Source: Candidatus Zemynaea palustris | Lineage (GTDB): Bacteria; Vulcanimicrobiota; Vulcanimicrobiia; Vulcanimicrobiales; Vulcanimicrobiaceae | Direction: 5' to 3' | Length of the DNA stretch: 60,559 nucleotides | Assembly: GCA_003134695.1 (NCBI GenBank) | Contig: PLCB01000022.1 | Span: 1-60,559 of the forward strand | Shown here: in pieces, positions 1-60,559 of the stretch | Layout: the number at the start of each line of letters is the position of its first letter | Numbering within the stretch: position 1 is the stretch's first letter | The notes under the pieces: generated by a model | Databases searched by the model: none | Told to the model about the DNA's origin: nothing | The model's input: only the letters and a program-made list of their open reading frames with translations | Position numbers and translations under genes: made by a program

Positions 1-1074
1 CTTCTCGGCCGCATTCTTGATCAGTGCAAGATAGCGATACACGAAGTGCACGAACTTGCCGTACGGTGCGGTGACGTACAGCCCGGCGAGGGCGGCCAGG
101 TGCGTCGAGAATACGAGACCCATGAGGCTCGTCCCGCGCAGCACGAGGGTCAGCATGCCGGTGATTGCGACCAGCTCGAGGATGACGAGGAACGCATAGT
201 CCATCGCCTTCATCGAATCAGAGGTCGGGACCGGATCGCTCTGTGGTTTCAAGACGAGCAACCCAGTGCAGCCGACGACCATCAGCGCGCCGCCGGCGAT
301 CCCAAAGAGCACGGGAGCGCTTACTATTTCATACGGCGGTCGGATGTGGAGCACGTTCTGCTCGATCGCGGCGAGCGTGGTCGAGACGAACGCCGCCAGA
401 AATCCCCAGAACACGCAACCGTGCAGTCGCCGCCGCGCGCTCGAGCCGCGTCGCCGCGGGTAATAACATCCCGCGCCACCGCCCTTTAAGTACTGCAAGC
501 TCAGCGCGCCGGCGGTCGCCTTTGCAAACGCCGCCCAATTCAGCGAAGGCCCACGCGGGAGCGCGACGTCTCGGGCGAACTCGCGCGCGCCCGCAAGAAT
601 CACGAACAGCCCCCAGAGCGAGACGGCCAGAGCAGGGACGAGGAGCGCGAGATATGGGACGACGGCGTAAAATGCGCCGGGACCGACGTGTCGCGTGACG
701 AGATTCGCCGGGCCTCCAAGAGCGGTGATCGCTCCAAACACCAGCACGCCGATGGCGACCGGCGCGATCCAGCCACTACGCAACAGCCGCGCGAGGACGT
801 TCGGCCAGCCATAACGCTCGTACGTCCGCACGCGCGCTTCGGCTAGAACCTTCGGGATGTTGACGGCGAACTCGTGCGGCGGCGCAAACATGCACGCGTC
901 GTAGCAGTTTCGACAATCGTGGCAAAGATTCGCCAGATATGTGACGGCGCCGTCGTTGAAGCTGGTCAGCAGTTCGGCGGCCGGAAAGACGGCACAGTAT
1001 CCCTCGCAATAGCGACACGCGTTGCAAACGCTCAACTGCCGATCGATCTCACGTGTCAGGTCAAGCTCGTGCAC
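1..1074 (-). CDS. tcuB: TcuB/CitB-like Fe-S membrane protein (partial, runs off left edge)
   Basis: The minus-strand frame is open from GTG 1074 to the window edge (358 codons, no stop). The N-terminus carries two ferredoxin-like Cys clusters, CNACRYCEGYC near residues 17-27 and CHDCRNCYDAC near 50-60, followed by several hydrophobic segments. This is the layout of TcuB, the membrane electron-transfer partner that reoxidises the FAD of tricarballylate dehydrogenase TcuA and passes electrons to quinone. It overlaps the 3' end of tcuA by 14 bp, so translation is probably coupled. The GTG follows a GAGGCGGG Shine-Dalgarno-like stretch. The protein is probably complete or nearly so a few codons beyond the window, since the family is about 360-380 residues. 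Substrate could be citrate, tricarballylate or a related acid. Confidence 0.85.
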   Translation of the reverse strand, partial: MHELDLTREIDRQLSVCNACRYCEGYCAVFPAAELLTSFNDGAVTYLANLCHDCRNCYDACMFAPPHEFAVNIPKVLAEARVRTYERYGWPNVLARLLRSGWIAPVAIGVLVFGAITALGGPANLVTRHVGPGAFYAVVPYLALLVPALAVSLWGLFVILAGAREFARDVALPRGPSLNWAAFAKATAGALSLQYLKGGGAGCYYPRRRGSSARRRLHGCVFWGFLAAFVSTTLAAIEQNVLHIRPPYEIVSAPVLFGIAGGALMVVGCTGLLVLKPQSDPVPTSDSMKAMDYAFLVILELVAITGMLTLVLRGTSLMGLVFSTHLAALAGLYVTAPYGKFVHFVYRYLALIKNAAEK

Positions 1075-2443
1075 GGCGACCCGCCTCTTTCCCGGCGATG
1101 CGGCCGAAGACGCTTCCGATCGTGAGACCGAAACCTGCGAGGTAACCGCGTCCGAGAATGTTTCCCGCCATGCATTCGCCGGCCGCATAGAGGTTCGCAA
1201 ACGGCGTACCGTCGTTGTGCAACACGCGAGCGCGTTCGTCGACGCCGACCCCAAGGTAGGTGAACGTGATGCCCGGTCGCGCGGGATAGCAATAGAAGGG
1301 CGGCGTGTCAATCGGAAGCGCCCAGTGGCTTTTCGGCGGCGTGATTCCGGAGGTTGCGCAATCGTCGAGGTCGCCGGGCGCGAACGTCCCCGGCCGCGTC
1401 GCCAAATTGTACTCGGTCACCGTCGCGATCAGCGCCCCGGCTTCGAGACCGGCCGCCTCTGCGAGCGCTGCGAGCGAATCGGCGGCGATGGGCGGATAGA
1501 GCGTGGGGATGAACTTCCCCTTGACCTTCCCATCGAAGACGGCGTAGGCGATTTGATCCGGTTGCTCCGCGATGAGACCGCCCCAAATCGCATAGCGCTT
1601 GGGCCAAAGGTCTTCGCCCTCGTCGTAAAAACGTTTGGCGAAGCGGTTGACGACGATGCCGAAGGGGATCGCATCGAGCCTGGTCACGATCCCGCCGTCG
1701 AACTGCGGCGCACGCGCATCGACTGCGACCGCATGGAATCCGCGCGGATCGCCGACCGGCTTGGCGTCACGCTCGTACAGCGCGGCCAGGACGACGCCGT
1801 TATTGTACGGCGTCCCTCTGATGACGAAGTGGTCGGCCGCGTCGCCCCAGTAGCGCTTCAGCCATGGAATGTTGGCTTCGAAGCCACCGGTCGCAACGAC
1901 CGCCGCACGGCAGCGCAATTTTTGTGAGACTCCTCCGACGTCGACGATGACGTCGCTGACTTGGCCATCCTGGAAGGCCAAGTCGCGTGCCGTCGTGTCG
2001 TAAAGGACCTCGACCCCGCTGCGCGCGGCGGTATCGTAGTATGCATTGACCAGCGCCTTGCCGCCGCCCAAGAAGAAACGGTTGGTGCGCGAGAGGTGCA
2101 GCGTTCCGCGCAAAGCCTTTTGCCAGAGGACGCCGTGCCGCGCCATCCATTGCGGAAGGGTGCGCGATTCGCGGATCGTGAGCGCCGCCAGGTTGCGATC
2201 CGTCGCGCCCCCCGTGACGCGTAGCAGGTCGTCCATGAACTCGTCTTCGCCGTAAACCCCGGTCGCGAACTCATCGGACTCGCCGTGGGCGTGGCGGATA
2301 TCGCGCGTGTGGCGGGTGTTTCCACCGCGCATCGCGCGCGGCGCGCGCTCGAGCAGCACGACGCGCGCGCCTTCGTCACAGGCCGCGAGCGCCGCGCAGA
2401 GTGCGGCGTTTCCACCTCCCAGGACGACGACGTCGATATCCAA
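1061..2443 (-). CDS. tcuA: FAD-dependent tricarballylate dehydrogenase-like protein TcuA
   Basis: A 460-residue flavoprotein of the fumarate reductase/succinate dehydrogenase type. It opens with a Rossmann FAD motif (VVVLGGGNAALCAA, residues 5-18) and ends with the FAD-contact region NLYAAGECMAGNILGRGY typical of FAD_binding_2 enzymes. TcuA oxidises tricarballylate to cis-aconitate. The order here, solute-binding protein then tcuA then tcuB, matches tricarballylate or citrate utilisation loci, with a TRAP component in place of the usual TcuC transporter. The gene starts 18 bp after the TRAP gene and overlaps tcuB. The family also contains other fumarate-reductase-like oxidoreductases, so the exact tricarboxylate is inferred from the TcuB neighbour. 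Confidence 0.85.
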   Translation of the reverse strand: MDIDVVVLGGGNAALCAALAACDEGARVVLLERAPRAMRGGNTRHTRDIRHAHGESDEFATGVYGEDEFMDDLLRVTGGATDRNLAALTIRESRTLPQWMARHGVLWQKALRGTLHLSRTNRFFLGGGKALVNAYYDTAARSGVEVLYDTTARDLAFQDGQVSDVIVDVGGVSQKLRCRAAVVATGGFEANIPWLKRYWGDAADHFVIRGTPYNNGVVLAALYERDAKPVGDPRGFHAVAVDARAPQFDGGIVTRLDAIPFGIVVNRFAKRFYDEGEDLWPKRYAIWGGLIAEQPDQIAYAVFDGKVKGKFIPTLYPPIAADSLAALAEAAGLEAGALIATVTEYNLATRPGTFAPGDLDDCATSGITPPKSHWALPIDTPPFYCYPARPGITFTYLGVGVDERARVLHNDGTPFANLYAAGECMAGNILGRGYLAGFGLTIGSVFGRIAGKEAGRRARA

Positions 2444-2461
2444 AAGGCACAGTTCGAAGAG

Positions 2462-3496
2462 CTAGGTGAGCTGCCCGGTCGTTTTCTCCAAGAGTTTCCA
2501 CGCCGCGGGATCGTACTGATCGCGCCAGGTCTTGTACAATCCCGCATCGCGAATGGCTCGGCGAAACGGCTCGCTCGCGGGACGGTTGATCGCGACGCCC
2601 TGCGAACGCAAAGTCGCCTCGAGCGAGTTCTCGGCGTCGGCCATCCCCGTCGACGCCGCCGAGGCCGCGGCGCCGAACTCGCGGTTGACGATGTCTTGCA
2701 GCTTTTTCGGAAGCCGAGTCCATGTATCGTTGTTCGCGACCAGCAGATAGATCAAGCGGCTGTGGCTCGTGATCGAGCAGAACTTGACCAGCTCGTAGAA
2801 CTTGAAGTTCTCAAACGTGGGCAGCGGGATTTCAATCGCATCCACGAGGTGCGTCGACAATGAAGTATATACTTCGGCGAGCGAAATAACCGTCGGTGAG
2901 GCGTCGAACGCCTTGAACGTCGCGACGTCGATCGGGCCGGGCGGGACGCGCATCTTCACGCCTTTGAGATCTGCCGGCGAGTTGATCGGCCCCAGGCGAT
3001 TCTGCATGTGGAACGCGCCGCCATAAAATGCGGCGACGCTTCGCAGTTCGATCTTCGACATGGCGTCCGCGATGTACTCGCCGAGCGGGCCGTTGGCCGC
3101 GCCCATAAACTGCTTAAACGATCCAAACGCGAACGGGATGCTCCACAGCGCAGCGACCGGGACGACGTTCCCAAGAATGTTGTTGCCGATCTGCAAGAAT
3201 TCGAGCGCTCCGCTGCGTGCTTGCCCAAGCATCTGTGGGTCGCTGCCGAGCACGCTCTGGGGGAAGACCCGAATCTCCATCTGTCCGCCCGACGCATCCT
3301 GAACGCGCTTCGCCGCCGCGATCGTCTCGATCGTCATCGGATGCGTCGGCGTTTGGTCGCTGCCAAGCTTGTAACTGAACTCCGCCGCGCCGCCGGGGTA
3401 ACGCAAGAATCCGATCGAGGCAAAAGCCCCGGCCCCCGCTCCAACGGCCAAGAGGCGCCCGCGTGTAATACCGGGGTGGCGATGGTATGAGCTCAT
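2462..3496 (-). CDS. dctP: TRAP transporter solute-binding protein, DctP family
   Basis: A 344-residue DctP (SBP_bac_7) protein, the periplasmic receptor of sodium-driven TRAP carboxylate transporters. The N-terminus has a hydrophobic export signal after TRGR. The central block with KGVKMRVPPGP and SLAEVYTSLSTHLVDAIE is the family's ligand-binding region, and its Arg normally clamps the substrate carboxylate. It is the first gene of the dctP-tcuA-tcuB operon, so a di- or tricarboxylate ligand is likely. The DctQ and DctM membrane subunits do not flank it within the window; they could lie left of the edge or elsewhere. Confidence 0.9.
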   Translation of the reverse strand: MSSYHRHPGITRGRLLAVGAGAGAFASIGFLRYPGGAAEFSYKLGSDQTPTHPMTIETIAAAKRVQDASGGQMEIRVFPQSVLGSDPQMLGQARSGALEFLQIGNNILGNVVPVAALWSIPFAFGSFKQFMGAANGPLGEYIADAMSKIELRSVAAFYGGAFHMQNRLGPINSPADLKGVKMRVPPGPIDVATFKAFDASPTVISLAEVYTSLSTHLVDAIEIPLPTFENFKFYELVKFCSITSHSRLIYLLVANNDTWTRLPKKLQDIVNREFGAAASAASTGMADAENSLEATLRSQGVAINRPASEPFRRAIRDAGLYKTWRDQYDPAAWKLLEKTTGQLT

Positions 3497-3577
3497 GCTG
3501 GCGCCTTCGGCGGGGTGGGACCCCTTCCTCGGCTTCGGGCGGGGTGGGGTCCGGCCGTGGCCGAACTATAGCACGGT

Positions 3578-4453
3578 ATGACTCGTGCCCCATCGGTCGA
3601 CGCGGTGATGCTCGAAGCCCGCGCGACCATTCTGACGAAGCGCTCGATCAAGAAGAGCTCCAAGCTCGCCGGAATCGACATTGCGATCGCTTGCATGGAC
3701 CTGACTACGCTCGAAGGCAAAGACTCGCCGGGGAAGGTCCGCTCGATATGTGCGCGCGCGATCTCGCCGGCGCCGGGCGTCCGCAGCGTCGCGGCCGTCT
3801 GCGTCTACCCGACGCTCGTCCCCGAGTGCGTCCGCGCGCTCGAGGGCTCGTCGGTGCTCGTGGCGTCGGTCGCGACCGCGTTCCCCAGCGGCCTCTCACC
3901 GCTCGACGTGAAGTTGCGCGAGACGCGCGAAGCCGTCGCGATGGGTGCCGACGAGATCGACATGGTGATCGATCGCGGCGCGCTGCTGGCCGGACGCGAG
4001 ACCGAGGTTTTCGCGCAGATCGTCGCGATCAAGGAAGCGTGCGGTCAGACGACGCTCAAAGTCATCCTCGAAGCGGGCGAACTCGGCTCGTATGCGACGA
4101 TCCGCCGCGCCTGCGACATCGCACTCGCCGCCGGCGCCGACTTCATCAAGACTTCGACCGGAAAGATTCCGATCTCGACGACGCCGGGGATCGCGCTCTT
4201 GATGGCCGAGTCGCTGCGCGACCATCAGCGCAAGACTGGACGTGCCGCCGGACTGAAGTTGGCGGGCGGGATTCGTACGACGAAGGCCGCGCTCGGCTAT
4301 CTCTCGCTGATCAAAGAGACGCTCGGCGACGCATGGCTGCATCCCGACCGTTTCCGCATCGGCGCGTCGTCGCTGCTCGACGACCTCTTGATGCAGCGCG
4401 AGAAGGAAATCACCGGCTCATACTCGGCGCTCGCCTACGTGGCGCAGGCATAA
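3578..4453 (+). CDS. deoC: deoxyribose-phosphate aldolase
   Basis: 291 residues, longer than the 220-260 of most bacterial DeoC and closer to animal DERA. Recognised from CMDLTTLEGKDSPGK near residues 38-52, AVCVYPTLVPEC, DEIDMVIDRGALLAG, the Schiff-base region DFIKTSTGKI with its catalytic Lys, and LAGGIRTTK with a second active-site Lys. It cleaves 2-deoxyribose-5-phosphate to acetaldehyde and glyceraldehyde-3-phosphate. Only 7 bp separate it from the downstream aldehyde dehydrogenase, which is a natural sink for the acetaldehyde. A tcuA/dctP operon runs divergently, with 81 bp between them. Confidence 0.93.
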   Translation: MTRAPSVDAVMLEARATILTKRSIKKSSKLAGIDIAIACMDLTTLEGKDSPGKVRSICARAISPAPGVRSVAAVCVYPTLVPECVRALEGSSVLVASVATAFPSGLSPLDVKLRETREAVAMGADEIDMVIDRGALLAGRETEVFAQIVAIKEACGQTTLKVILEAGELGSYATIRRACDIALAAGADFIKTSTGKIPISTTPGIALLMAESLRDHQRKTGRAAGLKLAGGIRTTKAALGYLSLIKETLGDAWLHPDRFRIGASSLLDDLLMQREKEITGSYSALAYVAQA

Positions 4454-4460
4454 GGGTAGG

Positions 4461-5921
4461 ATGATTCAGACAAAACCGGCTCCGGCTGTCCCCGGCTTTG
4501 ACTACGCGCCCTCTCCCGAGACGACGCCGGTTAAGGTTCGCGATCGCTACGGGCTCTTCATCGGCGGCGATTGGGTCGCGCCGAAGAGCGGCGAGTGCTT
4601 TGCGACCATCAACCCGGCGACCGAGGAAAAACTCGCCGACGTCGCATTCGCCAACGCCGAAGACGTCGACCGCGCGGTCGAAGCGGCGCGCCGCGCCTAT
4701 GACAAGTATTGGCGCAAGATGCCGGGGTCGGAACGCGCGAAGTACGTGTATCGTATCGGGCGCGCGCTGACCGAACGCTCGCGCGAGTTCGCGGTCCTAG
4801 AGTCGATGGACGGCGGGAAGCCGATTCGCGAGTCGCGCGACTTCGACGTCCCGCAAGCCGCGGCGCACTTCTTCTACCACGCCGGGTGGGCCGATAAGTT
4901 GGAGTGGGCGGTGCAGTCGCCCGAAAGAATTCACTCGCTGGGCGTCGTCGGTGCGATCGTCCCCTGGAATTTTCCGCTCTTGATCGCGACCTGGAAGATC
5001 GCGCCTGCCCTCGCCTGCGGAAACACGATCGTCCTCAAACCCGCCGAGACGACGCCCCTCACGGCGCTCCTGCTCGCCCAGGTGATCCAGGAGGCCGATC
5101 TGCCGCCGGGCGTCGTGAACGTCGTTACCGGCGACGGCCGGACCGGCTCGGCTCTGGTCGAGCACAACGACACCGACAAGTTGTCGTTCACTGGTTCGAC
5201 CGAAGTCGGGAAGATGATTCGCCGCTCGACTGCGGGCACCGGCAAGAAACTCGCGCTCGAACTCGGCGGCAAGGCCGCGCTCATCGTCTACGACGATGCG
5301 CCGCTCGACCAGGTGATCGAGGGGATCGTCAGCGCGATCTACTTCAATCAAGGCCACGTCTGCTGCGCCGGTTCGCGCTTGCTCTTGCAAGAGCCGATCT
5401 ACGAAGAGATCATCGAACGTCTGCACGCGCGCATCGAGACGCTGAGGCTCGGCAATCCGCTCGACAAGAATACCGACATCGGCGCGATCAACTCGCGAAT
5501 GCAGCGCGACCGGATCGTCGAGATGGTCAACAGCGGCATCTCCGAAGGCGCGCACTTGGTGCAGGCCTCGTGTCCGTTGCCGGAACGGGGCTACTGGTAT
5601 CCGGCGTCATTCTTCACCAACGTGCAGCCGACGCATCGTATCGCGCGCGAAGAGATCTTCGGCCCGGTGCTTTCGATCATGACGTTTCGCACCGCCGACG
5701 AAGCGATCGAGCGCGCCAACAACCTGCCCTACGGCCTCAGTGCGGGCATCTGGACCGCGAGCGGTCAGCTCGGGATGTACACGGCGGCGCGGATGCAAGC
5801 CGGCGTCGTGTGGTGCAACACGTTCAACCAGTTCGATCCCTCGTCGCCGTTCGGCGGCTACAAGGAATCCGGCTTCGGCCGCGAGGGCGGCTTGGCCGGC
5901 CTTCGGGATTATTTGCGGTAA
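4461..5921 (+). CDS. aldehyde dehydrogenase (ALDH16-like, catalytic half)
   Basis: A complete 486-residue NAD(P)-dependent aldehyde dehydrogenase. The cofactor region reads VVGAIVPWNFPLL, the general-base Glu lies in LALELGGKAAL, and the nucleophile is one of the two Cys in GHVCCAGSRLLL. The C-terminal GGYKESGFGREGG motif is intact. The N-terminal FDYAPSPE and YGLFIGGDWV resemble the first module of ALDH16-type enzymes. It is cotranscribed with deoC, so acetaldehyde oxidation in deoxynucleoside breakdown is the likely role. Enzymes of this type usually sit beside a second, catalytically empty ALDH module; here a matching half-length gene is found at 36.4-37.3 kb, about 30.5 kb away. Confidence 0.92.
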   Translation: MIQTKPAPAVPGFDYAPSPETTPVKVRDRYGLFIGGDWVAPKSGECFATINPATEEKLADVAFANAEDVDRAVEAARRAYDKYWRKMPGSERAKYVYRIGRALTERSREFAVLESMDGGKPIRESRDFDVPQAAAHFFYHAGWADKLEWAVQSPERIHSLGVVGAIVPWNFPLLIATWKIAPALACGNTIVLKPAETTPLTALLLAQVIQEADLPPGVVNVVTGDGRTGSALVEHNDTDKLSFTGSTEVGKMIRRSTAGTGKKLALELGGKAALIVYDDAPLDQVIEGIVSAIYFNQGHVCCAGSRLLLQEPIYEEIIERLHARIETLRLGNPLDKNTDIGAINSRMQRDRIVEMVNSGISEGAHLVQASCPLPERGYWYPASFFTNVQPTHRIAREEIFGPVLSIMTFRTADEAIERANNLPYGLSAGIWTASGQLGMYTAARMQAGVVWCNTFNQFDPSSPFGGYKESGFGREGGLAGLRDYLR

Positions 5922-5952
5922 CTTCGGGGACGCCTCGGGGTAATTGGATCTC

Positions 5953-7230
5953 ATGCTGACCACACCGCGCCCCGCTTCCGTCGATCGTGCCCTTGCTCGA
6001 CGGTGGTACCTGCAGAACCGAAACCGAACCGCGGACATCTTCAGGATATTCGACCCAAGCGCATATTACGAGCGGCCGATCCCGTTGCGCCACCCCCTCG
6101 CCTTCTACGAAGGCCACATCCCGGCGTTCACGCACAGCAAATTGCTGGTCGAGGCCCTCGGCACGCCGCCGGCGGACGCCGAGTACCAGAAGTTTTTCGA
6201 TCGCGGCATCGACCCGGCGAGCGTTCAGGATGCGAAGCAGCACGAGCGTCAAGCGTGGCCCGAGCGATCCCTCGTGTGGAAGTTCGGCACAAGCGTCGAC
6301 ATCGACGTCCTGCGCGCCATAGAAAACGCCGCTTTAAGCGACGCGGCCTCGCCGCTGCTCGAGCGCGGTCATGCGCTTTGGACGATCCTCGAACACGAGG
6401 AGATGCATCACGAGACCTTCCTCTATATGTTGCACCGCTTACCGCTCGAACGGAAGCGGGCGCCTCAACGCGACGCGCATCTCGACCGCGAGCCGGCTAT
6501 TCGCGGACGCGTCCAAGTCCCGGCCGGCCGCGCGACGCTTGGCGTGAGTCGCGACGGAATCTTGTTTGCCTGGGACAATGAATTCGAAGAACAGATCATA
6601 GACGTCAGTGCGTTCGAAGTCGACGTCAACAAGACCACCAACGGTGAGTGGCTCGAATTCGTGAAAGCCGGCGGACCCGTTCCGTCCTTTTGGATCGAGC
6701 GGGACGACGAGTACCGTTTGCTCGGGATGTTTGAAGAACTGCCGCTTCCAAAAAGTTGGCCGGTCTACGTGACGCAGGCCCAAGCATCGCAGTATGCCGC
6801 CTGGCGCGGCGGCCGGATCATGACCGAGGCCGAATATCACCGCGCCGCGTTCGGGACGCCGAACGGCGAGGAGCGCGCGTTTCCGTGGGGCGCTACTCCG
6901 CCGGATGCGCGAATCCACGGGAACTTCGACTATCGCCGCTTCGATCCGGAACCGGTCGGAAGCTCACCGCAAGGCGCGAGCGCCTGGGGCGTGCACGACG
7001 TGATCGGCAACGGGTGGGAATGGACATCGACCACATTCGGGCCGTTTCCCGGCTTCCGGCCGCATCCGTCATATCCGCAATACTCGGCCGATTTCTTCGA
7101 CGACCAGCACTACGTCATGAAGGGCGCGTCGCCGGTCACGTCGCGCAACTTGATTCGCCGGTCCTGGCGAAACTGGTTCAGGCCTGACTATCCCTACGTC
7201 TACGCGACGTTCCGCGTCGTTCGCGGCTGA
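5953..7230 (+). CDS. EgtB-type iron-dependent sulfoxide synthase (ergothioneine/selenoneine family)
   Basis: Two domains are visible. An N-terminal DinB-like bundle carries the iron ligands HEEMHHE near residue 140 (HX3HXE), and a C-terminal formylglycine-generating-enzyme-type domain includes the segments VYVTQAQASQYAAWRGGRIM, GVHDVIGNGWEWTST and ending in TFRVVRG. EgtB joins a sulfur donor to trimethylhistidine with O2; SenA and OvoA are close relatives. No EgtD methyltransferase or SenB/SenC lies nearby, so the product is not determined. ATG 5953 is preferred to an in-frame TTG at 5944. It follows the ALDH by 31 bp and probably shares its transcript. Length 425 residues is typical. Confidence 0.82.
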   Translation: MLTTPRPASVDRALARRWYLQNRNRTADIFRIFDPSAYYERPIPLRHPLAFYEGHIPAFTHSKLLVEALGTPPADAEYQKFFDRGIDPASVQDAKQHERQAWPERSLVWKFGTSVDIDVLRAIENAALSDAASPLLERGHALWTILEHEEMHHETFLYMLHRLPLERKRAPQRDAHLDREPAIRGRVQVPAGRATLGVSRDGILFAWDNEFEEQIIDVSAFEVDVNKTTNGEWLEFVKAGGPVPSFWIERDDEYRLLGMFEELPLPKSWPVYVTQAQASQYAAWRGGRIMTEAEYHRAAFGTPNGEERAFPWGATPPDARIHGNFDYRRFDPEPVGSSPQGASAWGVHDVIGNGWEWTSTTFGPFPGFRPHPSYPQYSADFFDDQHYVMKGASPVTSRNLIRRSWRNWFRPDYPYVYATFRVVRG

Positions 7231-7331
7231 GCCTTAGTCGCGCGCCCGCGATACGGCGGATCAACCGCGGGAAGTCTCCCCTCGCCTTATCGGGTCCGCC
7301 CTCGGTCGGTACGTGGCGCTAATCAGCGCCG

Positions 7332-7553
7332 CTAGGCGGCGACTGTTACTCTTTCGAAAGCGTGGCGCGTGGGTTGAGGCACCTCCTCGCCATTTTCGCG
7401 AAGCACTTCGAGATATAACTCGATCGACGTGCGGATACTCGCGAGCGCCTCGGACTCGGTGTCGCCATGGCCAGTGCAACCGTCGAGGTCGGGCACATAA
7501 GCAGAAAACCCCTCCGGTGCCTTTGCTATAACAACATCGTAAGTTATTTCCAT
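7332..7553 (-). CDS. hicB: HicB-family antitoxin
   Basis: A 73-residue protein starting at ATG 7553 (MEITYDVVIAKAPEG). The DLDGCTGHGDTESEALA core is the partial RNase-H-like HicB fold that neutralises HicA. The usual C-terminal DNA-binding helix is absent or very short, so autoregulation may rely on another protein. Its first 10 bp overlap the end of the upstream hicA, which supports a coupled toxin-antitoxin pair. The open frame continues upstream of this ATG but that extension does not resemble HicB. Confidence 0.82.
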   Translation of the reverse strand: MEITYDVVIAKAPEGFSAYVPDLDGCTGHGDTESEALASIRTSIELYLEVLRENGEEVPQPTRHAFERVTVAA

Positions 7554-7732
7554 CCTGCGATCCTCTGTATCGACTGCCATGTTCCAGGGTCCGGCGCCTC
7601 GGACCGCTTGCCGGCCAGCACGGCTATTCGAGAGCCCTTTCGATAGATTCGGTGCGAGCCTTTTTGTCGCACTAACGCGAAGCCTTCGCGAAATAGCCGG
7701 CCTTCGATCTCCCCATATTTCGGAGGTCCCAC
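7544..7732 (-). CDS. hicA: HicA-family mRNA interferase toxin
   Basis: 62 residues from a GTG start. VRQKGSHRIY contains the conserved G-S-H of HicA, whose His is catalytic for mRNA cleavage, and the tail GTWQSIQRIAGW matches the GTLRSILKQAG end of the family. The segment between is unusual (VLAGKRSEAPDP instead of the common V-P-x-H-x-G-K), so activity may be altered. It lies upstream of and overlaps hicB. HicAB pairs act in persistence, phage defence or stabilisation of DNA; nothing mobile is seen around this one. Confidence 0.72.
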   Translation of the reverse strand: MGPPKYGEIEGRLFREGFALVRQKGSHRIYRKGSRIAVLAGKRSEAPDPGTWQSIQRIAGWK

Positions 7733-7810
7733 ATCGTGACATAGTGCCCACGATCGTTGGCAAGGTACAGGCGTCGCACGACCCCGTCGGCGAGGCCTAA
7801 CCCGGGTGGC

Positions 7811-9067
7811 ATGGAAAAGTCGTCCCGCATGTGCGTCGATGCGGGTCGCTCCCGGCTCTTCGGGCGAGCCGAGTTTCTCGGCGCGCTCGGCGTTGCAGCA
7901 ACGCCTCTTCTTGCGGGCGTCGCCGGCGCAACCGAACCGTTGCGCCCCTCCGATCCAGCCAGATTATCCGGGCAGTTAGCGTCACTTACGCCACCGAGCG
8001 GCTTGGCTCGTGGCAATGCGGCGGCGGCGCGCATCGCCGCCTCTTCGCGGTTCGTTGCGAAGACGTACGCGGCGACCCTCGCGCTGGCCCGTTCGATCGG
8101 CGACAGGGCACTGCGCGAAAGCGTCCTCGCGTTGCTCGATGATCCGAAGCCGACGTATGCCGCCAAGTATCCGACGCCGGAATCGCGCGCTGCGTTGCGC
8201 GACGCGCTCGTCCGCGAGGGTTTCATCGCGGCCGGGTCACCGGTCGAGGCGATTTTTCCGTCCGGAACCGAGGCTGACACAACACGCGCGCCCCAACCGT
8301 TTTGGTGCGCCGGCGGCTCGGGTGAAAACTCCCATCACTCGTATCCCGGCGGGCTCCTGGTTCACGAGTTCTTCAACGCCTCGCTGGCAACGTCGTTCGC
8401 CTCGGCCTACGATCGCGTCTACTTCAGCAATCGAAATACGATCGACCGTGATACCGTCATCGGCGCGGCGCTCTACCACGACATCATGAAGACCGTCGTC
8501 TTTCAGTGGAACCAGGACGGGACGCTGTTCAAGGAATATCCGATCGGCGGCGCCGGAAAAGAGGACGGCGGGCATCACGTTCTCTCCGGCGCGGAGGCCA
8601 TCGTCCGCGGACGCTCGGCGCGCTTCGTGATCGCGTTGCTCTCGGCGCACGCTGCGCCCTCGCTCGGCGACGAAGCGAAGGTCGCGAAGTGGTGCCGCGC
8701 CGCCGCGCTCGTCGCCGGCATCGACCCCGTCGAATACGGGCTGCTCAAGAAGAACGGCTCTGACTACGTCCTCGCGCCCACCTACGTTCCGATTGAAGCC
8801 TTCGTGAACTATCTGAGCGACCACGACTACGTGCTCTCGGTTCACGCCGTCCACGAGGTCCTTCCGCAGTTACAGCGCCTCGCGCCGCGCTACGTGGTTT
8901 CGTCAACCAATGCGACTGCAACCGCTCGGCGAGGACTCTATACTTCATTTGCTTGGTTCAAGAACGACGCGTTCTCGACTCTCTCGGCAATCGGACTCTA
9001 CCAAACCCTGGCCGGCGGCGGCGAAGGGGCCTTCGATCGCGCGATCGCAAAGCTAACTGAAAGGTAG
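7811..9067 (+). CDS. HD-domain metal-dependent hydrolase, probably exported
   Basis: Starting at ATG 7811 the product has 418 residues. Near residues 20-45 there is a hydrophobic stretch after GRAEFLGALG that resembles a Tat or Sec signal, although only one of the two Tat arginines is present. The body carries HHSYPGGLLVHEF, then IGAALYHDIMKTV, then GGHHVLSGAEA, in the order and spacing of HD-domain phosphohydrolases such as the YhaM type, where paired His and Asp bind metals. An exported HD enzyme is unusual because known substrates are nucleotides or RNA. The substrate is not predictable. The downstream lysine-rich gene follows after 10 bp. Confidence 0.65.
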   Translation: MEKSSRMCVDAGRSRLFGRAEFLGALGVAATPLLAGVAGATEPLRPSDPARLSGQLASLTPPSGLARGNAAAARIAASSRFVAKTYAATLALARSIGDRALRESVLALLDDPKPTYAAKYPTPESRAALRDALVREGFIAAGSPVEAIFPSGTEADTTRAPQPFWCAGGSGENSHHSYPGGLLVHEFFNASLATSFASAYDRVYFSNRNTIDRDTVIGAALYHDIMKTVVFQWNQDGTLFKEYPIGGAGKEDGGHHVLSGAEAIVRGRSARFVIALLSAHAAPSLGDEAKVAKWCRAAALVAGIDPVEYGLLKKNGSDYVLAPTYVPIEAFVNYLSDHDYVLSVHAVHEVLPQLQRLAPRYVVSSTNATATARRGLYTSFAWFKNDAFSTLSAIGLYQTLAGGGEGAFDRAIAKLTER

Positions 9068-9077
9068 GTAGCGATTC

Positions 9078-9449
9078 ATGACGGCAACCTGGAAACCGCA
9101 CGAAAAACACGGCAACCTCACCACTCAGAGCGACCTCCCCGACAGCGTCTTCGCCTTTCCGAAACGACGGAAGGAACCGTTGACCGACGCGAGCCACGTT
9201 CGCAACGCGATCGCGCGCTTCGACCAGGTCAAAGACGTCTCGGACGCCGACCGAGCCTTAGCCTTCGCAAACATCAAGAAGGCTGCGAAGCACTACGGCG
9301 TCAGGCTGACCGAGAAGTCGTGGCACGACCTGGTTCGCGGGGCTCAGGGTGGTTCGAGCGCTCCAAAGAAACGCTCGGCGGCGAAACGGCTGCCCCCGGC
9401 GCGCAAGAAGGCGATCCGCAAGAAGGCCGCACGCAAAAAAAGGTCCTAA
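9078..9449 (+). CDS. DUF6582-like small protein with lysine-rich histone-like tail
   Basis: 123 residues. The core DSVFAFPKRRKEPLTDASH followed by VRNAIARFDQV and a DADRALAFANIKKAAKHYGV helix pattern is that of a small uncharacterised family (DUF6582) known from actinobacteria and other soil bacteria. The last 30 residues are almost all Lys, Arg and Ala (APKKRSAAKRLPPARKKA and onward), like histone H1 or HU tails, so binding to nucleic acid is plausible. A good GGTAGG ribosome site precedes ATG 9078. Confidence 0.75.
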   Translation: MTATWKPHEKHGNLTTQSDLPDSVFAFPKRRKEPLTDASHVRNAIARFDQVKDVSDADRALAFANIKKAAKHYGVRLTEKSWHDLVRGAQGGSSAPKKRSAAKRLPPARKKAIRKKAARKKRS

Positions 9450-9528
9450 CGCAACCCTCCTTCCTCGATGGGGGTCTGCGGTTGGGTATGACTCCTTGCG
9501 AACCGGTGACACCATAGCTGGGCGTCCG

Positions 9529-9810
9529 GTGAGGCGGCGGGCCCCCCGCGCGCCTTCCGTCGATACCTCGAACAAAGAAGCTCCGTTAGAGCTTTTCGGA
9601 ACGATCAAACAGGTCTTCCCGAGCACGACCTTCTCGGTCGAGCTCGAAAACGGACAGACGGTTTTGGCCCACATCGCCGGGCGCCTGAGACGCCATCGAA
9701 TCAAGATCTTGCCGGGCGACCGCGTCGATCTCGAGATCTCGCCGTACGATCTCACCAAAGGCCGCATCGTCTATCGCTATCGCGCCGGTGAGGCCCGCCG
9801 CCCAGCCTAA
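9529..9810 (+). CDS. infA: translation initiation factor IF-1-like protein
   Basis: The C-terminal 75 residues are a clear IF-1 S1/OB fold: FGTIKQVFPSTTFSVELENG, VLAHIAGRLRRHRIKILPGD, then ISPYDLTKGRIVYRY. IF-1 binds the 30S A site. The start is uncertain because there is no ATG in frame; GTG 9529 gives 93 residues, about 20 more than usual. It is isolated from the ribosomal protein operon that normally holds infA, so it may be a second copy or a stress form. Confidence 0.78.
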   Translation: MRRRAPRAPSVDTSNKEAPLELFGTIKQVFPSTTFSVELENGQTVLAHIAGRLRRHRIKILPGDRVDLEISPYDLTKGRIVYRYRAGEARRPA

Positions 9811-9828
9811 CCGCCCATCTCAGCGGCC

Positions 9829-11067
9829 TCAGCGAACGGTCGCGGGCACCTCGGCGAGCATTCGCTTCTTCAACTCATCATCCAGCGCTGCCAAGAACGC
9901 TTCGGTCGTGAGCCACGGCTGGTCCGGGCCGATCAGGATCGCGAGGTCCTTGGTCATCTTTCCGCTTTCGACCGTATCGACGCACACGCGCTCGAGCGTT
10001 TCGGCGAAGCGCGTGACCTCGGGCGTTCCGTCCATCCGCCCGCGATGCGCGAGTCCGCGCGTCCAGGCGAAGATCGACGCGATCGGATTGGTCGAGGTCG
10101 GTTTCCCTTGCTGATGGAGGCGGTAATGCCGCGTAACGGTTCCGTGCGCCGCCTCGGCTTCGATCGTCTTGCCGTCGGGCGTCATTAAGACCGAGGTCAT
10201 CAAGCCGAGCGAACCGTAACCCTGCGCGACCGTATCGGACTGGACGTCACCGTCGTAGTTCTTGCAGGCCCACACGTAGCCGCCGCTCCACTTCAGACAG
10301 GCCGCTACCATGTCGTCAATCAGCCGGTGCTCGTAGAATGCGCCGACCGCCTCGAAGCGCGAGGCGAACTCCTTATCGTAGACCTCCTGAAAGATCTGCA
10401 TGAAGCGCCCGTCGTAGGTCTTGAGAATCGTGTTCTTGGTCGATAGATAGACCGGCCACTTCCGGTGCAAACCGAAATTGAAACAAGCGTGCGCGAAGCC
10501 GCGGATCGATTCGTCGAGGTTGTACATCGCGAGCGCGACGCCGGGCTGTTTGAATTCGAAGACCTCACGTTCCAGGGCTTGACCGCCGCCGGCCGGCTGG
10601 TAGATTAGTTTCAACTTGCCCGGTCCCGGGATCGCTAGTTCGGTCGCGCGGTACTGATCGCCGAAAGCATGACGCCCGATCACGATCGGCTGCGTCCACG
10701 TCGGCACCAAACGGGGGACGTTGCGGCAGATGATCGGTTCGCGGAAGACGGTCCCGTCGAGTTCGTTGCGGATCGTTCCGTTCGGCGAACGCCACATTTG
10801 CTTGAGCCTGAATTCTTTGACGCGCGCTTCGTCCGGAGTGATCGTCGCGCATTTCACGCCGACGCCGTACTGCTTGATCGCCCGTGCCGCATTCAGGGTC
10901 ACTTGGTCGTCCGTCTCGTCACGGTGCTGCACGCCAAGGTCGTAATACTTGAGATCGACGTCCAGATAGGGCAAGATCAATTTCTCTTTGATCATCGCCC
11001 AGATGATGCGGGTCATCTCATCGCCGTCGAGTTCGACGATCGGGTTGGCCACTTTGATCTTCTTCAC
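9829..11067 (-). CDS. icd: NADP-dependent isocitrate dehydrogenase (eukaryote-like dimeric type)
   Basis: 412 residues starting [18 protein letters not shown], which is the type II (mitochondrial/cytosolic-like) isocitrate dehydrogenase rather than the E. coli type. Substrate-binding [18 protein letters not shown], the active-site [18 protein letters not shown] and the metal-binding DDMVAAC are intact. It decarboxylates isocitrate to 2-oxoglutarate in the TCA cycle with formation of NADPH. It converges on the IF-1 gene with an 18-bp gap. Confidence 0.96.
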
Positions 11068-11129
11068 ACCGCCCAGACTTGGGCGGCCGAGCCAGGTTTT
11101 CCGCCAGAACGCGCGGGATTGCCCGCATC

Positions 11130-12062
11130 ATGAAAAACGGCGGGCCGGCCGGCTGCGAGCGAATCGTGAGCCTCTTGCCGAGTGCGACGGAGATCGTCTA
11201 CGCGCTCGGCCTGGGCGATCGGCTCGTCGGCGTCACGCACGAGTGCGACTTTCCGCCCGAGGCGAAGAGCAAACCGGTGTTGACCGCAAGCGCGCTGCCG
11301 CCCGCATCGAACTCGGCGGAGATCGATCGCCACGTCCGGCGTCATCTCCATCAAGGTTCGAGCATCTACACGCTCGACGCGGAACTCCTCGAAGGGCTGG
11401 CGCCGGATCTCATTCTCACGCAAGAGCTTTGCGCCGTGTGCGCCGTCTCGTACGAAATCGTCGCCCGTGCCGCCCGACGGCTGCGCGGTGATCAGCGCAT
11501 CGTCTCGCTCGAGCCGTCCAGCCTCGACGACGTGTACGTCAACATCGAGACCATCGGCGCGCTCAGCGGGATGACCCAAGAAGCCGCCGGCGTTGTCGGC
11601 AAACTTCGCGCGCGCGCCGAGACGCTTCGGAAGCACGTCGCCGGAAGGCCTCGCCCGCGAACGCTCGTCTTGGAATGGACCGACCCGCCGATGAGCGGCG
11701 GCCATTGGACGCCGGGCCTCGTCGAACTCGCCGGCGGCGAGCCGATCCTTGCGAACCCCGGCGCGAACTCCCAAGTGCTCGACTGGGGAGCGATCGTCGA
11801 GGCGAACCCCGATGTGATCCTCGTCGCTCCGTGCGGTTTCGACCTCGCGAAGTCGATTGTGGCGGTCGGCGAACTCGACTCGGCAAATACGTCGTGGCGC
11901 TCGCTGCATGCCGTCCGGGAGAGACGCATGCACGTCGTCGACGGTAACGCATACGTGAATCGGCCCGGGCCGCGGCTCGTCGACACCGCGGAAATCTTCG
12001 CGAGCGCGATCCACGGCGAACGCTTCGGTGCCGCCCTCTCCGATCCGAAGGCACTGCGCTGA
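11130..12062 (+). CDS. BtuF-like cobalamin-binding protein without signal peptide
   Basis: 310 residues from ATG 11130 (MKNGGPAGCERIVSLLPS). The two-lobe BtuF/Fe-siderophore-binding fold is shown by RIVSLLPSATEIVYALGLGD near the start, DLILTQELCAVCAVS, SLEPSSLDDVYVNIETIG, and WGAIVEANPDVILVAPCGF. BtuF delivers vitamin B12 to the BtuCD importer, but this subgroup has no export signal and is often encoded away from btuCD, so a cytoplasmic role is possible. The cell needs B12 for the class II ribonucleotide reductase at 41.6 kb. Confidence 0.82.
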   Translation: MKNGGPAGCERIVSLLPSATEIVYALGLGDRLVGVTHECDFPPEAKSKPVLTASALPPASNSAEIDRHVRRHLHQGSSIYTLDAELLEGLAPDLILTQELCAVCAVSYEIVARAARRLRGDQRIVSLEPSSLDDVYVNIETIGALSGMTQEAAGVVGKLRARAETLRKHVAGRPRPRTLVLEWTDPPMSGGHWTPGLVELAGGEPILANPGANSQVLDWGAIVEANPDVILVAPCGFDLAKSIVAVGELDSANTSWRSLHAVRERRMHVVDGNAYVNRPGPRLVDTAEIFASAIHGERFGAALSDPKALR

Positions 12063-12089
12063 CCGATCCGAGCGACCGATACCCCGGAG

Positions 12090-12290
12090 ATGGGCCGCCT
12101 CGCTCAGGAGCCTCCCTACGTCCTCGAATCGAGGCCGGCGCAACGGCGCGTTACCGTGGCGGTGCCGCCACGAGTGCGAGCCCTCGACGTGCTGTTGATC
12201 TTGGTGTTGCCGGCCGCTGTATTTGCCGGCCTCGTGTGCTGGTCACTACGCACGCAAAGCAGCCGGCCCAAACGGGTGACCGTCAGCTAG
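12090..12290 (+). CDS. small hypothetical protein with one membrane segment
   Basis: A 66-residue frame with one hydrophobic helix (ALDVLLILVLPAAVFAGLVC, about residues 31-50) between arginine-rich ends. It lies 27 bp after the BtuF-like gene on the same strand. The ribosome site (GGAG) is too close to the ATG, and no family is recognised, so this may not be a real gene. It ends against the convergent DUF1059 gene. Confidence 0.35.
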   Translation: MGRLAQEPPYVLESRPAQRRVTVAVPPRVRALDVLLILVLPAAVFAGLVCWSLRTQSSRPKRVTVS

Positions 12291-12472
12291 CCTTCGTCTT
12301 TGAGCATTTGCCGGATGCCCTCGCGCAATTCCGGCGTATTGGGGTGCCCGTGCGACGAGACCGCGTGTTCGACCGCGGCTTTCAAGACCTCTTCTTCGCG
12401 TCCGGCGATGGTCAGCGAACAGTTCTTGTCGCTCGGCATCGTGCGGCAATCGACCATCTTGCGATCACTCAT
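12287..12472 (-). CDS. DUF1059 small metal-binding-type protein
   Basis: 61 residues from ATG 12472; a GTG at 12490 that overlaps the ferritin stop (GTGA) is an alternative start. The sequence MVDCRTMPSDKNCSLTIAG, then AVEHAVSSHGH and LREGIRQML, is the DUF1059 pattern, annotated as a predicted small metal-binding protein because of the conserved Cys and His. It directly follows a ferritin-like gene, which fits a shared role in metal handling, but its function is unknown. Confidence 0.75.
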   Translation of the reverse strand: MSDRKMVDCRTMPSDKNCSLTIAGREEEVLKAAVEHAVSSHGHPNTPELREGIRQMLKDEG

Positions 12473-12486
12473 AGCGTCGTATCCTT

Positions 12487-13050
12487 TCACTTACTGGGAA
12501 GCATGGGGCGGCCTTCGCGGGCGACCAGCAGATCGTGCATGTCGTTGGCGTGCTCTTCTTCAACGACCAAGATTCCCTCGAGCATCACGCGCGTCGTCGG
12601 ATCCTTCTCGCCGAAGAAGCGTACGAGTTCTCGATAATGCTCGACCGCGATCCGCTCGGCGACCAGGTTTTCCCTGATCATGTCGACCAGCTGCTGCGCG
12701 TTTCCGTATTCGGAGGCGCTGCGCGTGCTCAGACCCTGCGGATCGAAATTGGGCGTCCCGCCGAGCTGATTGATCCGCTCGGCGACCATCATCATGTGTT
12801 CTTGTTCTTCCTTGGCGTGTTGCAAGAACTCGCCTTTCACGCTCTCGCTGTCGATGCCGCTCGCCGCCACGGCGTGCATCGTATAGCGCAGGACGCATAC
12901 AATCTCGGTCGCCAGCACGTTCTGCAAGATGTCGATCGTCTGGTGAACGTCGGCGCCGTAATTTTGCGTGACCGCACCTTGGTCGATGTGCTCCCGCGCG
13001 CGCCGGCGCAACTCTTTGACGTCACTAACAAACGTCTGAGGGCCGTTCAT
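12487..13050 (-). CDS. ferritin-like/bacterioferritin-type protein
   Basis: 187 residues forming a four-helix ferritin-like bundle. Di-iron ligand signatures are visible as ATEIVCVLRY, FLQHAKEEQEHMMMVAE (E-x-x-H), NLVAERIAVEHYRELV and VVEEEHANDMHDLL (E-x-x-H). These proteins store iron or protect DNA from peroxide. It is followed by a DUF1059 gene, and lies downstream of a DUF1445 and an RraA gene on the same strand. Confidence 0.88.
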   Translation of the reverse strand: MNGPQTFVSDVKELRRRAREHIDQGAVTQNYGADVHQTIDILQNVLATEIVCVLRYTMHAVAASGIDSESVKGEFLQHAKEEQEHMMMVAERINQLGGTPNFDPQGLSTRSASEYGNAQQLVDMIRENLVAERIAVEHYRELVRFFGEKDPTTRVMLEGILVVEEEHANDMHDLLVAREGRPMLPSK

Positions 13051-13113
13051 TCTCGGTCTCCTTCTGCAACTCGCAAGGGGGAAGATGGCGCTTCCACTCG
13101 CTGCCGGTGATCC

Positions 13114-13890
13114 CTAGCGGCGACGGCGGCGCAGATCGTCATGGCGCAAGTCGGTCACGAACATGTGGCCCGGCTCGTGCGTGATCACGTACGGAAGGCA
13201 GCTCTCGGCCGCGACCTGTTGAGGCGTCACGCCACAACCCCAAAAAACCGGAATTTCCCCGCGCTCGAACGGAACCGCATCGCCTTCGTCGGGACGCGAG
13301 AGGTCGCGAATGCCGAGGCCGTGCTGGTACCCCCACCCCACCGGCTCTCCGTGCGCTTCCACAAATGGCCGCGTGATCGTGCGGACCCGTTCGAGATCGT
13401 CGGCGGGATACGGCCGCATGCTGACGATCAGGTGGCCGTGCAGCTTTCCCGCTGGGGCCAGCGGAACCGCGGTGCGATACATCGGGACGTTCACGCCGCA
13501 GGTCGCGTGACGCGGCGGCAGACCCGCCTCCGTCAGAGCCCACTCGAACGTGAACGAGCAGCCGATCAAGAACGCGACGAGGTCGTCGCGCCACCATCCC
13601 TTTGCGTCGGCCGCGCGCTCGACGAGTTCACCGTCACGCCACAGTCGATACGCCGAAAGATCGACGCGTAAGTCGCTCTGAGAGCCGAGCCGCGATCGAT
13701 GACTTCCCGGCGCCGTCTCCTCGAGCATCGGACACGGTACCGGATTGCGCGCGCAAAGCAGCCGCATGTCGTCGGCGTCGGCCTGCGGGACGACGACCAG
13801 ATTGGCCTGGACGAAGCCGGGCGCCAGCGTCGCCGTCGGACCGGCGTGCTGCTTCTTCCGAATCGCCCGTCGCGCTTGCGCTCCGGTCAT
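13114..13890 (-). CDS. DUF1445 putative hydro-lyase/D-glutamate cyclase family protein
   Basis: 258 residues. AFLIGCSFTFEWALTEAGLP, TAVPLAPAGKLHGHLIVSMR and the ending PVFWGCGVTPQQVA with ITHEPGHMFVTDL are hallmarks of the DUF1445 family (YcsI-like, including the mammalian D-glutamate cyclase domain). The family is thought to cyclise or dehydrate small carboxylates. It starts 1 bp after the RraA gene, so the two are coupled; both names suggest work on small hydroxy or oxo acids. Confidence 0.85.
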   Translation of the reverse strand: MTGAQARRAIRKKQHAGPTATLAPGFVQANLVVVPQADADDMRLLCARNPVPCPMLEETAPGSHRSRLGSQSDLRVDLSAYRLWRDGELVERAADAKGWWRDDLVAFLIGCSFTFEWALTEAGLPPRHATCGVNVPMYRTAVPLAPAGKLHGHLIVSMRPYPADDLERVRTITRPFVEAHGEPVGWGYQHGLGIRDLSRPDEGDAVPFERGEIPVFWGCGVTPQQVAAESCLPYVITHEPGHMFVTDLRHDDLRRRRR

Positions 13891-13891
13891 A

Positions 13892-14575
13892 CTACGGAAC
13901 GAGTTTCTTGAGGCCGTCGAGCGAGAACGCTTCCGATTGGCAGAAGGCGATGACCTTCCGCTCTTTCACGATGATCTTCTCGCAAGCCGCCGGCAACGCA
14001 CGGGCGATCTCGGGCGGGACGATTTGGACGCCGTGCTGATCGGCGTGGATGAGATCCCCGGTTCGCACGTGGACGCCGCCGACGGTGACCGGTTCGCCGA
14101 ATTCAAGCAAGTGAACGTACGCGTGAGAAACCATGATCGACGCGGCGAAATAGTGGAACCCGGCGGCGCGGACTTCCGTTAGGTCACGCACGCCGCCGTT
14201 GGTGACGGTGCCGATGCAGCCGAGCGCCTTATGGATGTTGGTCTGCACCTCGCCCCAAAATGCGCCGACGGGCGGATCGTCGAGATCTTCGAGCACGATC
14301 ACCCGGGGATGCGGAACCGCGAGGATCGCGTCCCACCAGCCATGCCGGGAGTAAGAACCGGCGCCCTTTTGCGCGGCGCGGATCTTCCCGGTGACGGCGT
14401 AGCCGGTCATCACGCCCATCTCCGGAAAGACGCAACGAATCGAGGGTGACATGAAGCCTTCAGTCCACGGCCGCACGTCGAAGGTCTCGATTCCGTTGGC
14501 GATCGTCGGTGCGTCGTAGCGGCGAAGGGCGGCGAGCTCTTCGGGGCCGAGGGTCTGGCGAGAGGTAGCGCTCAT
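13892..14575 (-). CDS. RraA-family aldolase/decarboxylase-like protein
   Basis: 227 residues. TNGGVRDLTEVRAAGFHYFA carries the G-G-x-R-D motif that binds metal and substrate in 4-hydroxy-4-methyl-2-oxoglutarate aldolase and its RraA relatives, and ALPHA/BETA signature blocks such as APTIANGIETF and VRTGDLIHADQHGVQIVP are present. True RraA (an RNase E regulator) is unlikely here. The gene is divergent from an HpaI-type aldolase with 58 bp between, so the pair may split related oxo acids. Confidence 0.85.
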   Translation of the reverse strand: MSATSRQTLGPEELAALRRYDAPTIANGIETFDVRPWTEGFMSPSIRCVFPEMGVMTGYAVTGKIRAAQKGAGSYSRHGWWDAILAVPHPRVIVLEDLDDPPVGAFWGEVQTNIHKALGCIGTVTNGGVRDLTEVRAAGFHYFAASIMVSHAYVHLLEFGEPVTVGGVHVRTGDLIHADQHGVQIVPPEIARALPAACEKIIVKERKVIAFCQSEAFSLDGLKKLVP

Positions 14576-14633
14576 GGCGCCCTAGTTCACACGAGCCGGG
14601 GGCTTCCCTCGCGGCGTCGAACGACCGGACGCC

Positions 14634-15404
14634 ATGCGCGAGAATGCGATTCTCCAGAAGATGCGGGCCGGCGGGACGAGCGTCGGCTCGTGGGTCGGCC
14701 TCGACAGCTCGTTGTCGGCCGAGATCCTAGCGATGGCCGGTTTCGAGTGGCTCATGATCGACGGCGAGCACGGTCCGATCACGGGCGATTCGGTGATTCA
14801 CCTGATCACCGCGACGCGCGCGGCCGGCGCCGCGCCGTTCTTTCGCGTGATCTGGAACGAGCCGGCGCTGATCCAGCAAGCACTCGATTTCGGCGTCCAC
14901 GGCATCCTCGTCCCGATGGTGAACTCAGTCGAAGACGCGCGCGCCGCCGCCGCCGACGCGAAGTATCCGCCGCTCGGGCGGCGCAGCCGCGGCGGGAACC
15001 GCGCGCCGGTCGCCTTCGGAACCGACATGGGCACGTACGGGCCGCGTGCCAACGACGAGACGATGCTCATGGTGCAGATCGAAACCGTGGAAGGCTTGGA
15101 AGCTGCGGACGGGATCGCGAGCGTCGACGGCGTCGATTTGCTCTTCACCGGGCCGGGCGACCTCGCGCTCGCGATGGGCGAGTGGCCGCTCAACTGGGCG
15201 AAGGCCAGCCAGCGTTATAAGGAAGCTCTCGCGAGCATTCCGCGCATCGCCAAGAAGCACGGCAAGTTCGCCGGCGTCTTGGCGTACGAGCCTGCCTTCG
15301 CCAAAGATTGCCTGAATTTCGGCTATCAGTTCGTCGGCTACCACGCCGACACGGCGCTGCTGCTCAAGGCCGCGAGGGCCGCCCGCGCCGAGGTCGACGC
15401 TTAG
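14634..15404 (+). CDS. HpcH/HpaI-type class II aldolase
   Basis: 256 residues with a TIM barrel. MIDGEHGPI carries the catalytic Asp/His region, VQIETVEGLEAADGIA provides the metal-binding Glu and LLFTGPGDLALAMG the metal-binding Asp. The family cleaves 2-keto-3-deoxy acids such as 4-hydroxy-2-oxoheptanedioate or 5-keto-4-deoxyglucarate to pyruvate or tartronate semialdehyde plus an aldehyde. The downstream minus-strand genes converge on it. The substrate cannot be assigned. Confidence 0.9.
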   Translation: MRENAILQKMRAGGTSVGSWVGLDSSLSAEILAMAGFEWLMIDGEHGPITGDSVIHLITATRAAGAAPFFRVIWNEPALIQQALDFGVHGILVPMVNSVEDARAAAADAKYPPLGRRSRGGNRAPVAFGTDMGTYGPRANDETMLMVQIETVEGLEAADGIASVDGVDLLFTGPGDLALAMGEWPLNWAKASQRYKEALASIPRIAKKHGKFAGVLAYEPAFAKDCLNFGYQFVGYHADTALLLKAARAARAEVDA

Positions 15405-15408
15405 CCCG

Positions 15409-15879
15409 CTAAGGCTTCTTCTTCGGTTCGCCGCCGGGCGGTTGCTGCATCGCGCGCGACCACGCGTCGAGCCATTCGCTGTACGACTTGACGCCTTCGC
15501 GCATCGCCGATTCCCACGTGCTCGCCAGTCGAGCAGCCTCTTCGTTCTGGCCGATCCCAGCAAGCATCTCGCGCAGCTGTTTGATCGTCGCTTCGGCCTC
15601 TTCGAGTTTCGCACGCAACCGTTCCGAGTGCTCCAGCAGCTTCTGATAGCGTGCCCGAGGCACGACGCCCATCACTTCCCACCATTGCTCCATCGCCGCA
15701 GGCGCATCAGCCGCAGTTCCGGCGCCGGGCATGAACTGCGTCATCCACCGGCTGAAGTCGCCGGGATTTCCGACTTTGCTGAAGGCATCCATTGCTTCAC
15801 GCGCCGGCGTCGAACCCCGCGCCGCGTCCGCAAGCAACCGAAACCACTGTTCCGCGAGCTTGTCGCGATCGATCCCCAT
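15409..15879 (-). CDS. hypothetical helical protein (PhaE/phasin-like layout)
   Basis: 156 residues from ATG 15879 (MGIDRDKLAEQWFRLLADAA), rich in Trp, Gln and helix-forming residues, with a coiled-coil stretch (ARYQKLLEHSERLRAKLEEA and onward) and a proline/lysine tail. The WESAMREG...YSEWLDAWSRAM pattern near the end is reminiscent of PhaE subunits or phasins of polyhydroxyalkanoate synthesis, but no phaC is in the window, so this is a weak resemblance. It follows the isomerase gene by 23 bp and may be the last gene of the hyu-liv operon. Confidence 0.6.
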   Translation of the reverse strand: MGIDRDKLAEQWFRLLADAARGSTPAREAMDAFSKVGNPGDFSRWMTQFMPGAGTAADAPAAMEQWWEVMGVVPRARYQKLLEHSERLRAKLEEAEATIKQLREMLAGIGQNEEAARLASTWESAMREGVKSYSEWLDAWSRAMQQPPGGEPKKKP

Positions 15880-15902
15880 GTTTTCCGTTTCGCGTGACCA
15901 CC

Positions 15903-16733
15903 CTAGGACGTCCTCCGGAGCAGTGGGCGGAGAAAATCGTGGGCCTGCCGCGCGCAGGTTTCGCTGTCGGGCTTCTGCGTGAACTCCATCGCGAGCCAGC
16001 CGTCGTACCCGATCGCTTTGAGCGTCTCTAGAATGTCGACCCAATTGAGCGATCCCCAGCCGGGAGCGAGCCGGTTGGAATCGCCGATCTGAATGTAGTT
16101 CATCCGTCCGCTGCGCCGTCCCGTGACGAGGGCGGCGATCAGGCTCTTCTCTTCCAACGCCATGTGGTAGAGATCGCCTTCGATGGCCAACTGAGGCGGC
16201 GCGCCGAGCTCATCGATGAACGCCAGCGTCTCACCGATCGTGTTCAGGAAGTCCGTTTGGTACCGGTTTTGCGGCTCGAGCACGATGTGAGCGCCGATGG
16301 GCTCCGCTGAAACGAGCAGTCGCTCGATCGCGGAACGGAACCAAGCGAGTCCCGTCGCGCGATCGGGAGCCCACTTCGTGAACCCGCGCATCCCGCCGAT
16401 CGTCGCGTGAACGCGGTATTCGGCCGCGAGTCGAAGGACTGAGGTGAGGCGTTCGATGGCGCGTTCGCGGACGCCGCGATCGGCGGCCGTGAGAAAGAGA
16501 CCGTCGGCGGCCGTGACCGGGCCGCTGCTCACGGCAGTGATGACGAGTCCAGCCTCGCGGACCATGCGCGCAAAGGCGGCCGTGTCGAATTCACCAGGGT
16601 CGCGCACTTGGAGTTCGATGCCTTCATAGCCGATCTCGGCGACGCGACTCAGAATGTGCTCGGGTGGGTCGCCGCCCCAGCAGAGCGGCATCGTTCCCGC
16701 CTCGGGCGTGGTCATCATATAGGCGAGTTTCAT
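15903..16733 (-). CDS. sugar phosphate isomerase/epimerase family protein (xylose isomerase-like barrel)
   Basis: 276 residues with the AP_endonuc_2/xylose-isomerase TIM barrel. IGYEGIELQVRDPGEFD, HIVLEPQNRYQTDF and AIEGDLYHMALEE, then QIGDSNR and GYDGWLAMEFT, hold the Glu, Asp and His metal ligands of the family. Its start overlaps livF by 4 bp, so it is part of the hyu-liv operon and may isomerise or epimerise the imported compound or a breakdown product. Confidence 0.85.
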   Translation of the reverse strand: MKLAYMMTTPEAGTMPLCWGGDPPEHILSRVAEIGYEGIELQVRDPGEFDTAAFARMVREAGLVITAVSSGPVTAADGLFLTAADRGVRERAIERLTSVLRLAAEYRVHATIGGMRGFTKWAPDRATGLAWFRSAIERLLVSAEPIGAHIVLEPQNRYQTDFLNTIGETLAFIDELGAPPQLAIEGDLYHMALEEKSLIAALVTGRRSGRMNYIQIGDSNRLAPGWGSLNWVDILETLKAIGYDGWLAMEFTQKPDSETCARQAHDFLRPLLRRTS

Positions 16734-17440
16734 AAGCCCAAGAACGCTTTCTGAACCATCGGATCGCCGAGCAGATCTTTCGCCTTCCCTTCGATGACGA
16801 CGCGCCCGGTCTGCAAGACGTACGCGCGATCGGCTAATTGCAGGGCGTCGCGAACGTTCTGTTCGACCAGCAGCACCGTCGTGCCGGTTTCAGCGATGCG
16901 ACGAATGCCGGCATAGATCGTCGGGATCAGATTCGGCGCGATGCCCAGGCTCGGCTCGTCGAGCATGAGGAGGGTCGGCGCACTCATCGTCCCGCGCGCG
17001 ATCGCGAGCATCTGCGCCTCTCCTCCCGAGAGCGTGCTGGCGCGCTGTTGAAAGCGTTCGCGCAAGCGTGGAAACATCGCGAGCACCACTTCGAGCCGCC
17101 GTTCGCGCTCGGCCCGGTCGCGCAAGACGTATGCGCCCAGGAGCAAGTTGTCGCGCACCGTCGCCGTGGCGAAAACGCGACGGCCTTCGGGAACGTGCGC
17201 GATGCCGCCGCGCACGATGGCGTGTGGCTGCTCGCGTTCGATCTGCCGGCCGGCGAACGTGATAGATCCGGACTGCGGCCGGACGATCCCACTGATCGCA
17301 CGCAAGAGCGTCGTCTTGCCGGCGCCATTCGCGCCGACGAGCGTCGTGATCGTCCCGCGTTCGGCGCGCAGGCTGACACCCTGCAGCGCCCGCACGCCGT
17401 CGTAATCGACTTCGAGGTCGCGGATCTCGAGGATGGTCAT
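16730..17440 (-). CDS. livF: branched-chain amino acid-type ABC transporter ATPase LivF
   Basis: 236 residues. Walker A GANGAGKTTLL, signature LSGGEAQMLAIARG, Walker B LLMLDEPSLGIAPN and the closing NVRDALQLADRAYVL identify the LivF subunit of HAAT-type importers. It overlaps livG upstream and the isomerase downstream by 4 bp each (ATGA). Confidence 0.95.
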   Translation of the reverse strand: MTILEIRDLEVDYDGVRALQGVSLRAERGTITTLVGANGAGKTTLLRAISGIVRPQSGSITFAGRQIEREQPHAIVRGGIAHVPEGRRVFATATVRDNLLLGAYVLRDRAERERRLEVVLAMFPRLRERFQQRASTLSGGEAQMLAIARGTMSAPTLLMLDEPSLGIAPNLIPTIYAGIRRIAETGTTVLLVEQNVRDALQLADRAYVLQTGRVVIEGKAKDLLGDPMVQKAFLGL

Positions 17441-18162
17441 GGCCGTCCGAGGTAGGCGTCGATCACTGCGGGATCGTTGACCGCGTCGCGGGGCTTTCCA
17501 TCGAAGATGATCTTGCCGGTTGCCAGAACGACGACGTGGTCCGCAAGCGGCATCAGGACTTCCATGACGTGCTCGACCATTACGATCGTGATCTCACGCG
17601 CGACGAGGCCGCGTAACAATTCGACCGCGGCGGCGCACTCGGTCGGCGTCAACCCGGCCATCACCTCGTCGAGCAAAAGCAACTGCGGCTCGGTCGCGAG
17701 CGCGCGCGCCAGTTCGAGCCGTTTCTTGTCGGCGATCGTCAACGAGCGGGCGATCGTATCCCGTTTCGAGCCCAGTCCGAGCGCTTCGATCGTCTCGCCG
17801 GCGAACGCGCGCGCCTCCGAAACGCGCGGATGGTGCAGGAGCGCGCCGACGGTGACCGCATCGAGGACCGTCATCTCGGCGAATGGTTGGACGACCTGAT
17901 ACGTCCTCACGACGCCGAGCCGCGCCACCCGATGATACGGAGCGCCGGCGATCTCGTGGCCCTCGAAGCGAATGCTCCCCTCGCTTGGGCGCAACGCGCC
18001 CGAGATGCAGTTGAACGCCGTCGTTTTCCCCGCGCCGTTAGGACCGATCAGCGCGGTGAGGCCGCCGTGCGGGACGTCGAGATTGATTCCGTCGAGCGCG
18101 CGCAACGAGCCGAAACGTTTCGATAGCCCGCGCACCTCGAGGAACGGCGCCGCCGCGTTCAC
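17437..18162 (-). CDS. livG: branched-chain amino acid-type ABC transporter ATPase LivG
   Basis: 241 residues from GTG 18162, which overlaps the livM stop as GTGA. Walker A GPNGAGKTTAFN, LivG-type RTYQVVQPFAEMTVLD, signature-like LTIADKKRLELARALA (degenerate compared with LSGGQ, as is common in LivG), and Walker B LLLLDEVMAGL are present. The open frame extends far upstream in the same phase but that part is antisense noise inside livM. Confidence 0.93.
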   Translation of the reverse strand: MNAAAPFLEVRGLSKRFGSLRALDGINLDVPHGGLTALIGPNGAGKTTAFNCISGALRPSEGSIRFEGHEIAGAPYHRVARLGVVRTYQVVQPFAEMTVLDAVTVGALLHHPRVSEARAFAGETIEALGLGSKRDTIARSLTIADKKRLELARALATEPQLLLLDEVMAGLTPTECAAAVELLRGLVAREITIVMVEHVMEVLMPLADHVVVLATGKIIFDGKPRDAVNDPAVIDAYLGRP

Positions 18163-19136
18163 GCCGGCGTCTCCGCGGAACGGCGCCTCACGAAACGGCG
18201 AATGCTGCCCCCGATTCCGGCCAGACCGTCGGGGCGCCACGAGACGATCACGAGAATCAGGCCGCCGTACAGCAAGAGATCGAGTCCATGCCCCTGACCG
18301 CCCAGCACGGCGCCGCCGTAGCGTGCGAGGGCGACGTAGACCAGCGCGCCGAGCGCCGGCCCCCACACCGTCGAGAGCCCGCCGACGACGCCGACCAGCG
18401 CGATCGCGATCGAGATCGGCAACGCGAGCGTATCTTCTGGTCCGACATAGAGCGTTTGCTGGGCGTACAGGGAACCGGCCAATGCGGCGAGTGCCGCGCC
18501 GGCCGCAAAGGTCGCCAATTTCGCAGCGCGCGCGTCGACGCCGACGCTCGCAGCAGCTTCCTGGTTCGCGCGGATCGCGCGCAGGTAATAGCCGAGTCGC
18601 GAGCGTTCGAGCGTGATGGTCCCGATTTGCGCGATCGCGAACAACACGAGCGCCATCAAAACGTATTGTCCCTTGTCGTCGAACTGCAGCGAGGCGAGGC
18701 TCGGAGCCAAAATCGGCATCTCGAAGCCGTTGGCTTTCCCGAGCGCGCCGATGTTGTTGACCGCGATCTCGGCGATCGCCGCCACCGCGATCGTCGCGAT
18801 CGAGAAGTAGTGGCCGCGCAGGCCGAAGCAGGGGAAACCGACGGCGAGCGCCAGCGCCGCCGCCACGAGGGCGCCGGCCGGCAAGGCGAGCCACGGCGAA
18901 CCGTGATGCACGCCAAACAGCGCGGACGCGTAGGCGCCGCATCCGAAGAAAAGCGCGTGCCCGAACGAGATCTGGCCCGCGTAACCACTGATCCAGTTCC
19001 ACGATTGGCCGAGAACGGCGTAGATCAATCCAACGAACACCAGGTTTAAGACGAATGCGTTATGATAACCGAGCGCAAGTGCGGCCAGCGCAACGACGAC
19101 GATCCCGAGCGCGAGTCCGTGTGAACGTGGCGTCAT
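18159..19136 (-). CDS. livM: branched-chain amino acid-type ABC transporter permease LivM
   Basis: 325 residues with about nine hydrophobic segments. GQSWNWISGYAGQISFGHAL is the LivM signature, and the cytoplasmic loop RSRLGYYLRAIRANQEAAAS is the ATPase-contact region. ATG 19136 overlaps livH by 4 bp and its stop overlaps livG by 4 bp. It forms the membrane pore with LivH. Confidence 0.94.
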   Translation of the reverse strand: MTPRSHGLALGIVVVALAALALGYHNAFVLNLVFVGLIYAVLGQSWNWISGYAGQISFGHALFFGCGAYASALFGVHHGSPWLALPAGALVAAALALAVGFPCFGLRGHYFSIATIAVAAIAEIAVNNIGALGKANGFEMPILAPSLASLQFDDKGQYVLMALVLFAIAQIGTITLERSRLGYYLRAIRANQEAAASVGVDARAAKLATFAAGAALAALAGSLYAQQTLYVGPEDTLALPISIAIALVGVVGGLSTVWGPALGALVYVALARYGGAVLGGQGHGLDLLLYGGLILVIVSWRPDGLAGIGGSIRRFVRRRSAETPA

Positions 19137-19996
19137 CGCCGCCCGAGCAAGCCTTGCGGACGCAGCAGCACGACGACCAAATACAGCGCGTAGACCGGGA
19201 TCAGTTTGAGCGCGGGCGAGATGTAGAAGCCGCCGAGGACTTCCACCAGCCCGACGAGGATCGCGCCGAGCAGCGCGCCCTGCACGCTGCCGAAGCCGCC
19301 CAGCGCGACGACCACGAACGCGGTCAGCGCGAATTCGGTCCCGACACGCGGAAACGCCGGGTACGTCAGCATGAGAAGCGCGCCGGCCGCACCGACGCAA
19401 GCAGTGCCCAGGCCGAACGCGAGCGCGTTCATGCGCTGCACGTCGATGCCCATCAGCTGCGCGGCGACGCGATCCTCGCTCAGCGCCCGCAGCGCGCGTC
19501 CCGGCTCGGTGAACTCCACGAACGCAAACACCAGCGCCGTCATGACGAGCGCGCCGAGCCCGGCAATCAGTTGGGCCTCGCCGAGCGCGACGTTGCCGAG
19601 GTGCAGCGTCCCCTGAAACGGAGGATTCGGCACGCTGCGGTAGTCGCTGGTAAAGAAATACTGCGCGGCGCCCTGCAAGAAAACGAGCAACCCGAACGTT
19701 CCGAACACCACCGTCGATGGCGGCCCGTCGAGCAGCCGTCGAATCAGCAGTCGATACACTATTGCGCCCAACACAAACGCCGCCAGCGCGACGAAGGGCA
19801 ACGCAAAGATCGGGTTGAGCCCCACCAGCGCGAGGCCGAACGTCAGATACATCGCGAGCATCAAGAACTCGCCGTGCGCAAAATTGACGACGTCCATCAC
19901 CCCGAAGATCAGCGTCAAACCGACGCTGATCAGCGCGAACAAGAGGCCCGTCAGAATGCCACTAACGACGAGTTGGGGTAAAGGCCCGAGGTCCAC
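19133..19996 (-). CDS. livH: branched-chain amino acid-type ABC transporter permease LivH
   Basis: 287 residues, start GTG 19996. Hydrophobic throughout; GILTGLLFALISVGLTLIFG and MDVVNFAHGEFLMLAMY are typical of LivH, and RALRALSEDRVAAQLMGI is the coupling loop to the ATPases. It is separated from the binding-protein gene by 36 bp that hold a strong hairpin. Confidence 0.94.
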   Translation of the reverse strand: MDLGPLPQLVVSGILTGLLFALISVGLTLIFGVMDVVNFAHGEFLMLAMYLTFGLALVGLNPIFALPFVALAAFVLGAIVYRLLIRRLLDGPPSTVVFGTFGLLVFLQGAAQYFFTSDYRSVPNPPFQGTLHLGNVALGEAQLIAGLGALVMTALVFAFVEFTEPGRALRALSEDRVAAQLMGIDVQRMNALAFGLGTACVGAAGALLMLTYPAFPRVGTEFALTAFVVVALGGFGSVQGALLGAILVGLVEVLGGFYISPALKLIPVYALYLVVVLLRPQGLLGRR

Positions 19997-20002
19997 TAAG
20001 CT

Positions 20003-20037
20003 GCTAATGCCGTCAGCGGAAAGGGGCCGGCATTAGC
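20003..20037 (-). promoter_or_regulatory. intercistronic hairpin between livK and livH
   Basis: A perfect 10-bp inverted repeat (GCTAATGCCG / CGGCATTAGC) around a 15-nt loop. One arm includes the livK stop codon. There is no T-run, so it is unlikely to be a full terminator. Such hairpins after binding-protein genes commonly protect the upstream mRNA and let the receptor be made in excess over the membrane subunits. Confidence 0.6.
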
Positions 20038-21313
20038 GTTTGTCCCAGGGCGGCATAGGCCAGATCGCCGCCTTGGTGGCGACATCGAACGGCCAGACGG
20101 TCTCGTAGACCCCGTTCTGAATCTGCTCGACGAGCCCGTTGCCGAGCGTGTTCTGGCCGTGCTCGTCGAACTTGATCCCGCGCCAGGGCATGATCGTGTC
20201 GCTTCCCTTGATGTTGGTCGCCGCGAGCGCTTTGATGATCTCTTCGGGCTTGGTCGACCTTGCCCGATCGATCGCGTCGGCCAGGACGAAAACGGCGGTG
20301 AAATCGCGGGCGGTGTTCCCGTCCAAGTTGTTGCCACCCGGCGAACGCGCCTTGAACAGCTCGTTGATCGCCGGGACCGCCTTGTTCTTCGCCTTGAGAT
20401 TCAGCGAAAAAACGTCGCGCGTGAAAATATAATCGGCGTCTTTGCCAAGGTTCTTGACGAAGTTGGGATCGATAAAGCCGGCATCTTGGGCGATGATGGC
20501 CTGCGGCGAGACACTCTGTTGCTTGTACGTCTTCATGAACAGGAGCGCGTCGTTCAAATACGAGGATTGAAAAATCACGTCGGCCCCGGCCGCCTTGATC
20601 TTCTGGACTTCTGACTGCAACTCGCTCGAGTTCGCGCCGTACGGCAACCGCAGCGCGACGTCGTAGCTGTCGCGTTTCGCGATCGCTTCCTCGGCGTCCG
20701 CGGCACCGGTCCCAAACAGCGTGTTCTCGTAGACGATGGCGAGCTTGTGAACCGGCGGCTTCTTCTGCTTCTTCAGCACATCGCTCATGAATTCGAACAG
20801 ATTCTCGGAGAACGTGGCGTCGTGCGGCGTCGTACGAAAGAACGTCTTGAAGCCACGCGTGTGAAGCGTTGGACTCGAAGAGTCCGGGTTGACGAACGGA
20901 ATTCCGTAACGCTCAGCGACTTGGCTGGCGGTCGCGGTGGTCGCGCTCGCGTACGTCCCCAAGAGCGCGACGACGTGATCTTGGGTGATCAACTGTTCGG
21001 CGACGGTCTTGGCTTGGTCCGGGCTGCCTTGCGAGTCGGCAAAAATGATCTTGAGTTTCGCGTGGCCGAGATTCGGCAAGCCGTCCTTTCCGGCCATCAG
21101 CAAGGGATACGGCTGCCTTCCGTTGATCAGATCGCGCGCCAATTCTTGGGCGAGCTTGAGCCCTTGACCGGTCGTCGCGAGGCCACCGGTCAGCGGCAAT
21201 ATCGAACCGACGACGATCTCAGCAGGTTCCGCGCCGCGAATCGGTGCCGCCGATCCTCCCACGAGTGCGAGAACGATGGCAAGCATCGCACCGACGGCGA
21301 GCGTTCTGTTCAT
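20033..21313 (-). CDS. livK: ABC transporter substrate-binding protein, LivK type
   Basis: 426 residues with a Sec signal (hydrophobic segment in residues 4-22, probable cleavage after IRGA) and no lipobox. IVVGSILPLTGGLATTGQGL opens the mature periplasmic-binding-protein fold I domain, and VVALLGTYASATTATASQVAE is the conserved ligand-contact region of amino-acid and amide receptors. It overlaps hyuB by 4 bp, so the ligand is probably the substrate of HyuAB rather than leucine. Confidence 0.92.
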   Translation of the reverse strand: MNRTLAVGAMLAIVLALVGGSAAPIRGAEPAEIVVGSILPLTGGLATTGQGLKLAQELARDLINGRQPYPLLMAGKDGLPNLGHAKLKIIFADSQGSPDQAKTVAEQLITQDHVVALLGTYASATTATASQVAERYGIPFVNPDSSSPTLHTRGFKTFFRTTPHDATFSENLFEFMSDVLKKQKKPPVHKLAIVYENTLFGTGAADAEEAIAKRDSYDVALRLPYGANSSELQSEVQKIKAAGADVIFQSSYLNDALLFMKTYKQQSVSPQAIIAQDAGFIDPNFVKNLGKDADYIFTRDVFSLNLKAKNKAVPAINELFKARSPGGNNLDGNTARDFTAVFVLADAIDRARSTKPEEIIKALAATNIKGSDTIMPWRGIKFDEHGQNTLGNGLVEQIQNGVYETVWPFDVATKAAIWPMPPWDKR

Positions 21314-22995
21314 GCGGGTTCCTCCTTAGACGTGTTGGTAAGCAAACCGTTGAGCCGGTCGCGTTCGCGAGCTGCCGGATCGCGCCGTGACGGATCGCCG
21401 TACCCGCCGCCACCCGGCGTTTGCACGATGATTTCGTCGCCGGGGCGCAGGTCGATCGTCGTCTTCGCCGCGATCGTTCGCTCTTCGCCGTTGCTCGTGC
21501 GCAGTGAGTGGCGGCCAGGCGCACCGTCGCGACCGCCTTGCGCGCCGCTGGGCGCGACGCGGTGGCGCTCGGCCAGCAGCGACGCGCGCGCGCTGCCTTC
21601 GAGCAATTGGAAGCTGCGGACGACACCACACCCGCCGCGATAGGTTCCGTCGCCGGCGGTGTTGGGTGCAAATTCATAGCGAGTCATGCGAATCGGAAAA
21701 TACCGTTCCATCGCTTCGATCGGCGTGTTGAGCGTGTTGGTCATGTGGGTGTGGATGCCGTCGATGCCGTCGGCGTCCGGCCGCGCACCCATCCCGCCGC
21801 CGATGGTTTCGTAGAAAGCCCATGGCGTCCCGTCGGCGGTCTCGCCGCCGGTCATGACGTTCGACATCGTCCCGCTCGAGAGCGCGGGCATCTTCTGCGG
21901 GGCGAGCCGAGCGAAGGCCCGGAGCATGACGTCGCAGATGCGCTGTGCCGTCTCGACGTTGCCGCCGCCGACCGGCGCCGGTCGTCGCGGATTGAGCAAC
22001 GTCCCCTCCGGAACGCTCACCGTGACGGGCCGGAAGCAACCCTCGTTCATCGGAATCGTCGGATCGGTCGCGGCGCGGATGACGTAATGGATCCCCGAGA
22101 GCGTCACGCCCAAGACCGCATTCACCGGAAACGGCACTTGCAAACTCGTCCCGGCAAAATCGACGTCGATCGTTCCGTCGTGGGTGCGGACGCGCGCGCG
22201 TAAGTGGAGGAGGTCGCCCGGGTCGGGGGGCTCGAGGACGTCTTCGACGCTCACATCTCGTTCGCCGAAGCCGCGCAGCACGGCTCGCATGCGCCGTTCG
22301 CTCTCATCTAATATCCGTTCGATCGCGGCTTCGAACGTCGCCAGGCCGTAGCGAGCCACGAGTTCGAGGACGCGCCGCTCGCCGGTGACGTTGCCGGCGA
22401 CTTGGGCCTTGAGATCGCCGCTGCGCGCCTCGGGGGTGCGCGAGTTGCCGCGGATCAGCGCGACGACTTCCTCGTTGACGCGATCGTCGATCATCAAGCG
22501 GATCGGCGCGATGATGAGCCCCTCGGCGAAGAGTTCCGCCGCGGTGGCCGACATCGAGCCGGGGACGCTTCCGCCGACGTCGGTATGGTGCGCTTTGCTC
22601 GCCGCATACCCGAGGTGCACCGTCTTCGCCCCTTTGCCCAGGAAAATCGGGCGGATCACGGTGACGTCGTTGAGATGCGTCCCTGAGACGTAGGGGTCGT
22701 TGAGGACCCACATCTCGCCGGGCTCCATCTGCCGGCCGCGCGCTTCGAGCGTCTTCAAAGTTTGGCGCAATCCCCACGGCAGCGAGCCGAGATGGACCGG
22801 GATGTGCTCGGCTTGCGCAATCAGCCGACCGATCCGATCGAAGATCGCGCACGAATGGTCGAGTCTTTCCTTTATATTCGGCGAGTACGCGGCGTTGCGT
22901 ACCGCGATCCCCATCTCTTCGCTCGCGTAGATGAGCGAGGATTTGATGACTTCGGTCGTGATGGGATCGGCCGCGCGCGGACGGGCCTTGCTCAT
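21310..22995 (-). CDS. hyuB: hydantoinase B/oxoprolinase family protein
   Basis: 561 residues. Family blocks include DPITTEVIKSSLIYASEEMG at the start, EMWVLNDPYVSGTHLNDVTV and GGGMGARPDADGIDGIHTHM. HyuB is the second subunit of ATP-dependent hydantoinases, 5-oxoprolinase and acetone-carboxylase-like enzymes, where it takes the phosphorylated intermediate from HyuA. It is coupled by 4-bp overlaps to hyuA upstream and livK downstream. Confidence 0.93.
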   Translation of the reverse strand: MSKARPRAADPITTEVIKSSLIYASEEMGIAVRNAAYSPNIKERLDHSCAIFDRIGRLIAQAEHIPVHLGSLPWGLRQTLKTLEARGRQMEPGEMWVLNDPYVSGTHLNDVTVIRPIFLGKGAKTVHLGYAASKAHHTDVGGSVPGSMSATAAELFAEGLIIAPIRLMIDDRVNEEVVALIRGNSRTPEARSGDLKAQVAGNVTGERRVLELVARYGLATFEAAIERILDESERRMRAVLRGFGERDVSVEDVLEPPDPGDLLHLRARVRTHDGTIDVDFAGTSLQVPFPVNAVLGVTLSGIHYVIRAATDPTIPMNEGCFRPVTVSVPEGTLLNPRRPAPVGGGNVETAQRICDVMLRAFARLAPQKMPALSSGTMSNVMTGGETADGTPWAFYETIGGGMGARPDADGIDGIHTHMTNTLNTPIEAMERYFPIRMTRYEFAPNTAGDGTYRGGCGVVRSFQLLEGSARASLLAERHRVAPSGAQGGRDGAPGRHSLRTSNGEERTIAAKTTIDLRPGDEIIVQTPGGGGYGDPSRRDPAARERDRLNGLLTNTSKEEPA

Positions 22996-25097
22996 TTTGC
23001 GCTCTTCATGCGAAGGTTGCCGTACTCATCGACGGCTGCACGCCAACCCGGCGCCACGAGCGTGCACGAATCGTACTGCTCGACCAGCGCGGGCCCCGTC
23101 AAACGGCTGCCGACGCGCAGCACCGTGCGCGAGAAAACCGGCGTCGCGATCCGCCCGCGTCCTTCATAATAGACCTCGCGCTTCTCCAGCAATGCGTCCT
23201 TCGACGGTTTCTTGTTTGTTTTTCCCTTGAGCGTTCGAATCGGCGGCTTGGCGACGATGCCGATGGCGGCCGACCGCGCCGCGACGATCTCGAGCGGTTC
23301 CTCCGGCGACGAGTACCCGTACGTGCGCAGGTGCCGCTCGTGAAAAGCACCGATCGCGTTTTCGAACGCCGCGTCGTCGAACGGCGCGGCCGTTGGAACC
23401 GTGAGCTCGAAGCTCTGGCCGAAATAGCGGACGTCCAGCTCGCGGGCGAAGACCATCGCTTCTTCCGCAACGCCCTGACGCGCGAGATCGACGCGGCCGC
23501 GCGTCTCCATCTCCTTGAACGCCTGCTCGATCGCCGGTGATTCTAGCTCGCTTGCGAGCGCGACGAAGGAACGGACGGCGGTCGTACGGATATCGGCGGC
23601 CAGCAGCCCGTAGGCCGAGAACAAGCCCGGATCGGGCGGTACGACGACGCGCGGGATCGACAATTCGTCGGCGAGCGCACAGGCATGCAGTGGCCCCCCG
23701 CCCCCGAACGCCATCAAGGTGAACTCGCGCGGGTCGAGACCGCGCTCGACGGTGACGATTCTGAGGATCTTCGCCATCTCGGCGTCGACGATGCGCACGA
23801 TCCCGGCCGCGAGCCGATCGAGATCGAGTTCGGGAAGCCGCGGCAACAGCGCTTCGAGCGACACGCGCGAACGCGCCGCATCGATCGTCATCGCGCCGCC
23901 GAGCAGCGCGCGCGGATTCAGTCGGCCGAGGACGATGTTCGCATCGGTGACCGTCGGTTGCATCGCATGACCGTAGGCCGCCGGCCCTGGATCGGCGCCG
24001 GCCGAGAGCGGGCCGACGCGCAGCGCTCCGCCGGCGTCGACGAAGGCGATCGTCCCGCCGCCGGCGCTGACCTCGGCGAGATCGATGAACGGAAAGCGCA
24101 CCGGATAACCGGAGCCTTTGACGGCGCGACCCGAGTGCGTCCGCCCGGCGGCTTCGAATTCGCTCGTCACCTGGGGCTCGCCACCGGTAATCGTCCCGGC
24201 TTTCGCCGTCGTGCCACCCATGTCGAACGAGAGGACGTTGTCGAGGCCGAGTTTCTTTCCGAGATAGGCGGCACCGATCACGCCCGAGGCTGGACCGCTT
24301 TCGATCATCGTCGCCGGACGCTCCGAAACCGTTTCAAGCGCCGCCATCCCGCCGTTGGATTGCATCACGTAGAGGGGCGCCGTGACGGACAGCTCGCGAG
24401 CGCGCGCCGCGAGGCGCTCGAGATAGCCACGCACCAGCGGACCGAGAACCGCGTTGACCACGGTCGTGCTCGTGCGCTCGTATTCGCGGTACTCGGGATC
24501 GAGTTCGCTCGAGAGCGACACAGGCAAATCCGGGAAGCGTTCGCGCAGCACGTCACGCGTCGAGCGCTCGTGCGCATCGTTCGCGTACGCGTGAAGATAC
24601 GAGACGGCGACGGCGCGAGCGTCGCTGCGCGCGATCGTCTCGATGGCCGCCTCGAGCGAGGCGCGATCGAGCGGGACGATTTCGTTTCCGAACGGGTCCA
24701 TCCGTTCGCGGACGCCGAAGCGGAAGCGCCGTTCGACCAAGGGTCTCGGGCGCGTCACGTTGAGGTTGTACACCTCGGCCCGATTTTGGCGCCCGATCTC
24801 GAGGACGTCGCGAAAACCTTCGGTCGTCATCAGCGCCGTGCGCGGCAACTCGAGGTTGATCTGTCCGAGTAATGCGTTCGTCGCGACGGTCGTCGAGTGC
24901 GACAACAGGACGATCTCTCTGGGATCGGCTTTCTCCAACAAGAGCGCGAGCGCGTCGATGATGCCCTGTTCCGGTTCGCGCGGTGTCGACGGAACCTTCA
25001 GTCGAGTCAACGCGCCGCTCGCCTCGTCGAGCGCGACGAGATCGGTAAACGTCCCGCCAACGTCGATTCCGACGCGAAGACGCTTCTGCAAGGACAT
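22992..25097 (-). CDS. hyuA: hydantoinase A/oxoprolinase family ATPase subunit
   Basis: 701 residues. LRVGIDVGGTFTDLVALD is the N-terminal phosphate-binding motif of the ASKHA fold; SHSTTVATNALLGQ, VLSFDMGGTTAKAGTI and LMAFGGGGPLHACALADEL complete the family pattern. HyuA phosphorylates the carbonyl of a cyclic amide (hydantoin, 5-oxoproline and similar) so that the ring can be opened. It is the first gene of an eight-gene coupled operon with an amino-acid-type ABC importer. Confidence 0.94.
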   Translation of the reverse strand: MSLQKRLRVGIDVGGTFTDLVALDEASGALTRLKVPSTPREPEQGIIDALALLLEKADPREIVLLSHSTTVATNALLGQINLELPRTALMTTEGFRDVLEIGRQNRAEVYNLNVTRPRPLVERRFRFGVRERMDPFGNEIVPLDRASLEAAIETIARSDARAVAVSYLHAYANDAHERSTRDVLRERFPDLPVSLSSELDPEYREYERTSTTVVNAVLGPLVRGYLERLAARARELSVTAPLYVMQSNGGMAALETVSERPATMIESGPASGVIGAAYLGKKLGLDNVLSFDMGGTTAKAGTITGGEPQVTSEFEAAGRTHSGRAVKGSGYPVRFPFIDLAEVSAGGGTIAFVDAGGALRVGPLSAGADPGPAAYGHAMQPTVTDANIVLGRLNPRALLGGAMTIDAARSRVSLEALLPRLPELDLDRLAAGIVRIVDAEMAKILRIVTVERGLDPREFTLMAFGGGGPLHACALADELSIPRVVVPPDPGLFSAYGLLAADIRTTAVRSFVALASELESPAIEQAFKEMETRGRVDLARQGVAEEAMVFARELDVRYFGQSFELTVPTAAPFDDAAFENAIGAFHERHLRTYGYSSPEEPLEIVAARSAAIGIVAKPPIRTLKGKTNKKPSKDALLEKREVYYEGRGRIATPVFSRTVLRVGSRLTGPALVEQYDSCTLVAPGWRAAVDEYGNLRMKSAK

Positions 25098-25240
25098 GCG
25101 CGGGAGTTGCCCGCCGTGCGTCGCGCTACCTAGGAGCCGCCGCTCACCGCCGGGTGTGCACTCGATCTCAGGGGCGGAGGAGGAACCGTAATCATCGAAA
25201 TCCCCGTTTCAAGGCCATCGCGTTCTTGGAGGTTTCTAGA

Positions 25241-25651
25241 ATGAAAACTCTCTCTTTGGGTTTCCTCGTCGCGCTGCTCGTCGTCGTCGTTTCCGCGCCA
25301 GCTGCCGCGATCTCATACTCGAGCGTCACGCTCAGTGTCCCGCTCTCGGTCAACTATCTTCCGGCCGGCACGAAGATACCAGTGCTCTGCGGTTTAAATC
25401 CGCCGCCTGGCTCGGGGATGAAGTCGGGAGCCGAATATCAGACCATTACCGTCCCACCTTTACCACCAGGGAGCACAAGTTATGGGACGACCGTGACCTT
25501 CCAGTTCAATCCCGCGACGTACGGCGGCAAGTCCTTTCCCACCGGCACTGCTTTTACGTGCAGTTTAGGTGCGCCGGGCCAATCGTTCGACATGGGCACC
25601 ATAAATGGGTCCCAGTCAACGACGAGCGTCGGCCCTGTGTTGCTGAAGTAG
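25241..25651 (+). CDS. secreted hypothetical protein
   Basis: 136 residues from ATG 25241, preceded by a strong GGAGG at 25228-25232. A clear signal peptide (LGFLVALLVVVVSAPAAA) leads to a Ser/Thr/Pro/Gly-rich, probably beta-structured body with two Cys (one in VLCGLNPPPG, one in TAFTCSLGAPG). No family is recognised. The next gene starts 4 bp after its stop, so the two are cotranscribed exported proteins. Confidence 0.78.
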   Translation: MKTLSLGFLVALLVVVVSAPAAAISYSSVTLSVPLSVNYLPAGTKIPVLCGLNPPPGSGMKSGAEYQTITVPPLPPGSTSYGTTVTFQFNPATYGGKSFPTGTAFTCSLGAPGQSFDMGTINGSQSTTSVGPVLLK

Positions 25652-25655
25652 TCTC

Positions 25656-25988
25656 GTGCCCAAGTCGCTTCTGATCTCGGTCCTCTGCGGACTCGGGCTC
25701 GCGCTGATGGGGCGAGGTCTTGCCGCCTCGCTGCCGGCTGTGCCGATTCCAGCGACGGTCTCGATGCCGCAAATGATCGTCGTTGGCGCAACCCAAACGG
25801 CGACGCTTCAGATGCCGCAAATGATCGTCGTTGGCGCAACCCAAACGGCGACGCTCCCGATGCCGCAAATGATCGTCGTCGGCGCAACCCAAACGGCGAC
25901 GCTCCCGATGCCGCAAATGATCGTCGTCGGCGCGACTCAACCCGCGACCCTTCAGATGCCGCAAATGATCGTCGTCGGAAAGCATTAA
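25656..25988 (+). CDS. secreted peptide made of 16-residue tandem repeats
   Basis: 110 residues from GTG 25656. A signal peptide (LLISVLCGLGLALMGRGLAA) and a short proline linker are followed by four full copies and one half copy of MPQMIVVGATQTATLP (variable positions: Thr/Pro at 12, Gln/Pro at 16). The last copy stops after IVVG with a Lys-His end. No catalytic motif is present. A regular alternation of MIVV strands and Gly/Thr turns suggests a small beta-rich structural or self-associating protein. It is not a family I recognise. Confidence 0.7.
   Translation: MPKSLLISVLCGLGLALMGRGLAASLPAVPIPATVSMPQMIVVGATQTATLQMPQMIVVGATQTATLPMPQMIVVGATQTATLPMPQMIVVGATQPATLQMPQMIVVGKH
25764..25979 (+). 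repeat. 48-bp in-frame tandem repeat (4.5 copies)
   Basis: Units start at 25764, 25812, 25860, 25908 and 25956 (half unit), exactly 48 bp apart. Each opens with ATGCCGCAAATGATCGTCGT and units differ only at a few positions (for example GTT/GTC and CTTCAG/CTCCCG), which points to recent expansion. Confidence 0.95.
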
Positions 25989-26125
25989 CTCTCCGACGCT
26001 CTCCAGCCCCGCCGCCTCGGGCACCCCAAAGACTGCTTTCTGCCGGACCGAGGAAGCCCGCTGCAGCCGGCACGTTCAGACGTCAAAAGACGTGACTGTC
26101 GCCGTGGCGAACCCTAGACGATCCG

Positions 26126-26815
26126 ATGAACGCCTCTAGCCTCGTCGTCCAGCCTCTCGAGAGCGACTTCTCCTTCAAAGCGAAGGCCTATACGGCGTTG
26201 CGCGAGGCAATCGCGAAGATGAACATCTACGACGTCGACGACGAGATCCGGCTCGACGAGCGCCAGCTCGCCGCGGACCTCGGAGTCAGCCGCACGCCCA
26301 TCCGCGAGGCGATGGCGCGGCTCGAGCACGAGGGTCTGGTGCGCACGGTTCCGCGGCGCGGCATCTTCGTCGTACGGAAGAGCAAGCGCGAGATCATCGA
26401 GATCGTGCAGGCCTGGGCGGCGCTCGAAAGCATGGCCGCGCGGCTCATCACACTTTACGCCAACAACGACGAGATCTCGTCGCTGCGGCGCATCTTCTCG
26501 ACATTTCAGAATGGCCAGGGCGGCGCGCATATCGACGAATACTCGGAAGCGAACCTGGCCTTCCATCAGGCCATCATCGACATGGCACATTCTGACGTCC
26601 TCAAGCGGCTCGCCGAGAATCTCTTCATCCATATGCGGGCGATCCGGCACCGCACCATCGGTGAGGACCATCGCTTCGAGCGCTCGATCATCGACCACAT
26701 GCAGATCATCGAGGCCCTCGAGGCGCGGGACACGGAACTCGCCGAACGGCTCGTTCGCGATCACGCCCTCAACCTGGCCGCTCACGTCGAGCGTAACGCG
26801 CACTACCTCAAGTAA
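26126..26815 (+). CDS. GntR-family (FadR/FCD subfamily) transcriptional regulator
   Basis: 229 residues. The winged helix-turn-helix is at about residues 20-85 (DERQLAADLGVSRTPIREAM, then GLVRTVPRRGIFV). The C-terminal FCD domain carries the metal/ligand residues in EANLAFHQAIIDMAHS and DHMQIIEALEARD. FCD regulators sense small carboxylates or acyl-CoAs. It lies 154 bp upstream of the oxalate genes on the same strand and is the obvious candidate to bind the palindrome at 26906-26922. Confidence 0.93.
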   Translation: MNASSLVVQPLESDFSFKAKAYTALREAIAKMNIYDVDDEIRLDERQLAADLGVSRTPIREAMARLEHEGLVRTVPRRGIFVVRKSKREIIEIVQAWAALESMAARLITLYANNDEISSLRRIFSTFQNGQGGAHIDEYSEANLAFHQAIIDMAHSDVLKRLAENLFIHMRAIRHRTIGEDHRFERSIIDHMQIIEALEARDTELAERLVRDHALNLAAHVERNAHYLK

Positions 26816-26905
26816 TCCAGGCCGAAGCAGTGGGGAAAAAAGCGACGCCCTTCTCGGCGCGAAGCACCCCCTAGCCGAGCGGGCAAAGGAAACGCTCCCG
26901 ACGCC

Positions 26906-26922
26906 TGGTATAATGCATACCA
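26906..26922 (+). promoter_or_regulatory. candidate FCD-regulator operator with embedded -10 box
   Basis: TGGTATAATGCATACCA is an inverted repeat TGGTAT-N5-ATACCA, close to the TGGT-N-ACCA type bound by FadR-like proteins. A perfect TATAAT (26909-26914) sits inside the left half and spacer, 55 bp before the ATG of the decarboxylase gene. No good -35 box is seen, so a bound regulator would directly block the -10. A related site stands before oxlT at 36281-36297. Confidence 0.65.
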
Positions 26923-26969
26923 CGATGTCGGCGGCACCCGGCAGCGTCGCTATTTGACGAGGAGTGAGC

Positions 26970-28685
26970 ATGGCACAGACTGTGCCCGGAGTCGGCGAAC
27001 TGCCGAAACTCGACGCGACCCCCGAGAAGATTTCGGGCGGACACTTGGTGGCGAAGGCCCTCAAAAACGAGGGCATCGACGTGATTTGGACGCTCTGCGG
27101 CGGCCACATCATCGACATCTACGACGGCTGCATCGATGAGGGCATCAAGATCATCGACGTCCGTCACGAGCAAGTCGCGGCGCACGCCGCCGACGGGTAT
27201 GCGCGCGTTACCGGAAAACCCGGCTGCGCGGTCGTGACGGCCGGCCCCGGCACCACCGACGCCGTCACCGGCGTCGCCAACGCGTTCCGCGCCGAGAGCC
27301 CGATGCTGCTCATCGGCGGGCAGGGCGCGTTGAGCCAGCACAAGATGGGTTCGCTGCAAGATCTTCCGCACGTCGAGTTGATGAAGCCGATCACCAAATT
27401 CGCGGCGAGCGTGCTGACGACCGAGCGGGTCGCCGACATGTGCGCGATGGCATTCCGCGAATGTTACAACGGCGCGTACGGTCCTTCGTATCTCGAGATC
27501 GGGCGCGACATCCTCGACGGCAAAGTCGAGCTCTCGAAAGCGGTCCTTCCCAAGCCCGGCCACTATCGGGCCTCGACGAAGTCGATCGGCGACCCGGCCG
27601 CAATCGAGAAACTCGCCGACATCTTGGTCAAGTCGGAGCGGCCGTGCGTCTTGCTCGGCACGCAGGTTTGGACGACGCGCGGCACCGATTCGGCGATCGA
27701 GTTCTGCAAGAAGCTCAACGTCCCGGCCTTCATGAACGGCGCCGGGCGCGGTACGCTGCCGCCCGGCGATCCGCACCACTTCCAATTGACGCGCTCGTAC
27801 GCGTTCGACAAAGCCGACGTGATCGTGATCGTCGGGACGCCGTTCGACTTCCGCATGGGCTACGGCAAGCGGCTCAAGGCGCCGACGGTCGTGCAGATCG
27901 ACATGTCGTACTCGACGGTCGGCAAGAACCGCGACATCGCGCTCGGACTCGTCGGCGACGTCGGCGCGATCCTCGCCGCCGTCACGCAAGCGACGACCGG
28001 GCGCACCGATAACGGTGCGTCGCGCCGCAAGGGTTGGCTCGAAGAACTTCGCGCCGAAGAACACAAGTTGATCGAAGCGCGGCTGCCCAAGATCATGAAC
28101 GACACGGTTCCGATCCATCCCCTGCGCCTCGCCTACGAGATCAATGAGTTCTTGACCGAAAACACGGTCTTCATCGGCGACGGCGGCGACGTCGTCACCT
28201 GTGCCGGAGGCGTGGTGCAGCCGAAGCGCCCCGGACACTGGATGGATCCCGGTCCACTCGGAACGCTCGGCGTCGGCGTCCCGTTCGCGATGGCCTCGAA
28301 GTTCGCGCAACCGGAGAAAGAAGTCGTGTGCCTGTTCGGCGACGGTACGTTCAGCCTGACGGGGTGGGATTTTCAGACCGCGATGCGCTTCAAACTGCCG
28401 TTCATCGGCGTCGTCGGGAACAACTCGTACATGAATCAGATCCGCTTCGGCCAGATTCAAAAATACGGCAAGGAACGCGGCGACGTCGGAAATTATCTCG
28501 GTGACGTGAAGTACGATCTGTTCGCCAAGATGCTCGACGGGTACGGTGAGGAGGTCCGCGACCCGCGCGACATCCGGCCGGCGCTCGAGCGCGCACGCGC
28601 CTCGGGGCTACCGTCGCTGATCAACGTCTGGATCGACCAAAACGCGTTCGCGCCCGGTACGATGAACCAAACGATGTACAAGTGA
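26970..28685 (+). CDS. ThDP-dependent oxalyl-CoA decarboxylase-like enzyme
   Basis: 571 residues from ATG 26970, which has GAGGAG 5 bp upstream. The ThDP-enzyme fold is shown by the catalytic Glu in DVRHEQVAAHAADGYARV, the central domain, and the cofactor motif starting GDGTFSLTGWDF and ending VVGNN. Position directly before frc and an acyl-CoA synthetase suggests decarboxylation of oxalyl-CoA to formyl-CoA. The C-terminal half is not very close to classical Oxc and also resembles acetolactate synthase and 2-hydroxyacyl-CoA lyase, so the assignment depends on context. Confidence 0.75.
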   Translation: MAQTVPGVGELPKLDATPEKISGGHLVAKALKNEGIDVIWTLCGGHIIDIYDGCIDEGIKIIDVRHEQVAAHAADGYARVTGKPGCAVVTAGPGTTDAVTGVANAFRAESPMLLIGGQGALSQHKMGSLQDLPHVELMKPITKFAASVLTTERVADMCAMAFRECYNGAYGPSYLEIGRDILDGKVELSKAVLPKPGHYRASTKSIGDPAAIEKLADILVKSERPCVLLGTQVWTTRGTDSAIEFCKKLNVPAFMNGAGRGTLPPGDPHHFQLTRSYAFDKADVIVIVGTPFDFRMGYGKRLKAPTVVQIDMSYSTVGKNRDIALGLVGDVGAILAAVTQATTGRTDNGASRRKGWLEELRAEEHKLIEARLPKIMNDTVPIHPLRLAYEINEFLTENTVFIGDGGDVVTCAGGVVQPKRPGHWMDPGPLGTLGVGVPFAMASKFAQPEKEVVCLFGDGTFSLTGWDFQTAMRFKLPFIGVVGNNSYMNQIRFGQIQKYGKERGDVGNYLGDVKYDLFAKMLDGYGEEVRDPRDIRPALERARASGLPSLINVWIDQNAFAPGTMNQTMYK

Positions 28686-28709
28686 TCACCCAGGCCGATC
28701 GAAACGACG

Positions 28710-30008
28710 ATGGCAGAGAATAGCAAGCCGAAGTCCGGCGGAGCGCCCCCCGCGAGCAAGGCAACGGGCGACTCGGTACCGGCGCGCAAAGCGCTCGACG
28801 GGATTCGCGTGCTGGACATGAGCCACGTCCAAGCCGGGCCGTCGGCGACGCAGATCCTGGCGTGGCTCGGCGCCGACGTCATCAAGGTCGAGTTGCCGGG
28901 CCGCGGTGACATCACCCGCGGCCAGTTGCGCGACGTTCCGAACGTCGACAGCCTCTACTTCACGATGCTCAACTGCAACAAGCGGAGCATCACGCTCAAC
29001 ACCAAGACGTCGGAAGGGAAGGAAATTTTTACCCGCCTGGTGCGCCACTGCGACGTCTTGGTCGAGAACTTTGCTCCGGGCGTCCTCGACCGGCAAGGCT
29101 TCACCTGGGAAAAGATTCACGAGATCAACCCGCGGATCGTCTACGCATCGATCAAGGGCTTCGGCCCGGGAAAATTCGTCGACTTCAAGGCCTACGAAAC
29201 CGTCGCGCAGGCGATGGGCGGCGCGATGAGCACGACCGGCCGGGAAGACGGGCCGCCGACCAGCACCGGCGCGCAGATCGGCGACTCGGGCACCGGGATC
29301 CACTGCGTTGCGGCGATTCTGGCCGCGCTGATTCAGCGGGAACACACCGGGCGCGGCCAGCGAGTGCAGGTTGCGATGCAAGACGCGGTGATGAATCTGT
29401 GCCGCGTGAAATTTCGCGATCAGCAACGCCTCGCGCACGGACCCCTGCGCGAATATCCCAACAAGGAATTCAAAGACTTCGTGCCTCGTTCGGGCAACGC
29501 GTCGGGCGGCGGGCAACCCGGCGCGGCGCTGCGCTGCGCACCCGGCGGACCGAACGATTACGTCTACGTCATCATTCAGCCGCACGTGTGGGAGCCGCTC
29601 GCCAAATTGATCGGCCGGCCGGAACTCGTCGACGATCCAGCCTTCGCGACGCCCGAAGCCCGTTTGCCGCACATCGACGAAGTTTTCGGCGTCGTCGAAG
29701 AATGGACCAAGGGTTTCACGAAATTCGAAGTGCTCGATAAGCTCAACGAGATCGACGTCCCGTGCGGGCCGATCCTGAGCACGAAGGACATTCTGGAGGA
29801 CGGATCGCTCGCGGGCCGGATGGTCGTCGAGGTCGAGCATCCCGAGCGCGGGACGTTCAAGACGATCGGCTGTCCGTTGATCCTCTCCGACTCGCCCGTC
29901 ACCGTCGAACGTTCGCCGCTGCTCGGCGAACACAACGAGGAGATCCTGCGCGAGATCGGTTACGACATCAATCACCTCGACGAGCTTCAATCCGCCGGCG
30001 TCTTATAA
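28710..30008 (+). CDS. frc: formyl-CoA:oxalate CoA-transferase (class III)
   Basis: 432 residues. [31 protein letters not shown] with the catalytic Asp that forms the aspartyl-CoA anhydride, and [13 protein letters not shown], the glycine loop specific to formyl-CoA transferase, make this a confident Frc. [16 protein letters not shown] is also characteristic. About 25 extra N-terminal residues (Ser/Pro/Lys-rich) precede the domain. It moves CoA from formyl-CoA or a similar donor to oxalate. It lies 24 bp after the decarboxylase gene and 13 bp before the synthetase gene. Confidence 0.93.
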
Positions 30009-30021
30009 TTAGGAGAAACGC

Positions 30022-32166
30022 ATGCTAGCAGAGCGCGGGACCCGCGATCAGGCCGCCGTCCGTTCCATTTTGGAGCGCGTCAAGGCCGATAATCGGAATT
30101 CATTGACGGCGCCCGAAGCGAAGGCCGTCTGCGACGCCTACGGGATTCCGGTCCCGCAAGAAGCGCTCGCGGCATCCGCCGACGCGGCCGCGAAGTCCGC
30201 CGAGAGCATGGGCTTCCCGGTCGTGATGAAGATCGTTTCGCCCGACATTCTGCACAAGACCGAAGCCGGCGGCGTGATCGTCGGCGTCTCGAGCGCCGAT
30301 GCGGCGCGGCGCGCTTACGATCAGATCGTGGCGAGTGCGAAGAAATATAAGAGCGACGCGAAGATTGTCGGCGTCCAAGTCCAGCAACAGCTCGGCGCGG
30401 CGCAGGAAGTCATCGTCGGCGCGATCAGCGACCAGAGTTTCGGGAAGTTGATCGCCTTCGGGCTCGGCGGCGTGCTGGTCGAAGTCCTCAAGGACGTGAC
30501 GTTCCGGCTCGCGCCGGCGTCGCGCGAAGACGCGCTTTCGATGCTCGACGGAATCCAGGCGGCCGAGATCCTCAAAGGCGTACGCGGCGGCGAGCCCGTT
30601 TCGCGCGACGCGCTTGCGTCGATCATCGAAAACGTCTCGACGCTGGTCACTGATTTTCCCGAGATTTCCGAGGTCGATCTCAACCCTGTCTTCGCGCGCC
30701 CGGACGGCGCGACGGCGGTCGACGCGCGCCTCCTGGTCGACTGGAATCCCCCGGCCCGGCCGAAGCAGCACTCGCGCGATGAGATCGTGCGCGCGATGAA
30801 CCGGATCATGCGGCCGGACGCGGTCGCCGTCATCGGCGCGTCGTCGGAAGAGGGCAAGATCGGCAACTCCGTGATGAAGAATCTCATCAACGGCGGTTAT
30901 AAGGGCAATATCTATCCGGTCAACCCGAGCGCCGACGAGATCCTCGGCTACAAAGCCTACAAGTCTGTCAAGGACGTTCCGGGGGAGATCGACGTCGCGG
31001 TTTTCGCGATTCCGGCAAAATTTGTCGCCGCCGCACTCACGGAGTGCGGTGAGAAAAAGATTCCGGGCGCGGTGCTGATCCCGTCGGGGTTTGCCGAGAC
31101 GGGCAACGTCGAGGGCCAAAAAGAGATTCAGGCGATCGGCCAGCAGTACAACGTGCGCCTGATGGGACCGAACATCTACGGCTTCTACTACACGCCGAAA
31201 CACCTGTGCGCGACGTTCTGCACGGCCTACGACTATCAAGGGAAGGTCGCGCTCTCGTCGCAGAGCGGCGGCGTCGGGATGGCGATCATCGGTTTTTCGC
31301 GCTCGGCGAAGATGGGCGTCTCGGCGATCGTCGGGCTCGGCAACAAGGCCGACATCGACGAAGACGATCTGCTCACGTTCTTCGAGCAGGACGAGAGCAC
31401 GCAAGCGGTCGCGATGCACATGGAAGACCTCAAGGACGGCCGCGCCTTCGCCGAAGTCGCCAAACGCGTTTCAAAGACGAAGCCGGTCATGGTGCTCAAG
31501 GCCGGGCGCACGGCGCTCGGCGCGAAGGCCGCTTCTTCTCACACGGGCGCCCTCGCTGGCGACGACAAGGTCTACGACGACGTGCTGCGCCAGAGCGGCG
31601 TGATTCGCGCGCGCGGCTTGCGCGAATTGCTCGATTTTGCGCGCGGCGTCCCGGTGCTGCCGACGCCGAAGGGCGAGAACGTGGTGATCATCACCGGCGC
31701 CGGCGGTTCGGGCGTTCTCTTGTCGGATTCGGTCGTCGACGCGGGGCTCACGCTGATGAAGTTCCCGGCAGACTTGGATGAGGCGTTCAAGAAATTCATC
31801 CCGCCGTTCGGCGCGTCGGGGAATCCGGTCGATATCACGGGCGGCGAGCCGCCGAAGACCTATCAGAACACGATTCGCCTGGGGCTCGCGGACGATCGCA
31901 TTCACGCGCTGATCCTCGGGTACTGGCACACGATCGTCACGCCGCCGATGGTGTTCGCGAAGTTGACTGCCGAAGTCGTCGAAGAGTTTCGCGCGCGTGG
32001 CATCGACAAGCCCGTCGTCGCATCGCTCGCCGGAGACGTACAAGTCGAAGAGGCCAGCGAGTATCTCTTCGACCACGGCATCCCGGCCTATCCGTACAAC
32101 TGCGAGACGCCGGTCGCCGTGCTTGGCGCCAAATACAAGTGGGCCCGCGGTGCGGGATTGATCTAA
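30022..32166 (+). CDS. ADP-forming acyl-CoA synthetase (acetyl-CoA synthetase type)
   Basis: 714 residues with an AGGAG ribosome site. The order is an ATP-grasp domain first (about 25-235; FPVVMKIVSPDILHKTEAGG), then a CoA-binding Rossmann domain (about 255-380; AVAVIGASSEEGKIGNSV) and succinyl-CoA-ligase-like domains, with the phosphohistidine region SSHTGALAGDD near residue 515. Many bacterial homologues have the ATP-grasp domain last. These enzymes interconvert acyl-CoA + ADP + Pi with acid + CoA + ATP. In this operon it could recover ATP from formyl-CoA or supply a CoA donor for Frc. Confidence 0.88.
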   Translation: MLAERGTRDQAAVRSILERVKADNRNSLTAPEAKAVCDAYGIPVPQEALAASADAAAKSAESMGFPVVMKIVSPDILHKTEAGGVIVGVSSADAARRAYDQIVASAKKYKSDAKIVGVQVQQQLGAAQEVIVGAISDQSFGKLIAFGLGGVLVEVLKDVTFRLAPASREDALSMLDGIQAAEILKGVRGGEPVSRDALASIIENVSTLVTDFPEISEVDLNPVFARPDGATAVDARLLVDWNPPARPKQHSRDEIVRAMNRIMRPDAVAVIGASSEEGKIGNSVMKNLINGGYKGNIYPVNPSADEILGYKAYKSVKDVPGEIDVAVFAIPAKFVAAALTECGEKKIPGAVLIPSGFAETGNVEGQKEIQAIGQQYNVRLMGPNIYGFYYTPKHLCATFCTAYDYQGKVALSSQSGGVGMAIIGFSRSAKMGVSAIVGLGNKADIDEDDLLTFFEQDESTQAVAMHMEDLKDGRAFAEVAKRVSKTKPVMVLKAGRTALGAKAASSHTGALAGDDKVYDDVLRQSGVIRARGLRELLDFARGVPVLPTPKGENVVIITGAGGSGVLLSDSVVDAGLTLMKFPADLDEAFKKFIPPFGASGNPVDITGGEPPKTYQNTIRLGLADDRIHALILGYWHTIVTPPMVFAKLTAEVVEEFRARGIDKPVVASLAGDVQVEEASEYLFDHGIPAYPYNCETPVAVLGAKYKWARGAGLI

Positions 32167-32213
32167 AGAGTTACCCGAGGGGTTCGGTCGCAAGACCGAG
32201 CCCCTCGCCTTTT
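32167..32213 (+). repeat. 47-bp direct repeat, copy 1
   Basis: 45 of 47 bases are identical to 32442-32488, 275 bp downstream. It contains the terminator hairpin that ends the oxalate operon. The two mismatches are a T/C at position 5 and an A/G in the stem. Confidence 0.9.
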
Positions 32214-32214
32214 C
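32174..32214 (+). terminator. rho-independent terminator of the oxalate operon
   Basis: CGAGGGGTTCGGTC, loop GCAA, GACCGAGCCCCTCG, followed by CCTTTT. The 14-bp stem has a single G-T wobble. It begins 9 bp after the stop codon of the acyl-CoA synthetase gene. Confidence 0.85.
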
Positions 32215-32270
32215 GCAGCAGTGTTCTCTCCTTGTTTTCTGCCAGCTACCGCGTGATTAGTCGGCGCCTG

Positions 32271-32343
32271 GCGCCGGTAGCTCAATGGACAGAGCGCTCT
32301 TATGACGAAAGAGGTGGTGTGGGTTCGACTCCCACCCGGCGCG
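32271..32343 (+). tRNA. tRNA with anticodon GAC (Val by codon; Arg-like body)
   Basis: A full cloverleaf of 73 nt: acceptor GCGCCGG/CCGGCGC (7 bp), D stem GCTC/GAGC with loop AATGGACA, anticodon stem CTCTT/AAGAG with loop ATGACGA, variable loop GTGGT, T stem GTGGG/CCCAC with loop TTCGACT, discriminator G. CCA is not encoded. Canonical reading gives anticodon GAC (valine, codon GUC). A20 in the D-loop, the G discriminator and the acceptor are closer to bacterial tRNA-Arg, and A at position 32 is uncommon, so its charging is uncertain. Confidence 0.8.
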
Positions 32344-32409
32344 AGGCCACGCTCTTCGCGTGCGAGGAACGCATTGACTCGACCGTCACGAGTCGCTAAA
32401 ATGTTAGTA

Positions 32410-32450
32410 CTCTTTCGTCAGAAGGGTTTGGTGCTCACCATAGAGCTACC
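32410..32450 (-). other. possible degenerate tRNA-like remnant
   Basis: Read on the minus strand, this stretch has GGTAGCTC and ATGG followed by GAGC, then CTTCTGACGAAAGAG, which parallels the D arm and anticodon arm of the intact tRNA at 32271-32343 and would again give GAC. Acceptor and T arms are not recognisable. It could be a decayed inverted copy of the tRNA, or chance. Confidence 0.3.
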
Positions 32451-32488
32451 CGAGGGGTTCGGTCGCAAGACCGGGCCCCTCGCCTTTT
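32442..32488 (+). repeat. 47-bp direct repeat, copy 2 (second terminator)
   Basis: Near-identical copy of 32167-32213 with an intact terminator stem (CGAGGGGTTCGGTC / GACCGGGCCCCTCG) and CCTTTT. It lies downstream of the tRNA gene and directly abuts the SLH-domain fragment, so it marks one end of a 275-bp duplicated or inserted unit. Confidence 0.9.
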
Positions 32489-32677
32489 GCGCCGACGTCG
32501 CTCGTCGGCCACGAAGACTTTAGCGTGCGGACCTCGCACAACATCGGCCGCGTCTACGGAAACATCAAGATGCTCCAGCCGCAAAAGCCGGTCACTCGTG
32601 GCGAGGCCGCGATCGCGCTCAGCGTCATCGCGGACAAGAGCGCCGCGGTCACTTTGGGCCGCACGCCGGCACCCTGA
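32489..32677 (+). pseudogene. C-terminal fragment of an SLH-domain protein
   Basis: An open frame without a usable start encodes GHEDFSVRTSHNIGRVYGN, then LQPQKPVTRGEAAIALSVIA, ending at TGA 32675-32677. The P-V-T-R-x-E-A-A segment is the conserved core of S-layer homology domains, which anchor proteins to the cell wall or outer envelope. The 5' part is replaced by the repeat/terminator at 32442-32488, so this is a truncated relic of a larger surface protein gene. Confidence 0.65.
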
Positions 32678-32792
32678 ACCCCGGTCGACGGCAGGGAAGC
32701 CCGGCGTCAATGGGCGTAGTGGCTGAAAAATACCTTCAGAATTGTTCACGTGTCCTGAAGGTGATTTCCGCCCGCCCAGCCCGGAGGATGCC

Positions 32793-34070
32793 ATGGCCCA
32801 AGTACTCGACCGGTCAGCCGCTCAATCGACCCTCAACGTCTGGCAGATGGCGCAAAGCCAGCTCGACGACGTCGCCAAAATCATCGGACTCAACGCGTCG
32901 GTCCACGGCTATCTGCGCCAGCCGAAGCGGGTCCTGACGGTCTCGATTCCGGTGCGCATGGACGGCGGACAATTCAAGATGTTCGAAGGCTACCGCGTTC
33001 AGCACAACATGGCGCGCGGGCCAGGCAAAGGCGGGATTCGCTTCCATCCCGACGTGACGCTCGACGAAGTCAAGGCGCTCGCGATGTGGATGACCTGGAA
33101 GTGCGCGCTCGCCAACCTTCCGTTCGGAGGCGCGAAGGGCGGGGTGATCTGCGATCCCAAGGTGCTTTCACTGCACGAGCTCGAGAACCTGACGCGCCGG
33201 TACACGTCGGAGATCTCGATCATCATCGGGCCGGAGAAAGACATCCCGGCGCCCGACGTCTACACGACCCCGCAGATCATGGCCTGGATCATGGATACGT
33301 TCTCGATGCAGAAGGGCTACTCGATCCCGGGTGTCGTCACCGGCAAACCAATTTCGATCGGCGGCTCGCTCGGACGCGACAAGGCGACCGCGCGGGGCTG
33401 CCTCTACGTCGTCGACGAGGCGCTGCGCGAACTCGGCCTCAAGATCGAAGGCCCGCGCGTTGCGATCCAAGGTTTCGGGAACGCCGGCCTCAACGCAGCC
33501 GACTTGATGGCAGCAGCGGGTTACTCGATCGTCGCCGTCTCCGACTCGCAGGGCGGCGTCGCCAATCCGCGCGGGCTCGACGTGAGGGGGCTGATCGCCC
33601 ACAAGGAAGAGACCGGTTCCGTCGTCGGCTTCCGCGGCGGCGAGCGCATCGACAACCGCGAGGTCCTCGAGTATGAGTGCGACGTCTTGGTGCCGGCGGC
33701 GCTCGAGAAAGTGATCACCGAACAGAATGCGCCGCGGATCAAGGCGAAGATCGTCGCCGAGGCCGCCAACGGTCCGACGCTGCCCGAAGCCGACGAGATT
33801 CTCTTCGAGCGCGGCATCATGGTCTTGCCGGACATCCTCGCCAACGCCGGCGGCGTGACCGTCTCGTACTTCGAGTGGGTGCAAGACCTTCAGGAAAACT
33901 TCTGGGAGGAGGACGAGATCAACGAGCGGCTCCGCAAGAAGATGGTCCGCGCCTTCAAAGAGACGCTGGAACAAGCCAAGCGCCATCGCGTCAACATGCG
34001 CCGCGGCGCCTACTGCGTAGCGATCGAACGCGTCGCCGAGGCGACGCAGATGCGCGGGCTGTACCCGTAA
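32793..34070 (+). CDS. gdhA: glutamate dehydrogenase (Glu/Leu/Phe/Val dehydrogenase family)
   Basis: 425 residues from ATG 32793, with GGAGG 5 bp upstream. GGIRFHPDVTLDEVKALA, LPFGGAKGGVICDP with the catalytic Lys and DIPAPDVYT with the catalytic Asp match hexameric NAD-type glutamate dehydrogenase; RVAIQGFGNAGLNAA is the dinucleotide motif. It links 2-oxoglutarate and ammonia to glutamate. It sits between the two halves of the oxalate system with no obvious functional link. Confidence 0.94.
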   Translation: MAQVLDRSAAQSTLNVWQMAQSQLDDVAKIIGLNASVHGYLRQPKRVLTVSIPVRMDGGQFKMFEGYRVQHNMARGPGKGGIRFHPDVTLDEVKALAMWMTWKCALANLPFGGAKGGVICDPKVLSLHELENLTRRYTSEISIIIGPEKDIPAPDVYTTPQIMAWIMDTFSMQKGYSIPGVVTGKPISIGGSLGRDKATARGCLYVVDEALRELGLKIEGPRVAIQGFGNAGLNAADLMAAAGYSIVAVSDSQGGVANPRGLDVRGLIAHKEETGSVVGFRGGERIDNREVLEYECDVLVPAALEKVITEQNAPRIKAKIVAEAANGPTLPEADEILFERGIMVLPDILANAGGVTVSYFEWVQDLQENFWEEDEINERLRKKMVRAFKETLEQAKRHRVNMRRGAYCVAIERVAEATQMRGLYP

Positions 34071-34077
34071 GGAAGGT

Positions 34078-34857
34078 TTACGTCGGTGGGAGGTAGCGCA
34101 TCTTGCGGAAGACCACCTGGCCCTCTTTGCTGGCCATCAGCGCGACAAACTCGCGGCCAAGCTTTGCGTTCTTCGCATTCTTCGAAACCGTCCCGACATA
34201 GGTCGAGATCACGTTGTACTTCTCCGGGATCTCGATTACGTTGAACTTGGTCGTATCGCCGTCGGTCACAAAGACGATCGCCGCTTCGCTCTTGCCCGAG
34301 GCGATGGCATCGACGACGTCCTGCCCTTTGTCACTCTGATAGTTCGTATTCTTCAGGACCTTCTGAACGAAGTCGAAGCCGCCGTTATCGACGCTCGCCT
34401 TCTGGATGATCTGACTGGAGATGGTGCCGACGGCCGAGGACGGCGTCCCCAGCGCGATCTTGAGCCCCGGTTTGGCGAGATCTTTGATGTCGTGCACGTT
34501 GCCCGGGTTCTTCTTCGGCGTGATGATCACGTCGATCGTCTTATAGATCGGCGTGAAGGGATCGGTGATGTTGACGACCTTCTTGAGCGGACTGTCACCT
34601 GCCAGGATGATATCGACCGCTTCGCCACCGTCGACCCTATTCGCGACGACGCCGCCGCCGAGATACTCCGCCTGGATCGTCACGCCGGGGTGCTTCTTCT
34701 CAAAATCCTTGACCAATGCGTCGAAGGGAGGGCGCGCGCTCGAGGCGAGCAATGCTTTGAGCGTCACGGTTTCGGCGGCCGGCGCGGAATGAAAATTCCC
34801 CGAGATCAGCGCGACCGCGGCGATGCTCGCCACGCCGAGAAAACGTTTGGATATCAT
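34078..34857 (-). CDS. ModA-like extracellular substrate-binding protein
   Basis: 259 residues with a signal peptide (VASIAAVALISGNFHSAPAA). ALVKDFEKKHPGVTIQAEYL, GEAVDIILAGD and SGKSEAAIVFVTDGD follow the ModA/PBP type II layout used for molybdate, tungstate and some organic ligands. It lies 51 bp downstream of oxlT on the same strand with no ModB or ModC nearby. It could bring molybdenum for a formate dehydrogenase, or bind an organic anion for the OxlT route; neither is proven by the sequence. Confidence 0.8.
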   Translation of the reverse strand: MISKRFLGVASIAAVALISGNFHSAPAAETVTLKALLASSARPPFDALVKDFEKKHPGVTIQAEYLGGGVVANRVDGGEAVDIILAGDSPLKKVVNITDPFTPIYKTIDVIITPKKNPGNVHDIKDLAKPGLKIALGTPSSAVGTISSQIIQKASVDNGGFDFVQKVLKNTNYQSDKGQDVVDAIASGKSEAAIVFVTDGDTTKFNVIEIPEKYNVISTYVGTVSKNAKNAKLGREFVALMASKEGQVVFRKMRYLPPT

Positions 34858-34908
34858 AGTTGTTCCTTGTGCGTTAGGTTAGTGAGATGAGAACGATTTC
34901 GGAAGCCG

Positions 34909-36237
34909 TTATGTCGCGAGCGCCGGGATCGGTTCGCCCGGGGCGTTGGAACCAAGCCTTTGGTTGCGCTCGACTTCCCATGCGCGCAGCGGTTTGAGCA
35001 CCAGCAGCGCCATCAAGGCGGCAACGATATTGAAGCACGCCGCGATGATGAGGACGGTTGACCAGCTGTGCGTAGCAGCCACAATTACAGAGCCGAATGG
35101 GACGAGCAGCGAGGCCGTCCCCTTCGCCGTATAGAGCATCCCGTAATTCGTGGTCGCGTACTTCTGCCCGTAGTGGTCGCGGGTGATCGCCGGGAAGAGA
35201 CTGTAGATTTCGCCCCAACCGAAGAAGACGAGACCCGAAAGGAGCACGAACGGCACCGGCTGCGTTCCGAACTTCCAGAGGGCGAAAATCCCGATCCCTT
35301 CGATCAAAAAGATGAAGAACATCGTCAACTCGCGCCCAAGGTAATCGGAGATCCACCCGCAGATCGGCCGCGTGATACCGTTCATGATGCGATCGATCGA
35401 CAATGCGAACGTCAGGGCGGGCAGAGTGATTCCGATCAGCGTCACGGGGTACACGTCGACCATGAAGTCTTTCGCAATCGGCGCCAACTGCGCGACGGCC
35501 GTGAGGCCGCCCGTCGCCATGAGCACGAACATCACGTACATGACGTAGAACGAGGGCGAGCTCGAAAGCACTTGATGCCAATCGTACATGCGCACGTTCT
35601 GCAAGTTTCTTTGTATCGGCTGTGCTTCAGCCGGCTTCGCCTTCGGCGGTCGCGCCATAAAGAAACCCGCCACGATCACGATGCCGCCTTGAACGAAGCC
35701 GAAGATCCGGAAAGCGTCGTGATAGGCAGTCGGCGACGAGCTGATCAGATTCGCGAGCGGGATGACCGTCAAAGCCGAACCCATCCCAAAGCCGGCAGCC
35801 GTCAAACCGGCTGCCAGGCCGCGATTCTTACCGAACCACTTCAGCGCGTTCGCGACACAGGTGCCGTACACCATGCCGGCTCCGAGCCCGCAGAGCGCAC
35901 TGCTCGCATAGAGCGCGGTCAGGGTCGGGGAAATCGAGTTGAGGACCCAGCCTAAGCCGGCCAGCGCGCCGCCGATCATCACCATCGCGCGCGGTCCGAT
36001 CCGATCGGTTACCCAGCCTTCAACCGGGACGAGCCAGGTCTCAAAGAGCACGAAGGTCGTGAACGCCACCGTGATCGCCGTGTTGCTCCAGGTGTGCTCG
36101 GCCCCCATCGGCAGGACGAACAGCGTCCAGCCGTACTGGTAGTTCGCGATGCTCGCCATGCAGATGATCCCGAGGATCAGTTGGACCCAAGGCGTGACGC
36201 GCGAGCCGACCGCCTCGCCGCTGACTGCAGTTGCCAT
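34909..36237 (-). CDS. oxlT: OxlT-type oxalate/formate antiporter (MFS)
   Basis: 442 residues from ATG 36237 with about 12 membrane helices. NYQYGWTLFVLP near the start, GWVTDRIGPRAMVMIGGAL, NALKWFGKNRGLAAGLTAAG, RPICGWISDYLGRELTMFF and WGEIYSLFPAITRDHYG then TAKGTAS follow the OxlT subfamily closely. OxlT exchanges external oxalate for internal formate and so generates a proton-motive force when coupled to oxalyl-CoA decarboxylation. It matches the frc cluster at 27-32 kb. Confidence 0.88.
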   Translation of the reverse strand: MATAVSGEAVGSRVTPWVQLILGIICMASIANYQYGWTLFVLPMGAEHTWSNTAITVAFTTFVLFETWLVPVEGWVTDRIGPRAMVMIGGALAGLGWVLNSISPTLTALYASSALCGLGAGMVYGTCVANALKWFGKNRGLAAGLTAAGFGMGSALTVIPLANLISSSPTAYHDAFRIFGFVQGGIVIVAGFFMARPPKAKPAEAQPIQRNLQNVRMYDWHQVLSSSPSFYVMYVMFVLMATGGLTAVAQLAPIAKDFMVDVYPVTLIGITLPALTFALSIDRIMNGITRPICGWISDYLGRELTMFFIFLIEGIGIFALWKFGTQPVPFVLLSGLVFFGWGEIYSLFPAITRDHYGQKYATTNYGMLYTAKGTASLLVPFGSVIVAATHSWSTVLIIAACFNIVAALMALLVLKPLRAWEVERNQRLGSNAPGEPIPALAT

Positions 36238-36280
36238 GCGAACTCCCCGCAAGAAGAGCGCCCGCCGTACGGCTAAGCGC

Positions 36281-36297
36281 TGGCATACATAATACTG
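36281..36297 (-). promoter_or_regulatory. candidate oxlT operator, second copy of the oxalate palindrome
   Basis: On the minus strand the site reads CAGTATTATGTATGCCA. It matches the site before the decarboxylase gene at 12 of 17 positions. A TATTAT -10-like hexamer lies at the same offset within the 17-mer (positions 4-9), and the distance to the start codon is similar (43 bp here, 47 bp there). A flanking ATACTGGGCAGTAT palindrome (36292-36305) overlaps it. Confidence 0.55.
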
Positions 36298-36422
36298 GGC
36301 AGTATCCCCAGCCCGGCCTTCGCCGAGGAAGCGGGAACTCTTTTCCACTCGGACGCAGGCAGCCCCGGCGACAGCCTTCGCCGGAACAGGGCGGCCCGGA
36401 GGCCGGCCCGTAGACTGAGGCC

Positions 36423-37310
36423 GTGGCCAAGACCAAGGAACCGGCGCGCCTCGACGTCCGCAAGACCTATAAGCTCTACCTGAACGGCGAGTTCGTCCGC
36501 TCGGAGTCGGGGCGCAGCGACGTCTACGACCTCGGGAGCGAGCACTCGGCCAACGTCGCACGCGCCTCGCGCAAGGATCTGCGCGACGCCGTCGTCGCCG
36601 CGCGGGGAGCCGACGCTACCTGGGGCACGGCGACCGCCCAGAACCGGGGACTCGTGCTCTACCGGCTCGCCGAGATGATGGAGGCGCGCCGCGCGCAGTT
36701 CGTCGAGCAACTGCAAATCGGGATGAAGCTCGGCGCGGACGATGCGGCGCGCGAGACGACCGCCGCGATCGACCGTGCGCTCTGGTACGCAGGCTGGTGC
36801 GACAAGTACGCCGCGCTCGTCTCATCGCGCAATCCGGTCGCCGGGCCGTTCTTCAACTACTCCGCGACCGAACCGGTCGGCGTGGTCGGCGTGCTCGCGC
36901 CCGACGAGCCGGCGCTCCTCGGGCTCGTTTCAACCGTCATTCCACCGCTCGTCTCCGGCAACACCGTCGTCGCGCTCGCGTCGGAGAAGGATCCGCGCAC
37001 CGCGATCGTCTTCGCCGAGTGCGTCGCGACGAGCGATCTCCCGAAGGGTGCGCTCAACATTCTGACCGGGCAGCGCAGCGAGGTCGCGCCGCACATGGCG
37101 CGTCACATGGACGTCAACGCGCTCGCGATGCACGGCCTCGATTCGGCCTTTGCGACCGAACTCGAGCGGCTCGCCGCCGACAATCTCAAACGTTCGAAAA
37201 TCTACCCGCCGAAAGCGGTCGCGGATTGGTTCAAAGACGACGCGCAAGATTTGGCCGCGGTCACCGCGTTCGTCGAAACGAAGACGATCTGGCACCCGGC
37301 TCGCATATGA
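36423..37310 (+). CDS. catalytically empty half-length aldehyde dehydrogenase (ALDH16 second module-like)
   Basis: 295 residues from GTG 36423. It aligns with the NAD-binding half of aldehyde dehydrogenases: KTYKLYLNGEFVRSESGR, NRGLVLYRLAEMMEARR, EPVGVVGVLAPDEP and VVALASEKDPRT. It ends at TKTIWHPARI, before the region that would carry the catalytic Cys, and the general-base Glu is also missing. The same end point is typical of the second module of ALDH16 and of small partner proteins encoded next to deoC-ALDH genes in other bacteria. It is probably a structural partner of the ALDH at 4461-5921. Confidence 0.82.
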   Translation: MAKTKEPARLDVRKTYKLYLNGEFVRSESGRSDVYDLGSEHSANVARASRKDLRDAVVAARGADATWGTATAQNRGLVLYRLAEMMEARRAQFVEQLQIGMKLGADDAARETTAAIDRALWYAGWCDKYAALVSSRNPVAGPFFNYSATEPVGVVGVLAPDEPALLGLVSTVIPPLVSGNTVVALASEKDPRTAIVFAECVATSDLPKGALNILTGQRSEVAPHMARHMDVNALAMHGLDSAFATELERLAADNLKRSKIYPPKAVADWFKDDAQDLAAVTAFVETKTIWHPARI

Positions 37311-37549
37311 TCTATCCGCCCTTTCCCGAAGACGAATTACGCGCGCGAGCGAAATCGAACAAAGAGGCGCACGACAAGATCGATGCCCTTAAAGACGAGT
37401 TATCACGCGACAAACCCAGTGCCAAGCGAATTCAAGAGCACGTCGAGCACTTGAATGCCTGGGACGATCTCGTCGCCACGCTGGAGCGCTGGTATATGGA
37501 TCCGCGCACGCAAGCGTTTATCGCAGAACTGACCGCGGCCGGAATCTGA
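37307..37549 (+). CDS. small hypothetical helical protein coupled to the half-ALDH
   Basis: 80 residues. Its ATG overlaps the stop of the half-ALDH gene (ATGA), so it is translationally coupled. The sequence is rich in charged residues with probable helices (ELRARAKSNKEAHDKIDALK and IQEHVEHLNAWDDLVATLER), no Cys and no signal. No family is recognised. tRNA-Ser begins 8 bp after its stop. Confidence 0.7.
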   Translation: MIYPPFPEDELRARAKSNKEAHDKIDALKDELSRDKPSAKRIQEHVEHLNAWDDLVATLERWYMDPRTQAFIAELTAAGI

Positions 37550-37557
37550 AAACACCT

Positions 37558-37644
37558 GGAGAGGTGGCAGAGTGGTCGAATGCACTCGCTTGGAAAGCGA
37601 GCAGACTGTTAAAGGTCTCGGGAGTTCGAATCTCCCCCTCTCCG
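37558..37644 (+). tRNA. tRNA-Ser(GGA)
   Basis: An 87-nt class II tRNA with acceptor GGAGAGG/CCTCTCC, anticodon stem CTCGC/GCGAG, loop TTGGAAA (anticodon GGA, codon UCC), a long variable arm, T arm with loop TTCGAAT and G discriminator. CCA is not encoded. Confidence 0.95.
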
Positions 37645-37663
37645 AGTTGCCTGGGCCTCGCCC

Positions 37664-38599
37664 TCAGCGAGTCACGACGCCGACGCGGCGCCGATCGAGA
37701 TCGTAGTAGACGTCGAATTCCTGCATCGCGGTCAGGCCGACGACGATACGTATCACGTCGCTGCGCCGAACGGAAAGCGGGACGCCGCCGGACCCGAGTG
37801 CTCCGACGGGAAAATCGTGCGTCCAGGCGCCGATTCTGAGCGTAGCATGGCTCCACGGGCGGGCCGGGACCATTCCTGTCGTGGTCACCAGCAGCTGCGG
37901 CGTTCCCGTATCGAAGATGACCGGACCGCAGGTTTCCTGGCCGGCTTCGTAGATGCGGATGCAGCCGCGCGGAGCTCCAAACGCGGCGAAGTCGACGACG
38001 CTGAAAGTGTTTACGGTGACGTCGTCCGGGTTGAGCGTGATGGTCGGCGCATCGAAGGCGGCATGAACGATGTATCGTCGGCCGACCCCGCCGTCCAGCG
38101 CGAACAGCGGTGAGACGCAGCATCCTTTGACCTGCGGAGTAATGTAGGCACCGAAAATCCCCGAATAGATCCCCGAGAAGAGGTCCGGTTCGGCGTCTTG
38201 CACCTGACAATCTCGCACCTGCGGGCCGCATCCGACTTCGTCGATGACTTGGAAGGGCATGTTGTTCGCGTGCGCGGCGCCGATTGCAACTGAAGCCGCC
38301 GCTTCTTCTCCCCGCACCTCATAACCGAACCCAAAATCGGCCTTCGCGCTCCGCCCCGTGCGACGATACATTTCCGCCGGCAGCGCCTTGGCGAGAACGC
38401 GTAAGCCCGTCGAACCGGTGTCGAACATGACGCGTTGCGTCGACGAACCGATCGTCACGTCGATCCCGAGCCTGGGCTCGCCCCCTTTTCCCCTCTCGGC
38501 GTGCAGCGGAATCACGAGCGGGCTTGGCGCCGTGGACGGTGCGGCCGCCGTCCCAAGGAGCAGAGCGCCGGCAAACAATGGCGCTGCGTATTTGCTCAT
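37664..38599 (-). CDS. secreted pepsin-like aspartic protease, paralogue 1
   Basis: 311 residues with a signal peptide (APLFAGALLLGTAAA). Two catalytic triads are visible, MFDTGSTGLRV near residue 60 and VIFDTGTPQLLV near 228, as in two-lobed pepsins. Conserved Cys pairs (GCGPQVRDCQ, GCCVSPLFAL, GCIRIYEAGQETC) suggest disulfide bonds and a location outside the cytoplasm. Bacterial pepsin homologues are uncommon. A related gene lies 0.4 kb away at 39028-39978. Confidence 0.75.
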   Translation of the reverse strand: MSKYAAPLFAGALLLGTAAAPSTAPSPLVIPLHAERGKGGEPRLGIDVTIGSSTQRVMFDTGSTGLRVLAKALPAEMYRRTGRSAKADFGFGYEVRGEEAAASVAIGAAHANNMPFQVIDEVGCGPQVRDCQVQDAEPDLFSGIYSGIFGAYITPQVKGCCVSPLFALDGGVGRRYIVHAAFDAPTITLNPDDVTVNTFSVVDFAAFGAPRGCIRIYEAGQETCGPVIFDTGTPQLLVTTTGMVPARPWSHATLRIGAWTHDFPVGALGSGGVPLSVRRSDVIRIVVGLTAMQEFDVYYDLDRRRVGVVTR

Positions 38600-38604
38600 C
38601 GTGG

Positions 38605-39009
38605 CTAAAACTTCACGCCGGCCTTCTGCACCTCTTGATACGGCAAGAGCCAGACCAGCGACTCGTCGTGCAGATCGACGACCTGCACGTGGTTGCCGAA
38701 CGGGTCCTCAAAATCACAGCGAAACGGCGGATGCAGCGCTAGGCCATATTTCTTGGTGAGCTTCTCCTTCACTTCGGCGAGCTGCTTTTCGTCGCGCACG
38801 ATCAAGCCGAAGTGGCGCGTGCGGTCGGGCCGCTTCTCCTTCACCTCGAACATGGCGAGAAACTGGTGCTCGCCAACCTTGAAGAACGCGTCGCCTTCAC
38901 CTTCGTCGAGTCTTTCGAGGTTGAATACGTCTTGATAGAAGGCGACGGCCTTGTCGATGTCGTCGACTTCGATCGCGATGTGGTTGATGCCGTAAACTTT
39001 GACACTCAT
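38605..39009 (-). CDS. VOC-family (glyoxalase/dioxygenase fold) protein
   Basis: 134 residues. GINHIAIEVDDIDKAVAFYQ starts the first beta-alpha-beta-beta-beta unit and FEDPFGNHVQVVD ends the second. Metal ligands would be His in NHIAI, His in RTRHFGLIV and the acidic residue near VVD. It lies between the two pepsin-like genes (5 and 18 bp gaps), so all three are probably one transcript. The reaction cannot be predicted. Confidence 0.88.
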   Translation of the reverse strand: MSVKVYGINHIAIEVDDIDKAVAFYQDVFNLERLDEGEGDAFFKVGEHQFLAMFEVKEKRPDRTRHFGLIVRDEKQLAEVKEKLTKKYGLALHPPFRCDFEDPFGNHVQVVDLHDESLVWLLPYQEVQKAGVKF

Positions 39010-39027
39010 GCCTTCATCCTACCCGGC

Positions 39028-39978
39028 TCAGAGACCGAGGAACCCAATCCGGTTGCGGTCGGAATCGAAGAGGACGTCGACGTCTTGTAACGCGCCGAGC
39101 CCGACGACGATCAACTTCTTGTCGCCGCGCTGCGAGACGATGCTGTAGCGTTCATCACCGTCTCCGCCGGACGTCAAGTTGTGCTTCCAAGGTCCGATGG
39201 TGACGTTCGCGATCGTGCCCGGCGGGAAGAATCCTTGAAAAACCGGCGCAGGATCGAAAACGAGCGTCTGCTGCGAGCCGGTGTCGATGACGATCTCGCC
39301 GCAGACCTGCAACGCGACGTCTTTGACGGCGATGCAACCGATCGGCCAGGACGTCGTCGTGACCGGGACCGTCGTGAACGCGTTCATCCTCGCCGCGTCG
39401 GGGCCCAGCGTGAGCGTCGGCTTTGCAAAGTCGGCGTGCAGGACGTACGCGTGCCCGGCGCGGCCGGCGAGTGCCAACAGCGGGTTCACGCAACATTCGT
39501 CGGGGGTCGGGTTGGTGATCCTCAGGCCGAGGACGCCGGGGAAAACTTTTCCGAACTCGTCGGGGACGCCGCCCTTCGCGGCTTGGCATTTCGGCGACCA
39601 CGAGGCGCAGGCGATGCTCTCGACGGCTTCAATCTGCACCGGACGCTCGCTGCGCAGGCCGGCGAGCGTGAGCGACGCGTTGGCTTCGAAGCCGCGCAGG
39701 TTGAGGCCGTTGCCGTAGTCGCCGGTGACCGTTTGGCCTGTGCGCTGCCAGGCGTCGCTCGGAAGTGCGCTCGCCAAGATGCGCAAGCCGGGTGAACTCG
39801 TGTCGACCTCGAGTCGCTTGGTGATCGAGCCGATCGTGACGTCGATGCCGAGATGCGGCACGTGATACGGGCTGTGCTCGACGTGCAAGGGGACGACGAC
39901 GGGCGTCTGCTGCGCGCTTGCCGTCCCGGCGCAGGCGAGCGCTGCGGCCAGTATCGGAAGCTGAAAACGGTTGCTCAT
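39028..39978 (-). CDS. secreted pepsin-like aspartic protease, paralogue 2
   Basis: 316 residues from ATG 39978 (MSNRFQLPILAAALACAG, signal peptide). It shares LGIDVTIGS, the ECCVNPLLAL cluster and the GCIAVKDVALQVC pair with paralogue 1. The second triad is intact (VIDTGSQQTLV) but the first reads VDTSSPGLRI, so D-T-S replaces D-T-G. D-T-S is tolerated in some aspartic proteases. The two proteins may form a pair or cut different substrates. Confidence 0.73.
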   Translation of the reverse strand: MSNRFQLPILAAALACAGTASAQQTPVVVPLHVEHSPYHVPHLGIDVTIGSITKRLEVDTSSPGLRILASALPSDAWQRTGQTVTGDYGNGLNLRGFEANASLTLAGLRSERPVQIEAVESIACASWSPKCQAAKGGVPDEFGKVFPGVLGLRITNPTPDECCVNPLLALAGRAGHAYVLHADFAKPTLTLGPDAARMNAFTTVPVTTTSWPIGCIAVKDVALQVCGEIVIDTGSQQTLVFDPAPVFQGFFPPGTIANVTIGPWKHNLTSGGDGDERYSIVSQRGDKKLIVVGLGALQDVDVLFDSDRNRIGFLGL

Positions 39979-39985
39979 CGAGAGG

Positions 39986-40801
39986 TCAGGTCCAAAGGAG
40001 GCGCACGTGCGCGATACTCGATTCAAATCGTTCGGCGCGCGGAATCGAAAAGAGGCGAAACGATTCGAGCGCGCTGTGCCGGAGCATCGACATGCCGTCG
40101 ATCACGTCGCGGCCGAGACGACCGGCGAGGGTCGCGCGCGGCCCGTAGTTTGCGTCGATCACCGTCGGCGCCGAGCGAGCGGCCCGGGTGAGGCGATCGT
40201 CGAGCTCGCCGTCCGGTGGGAGCGTCGAAAAGATAATGTCGACCGCTTCTCCTTCCCAAAGGCCTACCTTATACTGTAGGGCGGTGCTGCGGGCGCGATC
40301 GGCGGTACGATTCCAGACCGAAACGTCGGCGCCGTAGCGAACGAGTTTCCACATCACCGCGCGCGCAGTCGGACCGACGCCGAGCACCAATATCCGGGTT
40401 CTTTTCAGGAGATCGGGGCTCTCGCGGATTTCTTCTACACCCAAGATTTCGGCGACGACGTCCAGCGCGCCGCCGGCGTCGGTGTTGAAGCCGTGGATGC
40501 CGTCGTCTTGAAAGAGCAAGACGTTCGCGGACTCGACGATCGACGCTTCCGGATCGACGACGCGATCGCACGCGGCGAGGGCTTCTTCTTTCAGCGGCGT
40601 CGTAACGTTCAAGCCACGGTAGCCTTGCGCGCGCAGTTCCGCGATCGCGCGTGCGCCGTCGCCGGCGCTCACGCGGACCGCTTCATACGAACCCGCGACG
40701 CCGGCACCCTCGAAAAATTTCCCGAACAGCGCGGGGCTCGCACTGTGCTCGACGGGATCGCCGATGACCGCCAGCTTCAAGAACGAACCGTCGCTCGTCA
40801 A
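39986..40801 (-). CDS. aroE: shikimate dehydrogenase
   Basis: 271 residues. AVIGDPVEHSASPALFGKFF, GLNVTTPLKEEAL with the catalytic Lys, FNTDAGGALDV with the catalytic Asp, and the NADP site ILVLGVGPTARAVMWKLV identify AroE. The usual His-Asn after the Ser-x-Ser-Pro motif is absent (ALFGKF), so specificity could extend to quinate or another ligand. No other aro genes are adjacent. Confidence 0.85.
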   Translation of the reverse strand: MTSDGSFLKLAVIGDPVEHSASPALFGKFFEGAGVAGSYEAVRVSAGDGARAIAELRAQGYRGLNVTTPLKEEALAACDRVVDPEASIVESANVLLFQDDGIHGFNTDAGGALDVVAEILGVEEIRESPDLLKRTRILVLGVGPTARAVMWKLVRYGADVSVWNRTADRARSTALQYKVGLWEGEAVDIIFSTLPPDGELDDRLTRAARSAPTVIDANYGPRATLAGRLGRDVIDGMSMLRHSALESFRLFSIPRAERFESSIAHVRLLWT

Positions 40802-40807
40802 CTGCCG

Positions 40808-41305
40808 TCACGCGCGGCCGTTGCGCGAGTCGCGCCGGCCGAGGACGAGGCGTTCCATAAAACGCAGGATGCGAGTCCCGTACCAATCTTTGGCGACGAG
40901 CGGCTGCGTCAGGATCGCGTGCAGACCCAAGAATTTCGCGCCGAGGACGTCGGTGAAGAGTTGATCGCCGACGACGACCGTCGCGTTTTTCGGCGTCCCG
41001 AGCAAGCGGAGCGCGCGGGAGAACGCGCCCGGGAGCGGCTTCAGCGCCGAGGGAACCGTCGGGACGCCAAGCTCGGCGCCGATCCGCTGGACGCGCCCCG
41101 TAAAGTTGTTCGAGACGAGGGCGACCTTGAAGCCGCGCGCCTTGGCGTCCGCGATCCAGGCGGCGTCCTCAGGCGCGAGCACTTCCTGACCGTAGCCGAC
41201 CAGCGTATTGTCGAGGTCGACGATGATGCCTTTCATCCCCTTGCTTGCCAGTTCGTCGAGCGAGACCCGGCTCAGGCGATCGGCGAAGGCGTCGGGACGG
41301 AACAC
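40808..41305 (-). CDS. YqeG-like HAD-superfamily (IIIA) phosphatase
   Basis: About 165 residues from GTG 41305. The motifs are IIVDLDNTLVGYG (nucleophile Asp), VSNNFTGRV and KPLPGAFSRALRLLG, and VVVGDQLFTDVLGAK. The family includes YqeG, PGP phosphatase-like and mitochondrial Gep4 phosphatases. The start is uncertain because the frame is open up to 41449; family members usually begin 25-30 residues before the first motif, which favours GTG 41305. It lies 6 bp before aroE, so the two are coupled. Confidence 0.82.
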   Translation of the reverse strand: MFRPDAFADRLSRVSLDELASKGMKGIIVDLDNTLVGYGQEVLAPEDAAWIADAKARGFKVALVSNNFTGRVQRIGAELGVPTVPSALKPLPGAFSRALRLLGTPKNATVVVGDQLFTDVLGAKFLGLHAILTQPLVAKDWYGTRILRFMERLVLGRRDSRNGRA

Positions 41306-41457
41306 GTGCCCAGCGTTCAGGCGGCTCTCCCCGCTATCCTCGGACTTGTCCCCAGCGCGCCCACCGAGGGGCCGTTCGGCGCTCCCGGACCCCACAGGAA
41401 TGTTCCGTTTTGAACAAGCGCTCCACCGGCCATACGCAAGGGGATTCAAAGCGGAAC

Positions 41458-41471
41458 CACAATATCTTGTG
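41458..41471 (+). promoter_or_regulatory. NrdR box
   Basis: CACAATATCTTGTG closely matches the NrdR consensus (ACACWATATATTGTGT-like palindrome). NrdR represses ribonucleotide reductase genes in response to ATP/dATP. It overlaps the putative -35 element of the nrdJ promoter. nrdR itself is not in the window. Confidence 0.78.
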
Positions 41472-41495
41472 CCCTTACCTTCGCGGGTGTACTAT
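41467..41495 (+). promoter_or_regulatory. putative nrdJ promoter
   Basis: A weak -35 TTGTGC (41467-41472), 17-bp spacer and -10 TACTAT (41490-41495), 90 bp before the ATG. The first bases of the -35 lie within the NrdR box, so bound NrdR would block polymerase. Confidence 0.5.
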
Positions 41496-41585
41496 AGACG
41501 GTACCGAGCAGCGGGCGCCCCTGTTCGTTCTCGAACAGGTGTTCGATCGCTATCCGCGAAGACCGAGAGCGAGGGATCTTTACCG

Positions 41586-44500
41586 ATGTCCGATGCCGCC
41601 GCATCCCCCGAGGCCGACGCCCTCCGGGGTCTAGCCGAACCGTCGTTTGATCCGAACGCGATGCGCGTCCTGAAGGAACGCTATTTCGCGCGGAAACCCG
41701 ATGGGACGCAAGAGATGCCGAAAGAGTTCTTGTGGCGCGTCGCTTCGGCGATCGCGCAGCCCGAGCGCCCCTACGCGGAAAAAAACGGACGCGATCCAGA
41801 TGCCGTCGTCGACGGAGTGAGCCACGCGTTCTACGACATGATGGCGCGGCGCGATTTCATGCCGAACACGCCGTGTCTCGTAAACGCCGGGAGGCCCCTC
41901 TCGATGCTCTCGGCTTGTTTTGTGCTGCCCGTCCCCGACTCGATCGAGGGTATCTTTTACAACTTGAAAGCGATGGCACTCGTGCAACAGGGAGGAGGAG
42001 GCTGCATCTCCGGCGATGCGCGCGTTTGGTCGACGTTCTGCGGGATCGAACCGATCGAAGTGCTCTTCTCTCGCACGACTTCAGACGGCCGACGGGGTGT
42101 TACTCATGGCAACGGCGTCGCGTATGACGTACGAGATTTAAACGTCAAGACGCTGTCGATGCAACCTCAGACGGGCGAACTGGGTTTGAAGCTGGTTTCG
42201 CATGTCTGGAAGTTCGATGTTCCTGCCAACGAACAAATCGTCGTCAGGATGCGCGAAGGAACGCGCGTACAAACCAGTTCGTGGCATCCATTCATGGTCG
42301 TGCGGGGCACACGTCTGGTCGAAGTGCGCGCCGACGAATTAACGCCCGGAGATGTCGTCCTCGGACCGGAGAATCCGGAAGCATTTTGGCCGTGGAAAGA
42401 ATATCAGACCGTCGCCGATCTCCCGCTCGATAAGGAACTCGCGTGGCTCATCGGTTTCACCCTCGGTGATGGATCGTTCGGCCGCAACAAGGCGCTCGGG
42501 ACCGATCGAGTGCGCTGGTTCTCCGGAACAGAGGATGTCCTCCACCGAGTTCGCGGCATCCTCATGCGCTACGGCATCGAGGTCGGCATGACGCGCGACT
42601 CGCGCGGCAACGGGCTTTACGTAACGACTTCGAGCCAATGGTTCATTCAGGCGCTGCGCAAAGCGTGCGGAATCGCCTCCAATGGCCCCAAAGATCTCAC
42701 GATTCGCGTACCGGAAATGATCGGCAAGTCACCTCTGCCGGTGACGCATGCGTTCCTCGCCGGGCTACTCGACAGCGACGGTTGCGTCGACAAGGACGGC
42801 AGTCCGTCGTACACGACCGCCAGCGAGGCGATGGCCGAAGATCTTGCCGCGTTGCTCGGACTACTTGGCTTCCAACCAACGATCAAGCGAAAACAGCCGC
42901 AAGGTCGCGGTAAGCATCCGACCTACACGGTCCTCTTGGCGAGGCGTACGCGGGTGGACGACTTGGCGCGGCGCATCGCGTCTTATATGTCGTGCGAGGC
43001 ACGAAAGCAGCGACTACGCGGCGATTTCGCGCTCGACATGCGCCAGCTCCACATGCCCTTCCGCACGTGGCGAGACGAACTCAGGAAGCACGGCCTTATC
43101 GGTAACGCTAATGTCGGCCCGGGACCAGTTGCGGCCGTCATGAGCCGTTGGGCCTGCAACTATGCCGGTCGGACTCGCCGTGCCGACCTGCTCGCCATCG
43201 CGGACGTTCTCGAGCCGCACGACGCGCCCGTGGCCGCCCTGCTTCGACGCATCGGTAATTCCGGTCAAGAGATCAAATCAGTGGAAAAGGCGTCGGCAGC
43301 GAAGCCGTTTTACGATCTAACCGTCGACGACTGGAACACGTACGCTGCCGGCAACGGCGGCATGACGATGATTCACAACACCGGTTTTGCGTTCTCGCAA
43401 CTGCGTCCTAGCGGATCGCTGGTAGCAACAACGGGTCGAGACGCGTCGGGCCCGGTTTCGTTCATGAAGGTCTTCAACGCCGCGACCGACTCGATCAAGC
43501 AAGGCGGCGTGCGGCGAGGTGCCAACATGGCGGTGCTGCGCGTCGATCATCCGGACATCTTCGACTTCATGCGCTGCAAGAAAGAACTCGACGCAGAGAA
43601 TCGCGCGCTCTGGAACCGATTCTCCGACACCGGCGCGTACACGGACGAAGAGCTCTCGCACATCAAGCAAGAGCTGCTGCAGACGCAGATGAACAATTTC
43701 AACGTCTCCGTCGGCGTAACGGACGCGTTCATGGACGCCGTCGAGCGTGACGGCGATTTCGATTTGATCGATCCGCGCACGAAGGTCGTCGTGCAAACGG
43801 TTCGCGCACGCGAAATTTGGGATGCGATCGTAGCCGGCGCTTGGCAGAACGGCGAGCCCGGCGTGATTTTTCTCGATCATCCCGAAGCAAATCCGCTACC
43901 TGGCCTCGGTCCAATTGAAGCTACTAACCCATGTGGAGAGCAGCTTTTGCATGGATACGATTCTTGCAATTTAGGATCGATCAACGTCGGACAGTTTTAT
44001 AACGCCTCCGCGAAAGATGTTGATTGGGAGCGTTTAGCGCAAGCCACCACGCTTTCAATTCGTTTTCTCGATAACGTCATCGACGCGAACATCTATCCGC
44101 TCAAAGAAATCGGGCAGATGGTGCTCGGGAACCGCCGCGTCGGGCTAGGCATCATGGGGTTCGCGGATCTTCTCATTCAGATGGAGGTTGCGTACGGATC
44201 GCCCGAGGCGATCGCGTTTGCCGAGAAGCTCATGAAATTCTTGCAGCAGCGCGCCGAGGAGACCAGCGAACTGATCGCCCGTGAACGAGGCGACTTTCCG
44301 AACAAGCATCTCTCGAAGTGGGCGGATGACCCGCGGCCTCGCCGCAATGCAGCGCTCCTCTCGATCGCTCCGACCGGGACGATTTCGATGATCGCGGGGT
44401 GCTCGTTCGGCTGCGAGCCCTACTTCGGCATGGCCTACACGAAGCACGTCATGAAAGATTCAGAAGGAAGACCCCAACACCTCTACTACGTCGTGCCTCT

Positions 44501-45029
44501 CTTTGAAGAGGTTGCTAAAGATGAGGGCTTCTTCTCCGACGCGCTACTTTCGCGAATCGAGGAGAACCGCGGCTCCGTCAAAGGCTTGCCGGAAGTACCA
44601 CAACATTGGCAAGACATCTTCACGACGAGTGCCGACGTGGCGGTCGATCAGCACATCGACATGCTCGCGGCCTTCCAGAAATACACGTGCAACGCCGTTT
44701 CGAAGACGATTAATGCGCCGAATAACGACACAATGGAAAACGTCGCGCGGTCGATCATTCGTGCGTATAAGAAGGGCTGCAAAGGCTTTACCTATTATCG
44801 CGACGGCTCACGCACCGAACAGGTCGTTACGTTCTCGCGCGAAGGTGACATCAAAGGCGGCAACCGCGACATCGCGGCGCGCGCGGAGACCGATTCGACG
44901 GCAACCGCCGGCGCAGCCGCTGCCGCAGCGACACCAACCCATTCAATCGAAGCGACGACCGAGTCGCTCGAAGAACTCGACATCGAAGAACTGCTTGCCA
45001 AAGCGAATGCGCTCCTGGAGGCGCACTGA
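41586..45029 (+). CDS. nrdJ: class II (adenosylcobalamin-dependent) ribonucleotide reductase with intein
   Basis: 1147-residue precursor from ATG 41586. Extein motifs are FMPNTPCLVNAGRPL and LSACFVLPV, NPCGEQLLHGYDSCNLGSIN with the active-site Cys, and APTGTISMIAGCSFGCEP. After splicing the enzyme would be 688 residues. It reduces ribonucleotides to deoxyribonucleotides with B12 and does not need oxygen. The intein interrupts the GGGG^TGFAFS loop. The TSCPD/zinc tail normally at the C-terminus is missing here and is encoded by the next gene 2 bp downstream, so NrdJ is split. The frame is open for 126 codons upstream of the chosen ATG but that part is not family-like. Confidence 0.93.
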   Translation: MSDAAASPEADALRGLAEPSFDPNAMRVLKERYFARKPDGTQEMPKEFLWRVASAIAQPERPYAEKNGRDPDAVVDGVSHAFYDMMARRDFMPNTPCLVNAGRPLSMLSACFVLPVPDSIEGIFYNLKAMALVQQGGGGCISGDARVWSTFCGIEPIEVLFSRTTSDGRRGVTHGNGVAYDVRDLNVKTLSMQPQTGELGLKLVSHVWKFDVPANEQIVVRMREGTRVQTSSWHPFMVVRGTRLVEVRADELTPGDVVLGPENPEAFWPWKEYQTVADLPLDKELAWLIGFTLGDGSFGRNKALGTDRVRWFSGTEDVLHRVRGILMRYGIEVGMTRDSRGNGLYVTTSSQWFIQALRKACGIASNGPKDLTIRVPEMIGKSPLPVTHAFLAGLLDSDGCVDKDGSPSYTTASEAMAEDLAALLGLLGFQPTIKRKQPQGRGKHPTYTVLLARRTRVDDLARRIASYMSCEARKQRLRGDFALDMRQLHMPFRTWRDELRKHGLIGNANVGPGPVAAVMSRWACNYAGRTRRADLLAIADVLEPHDAPVAALLRRIGNSGQEIKSVEKASAAKPFYDLTVDDWNTYAAGNGGMTMIHNTGFAFSQLRPSGSLVATTGRDASGPVSFMKVFNAATDSIKQGGVRRGANMAVLRVDHPDIFDFMRCKKELDAENRALWNRFSDTGAYTDEELSHIKQELLQTQMNNFNVSVGVTDAFMDAVERDGDFDLIDPRTKVVVQTVRAREIWDAIVAGAWQNGEPGVIFLDHPEANPLPGLGPIEATNPCGEQLLHGYDSCNLGSINVGQFYNASAKDVDWERLAQATTLSIRFLDNVIDANIYPLKEIGQMVLGNRRVGLGIMGFADLLIQMEVAYGSPEAIAFAEKLMKFLQQRAEETSELIARERGDFPNKHLSKWADDPRPRRNAALLSIAPTGTISMIAGCSFGCEPYFGMAYTKHVMKDSEGRPQHLYYVVPLFEEVAKDEGFFSDALLSRIEENRGSVKGLPEVPQHWQDIFTTSADVAVDQHIDMLAAFQKYTCNAVSKTINAPNNDTMENVARSIIRAYKKGCKGFTYYRDGSRTEQVVTFSREGDIKGGNRDIAARAETDSTATAGAAAAAATPTHSIEATTESLEELDIEELLAKANALLEAH
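42003..43379 (+). mobile_element. intein with LAGLIDADG homing endonuclease in nrdJ
   Basis: 459 residues. It begins with Cys1 (CISGDARVWSTFCG, block A) and ends MTMIHN, with Thr as the +1 extein residue. The block B-like segment is TSSWHPFMVV. Two dodecapeptide-type motifs, AWLIGFTLGDGSFG and HAFLAGLLDSDGCV, with acidic residues in place, show a LAGLIDADG endonuclease domain that may still be active. The insertion point, within the highly conserved G-rich loop of the RNR, is a classic intein site. Confidence 0.93.
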
Positions 45030-45031
45030 CC

Positions 45032-45892
45032 ATGGCCGAACCGAACGTCAAGACCACCCTCGCCGGACTGATCGACAAAGTCCAGCGCCTGCAAACCGAA
45101 AACGATGAGCTTCTCACGAAGAACACCGAATGCGCGGAGGCGATGCGTAAACTCGTCACCAGGGTCGAGCATCTCCAAGCACAGGTCCAAGAGCACCGGC
45201 CGACGGGACTGCGCGATTCGGATTACCGGACGCGTCCGCCGGTCGTGCACGGCCGGACGGTCGCCGTCAACGTCGGCTGCGGGCCGCTCTATATCACCCT
45301 CAACGAAGACGAGGGCGGCAAACCGTTCGAGGTCTTCTTCAAGCTCGGCAAGAGCGGCTCGTGTCAGCAATCGTATCTCGAAGCGCTCGGCGTCGCGATC
45401 TCGGTCGGACTGCGTTACGGCGCCGATCCGCAGAAGTTCATCGATAAATTCGAAGGGATGCGCTGCCCCAATCCCAAGATGCGCGACTCGAGCGGCCCGA
45501 CGACGCTTTCCTGCGCCGACGGAATCTCGCAGGGCCTCGCCAAGGCACTGACGCTGGCGCTGCCGTCAATTGCAGACGTGAGCCCCCGTGCCGAAGCGCA
45601 CGTCGTCCCGGTCGCCGAGCCGCAATACCGGCTCGCGAGCGAAGAGCACGCCGAGAATCAAGCCAACGCTAAGTCCATCGACCTCATTCAGGCGCTCGGT
45701 GTCGAGAGCGGCAACGGGAACGGCGACGTGATGCCCACGCTCGCCACGATGACGACCCTACCGTCGCAGACGATTCGCAAGAAGATGCTAGCCGGCGTCG
45801 GCATGTGCCCGAAGTGCGGCGGCAATCTCATCTCGCAGGGCGGCTGCGTCCAGTGCCTGCAAGACTGCGGCTACATCGGCAAGTGCTCTTAG
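45032..45892 (+). CDS. NrdJ C-terminal TSCPD/zinc-ribbon subunit (split class II RNR)
   Basis: 286 residues. After a coiled-coil start (VQRLQTENDELLTKN) come VNVGCGPLYITLNEDEGGKP, FFKLGKSGSCQQSYLEALG and LSCADGISQGLAKAL, which are the TSCPD domain found at the C-terminus of class II RNRs. The end has CPKCGGNLISQGGCVQC and CGYIGKCS, the zinc/redox tail that re-reduces the active site. The gene starts 2 bp after nrdJ ends, so the two chains are made together. Confidence 0.87.
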   Translation: MAEPNVKTTLAGLIDKVQRLQTENDELLTKNTECAEAMRKLVTRVEHLQAQVQEHRPTGLRDSDYRTRPPVVHGRTVAVNVGCGPLYITLNEDEGGKPFEVFFKLGKSGSCQQSYLEALGVAISVGLRYGADPQKFIDKFEGMRCPNPKMRDSSGPTTLSCADGISQGLAKALTLALPSIADVSPRAEAHVVPVAEPQYRLASEEHAENQANAKSIDLIQALGVESGNGNGDVMPTLATMTTLPSQTIRKKMLAGVGMCPKCGGNLISQGGCVQCLQDCGYIGKCS

Positions 45893-45897
45893 TTTAG

Positions 45898-46338
45898 TTG
45901 CGCTTCGATCCCGTCGCATTCGTCGAGAAGCACGGCGTGGTGCTGGCGTCGGCGCGCGGGCCGGTTCCGAGCCTCGCCGAAGCGATAGCCGGCGAGCCGA
46001 TTCGCGGGAGCTGGTGGGGCCACGCGCGCGGCAGCGAGATCTTCGCCGCGCTCGAAGCGATTGCCGACTCGGATGACGTGCGTTGCTTTCGTCTCGTTGG
46101 CGGCAAGCTCACCTTCGTGCACCGCCGATTGTGGCCGGCGCTGGTGCGGCTCGCCGATGAGCTCGGGCGCGATCGGCTTACCGCGATCGTCCAGGAGCAC
46201 ACGCCGTCGGGCGCGCACAAGAACATCACCACACCCTTTGCGCGTTGGGTTACGCCGGAGCTGAAGCAGACGGCGCGCCGGCTGTCCGCCGAGGAGGCGC
46301 GTGCGCGGCTCGGCGCATGGTACAAGAATCTGCTCTAA
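45898..46338 (+). CDS. conserved hypothetical protein
   Basis: 146 residues from TTG 45898, 5 bp after the RNR tail gene. VAFVEKHGVVLASARGPVPS, IRGSWWGHARGSEIFAALEA and KLTFVHRRLWPALVRLAD are distinct blocks that look like a conserved small soluble protein, but I do not know its function. The position suggests transcription with nrdJ. Its 3' end is repeated just downstream (see 46325-46367). Confidence 0.7.
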   Translation: MRFDPVAFVEKHGVVLASARGPVPSLAEAIAGEPIRGSWWGHARGSEIFAALEAIADSDDVRCFRLVGGKLTFVHRRLWPALVRLADELGRDRLTAIVQEHTPSGAHKNITTPFARWVTPELKQTARRLSAEEARARLGAWYKNLL

Positions 46339-46367
46339 GGTCCACGAGAATCTGCTCTAAGGTCCAA
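46325..46367 (+). repeat. tandem duplication of the 3' end of the preceding gene
   Basis: AGAATCTGCTCTAAGGTCCA occurs at 46325-46344 and again at 46348-46367, 23 bp apart. The first copy contains the last codons and stop of the 146-residue gene, the second repeats them after the stop. This looks like a replication slip. Confidence 0.85.
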
Positions 46368-46369
46368 GG

Positions 46370-46397
46370 AAGGCGCGTCCTTCGATGCGCCCTTTTT
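46370..46397 (+). terminator. possible terminator after the nrdJ operon
   Basis: GGCGC (46372-46376) and GCGCC (46387-46391) form a short 5-bp stem with a 10-nt loop, followed by TTTTT (46393-46397). It lies between convergent genes. The stem is short, so strength is doubtful. Confidence 0.45.
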
Positions 46398-49309
46398 CAG
46401 TCGTCGTCCGAGCCGCTCGTGTTCGGCGCCGGCAGCCCTTGAACGGGTTGCTTGCGGAGCAATTGCCACGTGACGCGGTCCTGCGCTGTCGGCGCCGCGT
46501 CGGCACTCTCGACCGATCGGAAGAGCGCGCCGAGCAGCGCCATATAACCACGCAACGATTGGAGCTTCGCGCCGGATGCCGTCGACATGGCGGCGCGCAC
46601 CCGAACCAGCAACGCGTCGATCTCGCGCGCTAGCTCCGCTTGCGCGACCAGGTCGGCATCGGTTGCGGCGATCCGCGGGTCGCGACGGAGCACGAGCGGT
46701 CGAACGTGGTCGTGGCCGTCCACCTTCACGTGCACGGCGAATTTCCCAGGCGGAGCCAGTGGACCGTCCGGCCTGCTTTCATGGAAATCCCAAACGAAAC
46801 GGTGCATCCCCGGTTCGGCCGAGGGCGGAGCCGGGCGCACAATCCAGTAGGCCGGATACGGGACACGATTCGGATCCGCAGGCGGTACGGGATCATCGCT
46901 CGACCAGCGTCTGATGGTAAGACCCTTCGAATCCGCAATCGAAATCTCGACGGTTCCATGTGCGCTCGGCGGCACGACGTAATCAATGAACGCGCCGTTG
47001 GGCGGATTCTCGCCGACCGGCGTCTCTGGGGGCGAGTCTTCCGCCTCATCCCTGCCGGGCCGGGTCCGGACGGCATCGCGCCCCTTGAACAGCCGCGCGC
47101 CTGCGCCCGAATCGGCGGCGAGTTCGCGCAGCGGTAAGATGTCATCGAGTACCCAAAAAGCGCGGCCGTGCGTCGCGATCGCGAGGTCGCCGTTGCGCAC
47201 GCTGATGTCTCGGACCGAAACCACCGGCATGTTCAGGCGCAGCGACTGCCACGACCTCGCGTCGTCAAACGAGACGTAGACGCCGGTTTCGGTGGCCGCG
47301 AAGAGCAGACCACGTTGCGTGGAATCTTCGCGAATCGCGTTCACGAAACTGCCCTCCGGAATCCCCGCGGAGGCTTCGCGCCAGGTGCGCCCCGCGTCGT
47401 GCGTCACGTACAGGTACGGCCGGTCGTCGTCGAGCCGGTGCCGATCGACCGCGAGATACGCACTGCGATCGTCGAAATGCGACGCCTCGATGCCGCCGAT
47501 GTGACTCCATGGCGAGACGCCCGGCGGTGTGACCTGGCGCCACGTCTTCGCGCCGTCGCGCGTCAGATGAACGAGCCCGTCGTCGGTTCCCGCCCAGACG
47601 ACGTTCGCACGAAGGGGCGACGGCGCGATGGCGTAGACGACGCCCCGCGGCTCGGGCGTATCGGCGTCGGCGGCGGTCGCCGCGTCGAGCGTCGCCGGCG
47701 TGCCGGCCTGAGCGCGGGTAAGGTCGCGGCTCACGGTCTCCCAGCGATTACCGCCGTCCCGCGAACGAAAGACGAACTGCCGACCAAAATAGAGCGCGTG
47801 ATCGGCGCCGAAGGCGAGCGGCAGCGTCCATTCGTCGCGCCATTGTCCGGGACGGCCGGTGGTCGGCGAAATGGTCCGCGTTTGGTTGCTGCGCAGATCC
47901 TCGCGCACGACGTTGCCGCCATAAATGATGTTCGGATCGAGCGGGTCCGGCGCGACGTACCCGTTTTCGCCTCCGGCCGTGATGGGGCGCCAGTCGCGCG
48001 ACTGAATTCCGCGGTGATCGCTGCGCGACAGAATCATCACGGCGCCGCTGTCCTGTTGGGCGCCGTAGAGATGATACGGAAACGCGCTGTCGGTCGCCAC
48101 GTGATAGAACTGCCCGGTCGGCTGATTGAACCACGACGACCACGTCGCGCCGCCGTCGAGGCTTACCGTCGTCCCCTGGTCGCTGGCGAGCGCCAGCCGC
48201 GACCCATCGGTCGGGTCGATCCAGGGCTGATGAAAGTCGTCACCGCTCGGCGAGCCTTTGATCGCCGAAAAATGTTCGCCGCCGTCCGTCGAGCGGTAGA
48301 ACGACGTGTCGGAGACGTAGACGACGTCGGCGTTTTTCGGATCGACCGCGACGTGGCAGAAATACCAGCCGCGCTCCCACAATCGCGCATCGCCGTCGAC
48401 CAAGCGCCACGTCGCGCCGCCGTCGTCGCTGCGATACAAGCCGCCGGCCTTCGCGTCGACGATCGCGTAAACTCGGGTTCCATCGCTCGGCGCGACCGCG
48501 ACGCCGATCTTGCCGAGGCCTTCGCTTGGGAATCCGCCGCCGCGCACCGGATTCCACGTCACGCCGCCGTCGCTCGACTTGTAGAGCCCGCTGCCCAGGC
48601 CTTTCGAGGGCGGATAGACGCTCCACGGCGGCCGGCGGGTCTGCCACAAGGAAGCGAACACGGCGCGTTGCGCGGGATCGGCGGCGAGATCGATTGCGCC
48701 CGTATCGGCGTCGCGGAACAGCGTGCGCGTCCACGTTCCGCCGCCGTCGGTGGAGCGGAAGACGCCGCGCATGTCGTTCGGACCATACGCGTGGCCGAGC
48801 GCCGCAACCAGCAGCGTACGCGAATCGCGCGGATCGATCAAGATGCGCCCGATCTGCCGTGAATCTTCGAGTCCGACGCGCACCCACGTCGCGCCGGCGT
48901 CGGTCGAGCGGTACATCCCGTTGCCGTGAACGATGTCCGAGCGCATGTCCGCTTCGCCACTGCCGACGTAGACGGTCTTCGGATCGCTGGGCGCGACGGC
49001 GACGGCGCCGATCGAGGAAACCGGCTGCGCATCCATGACCGGTTTCCAGGTGCGCCCGGCGTTCTCGGTCTTCCACACGCCGCCGCCAACCGCGCCGAAG
49101 TAGAACGTGCGCGAATCGCCCGGGACGCCTGCGACCGAGATCGAGCGGCCGCCGCGGTACGGTCCGATCATCCGCCAGCGCAATGCGGCAAACAGCGACG
49201 GATCCACCGAATTCGGCCGTTGCGCGACGACCGGCACGGCGACCGCGGCGACGGCAATCAAAAACGGCACACTCAAAACGGCGGCGAGGCTGCTTCGTTT
49301 CCGTACCAT
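46397..49309 (-). CDS. large secreted BNR/VPS10-type beta-propeller protein
   Basis: 970 residues from ATG 49309 (MVRKRSSLAAVLSVPFLIAV, signal peptide); a GTG at 49324 overlapping the GNAT stop is an alternative. Many Asp-box motifs (S-T-D-G-G-x-T-W) recur, e.g. YRSTDAGATW, FRSTDGGGTW, YKSSDGGVTW, YRSDDGGATW, spread over two propellers, as in sortilin/VPS10 and sialidase-like proteins. The C-terminal 200 residues are a separate domain. Such proteins are often called glycosyl hydrolases, but no catalytic residues are evident and the role is unknown. Confidence 0.85.
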   Translation of the reverse strand: MVRKRSSLAAVLSVPFLIAVAAVAVPVVAQRPNSVDPSLFAALRWRMIGPYRGGRSISVAGVPGDSRTFYFGAVGGGVWKTENAGRTWKPVMDAQPVSSIGAVAVAPSDPKTVYVGSGEADMRSDIVHGNGMYRSTDAGATWVRVGLEDSRQIGRILIDPRDSRTLLVAALGHAYGPNDMRGVFRSTDGGGTWTRTLFRDADTGAIDLAADPAQRAVFASLWQTRRPPWSVYPPSKGLGSGLYKSSDGGVTWNPVRGGGFPSEGLGKIGVAVAPSDGTRVYAIVDAKAGGLYRSDDGGATWRLVDGDARLWERGWYFCHVAVDPKNADVVYVSDTSFYRSTDGGEHFSAIKGSPSGDDFHQPWIDPTDGSRLALASDQGTTVSLDGGATWSSWFNQPTGQFYHVATDSAFPYHLYGAQQDSGAVMILSRSDHRGIQSRDWRPITAGGENGYVAPDPLDPNIIYGGNVVREDLRSNQTRTISPTTGRPGQWRDEWTLPLAFGADHALYFGRQFVFRSRDGGNRWETVSRDLTRAQAGTPATLDAATAADADTPEPRGVVYAIAPSPLRANVVWAGTDDGLVHLTRDGAKTWRQVTPPGVSPWSHIGGIEASHFDDRSAYLAVDRHRLDDDRPYLYVTHDAGRTWREASAGIPEGSFVNAIREDSTQRGLLFAATETGVYVSFDDARSWQSLRLNMPVVSVRDISVRNGDLAIATHGRAFWVLDDILPLRELAADSGAGARLFKGRDAVRTRPGRDEAEDSPPETPVGENPPNGAFIDYVVPPSAHGTVEISIADSKGLTIRRWSSDDPVPPADPNRVPYPAYWIVRPAPPSAEPGMHRFVWDFHESRPDGPLAPPGKFAVHVKVDGHDHVRPLVLRRDPRIAATDADLVAQAELAREIDALLVRVRAAMSTASGAKLQSLRGYMALLGALFRSVESADAAPTAQDRVTWQLLRKQPVQGLPAPNTSGSDDD

Positions 49310-49320
49310 AAACCCGTTCT

Positions 49321-49866
49321 TCACCTCGTTTTCGGAAAGCGAGCGTAAAGCGCAGCGTCGAGGTATTCCTCGCCGAACTTGAGCCGTTCGCGGAGAATCG
49401 CTTCGAAGGTGAATCCGGCGCGCTCGGCCACTCGGCGACTCTTCACGTTATCGACCGCCGCGTAGAGCTCGAGTCGATGGATGCCGTGCGCTTCGAACAC
49501 GAACGTCGAAAAGCGCTCGAGCGATTTCGTCATGATCCCTCGGCTGGTGAAACGCGTCCCCAGCCAATAGCCGACCGAGGCGAGGCCGAGCGCGCGAGAA
49601 GGTTCGTGTAGCTCGATCATGCCCGCCGGCTCGCCGTCGACCACGATGCCGAAGGTCGTCTCCGACGCTGTTCGCACGCGCCGCTCGTCGACGGTCGTGA
49701 TGAACGCACGCACGTCGTCGGGCCCACGACTGTGCGACACCCATGGCAACCAGCGGCCGAGTTCTGCGCGGCTTTCGTCGATCAACTCTGCATACGCGCC
49801 GGCATGCTCGGTGCGCAACGGCACTAGCAGGATGCCGGGAGCGACCTCGAGGCCCGAATCGGACAA
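49321..49866 (-). CDS. GNAT N-acetyltransferase, RimJ/RimL type
   Basis: 181 residues from TTG 49866. SVGYWLGTRFTSRGIMTKSL is the acetyl-CoA binding motif A and RLELYAAVDNVKSRRVAERA with GFTFEAILRE is motif B of the RimJ/RimL group, which acetylates N-terminal residues of ribosomal proteins or small amines. It starts 7 bp after the RuBisCO-like gene ends and touches the BNR gene. Confidence 0.87.
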   Translation of the reverse strand: MSDSGLEVAPGILLVPLRTEHAGAYAELIDESRAELGRWLPWVSHSRGPDDVRAFITTVDERRVRTASETTFGIVVDGEPAGMIELHEPSRALGLASVGYWLGTRFTSRGIMTKSLERFSTFVFEAHGIHRLELYAAVDNVKSRRVAERAGFTFEAILRERLKFGEEYLDAALYARFPKTR

Positions 49867-49873
49867 TGTCGGC

Positions 49874-51001
49874 TCAGCGCGCCGCGGCCGGCGCGGCGGT
49901 TTTGGAAAACCGATGGCTCTCGACGCGAGTGACGAACTCGCGCGTCCGTTCGAGCAGATGCTCGCGTGCGATCAGCAAATTCCCGCCAATCAAGAGCATT
50001 GCATCCGGCCCGTATCGATCGAGCAACTCCGGCACGCGCTCGACGAGCATCCCGCCGGCCGGAACCGGCAGCGCCGGCCGCACCTGACCCCATAGCGCGC
50101 GCAGCGCCTCGGCGATCGAGAGGCTCTCCTCTTGCGAGTAGGCGAAGCGACCCCCGTAGTTCACGAAGATCACCGCGTCGGCGCCGAACAAACGGAAGAT
50201 CTTGCCGAACAGGAGCGACGTATCGATTCGGCCTGCTCCGCCAAACGACGGGTGCGCCAAGTAGACGAACTCCGGAAACTCATCCACCAGATCGAAGAAT
50301 GCCGGCAAGCCGATCAGCATCGGCGCCACCAACACGACGCGGATCCCCAATTCGCGCGCGATCCGGGCCCGCTCGCGCAGCGCGCGCGGTGAACCGACCA
50401 GGTTCGGCGCGTAAAACGCCGGCTTCCCCGTCTCCACGGACGCCTCCACCACGGCGGCCTGACACGCTTTCACGCGCTCGGCATAGGGCGAATACGACTG
50501 GTCGGCGATGCCGTGGTCATCCTTGACGATGTCGACTCCGGCCAACACGAACGTGCGGCACAGACGCGCCAACTCTGAGATCGGCAGCCCCTGCGGCTTG
50601 GTCGCCGTCGCCGTCAACGGGCGTTCGCGCGCGCCGACCAACTCGCGAATCCCGGCCATTCCATGGCGCGGCCCTGGGAATCTCGCAAGTAGATCGCGCG
50701 GAAGGTCGAGGTCGACGAACCGAACGTTCTCCCACAGCGAACAGTTGCCGAAAATCATGTTCAGCAACTGAGCCGGCTCGCCGCCGGTCGTCGCCGTCGC
50801 GATCTTCACGTCGACGAGGTAGCGCCGCTCGCCGAGTTCCTTGATCCCGTCGACGCGCGCGACGATCTCGTCGAGCACGAATTGACTGCCGATCGCCTCG
50901 AGCGGGCATTCGACACTCTGCTCGAGCGCCAGGGCGTTCGCGCGCTTTTCGATCAGCTCGGGTTCGGACTCGATAAGGTAGCGAGCGGTCAGCCAGGCCA
51001 C
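49874..51001 (-). CDS. RuBisCO-like protein (form IV)
   Basis: 375 residues from GTG 51001. ATKPQGLPISELARLCRTF and GVDIVKDDHG correspond to the active-site regions of RuBisCO large chains; the Lys that is carbamylated in true RuBisCO is present, but D-D-E is replaced by D-D-H. FVNYGGRFAYS and LPVPAGGMLVE are the C-terminal phosphate-binding loops. Known relatives act as enolases, isomerases or in sugar-acid decarboxylation. CO2 fixation is unlikely. No methionine-salvage genes are adjacent. Confidence 0.87.
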   Translation of the reverse strand: MAWLTARYLIESEPELIEKRANALALEQSVECPLEAIGSQFVLDEIVARVDGIKELGERRYLVDVKIATATTGGEPAQLLNMIFGNCSLWENVRFVDLDLPRDLLARFPGPRHGMAGIRELVGARERPLTATATKPQGLPISELARLCRTFVLAGVDIVKDDHGIADQSYSPYAERVKACQAAVVEASVETGKPAFYAPNLVGSPRALRERARIARELGIRVVLVAPMLIGLPAFFDLVDEFPEFVYLAHPSFGGAGRIDTSLLFGKIFRLFGADAVIFVNYGGRFAYSQEESLSIAEALRALWGQVRPALPVPAGGMLVERVPELLDRYGPDAMLLIGGNLLIAREHLLERTREFVTRVESHRFSKTAAPAAAR

Positions 51002-51086
51002 CGGCTGGGCTTCCAGAGGTCTGGGCGGCTTCCCCGTTTGGCTGCTTGGAAGGTCGCGACGCAGCGAGGCGGCTAAGTCGAATTCT

Positions 51087-51422
51087 ATGACGGACTACAT
51101 CAGCGTCGCCACGACGACCGACAGCGTAGCCAACGCGCGCCAAATCGCCGGCGTGCTCCTCGACGGCCGCCTCGCGGCCTGCGTTCAGATCTCAGCGCCG
51201 ATCGAGAGCCGGTATTGGTGGCAAGGCGAAATCGAGAGCGCAACCGAGTGGCGACTCACGATCAAGACGCGCGCGGCGCTCTTCGACGATCTTTGCTCGG
51301 CCATCCGCGCCGTTCATCCGTCCTCCGTGCCGCAGATCCTCGCGCTGCCGATCGTCGCCGGCAATCGCGACTACCTTGCTTGGATCGATGAGGTGACGGC
51401 ACCGCCCGTCGCGAGGCAATAG
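51087..51422 (+). CDS. cutA: CutA1-family divalent cation tolerance protein
   Basis: 111 residues. GRLAACVQISAPIESRYWWQ with GEIESATEWRLTIKT is the CutA1 trimer core. CutA binds copper and other divalent cations, but its exact role is unclear. It is divergent from the RuBisCO-like operon with 85 bp between the starts. Confidence 0.94.
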   Translation: MTDYISVATTTDSVANARQIAGVLLDGRLAACVQISAPIESRYWWQGEIESATEWRLTIKTRAALFDDLCSAIRAVHPSSVPQILALPIVAGNRDYLAWIDEVTAPPVARQ

Positions 51423-51528
51423 GAGGGTCTTGGTCGGCGGCGGCCCCGCGGCCCAGCGACCAAGCGTATTCGGCCGAACGAGCGTCGCCCCGGCAGGTCG
51501 CGGAGGCGCCGGTTTCGTAGGATGCAGA

Positions 51529-51987
51529 ATGAAGCAACACGTTCGAACGGTCGCCATAGCCGTGATGTCTTTTGCTATTGGCGCCGCCGTCACACACCTG
51601 CCGCAGGCCGCGCGCGCGGCCGCCGCTCCGCTGGTCGCCGGCACGTACGATCTCTCAGCACTTACGCCCGACATGATGCCGAAGCCATTCCCGGTGCTCC
51701 CGAATCTACTCTCGAAGACGATGGTCGTCGACGACGGTATGACGATGGCGGTCGTCATGGGAACGGCGGCAAAACACCAGCACTATAATGTTGACGAGGT
51801 CCAAATTGTTCTCGAGGGCAGCGGAACCCAGTGGCTGGGCGACAAGCAGTTCTCTATGAAGCCGGGAACTCTGGTGATTATTCCGCGGGGCACGACCCAC
51901 GGCGGCCTTGTCGACCTAGGTCACTTGAAGTTCATTGCGATCAAGACGCCGCCGCAAGATCCTTCCGACATTCATTTCGTTCCCTAA
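51529..51987 (+). CDS. exported cupin-domain protein
   Basis: 152 residues from ATG 51529 with a signal peptide (VRTVAIAVMSFAIGAAV then ARAAAA). Cupin motif 1 is HQHYNVDEVQIVLEG (two His and a Glu) and motif 2 is PGTLVIIPRGTTHGG. A small single-domain cupin that binds a metal in the envelope; the substrate is unknown. Upstream of ATG 51529 the reading frame is open but not family-like. Confidence 0.83.
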   Translation: MKQHVRTVAIAVMSFAIGAAVTHLPQAARAAAAPLVAGTYDLSALTPDMMPKPFPVLPNLLSKTMVVDDGMTMAVVMGTAAKHQHYNVDEVQIVLEGSGTQWLGDKQFSMKPGTLVIIPRGTTHGGLVDLGHLKFIAIKTPPQDPSDIHFVP

Positions 51988-52082
51988 CGCCAACGCTTAG
52001 ATCCGGCACCGTGCGGCCTCACGACACGATCGCGACGGCTGGATTGAGCGTGTCGGCGAGGCGTTAGAAAGGTTCTCAGTAT

Positions 52083-52577
52083 ATGAACATGAGCTTTCGT
52101 TTCGTCGGCCTTGGCGTCAACGCGGCCATTTTGCTGCTCGCAGGGATGACCCCGGTGTTGGCTGATGGAATAGAGGGTCCGACGCCGACGCGCCCGGTCG
52201 CCCTACCGCGGATCCCAGGTGCCCCCGTCGTGATCGATTCTGCCTATGTCGATATCATGACCGGACCGAATGGCCAGCTCGATGCCGCGAGCTATGGGTG
52301 CGTGCGGTACCGCAACGTCGCCTCCGAATCAATAGTATCGGTCCGCTTCGGGCGAACGTATGTTGATGCGTCCGGCCGCCGCCTAGGGTCCGATTCAGTC
52401 GAGGACCACACGACGCGTAAGCCTAACCGAAACGCCATGCCTGGGACGGTTCCGGTTGCCGCCGGCTATTGGGATTGCACGCACACGCCTAATCCGTACG
52501 GGTCCAAGCTTAAGACAGTCAGTATCCAACCTGTCTTCGTGAAGTTCTTGTCCGGGAAGACGTGGCGTCTACCGTAA
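52083..52577 (+). CDS. secreted hypothetical protein
   Basis: 164 residues with a signal peptide (GVNAAILLLAGMTPVLA). The mature part has two Cys (SYGCVRY and YWDCTHTP) that may form a disulfide, and is otherwise polar with probable beta structure. No family is recognised. It is convergent with a lipoprotein propeller gene. Confidence 0.72.
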   Translation: MNMSFRFVGLGVNAAILLLAGMTPVLADGIEGPTPTRPVALPRIPGAPVVIDSAYVDIMTGPNGQLDAASYGCVRYRNVASESIVSVRFGRTYVDASGRRLGSDSVEDHTTRKPNRNAMPGTVPVAAGYWDCTHTPNPYGSKLKTVSIQPVFVKFLSGKTWRLP

Positions 52578-52597
52578 TTGGTCCCAACTGAGTGCCT

Positions 52598-53617
52598 TCA
52601 CATTTGAGGTGGAGCGATCCGCGCGATCGTATTGGCAGTGTACACCGTAAACCAGAGTGCGCCGTCCGGACCTGCGGCGATACCGCCGGGCTTGTCAAAG
52701 TTCGTGGCCAAGCGGAACTGCACCACCGTCCCAGCGGTGGTGATCCGGCTAACGCTGCTGGGAAGGATTGACGTGAACCAGAGCGCGCCGTCGGGACCCG
52801 CCGTGATGGCGGTGGGATAACCTCGAGGAACTGCGTACTCCGTGATGTGCCCAGCGGTTGTGATCCGGCCAATCTTTCTGCTGTCGGGTTCGGTAAACCA
52901 GAGCGCATGGTCCGAGCCCGCTGCGATGTCGAATGGGGCGCTCTTTTGCGATGTGTGAATGGGGAATTCCGTGATCTGACCCGAGCGGCTGACCCGACCA
53001 ATCTTCCCGACGCGTTCGGTAAACCAGAGCGCGCCATCGGGACCCAAGGCGATGTCCTGAGGAAACGCCTTTGCGGTAGGGACTCGATAATGTGTTACCT
53101 TGCCGGAGGTAGTGATCCGGCCAATCTGCTGTGCGGCAGGCTGCGTAAACCAGAGCGCACCATCCGAACCCGCAACGATATCAACCGGCCGCGAATTGAA
53201 GCCGGCGCTATACTCCGTGACATGCCCGGCGGTTGTGATCCGACCGATCTCGTTGAGGTTCGGGACGGTAAACCAGAGCGCGCCGTCAGGGCCTAGCGCA
53301 ATACTGCCCGGCTTCGGGTCCACAGAACGCTTGGGAACAGCGTATTCCGTAATCCGCCCTAAGGGCGAGATGGCGATCCGTCCGATCCTCCCCCCGTGGA
53401 GTTCAGTGAACCAGAGCGCAGCGTCCGGCCCCGCCGCAATATCGCCGGGCCAGCCCTCTGCGGCATCTGCATTCTTCTGAGCCGGGAGTACGAACGTGCT
53501 GATTTTCCCGGCCGTTTCGGGCAGCTTAGTGGCGGAGGAATTCCCGTGCGAGCAACTCGCGATCGCCAGCATCGACACTGCTGCAATAAGAGCGCGGGCA
53601 GCCCGCTCCAAGTTCAT
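52598..53617 (-). CDS. virginiamycin B lyase-like beta-propeller lipoprotein
   Basis: 339 residues. The N-terminus has a lipobox (LAIASC, Cys about residue 22). The rest consists of seven repeats of G-x-D-x-A-L-W-F-T ... I-G-R-I, for example ALGPDGALWFTERVGKIGRV, which gives a seven-bladed propeller of the Vgb type. Vgb cleaves streptogramin antibiotics, but most homologues are of unknown function, and here membrane anchoring suggests a sensing or binding role. The DNA coding for the repeats is itself visibly repetitive. Confidence 0.85.
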   Translation of the reverse strand: MNLERAARALIAAVSMLAIASCSHGNSSATKLPETAGKISTFVLPAQKNADAAEGWPGDIAAGPDAALWFTELHGGRIGRIAISPLGRITEYAVPKRSVDPKPGSIALGPDGALWFTVPNLNEIGRITTAGHVTEYSAGFNSRPVDIVAGSDGALWFTQPAAQQIGRITTSGKVTHYRVPTAKAFPQDIALGPDGALWFTERVGKIGRVSRSGQITEFPIHTSQKSAPFDIAAGSDHALWFTEPDSRKIGRITTAGHITEYAVPRGYPTAITAGPDGALWFTSILPSSVSRITTAGTVVQFRLATNFDKPGGIAAGPDGALWFTVYTANTIARIAPPQM

Positions 53618-53668
53618 AACGGCCTCCTCTCTAAAGGGGCGGCGTATTCCATTTAGCGATTTCGAAGC

Positions 53669-53731
53669 TTAGGAAGTGCTACGGAGTCCGGCCCGACGGA
53701 TCGGGCCGAACTCCGTAAGAGTACTTCCTAA
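53669..53731. repeat. 63-bp near-perfect hairpin between two propeller genes
   Basis: Inner arms at 53681-53696 and 53701-53716 are complementary at 15 of 16 positions around a 4-nt CGGA loop. The outer 9-bp arms TTAGGAAGT (53669-53677) and ACTTCCTAA (53723-53731) pair after short mismatched bulges. No T-run follows on either strand. It lies after the stop of the NHL gene and could serve as a terminator or mRNA stabiliser, or be a REP-like element. Confidence 0.8.
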
Positions 53732-53740
53732 AGGACTATA

Positions 53741-55051
53741 TTATCTATGGTCATTGTCCCCGGGGTTCCCCCCGATCGGGACGAACTTCTGAACGCGCTT
53801 GCCGGTATCGACTTCACCTTCGTAGTAGTTGCCGTTTGAGTCGATGTCAGCTACGTGAACCCAGTGGAAGAAGCCCGCGTTGCGACCGGCGTGTCCGAAC
53901 TGGCCTGTCATCGGGCAATACTGCGCTCCACTTGTCGTTCCAATCCCTGGATCCGGCTTCGGGAGGAACTCCCGAACGATCTGATTGGTTCCATCGGTCG
54001 ATAGGATTACTTCGTTCTTTCCGCCTTTTTTGGGCCAGAACTTCAAATCCCAGACGGATCCCGCACCGAGCGTGGAGGTAGCGACGTAGCACTGGCCCAC
54101 GTACGTCCCAGCCGGCGTGAAGACCTGTAGGCGGTCGTTCGTCCGGTCACACACCCAGATGTATCCGGTGTTCGGATCTCTGGTGATACAGTGGACGGGA
54201 TTACGGAACCAAGTCGTCGGGTTACCGGGCGTATAAGCAGGCGTTGTATAGGTGGCTAGCAACGGACCATATGGACCACCGCTAGCTGTAGCTCCGAAGG
54301 CTCCCCAAGCTCGTATAAACGCGCCGGTCGTAGCGTTGAAGACGACTACTCGATTATTACCGTAGCCATCGCTAAGGTAGACCTCGTTCTTTGGAGTGTC
54401 AACGTAGAACATGGCAGACTTGCAGATGTTTACGTGATCCAAGTTATTGCACGCTTGTCCGGCATGACCGATCTGCAAGACGAAGGTCCCATCTCGCTTG
54501 AATTTTAGGGCCTGCGTGTCCGGGGTACCGTTGCCCGTGAGCCACACGTATCCATCGTCGGTGGCGAAGAGCCCGTGCTCGGTTTTGACATACTGGTAGC
54601 TACTCGGCGGCGTCGAGTTACATGATGGACAAGGGGCACCCTCGATGGGGCCCCATGCTTGGAGCAATTGCCCCTTCGCGTTGAACTCTAGCACCGGCGG
54701 AGCGGGAAAGCAGCACCCTGCCACCTGGGGGGTCTGGGCCGCATACAACTCATCAACAGTGTCCGTTGACGGCCGCTGCAAGACCCAGATGTTGTCAGAC
54801 TTGTCGACGGACAGGCCTCCGACTTGGCCGATAACCCAATTGTTTGGGAGCTCGAGCGGCCATTGGGGATCGACCGCAAATCGTGGCGAGCCCACCGAGC
54901 CCGGCGCTAGGTACGAGCTTGCGGACCCTCCGCCCTTGCCTGGGTCGGCGCTGCCGCGCACGGTGGTGGCCGCAAACAAAATCGCCGCCACAAGCGTCGC
55001 AGATAGTCCCAGACTCGTCATCAGTTTTGTTCGGGATGTTCTCAAGATCAT
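53741..55051 (-). CDS. secreted NHL/6-bladed beta-propeller protein
   Basis: 436 residues with a signal peptide (LSATLVAAILFAATTVRG). NHL-type blades are visible, such as VGGLSVDKSDNIWVLQRPST, NEVYLSDGYGNNRVVVFN and TGYIWVCDRTNDRLQVF. The Cys-rich segment AGCCFPAPP with CPSC is unusual. Homologues include peptidylglycine amidating lyases and uncharacterised exported propellers; no catalytic role is evident. The same strand carries the Vgb-like lipoprotein downstream. Confidence 0.82.
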   Translation of the reverse strand: MILRTSRTKLMTSLGLSATLVAAILFAATTVRGSADPGKGGGSASSYLAPGSVGSPRFAVDPQWPLELPNNWVIGQVGGLSVDKSDNIWVLQRPSTDTVDELYAAQTPQVAGCCFPAPPVLEFNAKGQLLQAWGPIEGAPCPSCNSTPPSSYQYVKTEHGLFATDDGYVWLTGNGTPDTQALKFKRDGTFVLQIGHAGQACNNLDHVNICKSAMFYVDTPKNEVYLSDGYGNNRVVVFNATTGAFIRAWGAFGATASGGPYGPLLATYTTPAYTPGNPTTWFRNPVHCITRDPNTGYIWVCDRTNDRLQVFTPAGTYVGQCYVATSTLGAGSVWDLKFWPKKGGKNEVILSTDGTNQIVREFLPKPDPGIGTTSGAQYCPMTGQFGHAGRNAGFFHWVHVADIDSNGNYYEGEVDTGKRVQKFVPIGGNPGDNDHR

Positions 55052-55407
55052 TCCCTCTCTACATAGGTAGTTACGTAGCAGGACAGTTACGAAGATGAAT
55101 CTGCCTGAACCACAGAAACTCTCGTCCGCAAATGATACACCTGAACGCAGTAAAATCCTAGAGGTTCCTTAAAGAGGGCGCGACTTGCTTCGGGCACGGA
55201 TGCCCTGTGGATAAGTGCGCTCCCCGCCTATTTCCCAGACTCGGTAGGTCCTAAGTCCCGTACTCGGTAGGTCGCCCACTGATTGCAGGTGTCCGTCCCG
55301 TTGCGGATTGGGAGCGAAAGGTGCAACGGGGTCTTTGGGCAACGCCACGGCATGCACTCTAACATGGAGCGCCCGATCCTGTGACGCCTTGCATCGCGGC
55401 GACGACC
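55052..55407. other. intergenic region between divergent genes, with 12-bp direct repeats
   Basis: A 356-bp stretch separates the NHL gene start from the secretin start. It has lower GC than its neighbours and no reading frame I would accept. ACTCGGTAGGTC occurs twice, at 55239-55250 and 55262-55273 (23 bp apart, about two helix turns), which suits a regulator binding as tandem units. No clear promoter hexamers were found. Confidence 0.5.
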
Positions 55408-56934
55408 ATGCGTTTGCGGCGAGGTTTTTTGCGCCCTCAGCTCGTTGCCGTCTGCTGCCTGGCGGCGTGCTTGTGGCTGGCTGCTGCACCGGCGCTGGCT
55501 CAAACGATAAATCTGACAGCGGCAAATGTCGAACGGATGCGGAACGGAGGCGCTCGCCTCGTTCTAACATTTTCGTCCGGACCTCCAAAATATCAAGTTT
55601 ATGGTAATGGGACAACCCAGGTGACGGTCATGCTCATGGCGACGGCGCCGGCAGCGAATGCGCCGACTGCAATCCCCGGTGTCGGCCCGATCGCTACTGG
55701 GCAGATCTCTGTGGTAGGCACCGCGACGACGATCGTCCTCTACGCTCGTGAGCCGGCGACACTGCAAGTTACTCGAGGTTCCGGCCAAACGCTGCTCGTC
55801 GATATTCTGTCCGCTTCTGCTGCCACGCCGAGCGCCACCGCACCACCTCCCCTGGCTCCACAGCCCGCAGTTCCCGCACAAGGAGTCGTCACGAAAGTCG
55901 TGCTGCTGAAATACGCAGACGTCAGTGAAATCGTCGGCATACTATCAGGCACCTCGATTGCTCCAAACATGACCTCCCAGGCCCAGCCCTCCACGGGAAA
56001 CTTTGGCTCGCCGTCTACCCTCGGCGCTGGGGGCTCGGGCTTTGGAACCTCAACCTCGCCAACGGTGAGTTTCGCCGGAGTTACAGGGGCAGGGGAAGGG
56101 ACGCAGCAAGAGAGTGCCGGCCAGCGAATCAACGACAGCATCGCGATCGATCGCCGTCTCAATGCCATCATCTTGACCGGTACACCCGACCAGATTGCCC
56201 GCTATGAAGCAATAATTGACGCCGTCGACATTCCGCTGCGCAGCGTCATGTTGCAGACCGAAATCGTCGAGCTCACCGATAGAGCTGCAACCGACGTCGG
56301 CATCGACTACACCAACGGCGCCACCGGGCAGATCGGTTCGGTAACCTTTACGACCGCAAACGTCGGAAGCCAAAACCAACTCAACTTGCAGGCAGCTATC
56401 TTCGCCCAGGTTCTAAAGGGCAATGGACGGATCATCGCAACTCCCCGTATTCTTGCTCTTGACGGGAAACCAGCGTCGATCTTGACAGGTGATGCGTTGC
56501 CGATTCTTACTTCGATCACGGTCTCAGGCGTAAATGCGGTTCAGCAGCAAGTACAATACGTGAACGTCGGCGTGAATCTGCAGATCCTGGCGCGGAGCAC
56601 CTCAGATGGTTACGTCACCGCGCAGGTTTACTCGGCGGTCTCGAGTGTCACGGGCTACACAGCCTCGTATCCCAACATCGCCCAGCGTCAGGCCTCGACA
56701 ACGGTTACGGTGAGGGACGGTCAGTCATTCGTCCTAGGTGGGCTATTGGAGAAGAATGAACTGAACAGCCTCTCGAAGATTCCTGTACTTGGCGATCTTC
56801 CACTGATCGGTAGTCTGTTTCGGGTTCGGCACAACTCGTCGTCGACAGACAATCTCTATATCGTTGTTACTCCCCAAATCATCGAGCGAGGAGGGCCGTC
56901 TCCTTCACCTTCACCGACTTCTCACACCCTCTGA
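55408..56934 (+). CDS. PilQ/GspD-type secretin
   Basis: 508 residues from ATG 55408 with a signal peptide (LVAVCCLAACLWLAAAPALA). The N-terminus is AMIN-like, then a short secretin N-domain (VVLLKYADVSEIVGILSG) and another (DSIAIDRRLNAIILTGTPDQ), and the C-terminal secretin pore (IIATPRILALDGKPASILTG, then FVLGGLLEKNELNSLSKIPV and LGDLPLIGSLFR). It forms the outer-membrane channel of type IV pili or type II secretion, so the organism has an outer membrane. An ATPase gene of the same system is at 59.7 kb. Confidence 0.92.
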   Translation: MRLRRGFLRPQLVAVCCLAACLWLAAAPALAQTINLTAANVERMRNGGARLVLTFSSGPPKYQVYGNGTTQVTVMLMATAPAANAPTAIPGVGPIATGQISVVGTATTIVLYAREPATLQVTRGSGQTLLVDILSASAATPSATAPPPLAPQPAVPAQGVVTKVVLLKYADVSEIVGILSGTSIAPNMTSQAQPSTGNFGSPSTLGAGGSGFGTSTSPTVSFAGVTGAGEGTQQESAGQRINDSIAIDRRLNAIILTGTPDQIARYEAIIDAVDIPLRSVMLQTEIVELTDRAATDVGIDYTNGATGQIGSVTFTTANVGSQNQLNLQAAIFAQVLKGNGRIIATPRILALDGKPASILTGDALPILTSITVSGVNAVQQQVQYVNVGVNLQILARSTSDGYVTAQVYSAVSSVTGYTASYPNIAQRQASTTVTVRDGQSFVLGGLLEKNELNSLSKIPVLGDLPLIGSLFRVRHNSSSTDNLYIVVTPQIIERGGPSPSPSPTSHTL

Positions 56935-57095
56935 TTCATCCGGGTTCGTATTTCATGGGTGGGGAGCGATCGACGTACACCGTCGACGTGAATTGTAGAA
57001 CCCTCGATGAACTCGAAGACCGCGAGCCTGGTTCGCGCTGAGTCTCGAATCGGCGCTTGACAAGCAACTCGCACTCGAGGGACGCCATCAACGGA

Positions 57096-58253
57096 CTAAC
57101 AGGTTGCGCCGCCTATTGGAATCCTAAGGCGGAAGCGCGCACCGCCGAGCGGTGATCCTTCGACATCGACGCCGCCACCAGCGCGCTCGAGGAGCAGACG
57201 AACCACCGCCAGTCCGAGCCCGTTGCCCGCCGCCCGCGCGGTGCTACCGCGTCGCGCGAGCGCGAAGATCGCGGAGCGTTCTCCAGCCGGAACGCCGGGG
57301 CCGTTATCGTCGATGCAGATCTGTAGCTGCCGGTTCGCTTCCCGCTCCACCGAGACGCAGACACGTCCCGCCTCGCTTCCGTGCTTGATCGCATTCTCGA
57401 GAACGTTGATGAGAATCTGCGTCATTTGATCGGTTCCGAGCAAGACCGAGCCGACATCGCACGAGAACTGCGAGATCACCGTTCGGCGTGCCGCCGCAAT
57501 CGGCGCAACCGCATTCAGAGCGGCAGCGAGCGCCATCTGTACGTCGCCCGCTCCTTCTCCTTCCAAGGTGATGCGCGCTTCGAGCGACGAGACGTCGAAA
57601 AGTCCGTCCAGCAAACGAGTCATTCGCAACGCTTCGGCACGCGCCGTCTCCAAAAATCGCCCCGTGGTATCTGAATCCAGACCATCTTCGATCAGTGTTT
57701 CCAAGTAACCGCGAATCGAGGTCAGTGGCGTTCGAAGTTCGTGAGCCAGCGTTGCAAAAAACGAGAGATGAGCCCGCTCGCGAACGCCACGCGCGAGCGC
57801 TTCGTCGACGACTCGTGCGAAATCAAAATCGATCGAGGACGACGCCAAGGTCGTCCACCCCGTTTCGAACTGCAAACCAGTTTGGGCCTCCATAGCTATC
57901 GCCAACCGTGCCAACGCCGCGCGGCAATCCGATGATCGCGGCGGAGCGTCCCCGACTCTCACCGGCGCGACCAAGGCTGCCAAGAAATCGGTACTATCTC
58001 CGTCATGCGCGACTGCGTCCTGGGAGCGGAGCGTGCGGGCTGCCGTCTCAACGAACGCGCGTAAACACCGCCGCTCGATTCCTCGCGCCGCGCGACGGCC
58101 ACGCTTCCAGGCGACTTGCTCGAGCTGGCGTGTACGAATGACGAGCAATGGCACGTCTCGGCCGGATTCGCCCTTTACGCGTAACGTGAGCTGTTCGACA
58201 CTACAGACTCCGCGCTCGGACTTATACGGCTGTAAATTTGTATCCGTAGCCAT
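57096..58253 (-). CDS. sensor histidine kinase
   Basis: 385 residues from ATG 58253, which overlaps the response regulator by 32 bp. The HisKA phospho-acceptor is in FFATLAHELRTPLTSIRGYL; the ATPase has the N box NVLENAIKHGSE, G1 DNGPGVP and G2 GNGLGLAVVRLL. No transmembrane segments are visible, so it senses something in the cytoplasm or through the 200-residue N-terminal region, in which no known domain is recognised. Confidence 0.88.
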   Translation of the reverse strand: MATDTNLQPYKSERGVCSVEQLTLRVKGESGRDVPLLVIRTRQLEQVAWKRGRRAARGIERRCLRAFVETAARTLRSQDAVAHDGDSTDFLAALVAPVRVGDAPPRSSDCRAALARLAIAMEAQTGLQFETGWTTLASSSIDFDFARVVDEALARGVRERAHLSFFATLAHELRTPLTSIRGYLETLIEDGLDSDTTGRFLETARAEALRMTRLLDGLFDVSSLEARITLEGEGAGDVQMALAAALNAVAPIAAARRTVISQFSCDVGSVLLGTDQMTQILINVLENAIKHGSEAGRVCVSVEREANRQLQICIDDNGPGVPAGERSAIFALARRGSTARAAGNGLGLAVVRLLLERAGGGVDVEGSPLGGARFRLRIPIGGATC

Positions 58254-58911
58254 GTAATGTTTGGAAGCACTCGGAAAGCCCGTGCCGTTCCACCAATTTC
58301 TGCCGCAAGCGCCGGACATGCACGTCCACGGTGCGCTCGTCGCCGTCAAAGTCATAACCCCAGACCCGCTGGAGCAAGGCTTCCCGCGACATTGCAACGC
58401 CGACGTTGTCGGCCAGCGCGCGCAACAATTGATATTCTCGCGGCTTCAACCCAATGTCCACACCGTCGACGCGCACCTCCCGGGCCGCCTCATCTATTTC
58501 GAGGCGCCCGAAGTGAAGCAACTGCGGCCCGCGATCGTGTTTTAAGCCCGTGCGCCGCAGAACCGCCCTCACACGAGCGACCACTTCGCGCGGCGAAAAG
58601 GGCTTGACGATGTAATCATCCGCGCCGAGCTCGAGACCGACGACTCGGTCGACCTCGTCGGTACGCGCTGTCAACATCAACAGCGGCGTATCCCGTCCTT
58701 CGCGTCGGAGCGTGCGCGCGATGTCGAGGCCGTCGATGCCCGGCAGGCCGATGTCGAGCAGGATGAGATCCGCACCGTCACGCGCGATGCGCAACGCGGT
58801 CGAGCCGTCGGCCGCTTCGATTGGAAAGAAGCCGTCGCGCACCAGATGATGGACGATTAGTTCGCGGATCGGCCCGTCGTCTTCCGCGACGAGGATGCGT
58901 AGTGAAGCCAT
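58222..58911 (-). CDS. OmpR/PhoB-family response regulator
   Basis: 229 residues. The receiver has acidic EDD near residue 10, the phospho-acceptor in LILLDIGLPGIDG and the Lys in DYIVKPFSPREVV. The winged-helix DNA-binding domain contains LKPREYQLLRALADNVG and ERTVDVHVRRLRQKL. It precedes and overlaps its kinase. It is divergent from the sigma-factor/ATPase genes, which are possible targets. Confidence 0.94.
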   Translation of the reverse strand: MASLRILVAEDDGPIRELIVHHLVRDGFFPIEAADGSTALRIARDGADLILLDIGLPGIDGLDIARTLRREGRDTPLLMLTARTDEVDRVVGLELGADDYIVKPFSPREVVARVRAVLRRTGLKHDRGPQLLHFGRLEIDEAAREVRVDGVDIGLKPREYQLLRALADNVGVAMSREALLQRVWGYDFDGDERTVDVHVRRLRQKLVERHGLSECFQTLHGYGYKFTAV

Positions 58912-59021
58912 GTCTCGTTAGGTACCCCGGCGGCATTTGGGACGCGGCCTATTCGCATGCGAACTTTGGTAACCTCGTGGATAAGATTCGGTAACAATCG
59001 GTCCTCATAATCGACGGACGC

Positions 59022-59696
59022 ATGGAAAGCCCGACCGTCGATCGCGAATCGCTCTTTGCCAGCCACCGACACCTCTGCCGGCGCGGCGCCCGGAGATTCT
59101 TGCGCCGGGGCTTGGAGCGAGCCGACCTGGAGCAAGTGGCCGCGATCGGGCTCCTCAAGGCCCGGGACCGCTACGACGCACGCGCCACGACGCCGTTCGC
59201 AATCTACGCCTGGCGACTGATCCTCGGAGAGCTGAGCCATCATGTGCGCGACCACGAGCACCTCGTCCGGCCACCCCGCAGGCTCCAGGAGCTTGAGCGA
59301 CGTTACGGCGCTGAGTGGGAGCGCCTGAGCGGTGTGCTCGGGCGCGAGCCCGTCGACGCCGAGCTCGCAGAAGCCCTCGGAACGACGCGACAAACCGCCG
59401 CCCAGTTGCGACATCTTCTGATTCGGCTGCGCAGGACACGTCTGGTCGACGCAACCGTTCTCGACCTCGCCCCGCCCGTTCACGCCAGCCCTCCGGCGCT
59501 AGAACACGAGGAACTTCTCTGTCTGAGACGAGGGCTCGATGCGCTCTCGCCGCTCGAGCGCAGAGTCGTCGTCGGCATCTACTGGTGCGAACTGCCCCGG
59601 ACCGTTCTGGGACGCAAGCTCGGCGTCCGTCCCTGCACTGTCGCCAACCTACACGATCGAGCGCTGCGGCGCTTGCGCGAGCACTGCGGCCTCTGA
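59022..59696 (+). CDS. SigB/SigF-like sigma-70 family factor
   Basis: 224 residues. Region 2 is LEQVAAIGLLKARDRYDARA with TPFAIYAWRLILGELSHHVR, and VRPPRRLQELERRY is typical of SigB/SigF/FliA factors. Region 4 contains LSPLERRVVVGIYW and the helix-turn-helix LGRKLGVRPCTVANLHDRAL. No anti-sigma factor is adjacent. Its stop is 2 bp before the ATPase gene, so a sigma factor and a pilus/secretion ATPase are made from one mRNA. Confidence 0.88.
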   Translation: MESPTVDRESLFASHRHLCRRGARRFLRRGLERADLEQVAAIGLLKARDRYDARATTPFAIYAWRLILGELSHHVRDHEHLVRPPRRLQELERRYGAEWERLSGVLGREPVDAELAEALGTTRQTAAQLRHLLIRLRRTRLVDATVLDLAPPVHASPPALEHEELLCLRRGLDALSPLERRVVVGIYWCELPRTVLGRKLGVRPCTVANLHDRALRRLREHCGL

Positions 59697-59698
59697 CG

Positions 59699-60559
59699 AT
59701 GATCGACGTCCCGCAAGCCGGCGCCTCGGCAACCCAACGGACCGCAGCCGCGCTCGTTTCACGTGCGTTCGCCTATGAAGCCGATGTGTTGCCGATCTCT
59801 TACGACGGAACCGTCCTCACGGTCGGCGTCAGCGCCGACTCCGGTGAGCTTTTGGAACGCCTTCGGCAACAGACGCGCAAAGAGATGCGTACGCTTGTCT
59901 TGCCCGTTCGTGAAATCCGCGAAGCGCTGCAGCGGCTATACCCTCCGGCCGCCGCGCGCGAAACCGATTCGCAGGCGGCACACGTACTCGACCAGATTTT
60001 CGCAGCTGCAATTGCGAGCTACGCCTGCGACGTCCACCTCGAGCCGACCGACGAGCGCGCCGGCCGGGTTCGTCTCGATGTCGACGGGGTCTTGCAGCAC
60101 GACCGCAGTCTCGAAGCCGGTCTATACGAACGAGTCGTCTCGCTGCTCAAGGTGCGTTCGAACATGAATACCGGCGAGTCGCGTTTGCCGCAGGACGGGC
60201 GCCTCACCGTCACTTACGACGGCCGCGGATTCGAGGTTCGCGCCTCGACGATCCCGGTCGGCGGCCTCGAAAAAATCGTGCTCCGCTTTCTTCAGCGTTT
60301 CGATCTCGTCCCGGATTTGGAGCAGCTGGGCATGAGCAGCGAGATCTTAGCTCGCCATCAGCGGGCGCTCAAGCGTCCCGGCGCATTCTGCGTCATCGCC
60401 GGGCCGACCGGTTCAGGCAAATCGACAACCTCATACGCGTCGCTTCAAACGCTCGATCTCGGCCGCGTCAACGTCTGCAGCGTCGAGGATCCGATCGAAT
60501 GCAGGATGCCGAGCATTTCGCAGATCGCGGTCAACGAACGTGCCGGGGTCACGTTCCCC
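59699..60559 (+). CDS. PilB/GspE-type secretion ATPase (partial, runs off right edge)
   Basis: 287 codons from ATG 59699 with no stop before the window ends. A short N-terminal domain is followed by HVLDQIFAAAIASYACDVHL, YERVVSLLKVRSNMNTGESR, LPQDGRLTV and RASTIPVGGLEKIVLR, then Walker A CVIAGPTGSGKSTTSYA and the Asp box VCSVEDPIE. These are the signatures of the GspE/PilB hexameric ATPase that powers pilus or pseudopilus assembly. The N1 domain seems shorter than in classical PilB. Confidence 0.92.
   Translation, partial: MIDVPQAGASATQRTAAALVSRAFAYEADVLPISYDGTVLTVGVSADSGELLERLRQQTRKEMRTLVLPVREIREALQRLYPPAAARETDSQAAHVLDQIFAAAIASYACDVHLEPTDERAGRVRLDVDGVLQHDRSLEAGLYERVVSLLKVRSNMNTGESRLPQDGRLTVTYDGRGFEVRASTIPVGGLEKIVLRFLQRFDLVPDLEQLGMSSEILARHQRALKRPGAFCVIAGPTGSGKSTTSYASLQTLDLGRVNVCSVEDPIECRMPSISQIAVNERAGVTFP

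Follow-up and report, generated by a model that had tools for sequence, protein, structure and literature searches.

A recurrent pair of exported proteins, one built of strand-like repeats, in Candidatus Eremiobacterota

The window, that is the whole stretch of DNA analysed here (60,559 nucleotides of Candidatus Zemynaea palustris, contig PLCB01000022.1), belongs to a genome of 2.70 Mb in 61 contigs, in which the locus described below lies on contig C15. Two small genes, called P1 and P2 here, follow each other on the plus strand at 25241-25988, and a sequence-only reading had taken them for a coupled unit of exported proteins. Both open reading frames were confirmed; the stop codon of P1 ends at 25651 and the GTG start of P2 lies at 25656, and this close spacing (4 nt) is consistent with translational coupling. 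Signal peptides were called by visual inspection or with a simple rule based on hydrophobicity, and a scan for promoters and terminators found none. The features of the locus are as follows.

25228..25232, + strand: GGAGG, putative ribosome-binding site by its sequence, 8 nt upstream of the P1 ATG
25241..25651, + strand: P1 gene (P0001), 136 aa, exported protein with Cys50 and Cys107 (open reading frame list, family alignments, AF2 model)
25241..25309, + strand: P1 signal peptide, residues 1-23, ending in APAAA (from the translation; cleavage site placed by eye)
25388..25390, + strand: P1 Cys50 codon; this cysteine is invariant across the family and lies in predicted strand 2 (alignments, AF2)
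25559..25561, + strand: P1 Cys107 codon; this cysteine is invariant across the family and lies in predicted strand 5 (alignments, AF2)
25656..25988, + strand: P2 gene (P0002), 110 aa, exported repeat protein, GTG start
25656..25727, + strand: P2 signal peptide, residues 1-24 (by eye from the translation)
25752..25978, + strand: P2 tandem array, 48-bp unit in 4.7 copies, ATLQMPQMIVVGATQT, units starting at 25752, 25800, 25848, 25896 and 25944

After its signal peptide, P2 consists of five ATLQMPQMIVVGATQT units, and the description of this protein as mostly 16-residue repeats held at the DNA level too, where Tandem Repeats Finder reported 92% matches among the copies at 25752-25978. The segment MPQMIVVG occurs five times at a spacing of exactly 16 residues, and the self-similarity score of the mature protein is 265, against a maximum of 55 across 300 shuffles. 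The whole window has 16 signal-peptide-like open reading frames of 70-200 aa, and none of them apart from P2 encodes such repeats. It is almost uncharged (DEKR 1.2%) and beta-prone. The differences between the units of the array fall at codon positions 1/2/3 in the ratio 9/3/16 (pS 0.219, pN 0.056), so the plus frame looks constrained in spite of the antisense open reading frames that overlap P2. The copy number had also been supposed to vary, and this is borne out in one sister pair only, in which the orthologous P2s have 3 units (L043) and 4 units (L061).

The P1/P2 unit appears to be undescribed, and no family library searched names either protein, in agreement with the earlier remark that no such family was recognised. 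This part of the available libraries comprised Pfam, NCBIfam and PHROGs, with no match above cut-off for P1 or P2. For P2, Pfam offered nothing beyond DUF412 (E 0.76), with neither curlin repeats nor an ice-nucleation match, and for 16 P1s the best result was DUF5980 in one of them (E 0.00013, below its cut-off). In the partial literature collection searched, the pair was not described. Sequence searches covered the phylum, plasmids and viral contigs for P1, phages for P2, and one genome-contig pattern scan for the L062 type. They found no P1 in plasmids, no confirmed P1 in viral contigs and two weak P2 matches in phages (E 0.05 and 0.1), and a repeat profile gave weak matches in G068 and G041 (E 0.009). 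P2 alone matched 49 of 60 relatives at E<=1; the two matches inspected (L002, L005) were both antisense in GroEL, and these were set aside as composition artefacts.

P1 loci are patchily distributed in the phylum. Run against 117 genomes of the class, an initial profile built from four P1-like proteins encoded in the window's genome detected P1 in 4 of them; a ten-row profile, run against 149 genomes of the phylum, had matches at E<=0.01 in 8. With the 16-row profile (E<=0.001), 21 P1 loci were found in 5 of 149 Candidatus Eremiobacterota genomes: 12 in the window's own genome, 6 in G120, which belongs to the same family, and one each in G084, G080 and G094. The weak matches in G019, G118 and G016 (E 0.005-0.009) were gone with the larger profile and are left out of these counts. 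No P1 was found in G001, the sole other genome of the same genus in these lists (74% complete).

In this phylum-wide profile search, homologues of both proteins stand side by side with the same signal-plus-repeat architecture. A P1-type protein lies directly beside an exported strand-repeat protein at 18 of 21 loci, two propeller tails included. The partner is a small exported repeat protein at 16 loci, a propeller tail at two, and the remaining three loci hold a decayed pair, a fusion and a P1 alone; the three loci cut by contig ends (L041, L062 and L102), whose signal peptides fall outside the readable sequence, are counted among the 16. The loci with their partners are given below.

Window's own genome, nine pairs, one cut: the window; C45:172k (L043); C53 (L041, cut by contig end); C41 (L066); C2 (L070); C42:115k (L100); C42:129k (L125); C7 (L126); C42:26k (L127)
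G120, pairs: C265 (L061); C261 (L062, cut); C107 (L063); C1 (L102, cut); C236 (L103); C108 (L121)
G094, pair: L104
G084 and G080, L064:2447-3673 and L065:2180-3406: NHL-propeller proteins beside P1 with four C-terminal units, motif as in the window's P2
Own contig C42, ~188.3 kb, L101:1946-2382: decayed pair, P1 frame frameshifted and preceded by the remnant VTTPPINAVGK
L043:3174-3662: lone P1-type protein on the strand opposite the L043 pair, ~0.6 kb away, unusually basic (15 K/R)

In G084 and G080, the gene after P1 encodes a 408-aa protein that ends in four ALQMPAMSLTGPNPSG-type units and was assigned to the NHL propellers by PF01436 (E 4.2e-12, L064). The fusion, at L042, joins two P1 domains and carries a motif-like TLLSERLIIIGV in the linker. 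The genes of a pair overlap by 4 nt in L100, L126 and L127 and by ~23-29 nt in L070 and L043, and elsewhere they are separated by gaps of 4-42 nt. The repeat profile (E 0.0115) and the P1 profile (E 2.7e-8) each led separately to the pair on contig C2, the locus being part of neither profile. As a prospective check, four P1 loci were new in the last profile search, when the pattern had already been defined, and a repeat partner was present at all four.

P1 is the conserved element of the pair. All 20 readable P1s have exactly two cysteines in the mature part, and the family alignment shows a nearly invariant VP close to the N-terminus. The AF2 model of P1, built from a two-row alignment, has seven strands (pLDDT 74, pTM 0.65). 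The cysteines, Cys27 and Cys84 in mature-chain numbering, lie in strands 22-30 and 81-86, which come second and fifth in the list; these strands may be equivalent to B and F of the immunoglobulin fold, provided that the model is right. The P1 profile's top six matches in the PDB, five to antibody chains and one to Dpr-interacting protein alpha, are all to immunoglobulin-superfamily chains, with E values of 0.09-0.84, none of them significant. Structure comparisons brought up unspecific matches, with a lowest Foldseek E of 0.14 and a top Z of 7.1 (rmsd 2.4, 83 aligned). The model shares an overall sandwich with Ig-like and FnIII-type domains such as RbmA and GH2 accessory domains at Z 5.6-7.1, but values under 8 are unspecific and there is no sequence match. 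The predictions point to P1 as a small, probably immunoglobulin-like beta-sandwich that is probably pinned by a disulphide. The P2 motif was also considered as a mimic of the N-terminal strand of P1 and rejected, the best match falling there with p<0.05 in only one of 16 P1s.

The repeat sequence and its period differ among the copies, while P1 stays recognisable. Periods of 14, 15, 16, 17/18, 21, 23/25, 24 and 25 residues occur in the family, and in L070 the period shifts from 25 to 23 inside one protein; such variation, over 14-25 residues among the copies and from 25 to 23 within L070, suits strand modules on linkers. Repeat regions scored above every one of 300 shuffles in 13 of 13 proteins tested, and among control P1s one of 16 fell under p 0.05. 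A short core, [TM]xx[ILM]x[VIAL], scores above the shuffles in 14 of the 16 repeat proteins, with L063 and L102 as the exceptions, although it was defined with three of the four late loci already seen; in L121, a seventeenth protein unseen at that time, it occurs in 6 units (p 0.0002). Under group-wise hold-out, a motif of nine residues passed p<0.05 in 9 of 13 proteins, failing in L066, L041, L062 and L100; among proteins found later it passed in one of three.

For the orthologues L043 and L061, dN/dS by the Nei-Gojobori method is 0.24 for P2 (77 codons) and 0.71 for P1 (134 codons), and between L064 and L065 it is 0.21 for the propeller protein, 0.20 for its repeat tail alone and 0.62 for P1. 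Judged by these ratios, P2 is under purifying constraint and P1 evolves faster than P2, which is unexpected for a constrained receptor of conserved strands. The similarity matrices of P1 and P2 correlate (Mantel Spearman 0.456, p 0.0002, 17 pairs), also with close pairs dropped (0.348, p 0.0064, 12 pairs); this correlation could come from mere co-inheritance. In the 16-row P1 tree, all partner-first loci fall on one side (91/90). The 20-row tree falls into two weakly supported halves (61/82) that differ in gene order and repeat type, and L126 breaks the order rule, since its gene order is flipped, yet it keeps the repeat type of its own half, as far as this weakly supported tree goes.

The analysis establishes both genes, the repeats, their coding constraint, the recurrence and co-divergence of the pair and the invariant cysteines; that the repeats assemble at the surface is inferred. 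P1 and P2 probably come together outside the membrane. The reading that we prefer, at a probability of roughly 0.45, is that P1 recognises P2 as a string of beta-strand modules and that the complex acts as a surface or matrix scaffold. It is suggested because the two genes are tightly linked and co-diverging, and because the strand core persists while its spacing changes, both inside a single protein and where it forms the tail of another. Both proteins would cross the inner membrane by means of their signal peptides; each P2 module would offer a core near [TM]xx[ILM]x[VIAL], set off from the next by spacers of varying length, and P1 would recognise these strands, most likely via beta-strand pairing. 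A single P2 chain might be decorated or guarded by several P1 copies; this complex would form the scaffold, and an NHL propeller that carries strand modules at its C-terminus would be attached to it through them.

The strongest rival is a curli-like functional amyloid, a possible but doubtful explanation in which P2 is a fibre subunit stacking as a beta-solenoid and P1 a dedicated periplasmic chaperone against aggregation, like CsgC or CsgH. A nearly uncharged, beta-prone P2 speaks for this, and so does its single-sequence AF2 model, in which each unit has two strands and the repeats pack against one another in a solenoid-like sheet (mean pLDDT 64.5, pTM 0.50), a picture that favours self-assembly over docking. 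The best structural matches of this model are bactofilin 6ria (Z 8.7, rmsd 2.6, 80 aligned) and the CsgA fibril 8enq (Z 7.4, rmsd 8.8, 84 aligned), at a low model confidence and with scores that are common for repeats. According to PMC5135000, both CsgC and CsgH are Ig-like sandwiches of seven strands that carry disulphides. An exported strand-rich repeat protein with a small disulphide-bearing sandwich partner recalls the curli proteins, the fold and disulphide of P1 being predictions. However, the mechanism of CsgC is electrostatic, as PMC4838910 has it, and P2 is almost without charge; unequal spacers and a propeller tail also fit a regular fibre poorly, and neither a sequence match to curli proteins nor a CsgE/F/G operon was seen. 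A CsgG-family match above cut-off was found in two of the five pair-carrying genomes (the own genome and G094), as it was in 4 of 14 control genomes, and none was found in G120, G084 and G080 (G120 and G080 73% complete, G084 90%). The own CsgG-family gene is isolated (L109:2338-3276, contig C7), with no CsgE/CsgF-like neighbour noticed, and CsgG genes that are isolated or missing tend to speak against a true curli system. Donor-strand complementation in chaperone-usher pili would follow the same logic of strand addition, with Ig-like domains and short hydrophobic strands, but the strands here are repeats in a separate protein, and the usher family PF00577 was found in none of the five pair-carrying genomes (three of them <90% complete), with a positive E. 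coli control; a chaperone-usher system is not supported.

Three further explanations carry much less weight. That the pair is low in complexity and spread by duplication with no selected function would agree with its patchy occurrence in 5 of 149 genomes, the decayed copy at L101 and the dN/dS of 0.6-0.7 in P1, yet it is improbable given a dN/dS of 0.20-0.24 in P2 and the tail, two cysteines in 20 of 20 P1s and a linkage kept across deep divergence. A repeat protein that binds or nucleates ice would account for the 16-residue period of the window's P2 and for the TxT within ATQTAT, and a relative comes from a sample of palsa, which is permafrost peat. The repeats of known bacterial ice nucleation proteins likewise have 16 residues, with Thr and Tyr turned outward (PMC9418140), and they are predicted as a beta-solenoid. 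P2, however, has only five units, no Tyr and no Pfam match, sister copies have periods of 14, 15, 18, 21, 24 and 25 residues and several are without TxT, and the partner gene is constant, which makes this explanation very improbable. Least probable of all is binding of Cu+ or Ag+ by methionines: the MxxM motif, which has a role in binding such metals, is repeated as MPQM, five times in the window's P2 and three times in L070, but it is absent from the other 7 of 9 proteins counted, and in 3 of 4 L065 units the second Met is replaced by Leu where L064 has Met, a hydrophobic exchange.

A broader form of the preferred strand-recognition reading, which we regard as rather unlikely, is a modular docking code, in which each P1 family would read its own short repeated strand and about ten parallel strand-receptor pairs per bacterium, specific in sequence and located outside the membrane, would build fibres and hang enzymes or propellers on them. 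If true, it would be a new extracellular assembly system with the logic of cohesin-dockerin or donor-strand pairs, unrelated to either. Should P1 read the P2 strand, each pair would be a small orthogonal peptide-receptor couple that shows how strand-pairing specificity diverges and could possibly serve as a tool; should the pair be a curli analogue, a repeat protein with a sandwich chaperone would have arisen again. The pair is a testable unit of a soil bacterium, in a little-studied phylum that is almost without functional data, and the nine pairs of the own genome are natural variants for comparing specificity.

Some observations concern the surroundings of the loci. Beta-propeller proteins (Vgb_lyase, Lactonase and SGL-like) lie near several P1 loci, at L042:3204-4904, L101:2710-3366 and L064:103-819, and a reading frame in the window, at 52616-53461 on the minus strand, resembles the Vgb-type propeller lipoprotein of L042. 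The L043 pair is flanked by two related small open reading frames (L043:1277-1741 and 2771-3109; 80% over 79 aa), which might be marks of a mobile or duplicated segment.
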